Of a stretch of DNA of 35,670 bases, positions 1 through 35,670 are shown one piece after another. Each line of letters opens with the position of its first letter. Position 1 is the first letter of the stretch. The DNA comes from a virus: IMG/VR virus record IMGVR_UViG_3300042373_002386, positions 1 to 35,670 of that record; one strand, written 5' to 3'. Under the pieces are notes generated by a model, which saw only the letters and a list, made by a program, of their open reading frames with translations, was not told the origin of the DNA and made no database searches. Position numbers and translations under genes: made by a program.

Positions 1-701
1 GGAGCAACTGTTTCTGCTTTTGGTTTTTCTACAGTTTTAGGTGCTTCTACATCTTGTTCAACATCTACTAGTTTAAAATCCACTCCTGCATTGTCCATAA
101 TTGTTTTCAATACTTTGGACAAGTATGGTTTTGTTTTATATGGATTTTCTAGTGTTGAAGGAAAAACAATTTTACCATCTTTTACTACATAGTGAATGTC
201 TTGTTCCAATTTACCACCATATTTTTTCAAATTGTCTGGGGTTTTCATTGGGTAATAATTGGCTCCGTATTTTCCGATAATGTCTTTTGGAAGTTCTTTA
301 CCTGAAAGTGAAAATAAATAGTCGTTTAAGCTACCATCATTTCCTTCTGCTTGCCATTTTTCATAGCCTGCTTCTGCTTCAGCTTCTGCTTTAGCCCATG
401 CTTCAGGTACTCTGTTTTTGATATCAATTATTTTGAATGCTTTTTCATCATCCGAGCGAGAATCCCAATCTTTCCAAGCAGCTCCTGCTTTTTGTGCAGG
501 AATTGAAGGTCCGAATGCTTTTACAATAGCTTTTGGATCTCGCATGTTTTGTGCGTAGATACCATATGTTTTAGGATCGTTTAAAGCAGCTAATGCTTTG
601 TCGAGATCAGCAGGTTCAACAGCAAGGTCATAACGAACCTTTACTTGTTGCATACCATCTTCTTCTCCTTCGATTTCGCGTAGAATGTCTGTCAATTTCA
701 T
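1..701 (-). CDS. Hypothetical protein, 3' end cut by window edge
   Basis: An open frame runs from an ATG at 701 to the window edge, giving 233 residues with no stop. The protein begins MKLTDILREIEGEEDG. It is charged, Lys/Glu/Ala-rich, and contains an Ala/Glu-rich helical stretch (AWAKAEAEAEAGYEKW). Toward the visible end it becomes Val/Pro/Lys-rich (APKTVEKPKAETVAP), like a flexible tail. I do not recognise a family; a virion or scaffold-type protein is possible but unproven. It lies just after a strong terminator (716-745), so it should have its own promoter. An AT-rich TATTTATA box (705-712) lies three bases before the ATG, too close for an ordinary -10 element. Confidence 0.75.
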   Translation of the reverse strand, partial: MKLTDILREIEGEEDGMQQVKVRYDLAVEPADLDKALAALNDPKTYGIYAQNMRDPKAIVKAFGPSIPAQKAGAAWKDWDSRSDDEKAFKIIDIKNRVPEAWAKAEAEAEAGYEKWQAEGNDGSLNDYLFSLSGKELPKDIIGKYGANYYPMKTPDNLKKYGGKLEQDIHYVVKDGKIVFPSTLENPYKTKPYLSKVLKTIMDNAGVDFKLVDVEQDVEAPKTVEKPKAETVA

Positions 702-715
702 AATTATAAATATGT

Positions 716-745
716 AAAAAAGGAGACCCGTTACTGTGGGTCTCC
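716..745 (-). terminator. Rho-independent terminator
   Basis: Read on the minus strand, a perfect 8-bp stem (GGAGACCC/GGGTCTCC) with an 8-nt loop is followed at once by six T residues (716-721). The stop codon of the 731-994 gene lies inside the hairpin. It closes the groES-groEL transcription unit and is the most canonical terminator in the window. Confidence 0.9.
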
Positions 746-994
746 GTAAATGTTAAAGCGTTTAACTGGTTCGGGTTGAATTTCTTTTACCTCACTTCGA
801 ATAACATATAGTTTACTGTCCAAAGGAGCTAAACGGAACTCTGCCTTTTCTTGGTTTGCTTCAAACCATGCCTCTAAAGCATCAGTAAGTGACTTGTGAA
901 TGACTTTACTTTTATCGTTTACGAGCACCCACTGATCTCCAGGGGGTACTCGTGTTGCGATAAGTTCGTTATATTCTACTTGTTCAGTTTTCAT
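731..994 (-). CDS. Small hypothetical protein (87 aa)
   Basis: The ATG at 994 follows the groEL stop after one base, so this is the last gene of the groES-groEL unit, ending in the terminator hairpin. The protein is acidic and soluble, with no signal peptide or membrane segment. It has a central Trp/Ala/Glu-rich helix (DALEAWFEANQEKAEF) and a C-terminus FNIYGDPQ. That ending resembles an internal NIYGEP motif in the membrane protein at 17457-18494, but the match is too short to show homology. Family unknown. Linkage to groEL could mean a folding accessory role, but that is only positional. Confidence 0.7.
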   Translation of the reverse strand: MKTEQVEYNELIATRVPPGDQWVLVNDKSKVIHKSLTDALEAWFEANQEKAEFRLAPLDSKLYVIRSEVKEIQPEPVKRFNIYGDPQ

Positions 995-995
995 A

Positions 996-2927
<1,932 letters not shown>

Positions 2928-2931
<4 letters not shown>

Positions 2932-3284
2932 ATTTCTAATTTGTTTAACATTGATTCCATTCCTTCTTTAACTGTATTCCAGGTGTTGAGGTACTCTTGA
3001 ATGGTTTCGTACTCACCTTGATTTTGATAAAACTTTTCTTTTGAGATGCGGTTTACAGCATTTGCAAAGTTACTGTAGTAGCCTACTACTTTTTCAGTTT
3101 CTTTACCAGATGCTTTACCACCTCCAAAACCTCTTGTAGCAACAGATCTTTCCATTACTGTAAAGTTTGTAGCATCCTTTACAATATAAAAAGGCTCCAT
3201 TGCGGGGTCTTTAATTGTACATAAGTTTGATTGTGTGTCATTTTCGTCCCGAGCAGGACGACCTCGTCGTTTTGTTTCTTGCAT
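2928..3284 (-). CDS. Hypothetical protein with basic AT-hook-like N-terminus
   Basis: A 118-residue protein starting MQETKRRGRPARDEND. The RRGRPAR core resembles an AT-hook, the Gly-Arg-Pro motif that lies in the minor groove of AT-rich DNA. The rest is a compact mixed fold with a glycine-rich segment (RGFGGGKASGK) and a C-terminal helix. No family is recognised. It is the first gene after the 3307-3337 promoter and overlaps groES by 4 nt. A DNA-binding or regulatory role is a reasonable guess from the motif; nothing else in the sequence supports it. Confidence 0.75.
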
Positions 3285-3306
3285 AACTAACTTTTAATTT
3301 ATAACT

Positions 3307-3337
3307 ATAATATACGAAAACTAATTTGAATTTCCTA
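3307..3337 (-). promoter_or_regulatory. Promoter of the groES-groEL unit
   Basis: The minus strand has TATATTAT at 3307-3314. Exactly 20 nt upstream (3335-3337) is TAG, one mismatch from the TTG of the other promoters. The TTTCGTATATT context is shared with the sites at 14186 and 16364. It lies 23 nt upstream of the ATG at 3284. Confidence 0.6.
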
Positions 3338-3352
3338 ATTCTATTATACATA

Positions 3353-4087
3353 TTAGAAGGCACTTTCTTCTCTACGAACCATATAGTATTCGCATGTTGT
3401 GTCTTCTGATTTGAATTCAAGTTTCATTAGGCCCTGGTAGCTCAAGTAGATATTTCCACTTTCTAGGTCTTTGTTTTCTTTGAGTATGTTTCTAAACATG
3501 TCTGAGTTGAATGGGATTTCAACTTTCTCTTGTTTAATTGTACCATACATTTGGTAGGTGATTTTGTTGTTGTGGCCTTGCTCATCTCCAAATGTGAATA
3601 CACACATATTATCTCCATTTAAATCAATATCAATTGAAAGTGTCATTGAACCAATACCTGCTAAAGCATTCTTTGCTTTAACTAAATTATCGACATGTTC
3701 TTTTTCTAGAGGTAAAACTGCATCCCATTGCGGTTCAGTTACAGAACCTACTTTACCAATCAAAAGTGGATCGGCAAGTGCATAAGTCAAGTTAAATGAC
3801 TCATCTGCAAATTTCATTTTGGTATAAACCGATTTGCCTTTCTCTAATTCAAAGATTAGATCACCTTGAGTGATGCTAAGTAGGTTAAGTAGTTTTTTGG
3901 TGTCAAAGATAGCTAATTCACTGTCTTCAACATCAAAACCTGTATGAATAACTTTACCTATGACTTCTTTGTTTACAGACATAAAGTCAATAGATAATGT
4001 TTTGTCTTTGATTTTCCACTTAACGGATTCGTTTTCGCCTAAGTAGTATTTGTTTATAACCGATTGTAGAACTAATTTATTTACCAT
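3353..4087 (-). CDS. DNA polymerase sliding clamp, T4 gp45-like
   Basis: A 244-residue protein, close to T4 gp45 (228 residues). It shows the clamp pattern of repeated beta-rich halves: a TGFDVEDSELAIFDTKKLLNLLSI segment (fragment FDTKKLLNLLSI) similar to the gp45 stretch FDVAIYDLNGFLGILSL, then a central ADPLLIGK strand and a second half with YQMYGTIK and FNSDMFRNIL. The trimeric clamp encircles DNA and tethers the polymerase; in T4 it also activates late transcription. It is directly downstream of the DNA polymerase gene with its own promoter between them (4092-4122). The clamp loader genes are not in the window. Confidence 0.85.
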   Translation of the reverse strand: MVNKLVLQSVINKYYLGENESVKWKIKDKTLSIDFMSVNKEVIGKVIHTGFDVEDSELAIFDTKKLLNLLSITQGDLIFELEKGKSVYTKMKFADESFNLTYALADPLLIGKVGSVTEPQWDAVLPLEKEHVDNLVKAKNALAGIGSMTLSIDIDLNGDNMCVFTFGDEQGHNNKITYQMYGTIKQEKVEIPFNSDMFRNILKENKDLESGNIYLSYQGLMKLEFKSEDTTCEYYMVRREESAF

Positions 4088-4091
4088 GTGT

Positions 4092-4122
4092 TAAAGATAA
4101 GAAAAATATTTTAAATATCCTA
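4092..4122 (-). promoter_or_regulatory. Promoter of the sliding clamp gene
   Basis: TATCTTTA at 4092-4099 on the minus strand is followed upstream, after 20 nt, by TAG at 4120-4122. The TAG is also the stop codon of the polymerase gene. The -7 part fits the Bacteroidota TAnnTTT pattern, while the -33 part has one mismatch to TTG. Its -7 end is 5 nt from the clamp ATG, so the transcript would have almost no leader. Confidence 0.5.
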
Positions 4123-6849
4123 GCTGAAATTGAAGAATTTAGCTTTAAATGGGTTCAAATTAAGCACCCATCCAATATCATTGTATACTGTTTCTAATTT
4201 ATTTCGAATTACACTATCAAATAAACCATCACGATCAATATATTTGTTGATCAACTCAGTGATTTCAGGTGGATCATTGTAGCCATTGTAACCAATTACC
4301 TCAATTTGATATGGGTTTGGTTTCAAATAAGCAATATACATTTTATCTCCAATTGTAAATTCAGGATACTTTACATTGAGTTTCTTGTAACGTAAAAAAT
4401 CGTTATAGATTATAGCAGATTTTGTATTTACGGGACATTTCAATTTCAATTTAGAGAACAATTCACCAGCCATAGGTCTACGTTCAATATATTCACCCAT
4501 TTTTTTCAATCCAGTTGGTTTAAGCAACTTAATCCACTCTACCGTTTGCATTGAATTTTTAAAGTCCATTACGTCTTTATCAATGTCTTCTTTTGGTTTA
4601 CTGAATAGAATGGATTTGATTAGCTCTTCTCCAAAGTTTCTAAAGTAAGGGGGGAAATTAGATTTCATAATGTCTAGTCCCTTCATCTCTAGTTCCTCAA
4701 TAGGTACACCTTCTTTGTTTACAATATACATTGCATAACGGCGTTTTCCAGACCAATACGCTTTTTCAGCGATTACCTCTTGTTTTAATACGAAGTGGTG
4801 ATCACCAGTCATATTGTACAGATCCTGCGTAATATTGTTTAGATTCGCGTTTGCTACATCTTGGAGTTCCTCTGTCAAAACTAATAATCGTTTGATTTTT
4901 TCTTCACGGTCCTCGTAGTTCAAATCAGGGTTTCGATGTTTAAGCAAATCAGTCAATTCCATATAAAGTGAATCGGTATCAGATGCAATCACAAAATCTC
5001 TAGGGTCAATATCTAATTGATCCGAAATGTATTTGTTTACAAAAGCAATAGATTCTTTAGTTAAACGTTGACCACTATTTGTAATACCTGCAGAACATAT
5101 TTTAAATCCATCTGTAAAGCGCCATGAGTTGATAGCATAAGTACCATACAATGCATTTTGCAAGATTTTAAATGCCATTTGATACAAGTCATATAATTTG
5201 TAATTGGCCCAATCTTCCGCTTTACCTGCGCTTTTCTTGAGTGCTCGATAATGTTCTCGCTGATTGAACCAATCCTCAAGTACCTCGCAAGCAATACTTT
5301 TCTTATCATTAGTAAAGAACGCTCCACTAGCTGCTATTGTCCAGTTATTGTCTTCAATTAAACGAATTAAAGCACCAACAGATATAGTAGCATCTTTAAG
5401 TTGATACGAATACTTATTTAGTTTTTGGATATGTATTTTTTCTTCGGGATCACGTTTCTTTAATTGCTCGAGTGAATTATATTGCTCGTAATTGTTTTTT
5501 GTAACAATTCTACCTACCAATGTTTCAACACCCAAGTTTAATGATTTGATAATTGAAGGGTATAGTGAGGTAAAGTCAAGGTCACTCACATCTGAATATA
5601 GTCCTGGAATAGGATCAAGTAAGTATCCACCTGCGTAACTGTCTTTTTTCTTGACTGTTCTTGGACTACGAGAAATATATTTTCCAGCCATTGTTTTGAC
5701 TATAATCTGCTTGTCCTCAAAGCTATATACTGTACCTTCAATTGTAGGAGTACCTCGTTGATGTACAATATGATCACCCAATTCCAAATCCCTAATTGTA
5801 GGATTAGTAGTTGTTGGTTTGTTTGGTGCAATAATATTTTTACGTTTTAGATACGTTAAAATAGCACCCTCGTTTAATGCAGTATTATAGTAAATTGATT
5901 CGTATGGTGTATGGCACAAGTGGGAAATCAAGATAGTCAATTCAATAAACTTCTGTTTTTCCTCTAGCGCTTCAATGATTTCAACATCTCGAATGTTATA
6001 GTCAATGAATTTGTTTGGATCTTCTCTAAACAATGTATCCAAACTACCATTGTATTCAATTTTACCTAACTTAGCATATTTGGTTCCAATATCACCTAGT
6101 TTATATGATGGTTCTTCCTTCATAATATACTTACGAAGCAACAACATATAGTCTAGACTATTAACTAAACCAATACGAATTGGGGAATTTGGTTGGGATA
6201 TAACTTCTTCAATTTTACCTACTGGGGATAAGCGGTATACTTCATCTCCTAGTTTTTTCTTGATTCGGTAGTACAAGTATGGGATATCAAAGAAATCACT
6301 GTTGTAACCTACAACAATTGTAGGATCCATTTGTTCCCATTTCAATAAAAACTTACGTAGTAAAGTATCTTCAGTTGCACATGGAATTACTTTTTTACCA
6401 TCTTGGTCAATATCTTCTATTTTACCTTCTTTGTCTAAAATAAAACATATTTTTTCTTTGGTAGAAGTATCAATTAAAGCAATTGCAGTTATCTCAGCAT
6501 TTGCTTCTTTAATTGTGGTTGGTGTAAGTGCACCTAAAATTTCAATCTCAATATCCAGATAAACTGTATTGTGGTATGAAGGCATTTCATCCGTCTTGTA
6601 GTACAGATCCCTCAACAATACAAGTTCACGGTCAATATCTTTTTCTAGAATAGTATGATCTTTTCTATCATACTTGCCTTGGAGGGCAGAACATCTATCA
6701 CCAAATAGTGTTTCATATTCCCCCTCTTCGTCAAGTTTATATACAGTAGGCCAATATTGGAATTTGTGTATTCCTTTTTTATCGTCCCTGAGATAGTAAT
6801 GCCACTGATCTTCTCCGGGTAATCTATTATAGAAAACCGATTGATACAT
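4120..6849 (-). CDS. Family B DNA polymerase, T4 gp43-like
   Basis: A 909-residue replicative polymerase (T4 gp43 is 898). The 3'-5' exonuclease motifs are present: Exo I YLDIEIE (D99, E101), Exo II VVGYNSDFFDIPY (near 179-191), Exo III YNIRDVEI (near 284-291). Polymerase motif A is DLDFTSLYPS (catalytic Asp near 425), motif B KILQNALYG (near 561-569) and motif C ASDTDSLY (near 622-629). The C-terminus, NPFKAKFFNFS, is rich in aromatic residues, as expected for a clamp-binding tail. The sliding clamp gene follows directly. The ATG at 6849 is preceded by the recurrent AAATAAGAGTT leader. All catalytic residues are intact, so this should be the main proofreading replicase. Confidence 0.97.
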   Translation of the reverse strand: MYQSVFYNRLPGEDQWHYYLRDDKKGIHKFQYWPTVYKLDEEGEYETLFGDRCSALQGKYDRKDHTILEKDIDRELVLLRDLYYKTDEMPSYHNTVYLDIEIEILGALTPTTIKEANAEITAIALIDTSTKEKICFILDKEGKIEDIDQDGKKVIPCATEDTLLRKFLLKWEQMDPTIVVGYNSDFFDIPYLYYRIKKKLGDEVYRLSPVGKIEEVISQPNSPIRIGLVNSLDYMLLLRKYIMKEEPSYKLGDIGTKYAKLGKIEYNGSLDTLFREDPNKFIDYNIRDVEIIEALEEKQKFIELTILISHLCHTPYESIYYNTALNEGAILTYLKRKNIIAPNKPTTTNPTIRDLELGDHIVHQRGTPTIEGTVYSFEDKQIIVKTMAGKYISRSPRTVKKKDSYAGGYLLDPIPGLYSDVSDLDFTSLYPSIIKSLNLGVETLVGRIVTKNNYEQYNSLEQLKKRDPEEKIHIQKLNKYSYQLKDATISVGALIRLIEDNNWTIAASGAFFTNDKKSIACEVLEDWFNQREHYRALKKSAGKAEDWANYKLYDLYQMAFKILQNALYGTYAINSWRFTDGFKICSAGITNSGQRLTKESIAFVNKYISDQLDIDPRDFVIASDTDSLYMELTDLLKHRNPDLNYEDREEKIKRLLVLTEELQDVANANLNNITQDLYNMTGDHHFVLKQEVIAEKAYWSGKRRYAMYIVNKEGVPIEELEMKGLDIMKSNFPPYFRNFGEELIKSILFSKPKEDIDKDVMDFKNSMQTVEWIKLLKPTGLKKMGEYIERRPMAGELFSKLKLKCPVNTKSAIIYNDFLRYKKLNVKYPEFTIGDKMYIAYLKPNPYQIEVIGYNGYNDPPEITELINKYIDRDGLFDSVIRNKLETVYNDIGWVLNLNPFKAKFFNFS

Positions 6850-6860
6850 AACTCTTATTT
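6850..6860 (-). promoter_or_regulatory. Start-codon leader element AAATAAGAGTT
   Basis: One of five copies of AAATAA(A/G)AGTT in front of start codons (others at 13911, 14168, 30521 and 34023). It directly abuts the polymerase ATG. There is no purine-rich Shine-Dalgarno site, so this element may serve ribosome binding or translational control. Confidence 0.5.
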
Positions 6861-6870
6861 AATATTAAAA

Positions 6871-7161
6871 TTACTTCTTTCTAGTAGTTTTGATAGTGGT
6901 TGGGGTTTCTTCCACTGTATCTACATCTGCACTTAATACTTCAGCAGATATTTCTTCAATTGTAAGTTCTTCTACAGGTGTTTCTACTACAGGAGCTTTA
7001 ACAACTGGTTTTTCAATAATTGGAGTTGGTTTATTTGTAGGTGGGTTTAAAGAGATCTCTAGTTGTTTGATTAAAGACATAATCTCATTATATCTAATAT
7101 TAGGTTGAGACCATTCTACAACATGTTTTAATTCTTTAACAATTTGATTTGGTGTTTTCAT
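6871..7161 (-). CDS. Hypothetical protein with Pro/Val/Thr/Glu-rich tail
   Basis: A 96-residue protein. The first 40 residues are helical with aromatic residues (IVKELKHVVEWSQPNIRYNEIMSLI). The rest is a low-complexity Pro/Val/Glu/Thr tail (KPTPIIEKPVVKAPVVETP) ending in a basic TTIKTTRKK. It lies between the MazG-like gene and DNA polymerase, with short spacers. No family recognised. The helical head plus disordered tail suggests a binding or linker protein, but nothing visible fixes a function. Confidence 0.7.
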   Translation of the reverse strand: MKTPNQIVKELKHVVEWSQPNIRYNEIMSLIKQLEISLNPPTNKPTPIIEKPVVKAPVVETPVEELTIEEISAEVLSADVDTVEETPTTIKTTRKK

Positions 7162-7176
7162 ATTTTGATTTATATT

Positions 7177-7794
7177 TTATTTAAAAAATTGGGTAAGGTC
7201 TGGTCTGAAGTAATTAATGTTCTTCATAACCTTGCGATCGCGTGTTCTATAGACGATAAAATACTTACCAACCTGTTCATAGTGACATGGTTCCTCTTGC
7301 TCTGCGGAGCGAACTCTAACGGTTTCTTGTGCCTCTTCTTCACTTGTACAAGCTTTGCTAAGATTTGACGCTTGAACCTCTTGATACGCGGGCCATACTT
7401 TATCCTTAAGACCATGTAACATAGCCCCGTTACCCAACGATACGTAGGTAATGTCACATAGAGCATCAAGCACTTCAACAATATTGCCTGTTTCACACGC
7501 ATGCTTATATTCTTCGAGTTCCTCCAAAATGAAATTATAGACAAACATCCACTCCTTCTCGTCGGGAATGACCGGGTCATAATTATTTGGCTTCCCCATA
7601 ACTGCATTGAACTCTTCAACTTCTGATACAAATGGCACATAGTTTTCTTTTAGATTACTAATCTCGATATTTAACCTAGACCATTCCTTAACTACATCGT
7701 CTCCAAGTTCAATTTTGGACATTAGGGAAAGATCAACTACTTGGCCTGCTAATAATGAAATTAACTCAGCTTGTTTCTTTTCTAATGGGCTCAT
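7177..7794 (-). CDS. MazG-like nucleoside triphosphate pyrophosphohydrolase
   Basis: A 205-residue protein with an all-alpha NTP-PPase core in the middle. EVEEFNAVMGKP is followed by FILEELEEYKHACE and VEVLDALCDITYV, giving the ExxE...ExxD metal-binding arrangement typical of MazG-type enzymes that hydrolyse NTPs to NMP and pyrophosphate. An AYQEVQASNLSK motif follows, as in phage and PRA-PH-like MazG proteins. The last 50 residues are a less typical extension. It starts within the folE stop (ATGA, 4 nt). Phage MazG proteins may clean nucleotide pools or lower alarmone levels; here it sits beside deazaguanine and dNTP supply genes. Confidence 0.85.
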   Translation of the reverse strand: MSPLEKKQAELISLLAGQVVDLSLMSKIELGDDVVKEWSRLNIEISNLKENYVPFVSEVEEFNAVMGKPNNYDPVIPDEKEWMFVYNFILEELEEYKHACETGNIVEVLDALCDITYVSLGNGAMLHGLKDKVWPAYQEVQASNLSKACTSEEEAQETVRVRSAEQEEPCHYEQVGKYFIVYRTRDRKVMKNINYFRPDLTQFFK

Positions 7795-8489
7795 ATCTGG
7801 TGTCCTCCGTTATTGATTTTGATTGAATCGAAGAATTCTTTACGTGCTTGATTATCATTTTCCAAGAACACACCTGATGCTTTTGTAGTTACCATTGAAG
7901 CACCTTGGTGTTTTACACCTCTACAAGATACACAGTTGTGGGTTGCTACTACAGTTACGATTACTCCTCTATTCAATTCACAAATTTTGTTTACTGCATT
8001 GTGGATTGCTGAAGTTAATTGTTCTTGGATAGCACCTCTACGACCAAATAGTTCTACAATACGGTTCAATTTAGATAAGCCGATTACTCTACCTTCGTTT
8101 CCAACTACATAACCAATATGAACTACTCCTCCAATTGTTTGGTGGTGGTGTGAACACATTGAAGTAACAGGAATATTTCGTTCGATTACAATACCATCAT
8201 AACCATCACTAGGGAATGAAGTAATATCGGACATTGCAGTATATCGACCTGCAAATAAATCAAATACATATGCTTTTGCTACACGACGTGGAGTATCAGA
8301 TGAGTTTGGATCGTTTTCCCAATCTACACCTAATGCAGTTAAGAACTTACCATAAGCTTCTTCTGCTTCATCTACCATTGCCCACTTTTCTTTCTCGGTA
8401 AGTGGAAAACCAGGTGCAACACCATTTGCAAAACCAATTTTTACACATTCTAAATCTGTGTGCTGTTTTTTACGATTGTTTTCTGACAT
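7791..8489 (-). CDS. folE: GTP cyclohydrolase I
   Basis: A 232-residue GTP cyclohydrolase I that converts GTP to 7,8-dihydroneopterin triphosphate, the entry step of folate and queuosine/preQ0 synthesis. Zinc and catalytic motifs are visible: SMCSHHHQTIGG (C112, H114, H115), GLSKLNRIVELFGRR, QEQLTSAI, and HNCVSCRGVKHQG (C186 and C189 region), ending ASMVTTKASGVF. Length is normal. With QueD, QueE, QueC and a DpdA-like protein nearby, its product almost certainly feeds 7-deazaguanine synthesis for DNA modification. It is first in a unit driven by the promoter at 8508-8538 and overlaps the MazG-like gene by 4 nt. Confidence 0.96.
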   Translation of the reverse strand: MSENNRKKQHTDLECVKIGFANGVAPGFPLTEKEKWAMVDEAEEAYGKFLTALGVDWENDPNSSDTPRRVAKAYVFDLFAGRYTAMSDITSFPSDGYDGIVIERNIPVTSMCSHHHQTIGGVVHIGYVVGNEGRVIGLSKLNRIVELFGRRGAIQEQLTSAIHNAVNKICELNRGVIVTVVATHNCVSCRGVKHQGASMVTTKASGVFLENDNQARKEFFDSIKINNGGHQI

Positions 8490-8507
8490 ATAACTAATTA
8501 TTTTATA

Positions 8508-8538
8508 TAAATGTACGAAGAATATTTTTAATCTCCAA
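8508..8538 (-). promoter_or_regulatory. Promoter of the folE unit
   Basis: TTG at 8536-8538, a 20-nt spacer, then TACATTTA at 8508-8515 on the minus strand. It fits the Bacteroidota -33 TTG / -7 TAnnTTTG arrangement and lies 19 nt upstream of the folE ATG. The TTGGAG context is shared with the promoters at 12011 and 18500. Confidence 0.75.
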
Positions 8539-8539
8539 G

Positions 8540-9034
8540 TTAAAGTGCGTAAATATAATCTAAATTTCGCTCTTTTGAATTATTATCCATTCCATAACCT
8601 ACTACCCATTGATCTTGGATCATGAAACCTGAAATATGATGATATTCTGATAAAGGGGAAGTATCTCGAGTTAATAGAGTAATCATTTGGAGTGATAAAG
8701 GGTTCAAAGCAGATAAATGCTCTAAAATTCTATTTAAAGTATTTCCAGTATCATAGAAATCATCTATTACGTATACATATTTTCCTTCAATGTTTGTTTC
8801 AATATCTTTTAAGATATGAACTACACCTTGATCTTGTCCATTGTATGATTTGGCTCGTATAAAGTCAACTTCAAAATCAATTGACATTTCTTTAGCTAAA
8901 TCACTAAAAAACATAAACCCACCATTTAATACACATATCATTACTACATCATCATCAACAGTATGTTTAAATGAAATGCGGTGGGCTAGTTCTTTAACTT
9001 TTTCTTGAATTTGCTCTGAAGTAAATAGAATCAT
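8540..9034 (-). CDS. hpt: Hypoxanthine/guanine phosphoribosyltransferase-like protein
   Basis: A 164-residue type I phosphoribosyltransferase. The PRPP loop is VYVIDDFYDTGNTL (residues 87-100), close to the HPRT consensus with adjacent acidic residues at 91-92 and DTG at 95-97. CVLNGGFMFFSDLA is the N-terminal PRPP-binding loop, and VVGYGMDNNSKERNLDYIYAL matches the HPRT C-terminal base-binding segment. HPRT joins hypoxanthine or guanine to PRPP. It lies between folE and queE, with a 4-nt overlap to queE, so it is part of the deazaguanine block. It could salvage purines for GTP, or salvage guanine displaced by base exchange (see findings). Fold confident; substrate not. Confidence 0.88.
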   Translation of the reverse strand: MILFTSEQIQEKVKELAHRISFKHTVDDDVVMICVLNGGFMFFSDLAKEMSIDFEVDFIRAKSYNGQDQGVVHILKDIETNIEGKYVYVIDDFYDTGNTLNRILEHLSALNPLSLQMITLLTRDTSPLSEYHHISGFMIQDQWVVGYGMDNNSKERNLDYIYAL

Positions 9035-9813
9035 ACTCCTCTTTTTGTATCGAATGCAATAATATGATCTCTACCTGTCATGTTGTATCCTTTTTCAGCA
9101 CACATATCAAATACAAGTGGATACATTTTAATTAATTCATCTCTTGTATCACCAGCTGGCATGATATAGGTTTTCCATTTTGGGATTTCCAATGCAACTC
9201 TAAATGCTTCAATTTCAGCTAAATTCTCTTCAGTACCATCCCAAACTGGTTTGTAATGATAATCGAAGTGATAATCGAGTGTTTGTTTGATTGTATCCAT
9301 TTTAAGACGGAACTTATTATGTTGATCAATCATTTTCTGGTCCACAATCGCTCCTTGAGGCGTAACAGCTCCAAGTACGGGAATACTATTACCAAATTTA
9401 GGACTGAGAGATATAAGAGATATAGGATAGTCAGTAGCGAGGAAATGAGAACCTTCGGTTTCAATAGTAATAAGAATACCTCTTTCATAAGCAAAATGTG
9501 TTAACTCATTTACAAGCTTAGGGTGCATTGTAGGTGAGCCACCCGTCAACATCATTTCTTTGATGTGTGGGTTTTCGTCATAAATTTTGATAATATCATT
9601 AAAGGTAAATGTACCTTTTTCTGGGTGGATACTTGTATACCAAGAATCACACCATCCGCCTTCTCCAAAGTAGCAGCGGTGAGTACAACCTGTTGTACGA
9701 ACTGCAATCGTTGGGCGTCCAAAACGAGATCCCTCGCTTTGAACGCAACGATATAATTCTACAATTGGTAAAACTTTGTTGTAATCTTCTATTCTTCCTA
9801 GACTAGATTCCAT
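9031..9813 (-). CDS. queE: 7-carboxy-7-deazaguanine synthase (radical SAM)
   Basis: A 260-residue radical SAM protein. QueE converts 6-carboxytetrahydropterin to 7-carboxy-7-deazaguanine (CDG). The N-terminal VELYRCVQSEGSRFGRPTIAVRTTG region (fragment VQSEGSRFGRPTIAVRTTG) is typical of QueE. The [4Fe-4S] cysteines are C43, C47 and C55 in GCTHRCYFGEGGWCDSW, giving Cx3Cx7C rather than the usual Cx3Cx2C. MLTGGSPTMHP is the SAM-binding GGE-like motif, and IETEGSH and SLSPKFG also match QueE. It is preceded by a thioredoxin gene overlapping by 16 nt and followed by the phosphoribosyltransferase gene. Function is well supported; the cluster spacing is unusual. Confidence 0.93.
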   Translation of the reverse strand: MESSLGRIEDYNKVLPIVELYRCVQSEGSRFGRPTIAVRTTGCTHRCYFGEGGWCDSWYTSIHPEKGTFTFNDIIKIYDENPHIKEMMLTGGSPTMHPKLVNELTHFAYERGILITIETEGSHFLATDYPISLISLSPKFGNSIPVLGAVTPQGAIVDQKMIDQHNKFRLKMDTIKQTLDYHFDYHYKPVWDGTEENLAEIEAFRVALEIPKWKTYIMPAGDTRDELIKMYPLVFDMCAEKGYNMTGRDHIIAFDTKRGV

Positions 9814-10046
9814 TTTTCTTTTACTTGTGCTTCAGTTAAAACTCCGATTGATTTGTCTGCCTCTTGACCGTCTTTCAAAAATACAAGCGTAGGTACGCTT
9901 CGAATATTGTATTGTGCAGCCATTTGAGGATTTTCATCCACGTTAATAAATTTAACAGGATGTTGTTGCCCTACACGTTCCATAACGGGTTTAAAGTTTT
10001 TACATGGCATACACCAAGGGGCAGAGAAGTATAAAATTTCTTTCAT
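9798..10046 (-). CDS. Thioredoxin-like protein, WCMPC active site
   Basis: An 82-residue minimal thioredoxin fold. The active site is SAPWCMPCKNFKP (residues 8-20), and the cis-proline motif SVPTLVFLKDG is near residues 50-60. Canonical thioredoxin has WCGPC and about 105 residues; this one lacks part of the N-terminus and has Met in place of Gly, as some phage glutaredoxin/thioredoxin hybrids do. Likely roles are reducing ribonucleotide reductase (NrdA has a C-terminal CxxC) or keeping the deazaguanine enzymes reduced. It overlaps queE by 16 nt. A weak promoter-like site with a hairpin lies just upstream (10051-10088). Confidence 0.93.
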   Translation of the reverse strand: MKEILYFSAPWCMPCKNFKPVMERVGQQHPVKFINVDENPQMAAQYNIRSVPTLVFLKDGQEADKSIGVLTEAQVKEKWNLV

Positions 10047-10050
10047 TTTA

Positions 10051-10088
10051 TTATTGTATAAGTGAATTTAATGTCACCAAAAGTGGTG
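10051..10088 (-). promoter_or_regulatory. Possible hairpin and weak promoter upstream of thioredoxin
   Basis: A 5-bp hairpin (CACCA/TGGTG, 10075-10088) lies after queD. TTG at 10078-10080 falls within it, and TACAATAA at 10051-10058 follows after 19 nt. The -7 part is a poor match and the hairpin has no T-run. I list it because the layout copies the stronger sites at 12011, 18500 and 30531. Confidence 0.35.
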
Positions 10089-10103
10089 GTTGTCGTATAA
10101 TAA

Positions 10104-10580
10104 CTATTCTTCATAGATGCTAGAGTTTTTATCGTTTTCAAAACATTCTACTTTAATTACTTTACAACGCCCAGCATCTGTTTTAGCTAGTACTTCATTG
10201 AAATGATCAAATACAAGTTTTGCATTACTTTCAGCACCCATTTTTTCTAGGAAATGTACTTTACATAATCCTTCCATTTGCATTTGTTCAAACAAATCAC
10301 GGTATGGATCGTCTGCTTGAATTAAAGTTGTGTGATCCCACATATGGTCCATCCAAGCTTTCAAACCATTACCTTGAGGTGCAGGTTTAAAACCTCCATA
10401 ATCAACAATCCAGTTCATATCATCAAGTTGATTTTCCTCTAATGGTTCGTTTGAAGCAAACCATACTTTAAATTTCAAAGCATAACCATGCAATAACTGG
10501 CAATGTGAATGGGCTGCTTTGTATTGACGAATTGCTACTGAGTAATTGTCAAATAATTTTGTTGAAATGTATCTAGCCAT
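10104..10580 (-). CDS. queD: 6-carboxytetrahydropterin synthase-like protein
   Basis: A 158-residue member of the 6-pyruvoyltetrahydropterin synthase family. QueD turns dihydroneopterin triphosphate into 6-carboxytetrahydropterin. The zinc/catalytic region is KAAHSHCQLLHGYALKF, with H24, C27 and H31. The usual third zinc His (HGH) is Tyr33 here (HGY). DDMNWIVDYGGFK, WDHTTLI and ECFENDKNSSIYE match the remaining family motifs. I recall the LLHGYAL variant from other phage proteins of this family. It is coupled to a 59-residue gene upstream by an 8-nt overlap and is the last gene of the unit starting at 11995. Confidence 0.9.
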   Translation of the reverse strand: MARYISTKLFDNYSVAIRQYKAAHSHCQLLHGYALKFKVWFASNEPLEENQLDDMNWIVDYGGFKPAPQGNGLKAWMDHMWDHTTLIQADDPYRDLFEQMQMEGLCKVHFLEKMGAESNAKLVFDHFNEVLAKTDAGRCKVIKVECFENDKNSSIYEE

Positions 10581-10752
10581 TTTTCTTTGATGTTTTAGGT
10601 TTTCTAATTTCAGTGTCTATATTCTGTAATTCGATAGTTACGTACTCAGGAAAGAACATATTCAATCCAATTCCGGTACATATTTTAATTGTTCTTTTCT
10701 TTGCCATTAGCTTTTGATGTAGTTCCCAATTTATAATACTTTTATCCTGCAT
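10573..10752 (-). CDS. Small hypothetical protein (59 aa) between queC and queD
   Basis: A 59-residue frame fills the gap between queC and queD and overlaps both (queC by 11 nt, queD by 8 nt). It starts MQDKSIINWELHQKLMAK and ends KPKTSKKNG, so it is basic, with a hydrophobic centre (ICTGIGLNMFFPEYVTIELQ). A second ATG at 10707 would give 44 residues. The tight overlaps at both ends support real translation. No family recognised. Its position suggests a role with the deazaguanine enzymes, but nothing in the sequence shows one. Confidence 0.6.
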   Translation of the reverse strand: MQDKSIINWELHQKLMAKKRTIKICTGIGLNMFFPEYVTIELQNIDTEIRKPKTSKKNG

Positions 10753-11581
10753 GGCTTGCTAGTACTTTAGATACTTCTTTTACTACATATTCCCATGTTA
10801 CAGGTCCTTCTTCGTCTGCATAAGCTACAGGATCAGGACGTCCTAATTTAATAAAAGCTTCTACTCGCTCCACGGAACTTGCTGATTTGTAATCAGAGAA
10901 CCATTCTTTTACTTCAATGATATCGGCTCCTTCTTCATATGCCATTTCGTGGTAAATTGGTTTGTATGAAGTGTTTGTACGTTTATATACTTCATTGAAG
11001 TCTAAACCTAATTCACCACATAATACTTCTCCATCTTGTAAGATGGTAAATTTATCACCTTCAAGATATGGTGTAAAGTAACCTACTTTTTCAGAACCCC
11101 AATTACCTACTCTAAAGGCATGATCGTCTGCATCTCTAAATTCTTGACGGCAATCTGGGTAAATTGCATGATCACCTGCATGGATTCCCATTGCAATGTC
11201 ACATTGCTCATCTGTTTCGTCAGCAATTGAAAGTGCAACTGCTTGAATAATTGAAGCAAATATTTTATTTCGATTAGGAACAACTGTTGCTTTCATGTTT
11301 TCTTCAGCATAATGTCCTTCAGGTACATCATCTCCACCTGTTACAAGTGCTGAATTTAACAAATCAGATAATCCGTTTAATTGGATTTGACGGTAACGGA
11401 TAGGGGAATAGGTTTCATTAATATAATCTACTAATGATTGAGCGCGTTCAAGTTCAACTCTATGTTTTTGTCCATAATCAAATGAAAGTGCAGTTACTGT
11501 ATCGTACTCTTTCAAGCAACGAAGTAACAATGTGGAGGAATCCATCCCTCCAGATAAGGATACTACTACGTGTTTTGCCAT
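10742..11581 (-). CDS. queC: 7-cyano-7-deazaguanine (preQ0) synthase-like protein
   Basis: A 279-residue PP-loop ATPase. QueC converts CDG and ammonia to preQ0 using ATP. The PP-loop is SLSGGMDSS (residues 8-16), followed by the family motifs LSFDYGQKHRVEL, TVVPNRNKIF and IYPDCRQEF. In standard QueC the C-terminus carries four zinc-binding cysteines (TCYN...CGxCxxC). Here the matching segments are NTSYKP and YKSASSVERVEAF, and there is no cysteine after residue 188. Length is slightly above normal (about 230). It starts 16 nt inside the previous small gene. Fold and ancestry are clear; whether the product is preQ0 or another deazaguanine is open. Confidence 0.88.
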   Translation of the reverse strand: MAKHVVVSLSGGMDSSTLLLRCLKEYDTVTALSFDYGQKHRVELERAQSLVDYINETYSPIRYRQIQLNGLSDLLNSALVTGGDDVPEGHYAEENMKATVVPNRNKIFASIIQAVALSIADETDEQCDIAMGIHAGDHAIYPDCRQEFRDADDHAFRVGNWGSEKVGYFTPYLEGDKFTILQDGEVLCGELGLDFNEVYKRTNTSYKPIYHEMAYEEGADIIEVKEWFSDYKSASSVERVEAFIKLGRPDPVAYADEEGPVTWEYVVKEVSKVLASHAG

Positions 11582-11745
11582 ATTTCGCTATTTAATTTTT
11601 TAAATTCTTCTTTTGTTAATCCTCTCATCAACATATAACATTCAAAGTCAATATCCAAGAGTCTCCAATGATCATACCATTCAGATTTCCAAATCTCACG
11701 GTGTTTTTCAAACTCTTCTTTAGTATGATTAAAAAGGGAGGTCAT
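11566..11745 (-). CDS. Small hypothetical protein (59 aa)
   Basis: The start is taken at the ATG at 11745, which lies inside the end of the preceding gene (17-nt overlap). A longer frame to 11907 would overlap that gene heavily and begins with unconvincing sequence. The 59 residues (MTSLFNHTKEEFEKHREIWK...) are very rich in charged and aromatic residues, with several Trp (WKSEWYDHWRLLD). It overlaps the queC start by 16 nt. No family recognised. Probably a small helical protein translated together with queC. Confidence 0.65.
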   Translation of the reverse strand: MTSLFNHTKEEFEKHREIWKSEWYDHWRLLDIDFECYMLMRGLTKEEFKKLNSEIWQNT

Positions 11746-11995
11746 CGTCTTCAAGGTTTCCGGTCCAATCATGTCCTTCAGGTAAAGCATCTTCAATTTG
11801 ATATGATGCAGGTTCTCTAAAATAAAAATCAAGAAAATCTTTAGGGTATAAAGTAACTTTTCCTGTGTATTTTGGATTAGAAATTTCTCGAAGTTGTGTT
11901 GGAACATTAGCTTCTGCAGCTGCTGTCCAAACTTCTTTACCTAATTCTTCACCTGCGGCTTTGCCTAGGTAATCATATAAACTTAACATTTCCAT
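11729..11995 (-). CDS. Small hypothetical protein (88 aa), first gene of the queC unit
   Basis: An 88-residue protein starting MEMLSLYDYLGKAAGEELG, a helical stretch common in phage small proteins, and ending in the acidic tail NLEDDDLPF. The acidic end recalls the DDDMPF tail of the SSB at 32676-33500, but that is short and may be chance. It is the first gene after the promoter at 12011-12041. The ATG at 11995 has a variant of the recurrent AAATAA-AGTT leader. No family recognised and no membrane segment. Confidence 0.7.
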   Translation of the reverse strand: MEMLSLYDYLGKAAGEELGKEVWTAAAEANVPTQLREISNPKYTGKVTLYPKDFLDFYFREPASYQIEDALPEGHDWTGNLEDDDLPF

Positions 11996-12010
11996 AACTT
12001 ATTATTTGTA

Positions 12011-12041
12011 TTAATATACTAAAATAAAATATGGACTCCAA
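12011..12041 (-). promoter_or_regulatory. Promoter of the queC-queD unit
   Basis: TTG at 12039-12041, a 20-nt spacer, then TATATTAA at 12011-12018 on the minus strand, 15 nt before the ATG at 11995. The TTG lies in the loop of the dpdA terminator hairpin (12031-12053), so termination and initiation signals overlap. Confidence 0.75.
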
Positions 12042-12053
12042 ATTAGAGTCCAT
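12021..12053 (-). terminator. Terminator of the dpdA unit
   Basis: On the minus strand, an 8-bp stem (ATGGACTC/GAGTCCAT) at 12031-12053 with a 7-nt loop is followed by ATTTTATTTT (12021-12030). The dpdA stop codon lies in the loop. The next promoter begins inside the same hairpin. Confidence 0.75.
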
Positions 12054-12837
12054 TTATTTGTCTAAAGTTTATAACGTTATGTTCAATAAACTTCATTTGA
12101 GTTTCTGTGATTGGTTTATCTTGGAAATTATTCATATTAGCCGTTGGCTTTGAATCTAGCCCCATTTTTGTATATGGTATTCCTTCTATTCCAGCCATAA
12201 TTGGATTTGAAGTATCAATTGATTCAATGCAAGAAATATTTTTGTACATTCCAAATTCAATAGGACTTGCAGTTCCAAGTAAATGTACTCGATCGTTATA
12301 AAGTAATGTTTTATCATTATACATTGATGAAACTACTATATATCGTCCAATTGCTTTACCTAAATCTTTGTTTGGGTGTGGACACATTTCATGATAATAT
12401 TCTGCACCATATGAAAATGCTATTTTCTTATAACCTAAATCTTTATATATTTGCACACATTCATAAGCTTCATGAATATTTTTTGCTTGTACTACAGCTA
12501 CTTTAGTAGTGTTTTTAGGCATTTTAGTATGAGCCCAAGAACGAGCATTTACAATTGATGCTGTCTTATCTTCCCAAACATCAGGTACAATAAATTCATT
12601 TGGTTCAATTTCATTTACCCAATACATTAAACGTTCTGAATTATATGCTTCACCTAGTTCATGGAGTGAATTGTCCATTACAATGTAGCGACCCATTTTC
12701 TTTGATTCATAGAAGAAATTACGATATTCTTCATTTTCATCCATTAGATGAGGTAAACAATAATCGTAGTCATTGAATTCTCTACTTTTTTCTAAGAGGC
12801 AAAATGGTACCTCGTGGCTAATTTTTACTTTTTTCAT
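12043..12837 (-). CDS. dpdA: DpdA-like 7-deazaguanine DNA transglycosylase
   Basis: A 264-residue TIM-barrel protein of the tRNA-guanine transglycosylase superfamily. DpdA proteins swap guanine in DNA for a 7-deazaguanine. Visible motifs are YIVMDNSLHELGEA (candidate general base Asp55, as in the TGT DSGG region), FIVPDVWED (Asp86), VAVVQAKN, KKIAFSYG, VHLLGTASPIEF (185-196, matching TGT HLLG), and IESIDTSNP with Asp208 at the expected nucleophile position. It is short (TGT is about 380) and lacks the TGT zinc site, as phage DpdA proteins do. Together with FolE, QueD, QueE and QueC it completes a DNA hypermodification pathway. It overlaps the upstream gene by 4 nt (ATGA). Confidence 0.82.
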   Translation of the reverse strand: MKKVKISHEVPFCLLEKSREFNDYDYCLPHLMDENEEYRNFFYESKKMGRYIVMDNSLHELGEAYNSERLMYWVNEIEPNEFIVPDVWEDKTASIVNARSWAHTKMPKNTTKVAVVQAKNIHEAYECVQIYKDLGYKKIAFSYGAEYYHEMCPHPNKDLGKAIGRYIVVSSMYNDKTLLYNDRVHLLGTASPIEFGMYKNISCIESIDTSNPIMAGIEGIPYTKMGLDSKPTANMNNFQDKPITETQMKFIEHNVINFRQINGL

Positions 12838-13082
12838 GCTTCTGCGTATGCGTATTCTTGTATTTCTTCCATTAATGATTCAGGTTCTGCAAAGCGATTT
12901 GCATCATAACCAATCCAACGTAACCCCATTTTGGTAGTGCCTTCATTTGCAATACCTTCAATGATATAAACTCGTTGATCATAGTTGTTTACAAACTCAT
13001 CTACTACATTATATTCTCTACCTTTGATAACTTGAGCACCTTCAGGTAATCTACTGTCATTTATACAAACTACTTGTTTCAT
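12834..13082 (-). CDS. Small hypothetical protein (82 aa)
   Basis: The ATG at 13082 is chosen because it overlaps the transglycosylase stop by 4 nt (ATGA). A TTG two codons upstream would add only two residues. The protein (MKQVVCINDSRLPEGAQV...) is a small beta-rich protein with KGREYNVVDEFVNNYDQRVYIIEG, reminiscent of small SH3-like phage proteins that I cannot name. It ends acidic, overlapping the dpdA start by 4 nt. Coupling to dpdA may matter, but the function is unknown. Confidence 0.7.
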   Translation of the reverse strand: MKQVVCINDSRLPEGAQVIKGREYNVVDEFVNNYDQRVYIIEGIANEGTTKMGLRWIGYDANRFAEPESLMEEIQEYAYAEA

Positions 13083-13600
13083 CTCCAATTTATTTTAAAG
13101 TTTACAACCTTTCTTGCGTAATCGTTTATTCTAGGATAACCTGTATTATAGTATCCAAATACAATTGGCCAACTTTTATAGCGATTGTATAAACGTCTTA
13201 CATATCCTAATGATGTTTTTACGTTATATTCAATATCTGTACGTAAACGTTGGCGTGAAACACCATCTCTATTCAAATAACGTGCGGTTGAAAGCAAAAT
13301 CTGCATTGGACCTTCAGCACCTGTACAAGATGTTTGAGCTGGGTTGTATTTCCATTGGAAGGGTCCTTCATATCTTGTTTCACAATATGCTACTCCAAAT
13401 GCATAATTCAATGGAATATCAAATGTATCAGCGTATGCTTTAATATACTTGTACATTTGCAATGATGGTGGTGATCCTTGATCGATACTGTCGGGAATGC
13501 GCACTTCTTGAGTTGATTGCACTTCCGGTTCAGTAACAGTAAGAGCGGTGGCAATAACTGCCCCCGCTACAATACCGATTTTGATACTATTTACTAACAT
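13079..13600 (-). CDS. Lytic transglycosylase-like (SLT domain) protein with N-terminal membrane anchor
   Basis: The start at 13600 gives 173 residues. It is preferred over an upstream alternative because the protein then begins MLVNSIKIGIVAGAVIATAL, a signal or membrane anchor. The rest shows a transglycosylase fold: FGVAYCETRYEGPFQW with the catalytic Glu, GAEGPMQILLSTARYL, and YNVKTSLGYVRRLYNRY ending in FGYYNTGYPRIN, which parallels the YNAG motif. Such enzymes cut peptidoglycan glycan strands. The position outside the lysis cassette and the membrane anchor suggest a role in infection or envelope processing rather than final lysis. It overlaps its neighbours by 14 and 4 nt. Confidence 0.85.
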   Translation of the reverse strand: MLVNSIKIGIVAGAVIATALTVTEPEVQSTQEVRIPDSIDQGSPPSLQMYKYIKAYADTFDIPLNYAFGVAYCETRYEGPFQWKYNPAQTSCTGAEGPMQILLSTARYLNRDGVSRQRLRTDIEYNVKTSLGYVRRLYNRYKSWPIVFGYYNTGYPRINDYARKVVNFKINWR

Positions 13601-13910
13601 TAGTTGCTTCTTGGTGAATACGATTGGCATACATACCAAAGATAGTTTGACCAATTTGATCTGAATATACAATGTAATCTCCAGTTGCACGTTCGATCAT
13701 GATTAATTCATTTGATTCATTAACTGCAATTGAAATTTCCTCAGGAGAAAATGCATGTGCATATGGGTTTTCTACTTTAGTGGTTTCTTTAGCTTCATGT
13801 GCTTGATATGCTGCTCCTAAACGAAACATAAGGGTTCCTACAGCTGCTACAATAATTAAATTCATAGCCGGTTTCAATAAGTTCATAACTTTTTCTTGGT
13901 TGATTTTCAT
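13587..13910 (-). CDS. Hypothetical single-pass membrane protein (107 aa)
   Basis: One transmembrane helix (LIIVAAVGTLMFRLGAAY, about residues 17-35) follows a short basic N-terminus. The remaining 70 residues are soluble, with a SPEEISIAVNESNELIMIERATG segment (fragment SPEEISIAVNESNELIMIE). The layout fits an i-spanin-like or membrane-anchored small protein, but the lysis cassette lies 6 kb away. Its ATG is directly preceded by the AAATAAAAGTT leader (13911-13921), and it overlaps the transglycosylase by 14 nt, which hints at partnership. Family unknown. Confidence 0.65.
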   Translation of the reverse strand: MKINQEKVMNLLKPAMNLIIVAAVGTLMFRLGAAYQAHEAKETTKVENPYAHAFSPEEISIAVNESNELIMIERATGDYIVYSDQIGQTIFGMYANRIHQEATNVSK

Positions 13911-13921
13911 AACTTTTATTT
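13911..13921 (-). promoter_or_regulatory. Start-codon leader element AAATAAAAGTT
   Basis: A copy of the recurrent 11-mer, directly abutting the ATG of the 107-residue membrane protein gene. Confidence 0.5.
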
Positions 13922-14167
13922 TTTAGATTTACGGGTTTTCTTTACTGTTTTTTTAATCTCATTGTAGATGTGTAATTCGGATTCAAACGTATTACCTTCA
14001 AATAATGGTTGTTTAGTTAAACGTTCATGTTGAGTAGTACTACCATCAGGATTAATAGTTCTAGAAATACGAATTCGTTTAGTTGGTTCAGTAGGTTTTT
14101 TACAAAGCAAACCTAATCGTCTTAGAAATGATTGGAACCGAGCTTTTGTTTTTTTTCTAAATGTCAT
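13916..14167 (-). CDS. Small basic hypothetical protein (83 aa)
   Basis: An 83-residue, strongly basic protein (MTFRKKTKARFQSFLRRLG... ending KKTVKKTRKSKK) with both ends Lys/Arg-rich and a middle of RIRISRTINPDGSTTQHERL. The charge suggests nucleic acid or membrane-surface binding; no family recognised. It is the first gene after the promoter at 14186-14216, and its ATG is preceded by the AAATAAGAGTT leader. Confidence 0.6.
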   Translation of the reverse strand: MTFRKKTKARFQSFLRRLGLLCKKPTEPTKRIRISRTINPDGSTTQHERLTKQPLFEGNTFESELHIYNEIKKTVKKTRKSKK

Positions 14168-14178
14168 AACTCTTATTT
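14168..14178 (-). promoter_or_regulatory. Start-codon leader element AAATAAGAGTT
   Basis: A copy of the recurrent 11-mer in front of the ATG at 14167, downstream of the promoter at 14186-14216. Confidence 0.5.
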
Positions 14179-14616
14179 TTATACTCTAATATACGAAAGT
14201 TTTTCATCAGAATCAAGTTCTTTTTGCAAGATGTTTGAAATTCTTGTTTTAGCTTTTTCACCTAAAGGTATAGCATTTCCACCCTCATCAATTTGAACAA
14301 ATGTAATATTTGTTTTCAATATAAGGTCCTGTTTACCTGTGTAAACGTTATGTGCTCTTGCCTCCATATACAAGGTCATTGAACTATTTCCTACTTTAAG
14401 TGGACGACCATAGATTTTTAATAACTGAGATTCTTTAGCGGGGCGTTCAAAGTTACATTGATCAATTGATACTGTTACCATTCTTGGTGTATCACATAAC
14501 TGCATTGCATAACCTGCAGCTGAAGCATCAATCCAACTTAATAGTTTACCACCAAATAAATTGCCGTGGAAACCTAAGTCGCTTTTTTTAATTGGGTGAG
14601 TGTTTAATATTTCCAT
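14179..14616 (-). CDS. Acyl-CoA thioesterase-like hotdog protein
   Basis: A 145-residue hotdog-fold protein of the YciA/BACH type. GFHGNLFGGKLLSWIDASAAGYA (fragment NLFGGKLLSWIDASAAGYA) matches the catalytic helix with the conserved FGG and acidic Asp. VTVSIDQCNFERPAK and VGNSSMTLYMEARA match the following strands. Enzymes of this type hydrolyse fatty acyl-CoA to free acid and CoA. It starts at the last base of the thyX stop, so it is coupled to thyX. A phage-encoded acyl-CoA thioesterase is rare; it may alter host lipid or CoA metabolism, or have been recruited for another hotdog substrate. Confidence 0.85.
   Translation of the reverse strand: MEILNTHPIKKSDLGFHGNLFGGKLLSWIDASAAGYAMQLCDTPRMVTVSIDQCNFERPAKESQLLKIYGRPLKVGNSSMTLYMEARAHNVYTGKQDLILKTNITFVQIDEGGNAIPLGEKAKTRISNILQKELDSDEKLSYIRV
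14186..14216 (-). promoter_or_regulatory. Promoter of the 14167-12043 unit
   Basis: TTG at 14214-14216, 20-nt spacer, TATATTAG at 14186-14193 on the minus strand. It lies inside the end of the thioesterase gene, so initiation is probably not separated from upstream transcription by a terminator. Confidence 0.7.
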
Positions 14617-15239
14617 TAGTTTAAACCAAAAGCATTAATTGTATGTTCAAATGGGTTACCTTCAATATTTTTAACTAAATCAAGCATATCTTGAGCTAGT
14701 TGTCTTACTTCAACTTGAGCATGTTCACTATTTCTTAATTGTTGGAAATGAGCAAAACTTCTCCAGTTAAACATAAGATCCATTGTGATCTGGGAGTTAA
14801 ATGTTTTAAAGAAACGAGCAGATTCTTTAGCACGTTTACGGCCTAAAATAGGAGTAAAGTATTCAAGTGCTTCATGGTATAACTTGTTTCCTTCCTCAGC
14901 ATATTTTTGAAGTTTAAAGTGCCATGAATTACTCCAATCATAAGGAATATACATTTTATCTTCTTTTAATTCTTTGTAGCGAGCACTTTCTCCATTAATT
15001 GAAACTCCAATTCGGTGTTTAAGTAAATGGATATGTGTTGCCTGGTCTACTGTTACTAGAAAATGTAAACTAGATTTTTCAAATGGGGTGTGATGCCCTT
15101 CACTTGCTAACATAGTTAGTAGTTTTGGTACACGTCCAATTTTTTCATCATTTAATTCACGTGATGTACTTGTCCAGGCTGAACAAGCATGAGTTAAGTC
15201 GTCGCCATAGTGGCCTAGTAGTTCTACTGTATTATTCAT
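14616..15239 (-). CDS. thyX: Flavin-dependent thymidylate synthase
   Basis: A 207-residue ThyX. It makes dTMP from dUMP using methylene-tetrahydrofolate, with FAD and NADPH. The signature is KHRIGVSINGESARY (residues 74-88), a phage-type variant of RHRx7S with one extra residue and Lys for the first Arg. FKTFNSQITMDLMFNWRSFAHF and QLRNSEHAQVEVRQLA match the C-terminal active-site region. The ATG at 15239 is chosen over a GTG at 15290 because MNNTVELLGHYGDDL matches the usual ThyX N-terminus. It overlaps a 59-residue gene upstream by 8 nt. It complements NrdAB in supplying dNTPs. Confidence 0.93.
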   Translation of the reverse strand: MNNTVELLGHYGDDLTHACSAWTSTSRELNDEKIGRVPKLLTMLASEGHHTPFEKSSLHFLVTVDQATHIHLLKHRIGVSINGESARYKELKEDKMYIPYDWSNSWHFKLQKYAEEGNKLYHEALEYFTPILGRKRAKESARFFKTFNSQITMDLMFNWRSFAHFQQLRNSEHAQVEVRQLAQDMLDLVKNIEGNPFEHTINAFGLN

Positions 15240-15411
15240 ATTTGTTCCATTCAATTGTAAAACCAAAATCCCAAAACAATATATTTGCACTTAAAGAAAG
15301 TACTCTTACATTGCGAGATACTTTGTTATGTGTTACATACATTGCGGGCCAAAGAGCCATTTGCATAAAATCACTCCACAGAGTACTGTGTAAATAAAAT
15401 CTAATTTTCAT
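15232..15411 (-). CDS. Small hypothetical protein (59 aa) upstream of thyX
   Basis: A 59-residue frame that exactly bridges two genes: its ATG overlaps the preceding stop by 4 nt (ATGA) and its stop overlaps the thyX start by 8 nt. The sequence (MKIRFYLHSTLWSDFMQ...) is rich in Trp, Tyr and Phe and ends DFGFTIEWNKYE. A second Met is at residue 16. The alternating pattern (RVLSLSANILFWDFGF) suggests beta strands. Family unknown. The tight coupling on both sides is the main evidence that it is expressed. Confidence 0.6.
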   Translation of the reverse strand: MKIRFYLHSTLWSDFMQMALWPAMYVTHNKVSRNVRVLSLSANILFWDFGFTIEWNKYE

Positions 15412-15659
15412 ATTGAGTAAGTTAATTTTTCAAATCGGTAAATTGGAAATCCTGCTGCTTTTGTTTCTCCAACTTGTTCATGCCATTCACTATACGGACG
15501 AGCATGGAATCCTCCAAATGAAAGTGATTTGTATATCACAAGTATTTCATCAGTAGTTGTATGATTACACATTGCTACAATTTGGTATTTTCCACCTTTG
15601 TAATGTTGCCAAACTTCGTTTGGTTGTGGGTAAGGACCCCGGTTATTTTGTTTTTCCAT
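15408..15659 (-). CDS. DUF1653-like small protein
   Basis: An 83-residue protein. WQHYKGGKYQIVAMCNHTTTDEILVIYKSL, read in fragments (YKGGKYQIVAMCNHT, EILVIYKSL), followed by GGFHARPYSEWHEQV and RFEKL, matches the DUF1653 pattern: YRHYKG...Y.v...a.HTET.E..vvY..L...WVRP...F. The family is small, beta-rich and of unknown function, often found in phages and small bacterial ORFs. It overlaps the next gene by 4 nt and is overlapped at its 5' end by the 38-residue frame at 15643-15759. Confidence 0.8.
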   Translation of the reverse strand: MEKQNNRGPYPQPNEVWQHYKGGKYQIVAMCNHTTTDEILVIYKSLSFGGFHARPYSEWHEQVGETKAAGFPIYRFEKLTYSI

Positions 15660-15759
15660 ATTTTTTCTTTAAATGTTTTTTTAAGGCAGCATGTCTACTA
15701 GGATGAACAAAGAACCAAACAATGTTCAAATCTAACCATTTTTTTAATTTATACCACAT
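15643..15759 (-). CDS. Very small hypothetical protein (38 aa)
   Basis: A 38-residue frame in the otherwise empty gap between 15659 and 15761. It starts at the ATG at 15759 (one base after the stop of the upstream gene) and overlaps the DUF1653-like gene by 17 nt. MWYKLKKWLDLNIVWFFVHPSRHAALKKHLKKKYGKTK, quoted here as MWYKLKKWLDLNIVWFF and a Lys-rich end, is hydrophobic then basic, like a small membrane-associated peptide. Support is only the tight fit in the gap. Confidence 0.45.
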   Translation of the reverse strand: MWYKLKKWLDLNIVWFFVHPSRHAALKKHLKKKYGKTK

Positions 15760-15760
15760 A

Positions 15761-16348
15761 TTATGATTTTTTAGGGCGACCTCTACCTCGTTTTGGGAGT
15801 AAAACTCTAGGGGTAGATTCAATTTTTACTTTTTTAGGACGGCCACGGTTTTCTTTTCTATTAGCAGCTGGGGTTCTATATAAGAATTCTTCAGCATAGT
15901 TATAAAAATCTAAAACAGTACCATTGAATTTAAGGAATCTTTCATCTAATTCCTCTTTTGTGATCTTATATTCAGTTGTAAAAGCATCATATAAAGCAAT
16001 CATACGAGTTGTTTCTTCCTTTTCAAAGTCTTCCATTAACTTTTTGTAACGCATAAAGTCAACACCAGCAATTTCAATTTGAAAACGAGTATCGTGTTTT
16101 GTTAAATCAAGTTTGTCTTTAGCAACATAAAGTGCTAATTGTGCTTGCCAAAAATATGAAGATGGATTGAAATCACCGTTTAAAATACGGTCTTTGAGTA
16201 AAGCACGTTTGCCTAATGGAGTAACTTTATCAGTATGTGTTCTCCACCACATGAATCGATTATAGTTGAGGGGTTGGAGCTTTTTGATATGGCCCATAAC
16301 TGTTTCTCTACTGTGGCGAATACTACTTTCTTTGATAAATGCGTACAT
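15761..16348 (-). CDS. Hypothetical protein with C-terminal AT-hooks
   Basis: A 195-residue protein, mostly helical and charged, ending in two AT-hook-like motifs: NRGRPKKVK (about 167-175) and KRGRGRPKKS at the C-terminus. GRP cores bind the minor groove of AT-rich DNA, fitting this AT-rich genome. The N-terminal part (MYAFIKESSIRHSRETVMGH...) has Trp/Arg-rich segments (YNRFMWWRTHT). No enzyme motif recognised. It is first in the unit after the promoter at 16364-16394, ahead of small genes, thyX and the thioesterase. A DNA-bound regulator or architectural protein is plausible. Confidence 0.75.
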   Translation of the reverse strand: MYAFIKESSIRHSRETVMGHIKKLQPLNYNRFMWWRTHTDKVTPLGKRALLKDRILNGDFNPSSYFWQAQLALYVAKDKLDLTKHDTRFQIEIAGVDFMRYKKLMEDFEKEETTRMIALYDAFTTEYKITKEELDERFLKFNGTVLDFYNYAEEFLYRTPAANRKENRGRPKKVKIESTPRVLLPKRGRGRPKKS

Positions 16349-16363
16349 TTCCTTGAATTTATA

Positions 16364-16394
16364 GAAATATACGAAAAAATTAGCGAGAAGACAA
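16364..16394 (-). promoter_or_regulatory. Promoter of the 16348-14179 unit
   Basis: TTG at 16392-16394, 20-nt spacer ending TTTCG, then TATATTTC at 16364-16371 on the minus strand. It is 16 nt upstream of the ATG at 16348 and lies wholly between genes. No hairpin overlaps it. Confidence 0.75.
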
Positions 16395-16400
16395 GTATTT

Positions 16401-17441
16401 TTAAGCTATTTGTTGAATAATTAGCTGAGTATTTAAATCTGATCTAATGAATTCTCCTGATAATGCGTTTGTGTCTGAGGTGGTTCTTATGGATATATCA
16501 ACATTAGATGCACCAACAGCAAATATAGTTTCTAATGTATTATCACTTACATTAAATGTACCATTTGGTGATTGTATTAACTCAACAGTAGGTCCTGTAA
16601 ATGTACTAGTAGTTTGGTTATATAAACGGAATTTAAGAGTATATATTCCGGCAGCAGACCATGCTAACCTTGCGGTAATTCTATAAGTTTTACCAGCATT
16701 TAAAGTTGCAATACCAGTTGATGAATTATATGTAAAATTATTACTTGAATATTGATTAAATATAATATCTCTATCAGCCCATGTTCCACTTCCAATAGTT
16801 TGATTACCACTACGTGCTGCAAGTAACCACGCATTTGGTAATCCACTATATGCACTTGCTGTTACAGCTCCTACAAATTGAGTATTTCCGGTTTGTAAAT
16901 TAACATATACTAAACCTGCATTACTTCCTCCGGTATTACTACCTCGTAAAATTCTAAATTGGTCTTGCCATGTATCTAGCATGGATGCTGATGTGTATAA
17001 TCCACCAGATGCTGCTAATAATATTTGACCTCCTTCACCTGTACCTCCAGCAGGGGAAGGGTATATATTTAATGTATTTTCTGTAGATGGAGTACTAGTA
17101 ATGTTACCAATTGTTACTGCTTGGTTAAGGGGATTAACATATGAAGCAGTTGTAGCATAAGAAGCACTATTAGCAACTAATGTATCTAAACTTAGAAAAA
17201 AATCAGTTCCATCTCCTTTTGTAAATGTAATGCGAGGATTAGCAAATGAAGCAGTTGTTAAAAAAGATCCAGTACTAACAGCACCACCAGCGTTTAAAGC
17301 ATAGGATGCAGTAATTGCTAAACCAACGGTTGTATTCAATAAAGTAGTTGATCCTTCTAAAGGAGTATAAAACTCAACTCCAGTACTTGGGTTTATATTT
17401 TTTACCCAGGCTACTTGTTTTTTTGTTTGAAGATTTTCCAT
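16401..17441 (-). CDS. Tail fibre or receptor-binding-like protein
   Basis: A 346-residue protein. The N-terminal half is Ala/Ser/Thr-rich with repeated ASYA-type units (LAITASYALNAGG, SFLTTASFANP, ANSASYATTASYV), a pattern I associate with fibre shafts of phages infecting Bacteroidota. The C-terminal 140 residues are beta-rich (AWLLAARSGNQTIGSGTWAD... to NTQLIIQQIA) and look like a C1q/TNF-like jelly-roll head, with a final aliphatic strand. Such heads bind host surface ligands and trimerise. The gene is isolated from other tail genes in this window. Its ATG is two bases from a 7-bp inverted repeat (17444-17464). Confidence 0.7.
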   Translation of the reverse strand: MENLQTKKQVAWVKNINPSTGVEFYTPLEGSTTLLNTTVGLAITASYALNAGGAVSTGSFLTTASFANPRITFTKGDGTDFFLSLDTLVANSASYATTASYVNPLNQAVTIGNITSTPSTENTLNIYPSPAGGTGEGGQILLAASGGLYTSASMLDTWQDQFRILRGSNTGGSNAGLVYVNLQTGNTQFVGAVTASAYSGLPNAWLLAARSGNQTIGSGTWADRDIIFNQYSSNNFTYNSSTGIATLNAGKTYRITARLAWSAAGIYTLKFRLYNQTTSTFTGPTVELIQSPNGTFNVSDNTLETIFAVGASNVDISIRTTSDTNALSGEFIRSDLNTQLIIQQIA

Positions 17442-17443
17442 GT

Positions 17444-17464
17444 CGTACTATAAATATTAGTACG
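17444..17464. repeat. Inverted repeat next to the fibre-gene start
   Basis: A perfect 7-bp inverted repeat, CGTACTA / TAGTACG, with a 7-nt AT loop. It spans the gap between the upstream stop (17457-17459) and the fibre-gene ATG at 17441. It could be an mRNA hairpin that controls initiation, an operator, or a weak terminator; no T-run follows it. Confidence 0.6.
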
Positions 17465-18494
17465 TCTTATTATTTTCGTCTAATGCCTTTAGTTTATTCT
17501 TTAGTTCTTGAATAGCAACCCCAGCTTTTCTTCCTGATACTCCTGAATTTTGGATTTTTTGAATTTCATTTTGAATGCGTTCTTTTTCTTTTTGAAATGG
17601 GATATTAACTACTGGGGCAACTGGAGTATGGTCTGGGTTAGGGTCAGGTTGGATGGGTTCACTTGGTTTAGGTTCACCATAAATGTTTAATTTGGGTTTA
17701 CGTTGTTCAAACGCTTGATTTGTAGCAATAACAAGGGTAATGGCTAGTGGATCAAACACAAAAATCAACATAAATATGAACCAATTTGCAACAGTTTTAA
17801 TATCAGCTCCCGTAATTTCACTTACATATTGTACAGCACCTAGTTCATTTCCTTCACTTGCTTTAGATTCCATATCCAAAATTTGAATATCTAAACGAGT
17901 AATTGAATCGTTTAAAGCATCTATTTTAGTAGATAGTTTATCTCTATTTGTTTGTGCACTTGCTAGTTGTGTTTCAAATGATTTACGATTAGCATTGTTT
18001 GCTCTTGTAACTACTTGCCCAGTTCTAGCATCTACTGATTGAGTAGTTGTGTTTGTAGATAGAGCATTACGTAACTGGGAGATGTCTTTGTCTAGGGTTG
18101 TTTTTTCTTTGGATAATTCGAGTTTGATTTCCTCAAATCTCTGTTTTTTAACTTCTATATTTTGGATTTGTTTGGTTCCAATTTCAAGTTTAGCAATATT
18201 TTCTTGAAATCCTGTACTTAACAAACCATAGATTCCAATAGAAGTAATAACCGATAACACTACTAGTGCTATAGTTAAATATACTTTTAAAAGAGCATAT
18301 GTTTTTTTCCAAGTGTTGTGTAAATAAGTTGCAATTGCAATTTTAGATACTTCTAAAAATGACCCCATTACAATAACAGGTATAGCTACTCCGGTAAATA
18401 CCACAGATAAACCGATAACACTATAATAAGCTGCTGTTGTTGACAAACCTAGTGCACAAAACAGCAAAAACCAAGGTAAATATTTATTTTGCAT
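17457..18494 (-). CDS. Membrane protein with long periplasmic or cytoplasmic coiled coil
   Basis: A 345-residue protein with about four membrane helices (near 7-24, 28-55, 70-94 and 236-258). A long coiled coil at about 100-215 lies between the third and fourth. The last 90 residues are Pro/Lys-rich, then helical (FQKEKERIQNEIQKIQ). There are no catalytic motifs. It resembles multi-pass coiled-coil proteins I have seen in other phages but cannot name; DUF4407-like is possible. It has a single-gene transcription unit with a strong promoter (18500-18530), so expression is controlled apart from its neighbours. Superinfection exclusion or membrane remodelling would fit, without direct proof. Confidence 0.8.
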   Translation of the reverse strand: MQNKYLPWFLLFCALGLSTTAAYYSVIGLSVVFTGVAIPVIVMGSFLEVSKIAIATYLHNTWKKTYALLKVYLTIALVVLSVITSIGIYGLLSTGFQENIAKLEIGTKQIQNIEVKKQRFEEIKLELSKEKTTLDKDISQLRNALSTNTTTQSVDARTGQVVTRANNANRKSFETQLASAQTNRDKLSTKIDALNDSITRLDIQILDMESKASEGNELGAVQYVSEITGADIKTVANWFIFMLIFVFDPLAITLVIATNQAFEQRKPKLNIYGEPKPSEPIQPDPNPDHTPVAPVVNIPFQKEKERIQNEIQKIQNSGVSGRKAGVAIQELKNKLKALDENNKTY

Positions 18495-18499
18495 GGTTG

Positions 18500-18530
18500 G
18501 AAATATAAGGAGCCCCTAATGGGGCTCCAA
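18500..18530 (-). promoter_or_regulatory. Promoter whose spacer is a hairpin
   Basis: TTG at 18528-18530, 20-nt spacer, TATATTTC at 18500-18507 on the minus strand, 5 nt upstream of the ATG at 18494. The spacer is almost exactly the 8-bp hairpin at 18509-18528. Confidence 0.75.
18509..18528. terminator. GC-rich hairpin, probable terminator after the lysis cassette
   Basis: A perfect 8-bp stem (GGAGCCCC/GGGGCTCC) with a TAAT loop. On the minus strand it is followed by TTATATTT, which is also the next promoter's -7 region. On the plus strand it is followed by AAGGTTTTTT, so it could also stop opposite-strand transcription. Confidence 0.65.
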
Positions 18531-18550
18531 GGTTTTTTAAAAAAATTTAA

Positions 18551-19141
18551 TTACTTAATATCTGCTGATTCAATAAGTGTATAAGTAAATGATTTTCCAT
18601 GAATAGCTGCTGCTTTACGAGCAATAACCATAAATGCTTCAAAATCAGTTGCTTTTTTAAATACTTGACATCCCTCAGACCAGTTTTCTACATAAGTAGA
18701 ATCCACACCTGCTTTATGAATGTTGATACCAAATACACCTTCAGCAATTTTAGTCTCATCGTAAGTCATATCACGATTTGCATCACGATAAACTTTAACG
18801 TTTTTTGCTTGTTTTAATGCTTCATACTTTCCTTGATGTAGGCCTAGGGTATGTGAACCTCTGTATTGACCTTCAACTAAACGAGCAACACCTGCTGCGT
18901 TATGGTATTCTTTAACACCTTTTTTACCTGGGTCTGTAGTACAAGGCCATTGATGGAATTTCCATTCTCCACCTTCTTTATAAGATACAGTCATTGTATC
19001 ATCAAAAACATTAGTAACTACTTGACCAGTTGCAGAGTTTCTAACTCCAACAATATTTACATCAAAATCCTTTGCGCCTTCAAACCAAGCGTATCCTTTA
19101 GCTTTTACAGCTGTTTCAATTTGTTCTCTTGTATATGCCAT
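18551..19141 (-). CDS. L,D-transpeptidase (YkuD)-like cell-wall protein
   Basis: A 196-residue protein. Near the C-terminus, FGINIHKAGVDSTYVENWSEGCQVF (fragments INIHKAG and NWSEGCQVF) carries a His and a SxGC cysteine about 15 residues apart, as in the YkuD motif HG...SHGC. YkuD enzymes form or exchange peptidoglycan cross-links through the catalytic Cys. RGSHTLGLHQGKYEAL is probably another active-site strand. There is no signal peptide. It starts on the stop codon of the GH19 endolysin (TAATG) and completes the lysis cassette. It may act as a second lysis enzyme or modify the wall; assignment is by motif only. Confidence 0.65.
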   Translation of the reverse strand: MAYTREQIETAVKAKGYAWFEGAKDFDVNIVGVRNSATGQVVTNVFDDTMTVSYKEGGEWKFHQWPCTTDPGKKGVKEYHNAAGVARLVEGQYRGSHTLGLHQGKYEALKQAKNVKVYRDANRDMTYDETKIAEGVFGINIHKAGVDSTYVENWSEGCQVFKKATDFEAFMVIARKAAAIHGKSFTYTLIESADIK

Positions 19142-19752
19142 TATTTCACGTATTCGTAATATTTGTATGTTTTTGCTTTACGGTCTTCTAAACCATGAGT
19201 ACCACCGTTGATTCTTTTAGTCAAAGCTAAAATAGCAGCATCGTTAATACCTTGGTCACAAATAGCCCACAATTTATTTCTTTCAAAGAAGAACATTGCT
19301 GATTCAAAAGAATATTTTGTAGCTACTAAATCAGGATTTTCCATTACTTCGTTATTACCTAAATACTTTGCAAACGCTTCGTAATTTGACTTACCAGTTA
19401 ATTGTAATGCACCACGACCTCTAAATTTCCATCCATCACCAGAAGCTTCATTTCCGTTACCCATTCTATCTGCATAGACACGGTTAGCAATTTTTTCAGG
19501 TTGACGTGCATAAGATTCTTCTAATGTACCAGGAAAATATTTTCCAAAGATACCTTGCAAACCTTGTGCTGAGTAATTTAGGTTTTCACTAAATGCTTTA
19601 AAACCACCTGTTTCATGTGATGTTTGTGCAAAGAAATGTGCTGCACGAATTGGGGACAATTTCAATAACGCCATTCCGGCTTTCATTGTACCAGGACCAA
19701 AAGCACCATCTGCGGCTACTCCTGCTCTTTCTTGTAAACTTTTTAAACTCAT
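19141..19752 (-). CDS. GH19 (chitinase-like) endolysin
   Basis: A 203-residue GH19 lysozyme-like protein. The catalytic Glu is in FFAQTSHETGGFKAFSENL (near residues 40-58). NLNYSAQGLQGIFGKYFP and GDGWKFRGRGALQLTGKSNYEAF are family hallmarks (RGRGxxQLTGxxNY). The first 30 residues (LQERAGVAADGAFGPGTMKAG) resemble a truncated peptidoglycan-binding domain. Phage GH19 enzymes cleave peptidoglycan glycan chains at lysis. There is no signal peptide, so release needs the holin-like gene just upstream, whose stop overlaps this ATG (TAATG). Confidence 0.95.
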   Translation of the reverse strand: MSLKSLQERAGVAADGAFGPGTMKAGMALLKLSPIRAAHFFAQTSHETGGFKAFSENLNYSAQGLQGIFGKYFPGTLEESYARQPEKIANRVYADRMGNGNEASGDGWKFRGRGALQLTGKSNYEAFAKYLGNNEVMENPDLVATKYSFESAMFFFERNKLWAICDQGINDAAILALTKRINGGTHGLEDRKAKTYKYYEYVK

Positions 19753-20003
19753 TATTCTTCTGTTTTTTCTTCTTTTTTACCCCAGATTTTGTCTACTGAA
19801 GCTAGTCCTAAACAACCAAATGCTAACATAGCTACAGCATTTACTAAAGTATCAGATGGTTTAATATCACCATGAGTATAGCTATTTACATACATAGTAA
19901 TACATAGTGTTAAACCGGCAATGATACCTACAAATCGTTTTGATGAAGGATTACCTTTTTCATCACGGAATAGACCTGCTACCCAATTAAGTGCTTTTTT
20001 CAT
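19752..20003 (-). CDS. Holin-like two-helix membrane protein
   Basis: An 83-residue protein with two hydrophobic segments (FVGIIAGLTLCITMYVNSY, about 24-42, and LVNAVAMLAFGCLGLASV, about 53-70), an amphipathic N-terminus and a charged tail (KKEEKTEE). Size, topology and position directly before the GH19 endolysin fit a holin. Holins form membrane lesions that release endolysin at a set time. An AT-rich TATTTATA box lies 15 nt upstream (20019-20026). Confidence 0.8.
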   Translation of the reverse strand: MKKALNWVAGLFRDEKGNPSSKRFVGIIAGLTLCITMYVNSYTHGDIKPSDTLVNAVAMLAFGCLGLASVDKIWGKKEEKTEE

Positions 20004-20026
20004 AATGTTTTCTTTTATTATAAATA

Positions 20027-20479
20027 TTAAGGCTTTGAATAAAATTCAATTTGACCTTGAGCATGCTCTATTAACCAAGGTTCAACATTTGGTAACAAAA
20101 GTAAAAACTGCATTTCCGTAACATAACATCGAAATTCTTCTTGGTGTTCGGTCATTTTATATCCATGTCTCTGGAAGTATAAATGTAAAGATTCATGAAC
20201 TAGTACTGCTGCTATATTGTTTATGTTCTTTGCTTTAATATCGTTTTGGGAAATCAATATCACATTTCCCATTTCAGTAGTTGAAAATGGGGCAGTTGAA
20301 TAACTAATTTGATCACAAACTTCAAATAGTAGATTATAACGTACTGTATCGTATTGTTTTATTAAGTCTATCGCTTGTTCAACGGTTTGTTTCCAACCAT
20401 CACCAACATCATCAACTCGAAGTTGACTAAACATATTAAACGATAAAAATAAACTAAGGCATAATAATAACTGCTTCAT
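20027..20479 (-). CDS. Secreted zinc metallopeptidase-like protein
   Basis: A 150-residue protein. The signal peptide is MKQLLLCLSLFLSFNMFSQ. A zincin motif, VLVHESLHLYFQRHG (HESLH), is near residues 92-106. EHQEEFRCYVTEMQFL follows and may supply the third ligand Glu (HExxH...E, gluzincin-like). The protein is small for a peptidase and may be a minimal or inactive version. It is the last gene of the envelope-protein block and overlaps its neighbour by 26 nt. Substrate unknown; processing of exported proteins encoded upstream or of host envelope proteins is possible. Confidence 0.65.
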   Translation of the reverse strand: MKQLLLCLSLFLSFNMFSQLRVDDVGDGWKQTVEQAIDLIKQYDTVRYNLLFEVCDQISYSTAPFSTTEMGNVILISQNDIKAKNINNIAAVLVHESLHLYFQRHGYKMTEHQEEFRCYVTEMQFLLLLPNVEPWLIEHAQGQIEFYSKP

Positions 20480-20906
20480 GTATTGCTTTTTTAAGTGCTG
20501 AGGATACTGTCATTTTAGAGAAGGGTACTTTATTGTCTACTAGTTCAATCATTACTGCTCTAACTTCAGTTTCAGATTCACCTATACCTTCATAACATTT
20601 TCCTTTATAATAGATACGAACTCCAACTTGGGTAATTTGGTTTGTTTTTTCAACTCCAACAATTCGAATTGTATATTTTGGAATACCAAAGTAAAATATT
20701 TCTACTTTAACTGGGTCTCCAGTTTCTAGCATACAATATTTTTCAGATAATTCATCTTCTACAATTTGTTTTACTCCAAATCGAATATCTCGAGTTCCAA
20801 GTTCACGCAATTTAGCTGTGTTGTAAACAGAATCTACATAAACACAATTTTGAGCAAATGTAAAAATCGGAAATAATAAAGAGGTTAAAAATATTTTAAT
20901 TTGCAT
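20454..20906 (-). CDS. Exported hypothetical protein (150 aa)
   Basis: The signal peptide is MQIKIFLTSLLFPIFTFAQ. The mature part alternates strand and helix: DIRFGVKQIVEDELSEKY, VKVEIFYFGIPKYTIRIVGVEK, TQVGVRIYYKGKCYEGIGES, and a final helix SALKKAIHEAVIIMP. The pattern loosely recalls CsgG/LpoB-type periplasmic domains, which would make sense next to the CsgG-like gene, but I cannot demonstrate that. It overlaps both neighbours (11 and 26 nt), so it is part of the same translated block. Confidence 0.6.
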   Translation of the reverse strand: MQIKIFLTSLLFPIFTFAQNCVYVDSVYNTAKLRELGTRDIRFGVKQIVEDELSEKYCMLETGDPVKVEIFYFGIPKYTIRIVGVEKTNQITQVGVRIYYKGKCYEGIGESETEVRAVMIELVDNKVPFSKMTVSSALKKAIHEAVIIMP

Positions 20907-21975
20907 AGCCTGTTCTTATTAAATATAAATTAGTTGTACCACTATTTGTAGGGTTATCTATTGTTAAAGATTGTACACCTGGTAAAGATGAAGTTAAGTT
21001 ACTAGTAGAGGAATTAATTGTAGACCATTGAGGTGAGGTAAATATTCTATAAATAGGAGTGCCTGAGGGGAATCCTAAATTTAATATTTTAATATAATCT
21101 AAATAAACATCTGTTATACTTAAAATACCATTTTGATTTATATCCATTCTATAGTAATCTTTTGACCCAAAATTTTGGTTAAGTACTTTTTGATTAAAAA
21201 ATTGAGCATCAGACACTACAGGATTAGCTACTGTTAAAGCATCTACTACAATTTGAAAATTATATAGGGGGGCATTTAAATTAGTTACAATTGAATATTG
21301 CCCGTTTGCATTAGTATTATAAGTACCATGTAAAGTATATGTTGTTTCACTTGTTAATTTTTTAAATAACTTAACAGGTACATTTGCTATGCCTGTTCCT
21401 TCAGAACCATAAATAAATCCTGAATGGTTGTATGGGCTAACTGCTCCGGTGATTGTAGTTTTAAAATCAAATGTATTACCATAGGCATATGTCCCACAAA
21501 GTGCAGGAACATTAGCATATACCATCATAAAACGCAAGTAAACCTGTCCGTTAAATACAGTAGTAGGTACAGTAAATGTAGCTGTTTTAGTGTGTGTTCC
21601 ATTCCATGAAAAATTATATTGATGAACTAATTCACCAGCATCACTTAAAACACCATTACCATTAAAGTCAAACCATAACTTAAAATATTCCATATAGTTG
21701 CTATTAGTTTTAGCAGTATATGATATAGTAATTTGATCACCAGCGTTAATAGTTGGAATCAATTGATTTGTATAATCATAATATCCGTTTGGACCAGTAC
21801 CACCAGATGTAGCAGCAAAACCAGTACTTCCATTAAATGTCATTCCATTTATAGTAACACTAGCCACATATTCACAACAAAATGATGTCGGATAGCTAGT
21901 ACACAATGGGGATTGTGAATAAACTGTAATAGTAGCAAAAAATATTATTGCCCAATTAACAATCTTGTACCACAT
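20896..21975 (-). CDS. Secreted GEVED-domain protein with dockerin-like module
   Basis: The start at 21975 gives 359 residues and the signal peptide MWYKIVNWAIIFFATITVYSQ. A GEVED-like domain (about 35-175; INAGDQITISYT and FKLWFDFNGNGVLSDAGE) is followed by a carboxypeptidase-regulatory/CNA-B-like strand region (GFIYGSEGTGIANVPVKLF, from about 186) and a dockerin-like pair of calcium loops (VVSDAQFFNQKVL and MDINQNGILSITDVYLDYI, about 250-297). GEVED domains are typical of extracellular Bacteroidota proteins. There is no T9SS sorting domain at the end. The dockerin-like part aligns with that of the T9SS protein at 24505. It overlaps its upstream neighbour by 31 nt. Confidence 0.7.
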   Translation of the reverse strand: MWYKIVNWAIIFFATITVYSQSPLCTSYPTSFCCEYVASVTINGMTFNGSTGFAATSGGTGPNGYYDYTNQLIPTINAGDQITISYTAKTNSNYMEYFKLWFDFNGNGVLSDAGELVHQYNFSWNGTHTKTATFTVPTTVFNGQVYLRFMMVYANVPALCGTYAYGNTFDFKTTITGAVSPYNHSGFIYGSEGTGIANVPVKLFKKLTSETTYTLHGTYNTNANGQYSIVTNLNAPLYNFQIVVDALTVANPVVSDAQFFNQKVLNQNFGSKDYYRMDINQNGILSITDVYLDYIKILNLGFPSGTPIYRIFTSPQWSTINSSTSNLTSSLPGVQSLTIDNPTNSGTTNLYLIRTGYAN

Positions 21976-23477
21976 GTTACTGTATAATTTAATGCTGCTG
22001 TTTTTAAATCCCATGCACCACCTCCGTTTATATTAAATTTGAACCGTTTGGTTATACCTATGTTTGTACCAATACTAGGAAGCATCACATAGGGTGAAGC
22101 TAAAACTATATCATTGTAGTATGAAACATAAGGAGCATAAACAAATAAATTCATTAATTTAATATCTATTCGTTTACCTACTTTTAAATCATACATTGCT
22201 CCAGCAATTACTGCGGTTCCAATAAATTGTTCTCTAAAAATATGACCATAAGAAACAGTTCCCATATAAACTACTTTAAGTTTTGGGACTTTAGGAAATG
22301 TAAGCATTTGCCCACCTGCTATGGTACCATACAAGGATTTATTTCCATCAAATCCTATAGTTGCTGTTCCTGAAAGTAGAGTGATTGATCTTGGTTTAAC
22401 CCAAGCATAAAAACCTGTTATATTTGGTCCTTTAAGAGCTGAGGTATAATCTACTAATGCACCCCAACTACGTTGGCCATCCCATCTTAATGCTGTATAA
22501 CCACCAGTTGCTTTAGCTCCATAGTTAACTTCAGAATTTCTAAAGTTAAATCCAACAAAGTCACTTGAAGCTACAACACTTGGTTTTCCGCCTTCTGATT
22601 TGCCAGGAGCGTTTTTGGTAGTAGTTGTAGCTCCAGCTGTTATATTTGTTTTCCCTTCGCCTTCTTCTGACGTGGTTTGCGGGTTTTCTTGGGTTTGGTT
22701 TCCTTCGTTTCCGCTACCCACACCTCCGTTTGGGGTTGTTTCTTGACCTTCAGAACCTTGCTGTTGTGAGCCATTGCCTTCTCCACTAGTTCCTTCACTT
22801 CCAGATGTTGTTGGTGTTTCTCCTCCGCTTCCTTCTCCAGTGGGTACGGAAGTACTGGCACTGCTGCTTTCTTCAGTTGATCCACTAGTTTGGCTACCGC
22901 CTGTTTCTGTTCCTTCTTGGCTTGTTGTTTCTGTGGTTGGGTTTTGAACACCGCTACTACCGACATTACTGCTATTCCCACTAGGATTGACAGGATTAGA
23001 ATTGACATTGTTATTTCCATTGTTATTGTTTTTATCTTCATTATTATTATTTTCACCCCCTCCTGAAGATGTTGAGAGAGAGTTGATTGAACCTCCTAAA
23101 ATGTTTGAGGTTCCACTACTTGCTATACTTGATATTGTTGTTAATGAATTTAAAATACCTAGTACAGTAAATGTAGTATTTTGTGTTACTGTTACTACTG
23201 ATCCAATCCCAACAATTTCAGAACAAGGTGAATTTCCATCATATTGTGCAAAAATCCCACTTGCCCATGTTTCAAATGTACCACTGGTGAAATCATTATA
23301 ACTAAATGTTTCAGTGAAACCGTAATACCCAACCGTTATTTCTCCGTTTATTGGGACTACTATAGTTTTAAGATTACCTGTACAAGGGTCGGTGTAAGTA
23401 TAATTATAGGTTTGAGTGTATCCAAAGAATCCTACAAAAAATACAAAAAAAAGCGATATTACTATATTAAGTTTCAA
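21945..23477 (-). CDS. Exported protein: low-complexity linker plus beta-barrel-like domain
   Basis: A 510-residue protein starting at TTG 23477, which overlaps the csgG stop (TTGA). The signal peptide is KLNIVISLFFVFFVGFFGYTQ. Residues 22-137 are beta-rich, with two Cys. Residues 138-300 are an Asn/Gly/Ser/Thr/Glu low-complexity linker. Residues 301-510 show alternating strands ending in short turns (FVGFNFRNSEVNYGA, SWGALVDYTSAL, YGTIAGGQMLTF), as in an outer-membrane barrel or porin-like domain. The linker may hold a surface domain away from the membrane. The TTG start and coupling suggest it is translated with the CsgG-like protein. Confidence 0.7.
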   Translation of the reverse strand: MKLNIVISLFFVFFVGFFGYTQTYNYTYTDPCTGNLKTIVVPINGEITVGYYGFTETFSYNDFTSGTFETWASGIFAQYDGNSPCSEIVGIGSVVTVTQNTTFTVLGILNSLTTISSIASSGTSNILGGSINSLSTSSGGGENNNNEDKNNNNGNNNVNSNPVNPSGNSSNVGSSGVQNPTTETTSQEGTETGGSQTSGSTEESSSASTSVPTGEGSGGETPTTSGSEGTSGEGNGSQQQGSEGQETTPNGGVGSGNEGNQTQENPQTTSEEGEGKTNITAGATTTTKNAPGKSEGGKPSVVASSDFVGFNFRNSEVNYGAKATGGYTALRWDGQRSWGALVDYTSALKGPNITGFYAWVKPRSITLLSGTATIGFDGNKSLYGTIAGGQMLTFPKVPKLKVVYMGTVSYGHIFREQFIGTAVIAGAMYDLKVGKRIDIKLMNLFVYAPYVSYYNDIVLASPYVMLPSIGTNIGITKRFKFNINGGGAWDLKTAALNYTVTCGTRLLIGQ

Positions 23478-24196
23478 TGTGTAAATATACCTTTGGTGAT
23501 CATTCGACTAACGATTCTGCTAGAAGCAGTCTCAAGTGCTTTTTTAGTGCTGATCCCAATGGTAGATTGATTGAACTTAACCTCGTCTCCCATATCATCT
23601 AATATGGAAGTCATTTTTACTGTATTTGCTTCACCTAGGCCTGAACCCATGACAACTTGTCCAGTTTCTGCATCTACAAATTTAACTTGTAATCCTAATC
23701 GTGTAGTTTGAGTGATAGTTTGTTTACCATCTATTTTAACTACTTCGTCTTCAGAAACTGAAAAGTCATATACTTCGATATACACAAAGTATTTTGCTAA
23801 TATTACGTTTCCTTTAACTTCAATTTTGTTTGAAGAAATACCTTTATCTGAGGCTTTATCTTGGGCAATCATACGTTGCTTAATTTCCTCTTTTTCTTCA
23901 GTAAACACAAATCGATTAGTATACTCTAAATATTCTAAAACAATGTTTGTAACACCTAATCCAACACGTTTATCCTTTAATTCAGGATACATTTCATATA
24001 GTTCTTCGTTAATTCCAATTTTTAATATTTGAATTGGAATTTGGACAGAACCATCATAATCAGCTACTGCTTCAATGCTTTGTTTTTTTTCAAACTCAGC
24101 TTGGTATTGTTCGGTTTTAACCGAACCAACTTGAGCTTGGGCTGTCTTACAAGAAAACAGCCCTAGCATCAATAATATAGGTAAAAATCTTACCAT
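23474..24196 (-). CDS. csgG: CsgG-family curli-type secretion lipoprotein
   Basis: A 240-residue protein. The N-terminus LPILLMLGLFSCKTAQAQ has a lipobox (LFSC), so the protein is probably an outer-membrane lipoprotein. RVGLGVTNIVLEYLEYTNRFVF, in part VLEYLEYTNRFVF, then EEIKQRMIAQ and RLGLQVKFVDAETGQVVMGS match CsgG. CsgG forms a nonameric outer-membrane pore that exports curli subunits in E. coli. No clear CsgA, CsgB, CsgE or CsgF gene is visible; the neighbours are other exported proteins. I recall curli-type genes from marine T4-like phages. It overlaps both neighbours (7 and 4 nt). Confidence 0.8.
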   Translation of the reverse strand: MVRFLPILLMLGLFSCKTAQAQVGSVKTEQYQAEFEKKQSIEAVADYDGSVQIPIQILKIGINEELYEMYPELKDKRVGLGVTNIVLEYLEYTNRFVFTEEKEEIKQRMIAQDKASDKGISSNKIEVKGNVILAKYFVYIEVYDFSVSEDEVVKIDGKQTITQTTRLGLQVKFVDAETGQVVMGSGLGEANTVKMTSILDDMGDEVKFNQSTIGISTKKALETASSRIVSRMITKGIFTH

Positions 24197-24501
24197 GATT
24201 CTTCTTGTGGTTTAGCAACAGGAGCAGCGGGTTGAGTTGGTTTTTCAACTACACGCTCACGGATAACTGTAGGTCCTCCGTTTTCAACCTTTTGTTTATT
24301 GTCTTGAGTTTGTTGTACGTTTACAACTACAGGAGCAGGAGCTGCTGCTTCTGTTTTTGTTTCTTCTTTAGGTTCTTCTTCGTGACCTCCAAATAAAGTA
24401 ACTCCTAACCAGGTGCCTCCACCTGCTACAACTGTACTTAATGTTCCTACAATGGTCTTTCTAAGGCCTGACCAAGTGCCATCATTTGTTTCTTCTGACA
24501 T
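24190..24501 (-). CDS. Hypothetical one-TM protein with Glu/Pro/Ala-rich tail
   Basis: A 103-residue protein. It starts SEETNDGTWSGLRKTIVGTL, then one membrane helix (VGTLSTVVAGGGTWLGVTLF, about 18-37). The rest is a Glu/Lys/Pro/Ala low-complexity tail (EEEPKEETKTEAAAPAPVVV). There is no cleavable signal peptide. It overlaps the CsgG-like start by 7 nt. A TATTTATA box lies 24 nt upstream, inside the previous gene. It may anchor or link the CsgG-like pore to the inner membrane, in the manner of a TonB-like linker, but no TonB domain is seen. Confidence 0.65.
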   Translation of the reverse strand: MSEETNDGTWSGLRKTIVGTLSTVVAGGGTWLGVTLFGGHEEEPKEETKTEAAAPAPVVVNVQQTQDNKQKVENGGPTVIRERVVEKPTQPAAPVAKPQEESW

Positions 24502-24504
24502 AGC

Positions 24505-26409
24505 TTATTGTTTAATTAATTTATTATAAATAGGTGCTTCTGTGTCTAAAGATAAATTTACTATATAAACTCCAGGAGCTAATTTGCCTAGATCTTTTGA
24601 ATATGAATATTGCCCTTCAGGTAATTGACCATCTAAAATGGCAACTACTTTTCTACCTTGAATATCATAAATTCCTAAATGAGCATCTGTTGTTGTAGTT
24701 ACGTTGAATGTAATTGTAACATCTTCTGTAGCTGGGTTAGGGAAAATTAAAATTGAATTTGGGTTGATTACATCACCTACTGTAGATTTTAATACTTGTA
24801 AAATACCATTTGTTGGTGTGATTTCAAGGTCTTTTGAGGATGCATTACCTGCAAATTTACGCGTTGTCCAAAGCGGACTTTCAAGCCATTCGTCCTGTGG
24901 TTGTTTAGCTAAAAATTGCAAAGTAATCACTTCATCTTCGTTTGATAGTAAGTTTTCGTTAACTGAAGGATCATATCCACCCCAATTAATTTCTCCGTTT
25001 AAAACGTTAACATATGTTAACCATTTCATAGCGTTTGAAGTAGAATAGATACTTTTGAATTCCAATACATCTGTATCGTATTGTAAACCAAATTGTAAAG
25101 AATTCAATTCAGTACCACCAGTTAACACTTTTACAGGAATGTTTACCAAGTTGCCTGCTTCAACAGACAATCTTGGTACATTCACTTCAATTTGAGAAGT
25201 TGGGAAATCATATTCTACTGTATGATCAATTACGTGGTAGATTTGAGATTCAACACCTGGTGTAGGATCGATCAATAATTCAATTGGTGTCATACGAGCC
25301 ATATGGTATCCTGTTTCGTTAGCATCTCCAGGAGCCAATACATAGAAAGTTACTGTTGAAGGTTGACCTGCTATGATTTCGTAGTTGAAATTGGTTACAC
25401 CTGGGATTGAAGCCATCAAGTTTGTAGATGAACCATCAATTGTAGAGAATTCAGTTGCGGTAAAGAATTTAACATCTTTAACGTTGTTTGGCCATTGTGT
25501 AAAGTTACCTGCTACACGTCCAAATACACCGTAAGCATCTGTAATTGTAATGTTACCTGAACCGTTTACATCAGCATGGTAAAAATCAAATCCTGTCATA
25601 GTACCATTTCCAAGTACCCATTGGTTAATTAATTGGGCATCTGTTGCTGAAATGATATTTCCAGTTGCCATTGTATCACCTTGGATGGCTAAACGAACAT
25701 CCCAATAAGTTGTATCTAAGTTAACTGTAAATGTAAAGTTACCTGAGTTGTCTGTTGTATAAGCTGAATGTTGTGTCCAAGTAGAACCACCTGCAGGGCG
25801 TGTTTGGAGGGCTAATGGTAAGTCTTTAGCTCCAGTACCTGTTACGTTTGTAAATGTACCAGCAAATGTAAATGTAGGTAAAGTAAATACACCACCATAA
25901 CTGTGTAAGTTTAAAGTAGTATCTAAACCAGCATTAGTTGATGCATAAGGTGAAAATGTTTGAGTACCTGTCCAAGTTAATGGAGTAATTGATACTAAGT
26001 TGTTGAATACAGCAGGAGCAGCGTGTGTAAATGTAATTGCAAATCTTTCTCCACCAGCTAATGTGTATGTTGGAGAACCACCTGTGTATGTAAGAGTAAT
26101 AGTAATGTAACCGTTAGCTGCATTAGTTATATACTGCATATCAAGGTTTGTTGTAGAACCAATCAATGCAACCGTTGCATTTGTAAATGCAATTTTGTCA
26201 TAAAACACACGAAACTGAGTTGCTGTGAACTTCGTTAATGTGGTGTTTTGTAAGGTGATTTTTGCTAGTGTAGTACCTTGAGCAGTTGGTCCTACTTGAT
26301 ACTGGTCGGCAATTAACCCGTAGATACCATTTCCTGGTGCTACTGGTACTTGTCCAAATAAATTAAATGTTACTAATGTAAGTAACAAAGGCAATAATAG
26401 GTTTTTCAT
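24505..26409 (-). CDS. T9SS-sorted secreted protein with cohesin-like and dockerin-like modules
   Basis: The start at 26409 gives 634 residues and the signal peptide MKNLLLPLLLTLVTFNLFGQ. A first cohesin-like beta domain is at about 25-165. A dockerin-like calcium pair is at about 248-300 (ISATDAQLINQWVL and ADVNGSGNITITDAYGVFG). A second cohesin-like domain is at about 408-505 (VEAGNLVNIPVKV, LQFGLQYDTDVLEF). A type A T9SS C-terminal sorting domain is at about 548-634 (ILIFPNPATEDVTI, GIYDIQGRKV, LAPGVYIVNL, NKLIKQ). Such domains direct proteins through the host T9SS to the surface. It follows nrdA after 64 nt containing a T9 run and a weak TTG-N20-TA site (26412-26442). Confidence 0.85.
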   Translation of the reverse strand: MKNLLLPLLLTLVTFNLFGQVPVAPGNGIYGLIADQYQVGPTAQGTTLAKITLQNTTLTKFTATQFRVFYDKIAFTNATVALIGSTTNLDMQYITNAANGYITITLTYTGGSPTYTLAGGERFAITFTHAAPAVFNNLVSITPLTWTGTQTFSPYASTNAGLDTTLNLHSYGGVFTLPTFTFAGTFTNVTGTGAKDLPLALQTRPAGGSTWTQHSAYTTDNSGNFTFTVNLDTTYWDVRLAIQGDTMATGNIISATDAQLINQWVLGNGTMTGFDFYHADVNGSGNITITDAYGVFGRVAGNFTQWPNNVKDVKFFTATEFSTIDGSSTNLMASIPGVTNFNYEIIAGQPSTVTFYVLAPGDANETGYHMARMTPIELLIDPTPGVESQIYHVIDHTVEYDFPTSQIEVNVPRLSVEAGNLVNIPVKVLTGGTELNSLQFGLQYDTDVLEFKSIYSTSNAMKWLTYVNVLNGEINWGGYDPSVNENLLSNEDEVITLQFLAKQPQDEWLESPLWTTRKFAGNASSKDLEITPTNGILQVLKSTVGDVINPNSILIFPNPATEDVTITFNVTTTTDAHLGIYDIQGRKVVAILDGQLPEGQYSYSKDLGKLAPGVYIVNLSLDTEAPIYNKLIKQ

Positions 26410-26473
26410 TTTAGTTTTAGTTAGTTTAACAAAAAAAAACAATTTAAAAAACCTATTTACCCTTATACATATG

Positions 26474-28201
26474 CTATCCTTCGCAACTAATACAATCAGC
26501 AGTACGTTGAAGATTATCTCCTCTTAAAATACTTTCTGAACGCATGTAGTATAACGTTTTGATGCCTTCTCTCCAAGCTAATTTGTGTACCTCACTAATG
26601 TATTTAGGTGAGTCAGATGGATCAAATGTTAAGTTAAGTGAAATTGCTTGATCAATATGTTTTTGACGAATACCATTTTGACGAATAACTTCATATGGAT
26701 TAATTTCTTTGAATGTCAAGAATATTTCTTTTTCTTCATCCGATAAAATATGATCAGGTAATCCCATTACTGAACCTTTATCTTTAGCAATTTGTTCCCA
26801 AATACTATCGATGTTAAATCCTTTAGATTCAAGTAAACGCTCCAATGTTGGATTTTTCTTGATAAATGTACCTTTAGATGTTTTCAAGTTAAATACATTT
26901 GCAGGGATTGGTTCAATTGAAGGTGAAACACCACCTGAAATATTAGCATTTGATACTGTTGGTGCAATTGCTAAATGGTGTGTATGTCTCAAGCCTGTTC
27001 CTTTACACCATTCTGGTTCTCCATATTCTTTTGCTTGATCACGAGATGCTTTTAAGGCTCCTTCCTCAATAAATTGAGACATGATTCGAGTGTAAGAATT
27101 TGCTTGTAAACCTGCAAACGGAATGCCTTTTTCTTGTAGGAATGTATGCCATCCTAAAACACCAATACCAATTGCTCTACCTTTAATAGCTGAACGATAA
27201 GTGTTTTCCATGAATTTAACATTCTTTGCTCTATCAATAAATTCTTGTAGTACACCTTCTAAGAACCAACATGATAACTCAGGTAAAGTCATACCATTTT
27301 CGAATTTATAGTCTTTCCATTCGTCCCAACGTGCTAAATTCAATGAAGATAAACAGCAAATAAATGAGTGTAATGGGTCTGTATAAAGTGCAATTTCAGA
27401 ACAAATATTTGTCATTGAAACGTGCAAGTTATTGTTTTTGTATGCTTGAGGGTTGTTGTTGTTTACATTATCTTCAAACATGATGTAAGGTTCACCTGTT
27501 TCCAAACGTGTTTTAAGGATTTCTCCCCACAAACGCAAAGCACGTGGTTCTTTATCCTCTAGTTTATTCATGAAATCATCATCAATAACTACACATTGGT
27601 GCAAGTTCAAACATTGGCGATTAACATCTCCTTTTGGACGACGAATCATCAAAAATTCTTCAATATCTGGATGGTTAATGTGTAGGTTTACAGATGCTGC
27701 ACCTCGTCTAACTGAACCTTGGTTTGTTGCTAGGATAGTTGAATCATAGATCTTAGCCCATGGAACTACACCCTCAGATACTCCATTACCTGCAATTTCT
27801 TTACCTCTACCTCTAATACGAGCTAAACCGATACCAACACCTCCACCTTGAGATGATAAACGCATCAACTCAGAGTTTGCTAATGCAATTCCTTCAATTG
27901 AATCGTCTGTATCGATTCCAAAACATGAAATTGGCATACCACGTTCAGTACCTAAATTTGATAAAACCGGAGATGCAAGACACAACCAATTTTTTTCCAT
28001 TGCTTCAAAGAAGAACGGTACTAAATCTTTACGTTTTAGTCTACGCCCCGCTGCTTTACTTACTCGATTAAATGCTTTAAATACATTTTCTTCTGGGAGT
28101 AAGTATCCTTGTGAGATGATAGAAGTACCAATCTCATCCATCCATTCAGGGTAGTCTTTACCCTTCACCCATTTACTTGTGTCTACGTTTAATTTGCTCA
28201 T
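26474..28201 (-). CDS. nrdA: Ribonucleotide reductase class I large subunit
   Basis: A 575-residue NrdA, shorter than the usual 750-plus because the N-terminal ATP-cone is absent. Catalytic elements are visible: PISCFGIDTDD (C93), TNICSEI (N265, C267, E269), CCLSSLNLARWDEW (C282/C283), LYYMRSES with the radical-transfer tyrosines (551-552), and the C-terminal redox pair CISCEG. It reduces ribonucleotides to deoxyribonucleotides with NrdB. Without the ATP-cone it should escape dATP inhibition. It follows nrdB by 9 nt. The thioredoxin-like protein at 9798-10046 could reduce its CxxC tail. Confidence 0.97.
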   Translation of the reverse strand: MSKLNVDTSKWVKGKDYPEWMDEIGTSIISQGYLLPEENVFKAFNRVSKAAGRRLKRKDLVPFFFEAMEKNWLCLASPVLSNLGTERGMPISCFGIDTDDSIEGIALANSELMRLSSQGGGVGIGLARIRGRGKEIAGNGVSEGVVPWAKIYDSTILATNQGSVRRGAASVNLHINHPDIEEFLMIRRPKGDVNRQCLNLHQCVVIDDDFMNKLEDKEPRALRLWGEILKTRLETGEPYIMFEDNVNNNNPQAYKNNNLHVSMTNICSEIALYTDPLHSFICCLSSLNLARWDEWKDYKFENGMTLPELSCWFLEGVLQEFIDRAKNVKFMENTYRSAIKGRAIGIGVLGWHTFLQEKGIPFAGLQANSYTRIMSQFIEEGALKASRDQAKEYGEPEWCKGTGLRHTHHLAIAPTVSNANISGGVSPSIEPIPANVFNLKTSKGTFIKKNPTLERLLESKGFNIDSIWEQIAKDKGSVMGLPDHILSDEEKEIFLTFKEINPYEVIRQNGIRQKHIDQAISLNLTFDPSDSPKYISEVHKLAWREGIKTLYYMRSESILRGDNLQRTADCISCEG

Positions 28202-28210
28202 TTGTTGTTT

Positions 28211-29158
28211 TTATAAATCGCTCCAGTCAGCGGTTGATTTTGAATAATCTGTTACTCTTCCTGCGAAGAAGTCTTGGTGTGTTTTACCACTTGTTAAATG
28301 TCCGAACCATTCCATTGATTTCAAAAGATTTGGATCAATATCATTATACAAAGGATTATAACCTAATTCAATTAATTTTTGATTAGCACGTTCTTTGATG
28401 AAGTTTTTCAATTGATCTTTATTCAATCCTTCAATTTCACCCATTTCAAATGCTTTGTCAATAAAGTCAAATTCTAGTTTAACTGATAAGTCACAAGCAT
28501 CATATATTTGGGCTTCCATTCCACTTTGCAATTCAGGCATTTCTTCCATCATTGTTCTGAATAACCAGCATCCTGCTTTTGAGTGAAGTGATTCATCACG
28601 TACAGACCATTCTACAATCTGTCCAGTACCTTTCATCAAGTTACGTAGTTGGAAAGACATTAAAATAGCGAATGATGAAAATAAATTTACACCTTCAGTG
28701 AACGCAGAGAATATAGCTAATGAAAGTGCTTTTTCACGTAATGTATCTCCAGGCAATTCAACTAAACGATCAATTTTAGCTTTTGCTTCCTCATCTTCCA
28801 TGAATGCCTCAAAATCATCTAATCCAAGTTCTTCATTTAAACGAGCATAAGCTTCAGCATGGATTGATTCGAAATCAGCGAATGCACACGCCATAGCTTT
28901 GATTTCATGCTTAGGAAACCATACTGCCACCTTTGTTGCCCAATAATCGTTTACATACGTTTCTGTTTGAGCAAACGATTTCAAGATATTACCGATTAGA
29001 TTTTTTTCTGATTCACTTAATTTAAGCTTCCAGTCATTTAAGTCTGATGATAATGGAACTTCGTCTGCTAGCCAATGGGCTCTGTGTTGATCTTTGTAAA
29101 ATTCGAATGCTGTTTGATATTCGAATGGTTTGTAATGGGGTCTAAGTTCTGTAATCAT
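28211..29158 (-). CDS. nrdB: Ribonucleotide reductase class I small subunit
   Basis: A 315-residue ferritin-like diiron protein that makes the tyrosyl radical for NrdA. ADFESIHAEAYARL (E97, H100, Y104) supplies metal ligands and the radical tyrosine in the ExxHxxxY pattern. AFTEGVNLF and VRDESLHSKAG supply the second set of Glu/His ligands. The tyrosine is present, so this is not a Phe/Val-substituted class Ic type. The C-terminus (YSKSTADWSDL) is the acidic tail that docks on NrdA. It overlaps the helicase stop by 4 nt (ATGA). Confidence 0.96.
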   Translation of the reverse strand: MITELRPHYKPFEYQTAFEFYKDQHRAHWLADEVPLSSDLNDWKLKLSESEKNLIGNILKSFAQTETYVNDYWATKVAVWFPKHEIKAMACAFADFESIHAEAYARLNEELGLDDFEAFMEDEEAKAKIDRLVELPGDTLREKALSLAIFSAFTEGVNLFSSFAILMSFQLRNLMKGTGQIVEWSVRDESLHSKAGCWLFRTMMEEMPELQSGMEAQIYDACDLSVKLEFDFIDKAFEMGEIEGLNKDQLKNFIKERANQKLIELGYNPLYNDIDPNLLKSMEWFGHLTSGKTHQDFFAGRVTDYSKSTADWSDL

Positions 29159-30513
29159 GCGTTTAATTCAAAAAATTTATTTGCCAACATTCTTTTATCT
29201 AAATCGTCAAAGTTATCGTTTGACTGTTTTTTTGGTGTAACTGTATCTGCTTCTTCATCGTAATGACTTCCAATTGCAATGTGGCCATTTGATGTGTTAA
29301 CATCTACTTGAAAAGTCAAACCGTCCATCCCATATCTGTTTTTCATAATATGGAGACGTCCAGTTCCGTTAACTTTATCTTCTTTTTTTCTTGACAACGA
29401 CATTGAAAGGTCGGTAATCATCATTTTATCGTAACTACCAGCGGCTTTATCGCCTTCAATGATGTCATCTTTGGCTCCCGCGCGATTTACTTGCGAAACT
29501 GACCAGATTGGTATGTTTAATTCGCGAGCTAATCCCTTGGTGCTAGTATAAATATCATCAATTTCTCCCTTACGGTCAACATTTCTTTTTCTTGTTGAAA
29601 GAAGATCAATGTAATCTATGATGATAAGATCTGGTTCAATTCCTAAGTCTCTTACTTTTTGGATGTGCGCTTCTATGGTACCAATTGTGGTTTTTCCCAT
29701 AGGAAATTCACGAATAATTAACTCACCTGGTAATTCAGCTGTTAATGCTTCTACGTGTTCTTTATGTTTTTCTAATTGGTCAACAGGTGTACCAGTAAAG
29801 AAAGCGTCATATCGTCTTCCAGTATAAGCTTCACTTAACTCTAAAGTATAGTGAATGACATTATAACCCATTTGAACTGCAAAACCACCTAAAGCAACTA
29901 ATGTCCAAGATTTACCTCCACCAGGATTACCAAAAATCAATCCTAAATCTCCATTACCTAAACCACCTTGAACCAATTCATTAATTTCAGTCCATGGTGT
30001 AGGAACAATTTTTCTATGATCTTCACGGTAACGTGATTCGGTATCTTTTTTATATTCGTGGCCAATGTTTTTATCTTGTCCTGCTTTCATTGCTGATTCA
30101 ATCATATATTTGATTGAGTCATAATCGCCTGCTTTTAACAAGTCAACACTATTTAATAATGCTTTCTTTAGCTGTTGATTTTTACAGAATGTAGAGAACT
30201 CTTCTTGTACATAAGCTAAATCTTCAATATCAGCTTTATAAGCTTCACGTAATTGTTCTTTAACGGATACTTTAAGTACTTCATTGTCCAATTTTTTCAT
30301 TTCAACTTTTAAAATGTCCATTGAAATGGTTGTATGGTATTTTTCGTAGTACTTGATAATCTCATTTATAACCCATTTATGAGCCGGATTACTAAAGTAT
30401 TCATCACTTAGTACGTCGTTTATGTTTTGTAAGAATTCTTTATGTGTCAATAAAGAAGATATCACTTTCATCTGGAATGATGGTCCGTATTCATCAATTG
30501 ATTGTAATGTCAT
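29155..30513 (-). CDS. Replicative DNA helicase, DnaB/T4 gp41-like
   Basis: A 452-residue RecA-fold hexameric helicase. Walker A is GNPGGGKSW (195-203), Walker B LIIIDYIDLLS, followed by VSQVNRAG (motif H3/sensor) and a C-terminal RKKEDKVNGTGRLHIMKNRYG with the arginine-finger region (fragment RLHIMKNRYG). The N-terminal 130 residues form a helical domain like DnaB-N. It unwinds DNA at the fork. No primase is found in the window. It is first in the helicase-nrdB-nrdA unit, with a promoter at 30531-30561, and its leader carries the AAATAAAAGTT element (30521-30531). Confidence 0.92.
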   Translation of the reverse strand: MTLQSIDEYGPSFQMKVISSLLTHKEFLQNINDVLSDEYFSNPAHKWVINEIIKYYEKYHTTISMDILKVEMKKLDNEVLKVSVKEQLREAYKADIEDLAYVQEEFSTFCKNQQLKKALLNSVDLLKAGDYDSIKYMIESAMKAGQDKNIGHEYKKDTESRYREDHRKIVPTPWTEINELVQGGLGNGDLGLIFGNPGGGKSWTLVALGGFAVQMGYNVIHYTLELSEAYTGRRYDAFFTGTPVDQLEKHKEHVEALTAELPGELIIREFPMGKTTIGTIEAHIQKVRDLGIEPDLIIIDYIDLLSTRKRNVDRKGEIDDIYTSTKGLARELNIPIWSVSQVNRAGAKDDIIEGDKAAGSYDKMMITDLSMSLSRKKEDKVNGTGRLHIMKNRYGMDGLTFQVDVNTSNGHIAIGSHYDEEADTVTPKKQSNDNFDDLDKRMLANKFFELNA

Positions 30514-30520
30514 TTGCTAT

Positions 30521-30531
30521 AACTTTTATTT
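30521..30531 (-). promoter_or_regulatory. Leader element AAATAAAAGTT upstream of helicase
   Basis: A copy of the recurrent 11-mer, seven bases before the helicase ATG. It overlaps the end of the promoter -7 box. Confidence 0.45.
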
Positions 30532-30561
30532 AAATATAATAACTTATTGTTGGTTTTCCAA
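30531..30561 (-). promoter_or_regulatory. Promoter of the helicase-nrdB-nrdA unit
   Basis: TTG at 30559-30561, 20-nt spacer, TATATTTA at 30531-30538 on the minus strand. The TTG lies in the first arm of the hairpin that follows the exonuclease gene. Confidence 0.75.
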
Positions 30562-31575
30562 CAAATCTTTAAAGATATCTTGAACCCAGAATTCAGTATT
30601 TCGAATTAAGTTTCCAAGTTGATCTTCATTACACATTTCAACGAATGTGTGTGGGAAAAAGTTTAGGTGAGTATGCTCAACAAACTTGTCTATAAACATT
30701 TTGTCTTTATCACTCATCATAGGATTGGATAAATCCATAACTCTATACTTATCCTCTAATAGATCCACATCATGTAGTACTCTTGCATACACAACGTGTT
30801 CTTTTAGTTTTGCTTCAGCAATATCGATCAAATCATCAAATGATAGATCTCTTGTTGATAGTTCGGGGAATTTCTTGAATAATCCTTTAGCCCCTAATCC
30901 TTTAATACCTGTTACACCATCAGAGCTATCACCCATTAACAACTTATAAAGTAAGAAGTTGTTTGGTGTTACATTAAATTTTTCTTTTACAGTATCTGTT
31001 GTGTAATATTCTTTTTCAATTGGACGATAAACGATTACTTTTTCGGTTACCAACTGTAAATAATCTTTATCACTGGATACTATGAATGCTCTGTCTTCTG
31101 GTTTTGTAGGTAAAATATCACTTAAGTAAGCGATAATATCATCTGCTTCTACTCCAGGTAACGATACTGTTTTAACAGGTAGTGTTTTCAAATATTGAAT
31201 GATTCGAACAATTTGATCTACCTTTGAATCATCTTCTTCCTCTAAATTATCAAACAACTCATGTTTAGTTACTCGAGTAATATTTCTGTTTGATTTATAT
31301 TCGGGAATAATGTTTTTTCTGTTGTTGGAGGAACCCACACCATCAAACACTACATAAACTTGTGTAGGTTGGATAGTGCGAATTAAAGCTCCCAAAGATC
31401 GAAAAAATCCTCCTAAACCTCCAATATGGACTCCGTTTGAGTTAACTGCATTAATTGCACTAAAATTTCGAAAGAAGAGATTAAGTCCATCTATGAGCAA
31501 GTAGCGCTCTGATTGAGGGGTTTCTTCACCGTGTTCTTGTATGTTGTTTAAGAGGTTTAAGAGGTCTTTCTTCAT
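30544..31575 (-). CDS. 5'-3' exonuclease / flap endonuclease (T4 RNase H-like)
   Basis: The start at 31575, two bases after the uvsX stop begins, gives 343 residues; the longer frame only adds sequence inside uvsX. FEN/RNase H motifs are present: LLIDGLNLFFRNF (Asp29), VYVVFDGVGS, VEADDIIAYLSD, VSSDKDYLQLV, and GDSSDGVTGIKGLGAKGLF, with the helix-3-turn-helix. Such enzymes remove RNA primers from Okazaki fragments. It is the third gene of the SSB-UvsX-exonuclease unit. Acidic metal-binding residues look complete. Confidence 0.93.
   Translation of the reverse strand: MKKDLLNLLNNIQEHGEETPQSERYLLIDGLNLFFRNFSAINAVNSNGVHIGGLGGFFRSLGALIRTIQPTQVYVVFDGVGSSNNRKNIIPEYKSNRNITRVTKHELFDNLEEEDDSKVDQIVRIIQYLKTLPVKTVSLPGVEADDIIAYLSDILPTKPEDRAFIVSSDKDYLQLVTEKVIVYRPIEKEYYTTDTVKEKFNVTPNNFLLYKLLMGDSSDGVTGIKGLGAKGLFKKFPELSTRDLSFDDLIDIAEAKLKEHVVYARVLHDVDLLEDKYRVMDLSNPMMSDKDKMFIDKFVEHTHLNFFPHTFVEMCNEDQLGNLIRNTEFWVQDIFKDLLENQQ
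30547..30564 (-). terminator. Hairpin after the exonuclease gene
   Basis: A perfect 7-bp stem (TTGTTGG/CCAACAA) with a four-base loop, overlapping the last codons and the stop of the exonuclease gene. No long T-run follows (TAAGTTATTATATTT), so it is a weaker terminator than that at 716-745. It overlaps the next promoter. Confidence 0.55.
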
Positions 31576-31576
31576 A

Positions 31577-32662
31577 TTAATCTTCGTTTTCAAATAAGTC
31601 TGGTGTAGGTGCTTTTTCGTCCCATTCACTATTGTCTTCTTGTACAGTGTATGTACCTTGACCTAAAATATCGGCCCATTCACTTACGTGTGCATCTTTA
31701 TATTTCTTGATAGCATTTGGGTCATCTTTAATAAACCCGTGTACTGTAGAAACAATAGTACCCATTGTAGTGATTCCGTTAATGTGGTTTTTATCACAAG
31801 CAATTTTTGTACGCAATGCAAATTCAACTTTCTTCTTGTCTTTAACAGCGTTAAGTTTAGAAGTACCAGCATTTGTAACGTTTCCAAAAGTTAAACACAA
31901 TGAAACATCATAATAAAACGTATCTCCACCTTTGTTTGTCATTCTAGGTTGTGACATTGGAGTTAGAGCCGGAGCAACACCTACTTTGTTTACAATAAAC
32001 AAGGTATTCGTGTATTTTGAGCTTTCCTTACGAGACATTACAATTTGTTGATTGATAAAGTTTCCGAATTGAGTTGCAATAGCTCCTGCGTTCCACATTG
32101 GGTTATTTTTACCTTGCTCAATTGACATTTGACATGGAATTGAACCAACTGAGTCCCAGATAAAGAGTAGATCGTATGGTAGGTTACCTTTCTTTTGTTC
32201 TGTAAGTAGATCGATAATAAATGATGCGATATCTTCAATTGAATTTAATGAACTTCTATCTCGATAAATAAAGAAACCTGTTTGATCTAAAATTTCACCT
32301 GTTTCTTCATCAACTACATCTTCCATTTCAAAACCCATTGTTTTCCAGTGGTTCCAGTCATGTTTCATTTCGGTAATAATCAATACAGGTAAAACTCCCA
32401 TTTTTTGAGCATTAACTGCTACCTCAATGGTCATAGTAGATTTTCCAGTGTTTGATTTTCCTCGAACCATTGAATTATGACCCATAGGAATACCAGGAAT
32501 GGATAGTGCTTCTTGTAAAGCCGGAGAAAATGGAATCCATTTTTGCTCCTTGAATTTAACGTTTGACGCTAAACCCTTATTTGCTTTAAATTTGTCTAAA
32601 CTGAAGGCGGTTTTCAATTCCTTGTCGGCCGCCTCAGTTAGTGATTTTCTTCCTTTAGCCAT
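31577..32662 (-). CDS. uvsX: UvsX/RecA-like recombinase
   Basis: A 361-residue RecA-fold recombinase. Walker A is RGKSNTGKST (67-76) and Walker B LLFIWDSVGSIP. IVNKVGVAPALTPMSQPRMTNKGGD contains the L2-like region (fragment RMTNKGGDTFYYD). UvsX/RecA proteins pair homologous strands for recombination-dependent replication. The acidic C-terminus (DLFENED) resembles T4 UvsX. It lies between the SSB and exonuclease genes, separated by 13 nt and 1 nt. No UvsY or UvsW gene is in the window. Confidence 0.9.
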   Translation of the reverse strand: MAKGRKSLTEAADKELKTAFSLDKFKANKGLASNVKFKEQKWIPFSPALQEALSIPGIPMGHNSMVRGKSNTGKSTMTIEVAVNAQKMGVLPVLIITEMKHDWNHWKTMGFEMEDVVDEETGEILDQTGFFIYRDRSSLNSIEDIASFIIDLLTEQKKGNLPYDLLFIWDSVGSIPCQMSIEQGKNNPMWNAGAIATQFGNFINQQIVMSRKESSKYTNTLFIVNKVGVAPALTPMSQPRMTNKGGDTFYYDVSLCLTFGNVTNAGTSKLNAVKDKKKVEFALRTKIACDKNHINGITTMGTIVSTVHGFIKDDPNAIKKYKDAHVSEWADILGQGTYTVQEDNSEWDEKAPTPDLFENED

Positions 32663-32675
32663 GTTTTAACCTAAA

Positions 32676-33500
32676 TTAAAATGGCATATCATCATCCTCT
32701 TCAAACAAATCATCAAATGCTTCTGCTTTTGATTTTTTAGCTGCTGGCTTAGCAGACAAGCTATAGTTTGTTTGAGGTTTTTCCTCTACAGTTAATAAAC
32801 CATCTGATGGAAATTCTTCCTCTTTTTCTTCTTCAGGGTTTAACCATTCTTGAAGTGCAGCTTTGATATCATCAAACGGAAGTGGTTTGTAAATTTCTTT
32901 TGGGTTTACTTGATCATCCAACCACAATTCCAATTCTTTATCATCTTCAGACAATGGTGACATTTTCATAGATGGTTGAATTGTTGTCTTGTTATAGACA
33001 GTACCTGTTGATTCAGGACCTACAGTAACCAATTTGATATCACGACCAGTCATGATGTCTGTAAAATCGCCTACTTCTTCATCAGCAGCCATTTGCAAGA
33101 ATGCCTCGTAAATTTCTTTACCAAATTCCCACAAGTGAACACCTTCAGATTCTTGTCCACGAACGATTACAGGAGCAAAGATACGAACTTTCGGATCTAA
33201 TTTCTTAGCCAAACGCCAGTTTTCTTTGTCGTTTGTACCACGAAGTTGTTTTGCAAATTCTGCAATTGGATCTTTCTCACCCCAATTCAATGGAGAAGCG
33301 ATTACTTTTTTACTACCAATACCATAGTAGAATTTCATTTCCGTAAATGGAAACTCTTTGTTGTATTTGAAAGGAACAACACGAACCGTTTGTTTACCAA
33401 CTTGGGGCTTAAAGCGCTTTGTTTGGTTGTTTGAGCCACCACCTGATGAGGGTTGTTTTTGCATCGACTCAAGTTTCTTCTTGATTGCATCTAGATTCAT
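32676..33500 (-). CDS. Single-stranded DNA-binding protein, T4 gp32-like
   Basis: A 274-residue protein with the gp32 layout: a basic N-terminus (MNLDAIKKKLESMQKQ), an OB-fold core with KQTVRVVPFKYNKEFPFTEM and FYYGIGSKKVIASPL, and a strongly acidic C-terminal tail (DDLFEEDDDMPF) that recruits partner proteins. It has no cysteine at all, so the zinc site of T4 gp32 is missing. It coats ssDNA at forks and during recombination. It is first in the SSB-UvsX-exonuclease unit after the promoter at 33529-33559. Confidence 0.88.
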   Translation of the reverse strand: MNLDAIKKKLESMQKQPSSGGGSNNQTKRFKPQVGKQTVRVVPFKYNKEFPFTEMKFYYGIGSKKVIASPLNWGEKDPIAEFAKQLRGTNDKENWRLAKKLDPKVRIFAPVIVRGQESEGVHLWEFGKEIYEAFLQMAADEEVGDFTDIMTGRDIKLVTVGPESTGTVYNKTTIQPSMKMSPLSEDDKELELWLDDQVNPKEIYKPLPFDDIKAALQEWLNPEEEKEEEFPSDGLLTVEEKPQTNYSLSAKPAAKKSKAEAFDDLFEEDDDMPF

Positions 33501-33528
33501 AAATATAACTATTTTATTGTTTACAACT

Positions 33529-33559
33529 TAAATATAATAACCTTTATTGGGTAAGCCAA
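33529..33559 (-). promoter_or_regulatory. Promoter of the SSB-UvsX-exonuclease unit
   Basis: TTG at 33557-33559, 20-nt spacer, TATATTTA at 33529-33536 on the minus strand, 28 nt upstream of the ATG. A short TTGG/CCAA hairpin (33547-33559) overlaps the TTG. Confidence 0.75.
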
Positions 33560-33560
33560 A

Positions 33561-34022
33561 CTATACTTCAACTATCTTGAAAATCTTTGTATTCAATTGT
33601 TTGATTTCATTGTGCTGGGTAAGCAAAATACAATTTCTGTAGTGCTGCCAGTTTACTGTGTAGTTTATATCAACCACTCCACCATTTAATTTTTTAATCA
33701 ACTCGTTTAGAGCATTAATGGTATAAAGTGTGTTTGATTCTTTTTTTCTATGTACTAGAATTGTGTTTTCGGGGATATCGTTTACATTACCTTGATCAAC
33801 GTTATATGTAATAACATATTCGTTGTTGCTTTTAACGTGCAATACAAACATTTTATTATACATGATGGAATAACGTCTTGTTAGTTCACCAACTAACGCC
33901 TCTAAATCCTCAATCGCGGTAAACGTACAAAACAGTCTATTGTTCATCAATAAATTTTCAAATGTAAAATCATAATCATATTGATCATACATACGACGAG
34001 GGTGGTCCAAAGTACTATACAT
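33561..34022 (-). CDS. Hypothetical protein (153 aa)
   Basis: A 153-residue protein rich in Tyr, Asn and Thr (MYSTLDHPRRMYDQYDYDFTFENLLMN...). Predicted alternation of short strands and helices (MFVLHVKSNNEYVITYNVD; TLYTINALNELIKKLNGG) suggests a compact alpha/beta fold. No motif recognised and no membrane segment. A second Met at residue 11 is possible. It is second in the unit with the family A polymerase-like gene (5-nt gap), and its ATG is directly preceded by the AAATAAAAGTT leader. A role with that polymerase is possible on position alone. Confidence 0.7.
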   Translation of the reverse strand: MYSTLDHPRRMYDQYDYDFTFENLLMNNRLFCTFTAIEDLEALVGELTRRYSIMYNKMFVLHVKSNNEYVITYNVDQGNVNDIPENTILVHRKKESNTLYTINALNELIKKLNGGVVDINYTVNWQHYRNCILLTQHNEIKQLNTKIFKIVEV

Positions 34023-34033
34023 AACTTTTATTT
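34023..34033 (-). promoter_or_regulatory. Start-codon leader element AAATAAAAGTT
   Basis: A copy of the recurrent 11-mer abutting the ATG at 34022. It overlaps the stop region of the upstream polymerase-like gene. Confidence 0.5.
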
Positions 34034-35275
34034 AATTTCGTGGTAATTTTTACCGTCTTTTGTTTTGACTTGTAAATTGTATTTATTAAATATTCCTAAT
34101 ATTTCAAGCATCACATCTGGTTCATCCTTATCATAGTCAAATAAAAATGAATCATACACATATAATACTAATTTAGTATTTTTCCCGCGCAATATCTTAA
34201 ATATTTCATATAATATATTAACGTTATTTGCTGTCTCCAAGTTTTGTAACACGTAGTTTAAAAGCTTTTGTGGATTCATGTTTTCCAGTTCTGCTCTTAC
34301 AAATTCATGTCCTGAAATAGGGCAAATAATTTTCCCCCCATATTGGAATTCATCCCATAACTTATCTGTATATGCTATAACTCGTCTGAAAAACTCCAAA
34401 TTTTGATACTCTTTCCAAACTCCTCCGTAAATCTGTTTAAACGTGATCTCTTTCGCTTTGGCGTAATCAACACCATACATCCTAGCAAACTCCCCATGAA
34501 TATCACTGCTAGCAAAACTGAAATCAAGTAAGTGAGCCAAAAGGGTAGGGTGATAAGCAGAAATATCCATTTCAACAAACTTATCATTACGTGGAATAAA
34601 ACATTTCCTTTCTCCATTTTCTTTATTTAATGCCGAAAAATTAATATTATTAAAGGTATTTGATGGCCTTGTTGTTAATGTGTTTAAATTATATTGCGTG
34701 TATACAAACTCGTCTACTTGTTGGTCAAAGTACTCCTCAAATAACAATGAGTCCACTTTAATACCCGCTCGTTCGAGTTGATTAAACACAAGTGCCGCCT
34801 TATTGTAAAAAGGGTTTGTAATGCCTTTAAAATTTACAAAGTTTTGTTCACATACCTCATAGTGTTTAACAATCGGTATAATAGTATTTAAGTTAGGTAC
34901 TTGTGGGTACCTATTATATAATTGAGTGTGAGCAGTTGTTAATTGCGGTATATACGTATGTGGGGAGGGTGTGGGTTGGTAGCAGTGCTTAATAGGAAAA
35001 TAATGTAAAAACTCTTTTCTATCCCTTACATAAATTTTTTCTATATTATTTAAAACACTTTGTACTTGCTCTATTGTAGAATTTATTGTTTCACTGTGAT
35101 TGATTGGGATAATGTATCCTTTTGTATCCCTTTTTGGTCTAAGGTAAACAGCACATACATCATTTTCAACTGGGTGTAAGTTATGTGAAGTGGGAATTAC
35201 TTCAATGTAAACATCTTCATGTTTTAAGTCTATGAGTAATTCAATATGTTTAGGATCTTCTATCAGCCAGTACAT
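34028..35275 (-). CDS. Divergent family A DNA polymerase-like protein
   Basis: A 415-residue protein. The C-terminal half reads as a diverged DNA polymerase I palm. FVEMDISAYHPTLLAHLL matches motif A (DxSxxExRxLAHL), AKEITFKQIYGG matches motif B (KxxNFxxxYG), and LVLYVYDSFLF matches motif C (HDE, here YDS). STLTTRPSN-type residues (NTLTTRPSNTFNN) precede motif A as in Pol I. The N-terminal 150 residues keep a GYIIPINHSE strand like a Pol I exonuclease domain but lack its DxE metal ligands. Proofreading should be absent, and activity may be reduced or specialised. The main replicase is the family B enzyme at 4120-6849. Confidence 0.75.
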   Translation of the reverse strand: MYWLIEDPKHIELLIDLKHEDVYIEVIPTSHNLHPVENDVCAVYLRPKRDTKGYIIPINHSETINSTIEQVQSVLNNIEKIYVRDRKEFLHYFPIKHCYQPTPSPHTYIPQLTTAHTQLYNRYPQVPNLNTIIPIVKHYEVCEQNFVNFKGITNPFYNKAALVFNQLERAGIKVDSLLFEEYFDQQVDEFVYTQYNLNTLTTRPSNTFNNINFSALNKENGERKCFIPRNDKFVEMDISAYHPTLLAHLLDFSFASSDIHGEFARMYGVDYAKAKEITFKQIYGGVWKEYQNLEFFRRVIAYTDKLWDEFQYGGKIICPISGHEFVRAELENMNPQKLLNYVLQNLETANNVNILYEIFKILRGKNTKLVLYVYDSFLFDYDKDEPDVMLEILGIFNKYNLQVKTKDGKNYHEIK

Positions 35276-35279
35276 GCTG

Positions 35280-35310
35280 TAAAGATACTAATGATCTTTT
35301 AGGATCCCAA
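35280..35310 (-). promoter_or_regulatory. Promoter of the family A polymerase-like gene
   Basis: TTG at 35308-35310, 20-nt spacer, TATCTTTA at 35280-35287 on the minus strand, 4 nt upstream of the ATG at 35275. The TTG and spacer overlap the stop of the upstream gene. The spacer contains a 4-bp GATC inverted repeat. Confidence 0.7.
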
Positions 35311-35670
35311 ATATTGTGTAAAATTTCCTTTAAAATATTGAGGAAATCCTGGCCAATTATTGAGGGAAGCTGCTCTGCTTACACTTGATGCATTAAAACT
35401 AGCAGCTTGAGAAGGATCACCTGTTATAGACCATTGTAATGTTAAAACAGAATATAAATCATAAGCCATTGTAGGGTCTTGACTTTTTGTTTTATCATAA
35501 TCAGCTTGAGAAGTTTCGTAGTATATTAGTTCGTTATTTTTTTTACAAAAATATCGCATAAAATAACCACGTTTTTTATCTTCAGTAGTTGGTAGTGTTA
35601 AAGAAAATTGTGGAATAGATCGTGTTTGAGGAGAAATAGTACTACTATAAGAATATTTTGGTTCTTGAAG
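35299..35670 (-). CDS. Probable virion protein, 5' end cut by window edge
   Basis: The frame is open without a stop to the window edge, so the Met at 35559 is probably internal. The visible 123 residues include RGYFMRYFCKKNNELIYYET, TMAYDLYSVLTLQWSITGD and a Ser/Ala-rich stretch (SQAASFNASSVSRAAS), ending QYFKGNFTQYLGS. The RYF-x-K pattern with LxWxITG reminds me of small neck or tail-completion proteins of T4-like marine phages, from memory only. The stop lies inside the next promoter. No other virion gene is adjacent in the window. Confidence 0.6.
   Translation of the reverse strand, partial: LQEPKYSYSSTISPQTRSIPQFSLTLPTTEDKKRGYFMRYFCKKNNELIYYETSQADYDKTKSQDPTMAYDLYSVLTLQWSITGDPSQAASFNASSVSRAASLNNWPGFPQYFKGNFTQYLGS

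Follow-up and report, generated by a model that had tools for sequence, protein, structure and literature searches.

A phosphoribosyltransferase gene within a deazaguanine block

The window, that is, the whole stretch of 35,670 nucleotides analyzed here (IMG/VR record IMGVR_UViG_3300042373_002386), carries a gene block, all on the minus strand, in the order PRA-PH/MazG-like, FolE, HPRT, QueE, thioredoxin, QueD, QueC, two small open reading frames (ORFs) and DpdA-like. FolE, the GTP cyclohydrolase I that consumes GTP in the first step, is encoded at 7791..8489 (PF01227, 5.7e-44; phrog_2197, 1.3e-58). It is accompanied by a QueE-like radical SAM protein (CDG synthase; 9031..9813; phrog_2076, 1.4e-46), which the NCBIfam QueE models match with scores below their cut-offs, a QueD-like (PTPS) protein (10104..10580; PF01242, 7.7e-10; phrog_2389, 4.2e-30) and a QueC-like preQ0 synthase (10742..11581; PF06508, 1.1e-36; phrog_1550, 2.2e-40). 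Together, FolE, QueD, QueE and QueC form the established pathway from GTP to preQ0. A DpdA-like guanine transglycosylase, recognized by its TGT fold (Z 17.7), lies at 12043..12837, and a PRA-PH/MazG-like nucleotide pyrophosphohydrolase at 7177..7794 (PF01503, 8.7e-09). Such a pyrophosphohydrolase is the usual gene downstream of folE, or of the GPT gene described below, in the phage group of the window, and genes annotated as nucleoside triphosphate pyrophosphohydrolase occur near folE in phages immuto and phi13:1. The gene for a thioredoxin-like protein (9798..10046) overlaps queE and is kept near it in relatives; in one other locus a flavodoxin gene lies beside queE (L275:14358-14870; PF00258, 3e-20), whose product may donate electrons to the radical SAM enzyme.

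Between queE and folE, at 8540..9034 on the minus strand, an ORF with an ATG start encodes a 164 amino acid HPRT-like type I purine phosphoribosyltransferase (PRTase). The ORF shares 4 nt (9031-9034) with queE and is separated from the downstream folE by 50 nt, so that the coordinates and the family matches agree with the original prediction of an HPRT-like gene overlapping queE by 4 nt and lying directly before folE. The protein matches PF00156 at E 4e-24, with 85 bits against a gathering score of 26.3. The hypoxanthine PRTase model TIGR01203 aligns over positions 1-165 of its 167 (E 6e-43); as the score of 146.5 bits is 3.5 below the curated cut-off of 150, we file the protein as HPRT-like rather than as a proven equivalog. 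Sixty-four distinct sequences of solved structures match it at E <= 1e-3 (best E 8.7e-32), and nearly all of the 60 listed are named hypoxanthine, guanine or xanthine PRTases.

Conserved residues and selection

We aligned 42 distinct phage HPRT sequences, the window protein included, of 150-195 amino acids, with fragments dropped. Residues K62-S63-Y64, D91, D92, D95, G97, G146, G148, R156 and N157 are invariant in all 42. These include the PRPP-binding motif D91-D92-x-x-D95-x-G97 (42/42), which contains the catalytic aspartate of type I PRTases, and S63-Y64 (42/42), which we take, following the HPRT literature on its role, to be the Ser-Tyr pair of the flexible loop. Phage PRTases resemble bacterial HPRT (Hpt) and XGPRT (Gpt) in the PRTase fold, the PRPP motif and the purine pocket. 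Differences from bacterial Hpt are found at position 123, where the lysine of solved HPRTs is aligned with R in 32, K in 8 and Q in 2 of the 42 sequences, and at position 143, which is W in 38/42 and F in 4/42.

The HPRT gene is under purifying selection: when that of the window is compared with those of four relatives, pairwise dN/dS is 0.12-0.19. Corresponding values are 0.07-0.12 for queE (three relatives) and 0.07-0.15 for folE (four relatives). Given these low ratios and the invariant catalytic motifs of 42 distinct phage sequences, the PRTase ORF is not a chance one. The dS values differ among the three genes (HPRT 0.69-0.86, queE 0.69-1.02, folE 0.33-0.45), and adjacent genes may therefore differ in recombination history.

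A transglycosylase predicted from its fold

The AlphaFold2 model of the DpdA-like protein, built from 62 sequences, has a pLDDT of 94.0. Its best Foldseek matches are tRNA-guanine transglycosylases (E 9e-9), and VIA-align gives Z 17.7 to 1iq8 over 237 residues and Z 17.6 over 231 residues to 7ui4, a 'DNA preQ0 insertase DpdA'. The model has the predicted TIM-barrel fold of TGT, so that the DpdA on which the original prediction built is upheld at the level of fold, and guanine exchange would be its chemistry. D55, D86 and D208 are invariant in 62/62 DpdA-like sequences, and we take the catalytic Asp residues of TGT to be among them. Sequence searches were less informative: Pfam gave no TGT match (PF01702) for this protein, and the best match in a PDB sequence search, at E 0.0019, was a designed TIM barrel. 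PF01702 is not a useful test for phage DpdA, since it also found nothing (0/9) in nine whole phage records, several of them with annotated DpdA/tRNA-ribosyltransferase genes.

By alignment, the protein is 35% identical to one annotated as DNA guanine transglycosylase in phage immuto, and 37% identical to APL47_gp056 of Campylobacter phage CP220, annotated as hypothetical (L015:3995-4771). It thus resembles the proteins of immuto and Campylobacter phages, which reportedly belong to the DpdA3 subfamily, that of complete-replacement phages. The modeled fold of the related window protein suggests that Campylobacter phages such as CP220 have a transglycosylase. Cui et al. 2023 reportedly found one in such phages. 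A DpdA-independent route, or pool-level incorporation, is considered for Campylobacter phages in passages of Hutinet et al. 2019 (PMC6884629). By annotation or homology, a transglycosylase is present in immuto, VpKK5, MMDA13, ytsc_ply2008005c, PaMx25 and phi13:1. DpdA was not established in Brevundimonas and PA5oct-like phages, where PF01702 is uninformative and the HMM match in MIJ3 is weak (E 3e-5).

A second kind of enzyme in the same gene neighborhood

In Flavobacterium phage immuto, a 131 amino acid protein annotated 'phosphoribosyltransferase' is encoded between queE and folE, with two small ORFs separating queE from it. Judged by its sequence, this enzyme is XGPRT-like (hereafter GPT) and not an HPRT; guanine is a substrate common to both families. 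A scan of IMG/VR seeded with it gave 133 relatives, of which the best 80 were kept. At least one of folE, queE, queC, queD and DpdA is present in 77 of these 80 loci, and in the other three (L066, L070, L093) the fetched stretch starts within 200 bases upstream of the GPT gene; being seeded by the GPT protein itself, this set is not independent evidence of linkage.

Among GPT-like proteins, R34-G35-G36, D64-D65, D68, G70, T72, W100 and W105 are invariant (41/41). The phmmer alignments of immuto GPT to three solved PRTases skip about 20-28 chain residues near query positions 54-61, and neither phmmer nor an alignment read by eye, which had no XGPRT row, revealed the flexible loop of XGPRT. Phage GPT-like proteins, shorter than bacterial Gpt, therefore seem to lack the loop over the active site. 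For this reason we file them as no more than XGPRT-like, and they may not catalyze the normal reaction.

GPT genes are also found in isolates of other groups. In MIJ3, a PA5oct-like Pseudomonas phage, gpt lies directly before queE, and a Brevundimonas phage has the order folE-gpt, with a QueD-family gene in the same record. A case against close linkage is phi13:1, where about 19 kb separate folE from the PRTase, which is encoded a few genes from the ribonucleotide reductase (RNR).

Linkage of phosphoribosyltransferases to the pathway

Two sets of IMG/VR loci, with contigs in common, were analyzed: the best 80 of 428 relatives found with the window FolE, not chosen for the presence of a PRTase, and the best 80 of 130 relatives of DpdA. 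Within the fetched stretches, a PRTase is present in 62 of the best 80 folE-seeded loci (38 HPRT, 24 GPT; 18 none). It lies more than 2 kb from folE in three of the 62 (2.4, 8.0 and 9.1 kb). Eight of the 18 loci without a PRTase have a flank shorter than 3 kb. These eight include L139, which starts with part of an HPRT, and L186, which has an HPRT elsewhere on its contig. We considered as eligible those loci that hold queE plus polB or PRA-PH, which drops 18/80 loci of the folE set and 39/80 of the DpdA set. A PRTase is then found in 52/62 folE-seeded loci (29 HPRT-like, 23 GPT, 10 none) and in 32/41 DpdA-seeded loci (12 HPRT, 20 GPT, 9 none). Co-occurrence with DpdA, which the original prediction had suggested checking, is further seen in 26/32 eligible folE-seeded loci that show DpdA in the fetched stretch; DpdA itself is present in at least 33 of the 64 folE-seeded loci holding queE, a lower bound set by the limited stretches. 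When both sets are merged at 95% QueE identity, 66 clusters remain: 24 with HPRT, 32 with GPT, 9 with neither and 1 mixed.

The PRTase is nevertheless optional, missing in 10/62 and 9/41 eligible loci. Of the 18 records without a PRTase labeled near folE, 17 have no PF00156 match anywhere in the record; two of these 17, of 166 and 124 kb, have queE, queD, queC and DpdA, and several others are short. A PF00156 search of five isolates with deazaguanine genes (CP220, HVTV-1, Dp-1, MA9V-3 and BSP7) likewise gave no match, so that CP220 differs from the window here despite having the type of DpdA closest to that of the window. In Bacillus phage BSP7, the product of a gene between queE and folE (BSP7_052) was considered as a PRTase and rejected, as it matches HNH endonucleases.

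A FolE tree was calculated for 72 loci, leaving out the eight short-flank loci without a PRTase; support is weak for 22 of its 61 inner branches, and the bootstrap did not reach convergence. On the best tree, the four states (HPRT upstream, GPT upstream, GPT downstream, none) require 13 changes, compared to 30.8 on average for shuffled labels. Well-supported branches alone force, label by label, 5 changes for HPRT, 3 for GPT upstream, 6 for GPT downstream and 6 for none. Given the 13 changes, and the presence of HPRT, GPT and none within the window's own FolE clade, the PRTase slot is clustered by descent, yet has been emptied or swapped repeatedly. QueD seems, from identities, to have been swapped too: in four loci (L003, L004, L008, L010) it is 41-44% identical to that of the window (10104-10580), whereas identities of 79-97% are found for trx, queE and, in those loci that have it, queC.

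A scan of IMG/VR seeded with the window HPRT gave 11 relatives. HPRT precedes folE in 10 of them, the stretch of the other (L006) ending just after HPRT, and queE lies upstream of HPRT in 10, with large unlabeled ORFs in its place in L009. Extra ORFs separate queE, HPRT and folE in L003, L004 and L010.

Background rates were estimated by tblastn on 50,697 phage records; they are raw, seeded with proteins of these same phages, and include redundant records (RefSeq and GenBank copies). HPRT-like matches occur in 19 records and GPT-like matches (immuto GPT query) in 40, of which 36 are in groups with deazaguanine genes: 14 FolE fusions (Vibrio 7, Stenotrophomonas 3, Pseudomonas 2, Sphingomonas 2), 4 immuto, 11 PA5oct-like, 2 Brevundimonas and 5 phiST-like records, the PRTase lying away from folE in the one phiST-like record inspected. 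Two fecal contigs and two short records bearing the names of Escherichia and Salmonella phages make up the remaining four. One record each was inspected for VpKK5, MMDA13, ytsc_ply2008005c, MaInes, MIJ3, Baskent_P4_1, PaMx25, immuto and phi13:1, the others being assigned from listings. A scan with the RNR large subunit of the window, meant as a matched control, returned contigs common to the earlier scans, and we judged it to sample the same phage group.

FolE2 neighbors and fusion to FolE

In four loci (L257, L267, L275, L277), FolE was not found and FolE2 is present instead (PF02649, E 1e-69 to 2e-71); GPT overlaps it, abuts it or lies within about 160 bases of it. A FolE2-like protein was also seen by eye in the single contig that holds L244 and L077. 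FolE and FolE2 are separate families that carry out the same reaction. Since GPT is kept beside FolE2 where FolE is missing, the PRTase seems, on this gene-order evidence, to be associated with GTP cyclohydrolysis as a reaction and not with one particular gene.

Matches of immuto GPT often fall inside genes annotated as GTP cyclohydrolase. In VpKK5, MMDA13 and ytsc_ply2008005c the two domains are fused in frame, with a GPT-like domain at about 1-115 and FolE from 116-118 to 293-296. PF00156 is weak or silent on these three proteins (E 0.1, 0.01 and none). An HMM of standalone phage GPT, built without fusions before the fusion loci were fetched, scores 30-48 bits on the N-terminal domains of six loci from five distinct phages, and also matches the further fusions of PaMx25 (E 4e-11) and Baskent_P4_1 (E 5e-15). 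The AlphaFold2 model of the VpKK5 domain (pLDDT 92.1) matches XGPRT in Foldseek (E 6e-7) and gives Z 12.6 over 115 residues to E. coli XGPRT 4jls, which points to a predicted XGPRT fold; PyrR regulators and a ppGpp-bound protein are also in its fold-match list. A lack of co-occurrence between PRTase and deazaguanine genes across phages would, according to the original prediction, have refuted it. Such co-occurrence was found: PRTases adjoin FolE or FolE2, or are fused to FolE.

When the fused domain was used as a tblastn query, 43 records matched. In 33 of them the match lies at a FolE gene; the others are 4 immuto and 5 phiST-like records and 1 unannotated fecal contig. The 33 comprise Vibrio 7, Pseudomonas 17, Stenotrophomonas 3, Variovorax 2, Xanthomonas 2 and Sphingomonas 2 records; five isolates (VpKK5, MMDA13, ytsc_ply2008005c, PaMx25, Baskent_P4_1) were read and HMM-scored, the rest were assigned from tblastn, and in three unannotated records (two Variovorax, one Vibrio) the position at FolE was deduced. 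The complete fused protein matches 392 phage records, with at least 80% of its length covered in 33. In PaMx25, a continuous open frame (L366:2899-3792) encodes a 297 amino acid GPT-FolE fusion, folE being annotated with a late start; PaMx25_38, a 'hypothetical' gene before folE, was rejected as a separate GPT, its frame differing from that of the PRTase. A scan of bacterial genomes with the fused domain, by exact-pattern seeding, which is weak, gave no fusion and one standalone GPT-like match, in an alphaproteobacterial MAG.

Proposed recycling of guanine and alternative explanations

We consider that the window PRTase probably performs guanine salvage in the service of the deazaguanine DNA-modification pathway. 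DpdA would swap guanines of phage DNA for the modified base, releasing one free guanine per inserted base; such release on base exchange is established for TGT chemistry. The HPRT-like enzyme would then convert the released guanine and PRPP to GMP, host or phage kinases would raise GMP to GTP, and FolE would consume the recycled GTP for the next deazaguanine. This reading is based on the recurrent linkage of PRTases in folE- and DpdA-seeded loci; on the occurrence, in the same neighborhood, of two kinds of PRTase from families that share guanine; on GPT kept beside FolE2, the GPT-FolE fusions and the linkage in isolates of other groups; and on the invariant catalytic residues, the low dN/dS and the DpdA fold. 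The recycling of guanine to GMP and GTP for FolE, as the original prediction had it, thus gains comparative evidence from linkage, fusion and fold, from which we infer the activity, substrate, flux and benefit of the enzymatic loop. On comparative evidence alone, it is the best-supported reading of the PRTase.

The GC content of the window, 34.3%, corresponds to about 58,000 guanines per 170 kb genome, a size assumed from the 174 kb L009 contig. If most were replaced and the burst were about 100, both of which are assumed, each cell would use up and set free about 6 million guanines; the cellular GTP pool is about a million molecules, so that guanine turnover would, on these assumptions, be comparable with or above it. 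Hosts normally carry their own HPRT or XGPRT, and an additional enzyme encoded by the phage would increase capacity or evade control by the host. Since the PRTase is linked to FolE rather than to DpdA, a general supply of GTP is also compatible with the data.

A more elaborate version of recycling, which we put forward tentatively and hold to be doubtful as a whole, is a self-fueling rewrite of the genome, in which the expelled guanines feed the bases that replace them. A guanine PRTase would have been recruited several times (HPRT-like, GPT-like, GPT-FolE), and the loop-less form would work in complex with FolE, or possibly DpdA, the partner closing the active site.

One alternative is general purine salvage, the PRTase feeding GTP/dGTP pools from degraded host nucleic acid and its proximity to folE being incidental. 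Nucleotide supply matters to the window phage, which encodes ThyX (Pfam search) and RNR (genes read by eye), and the PRTase of phi13:1 lies a few genes from RNR, away from folE. However, a PRTase with such a role would not be expected to adjoin folE or FolE2 repeatedly or to be fused to FolE, and the rarity of HPRT-like matches (19/50,697) and the concentration of GPT-like ones in deazaguanine-gene groups (36 of 40) also make it unlikely.

The PRTase fold might also act as a ligand sensor that binds guanine, GMP or PRPP and regulates FolE, in the manner of a feedback-regulator protein, without catalysis. The fusion of GPT to FolE, the apparent loss of the flexible loop in GPT-like proteins, and the PyrR and ppGpp-bound entries in the fold list speak for such a sensor, but the HPRT-type proteins retain K62-S63-Y64 and the whole PRPP motif (42/42), and the GPT-like ones all ten residues from R34-G35-G36 to W105 (41/41), which makes a purely regulatory role quite improbable. 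Finally, ribosylation of a deazaguanine base, also raised in the original prediction, finds no support: D95, which we take to be the aspartate contacting purine N7 in HPRT, is invariant (42/42), 7-substituted 7-deazaguanine has no N7, and a DpdA predicted to insert the free base is present in the window and in at least 33 of 64 queE-holding folE-seeded loci. A PRTase making a nucleotide from preQ0 or CDG, carried to the dNTP and inserted by polymerase, is for these reasons highly improbable, although pool-level incorporation is proposed for Campylobacter phages in passages of PMC6884629 and a MazG-like pyrophosphohydrolase lies next door.

Relation to described systems

Phages are known to protect their DNA from restriction by deazaguanine modification. 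Like the window, DpdA phages in passages of Hutinet et al. 2019 (PMC6884629) have FolE-QueD-QueE-QueC and a transglycosylase in one block; a word search of the main text of that article gave neither 'phosphoribosyl' nor 'salvage'. Quinobequin-P09, sequenced according to the same text (PMC6884629), is among the tblastn records with a GPT-like domain at FolE. In the text available of the MMDA13 paper (PMC7472734), neither 'phosphoribosyl' nor 'fusion' was found. The deazaguanine system of PA5oct and, at a different point, other PRTases are mentioned in a review on jumbo phages (passages of PMC7824862), and the sole use of 'phosphoribosyltransferase' in the passages covered of PMC11309003, PMC11097641 and PMC9025141 is for a nicotinamide or nicotinate enzyme. 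Within the literature searched, which did not extend to Cui et al. 2023, we found no description of a PRTase recycling loop in the deazaguanine pathway, in agreement, for that literature, with the remark in the original prediction of not having seen such a loop described. The pattern comprises HPRT-like and GPT-like PRTases, FolE and FolE2 as GTP cyclohydrolases, and fusions, and goes well beyond that prediction.

If the recycling reading is true, it explains how replacing a large share of its guanines could be affordable for a phage, and gives a function to PRTase genes and fused 'FolE' genes in cultured phages. The GPT-FolE fusion protein is a directly testable object, and the predictions apply to isolated phages: Quinobequin-P09, PaMx25, VpKK5 and immuto.

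Immuto (MW353176 and three further records) has the gene order of the window: queE, PRTase, folE, NTP pyrophosphohydrolase, DpdA. Unlike the window, its PRTase, annotated only as phosphoribosyltransferase, is GPT-like, QueC is not annotated in the stretch, and PurN-like and QueF genes are present. The PurN-like formyltransferase and a nucleotide-kinase-like AAA_28 protein are encoded close to DpdA (L013:12370-12897; L013:12900-13424), and in CP220 an AAA_28 protein similar to that of immuto directly follows the DpdA relative (L015:4813-5355). In the window itself, positions 996-2931 encode what look like GroEL and GroES, as judged by eye from the translations.
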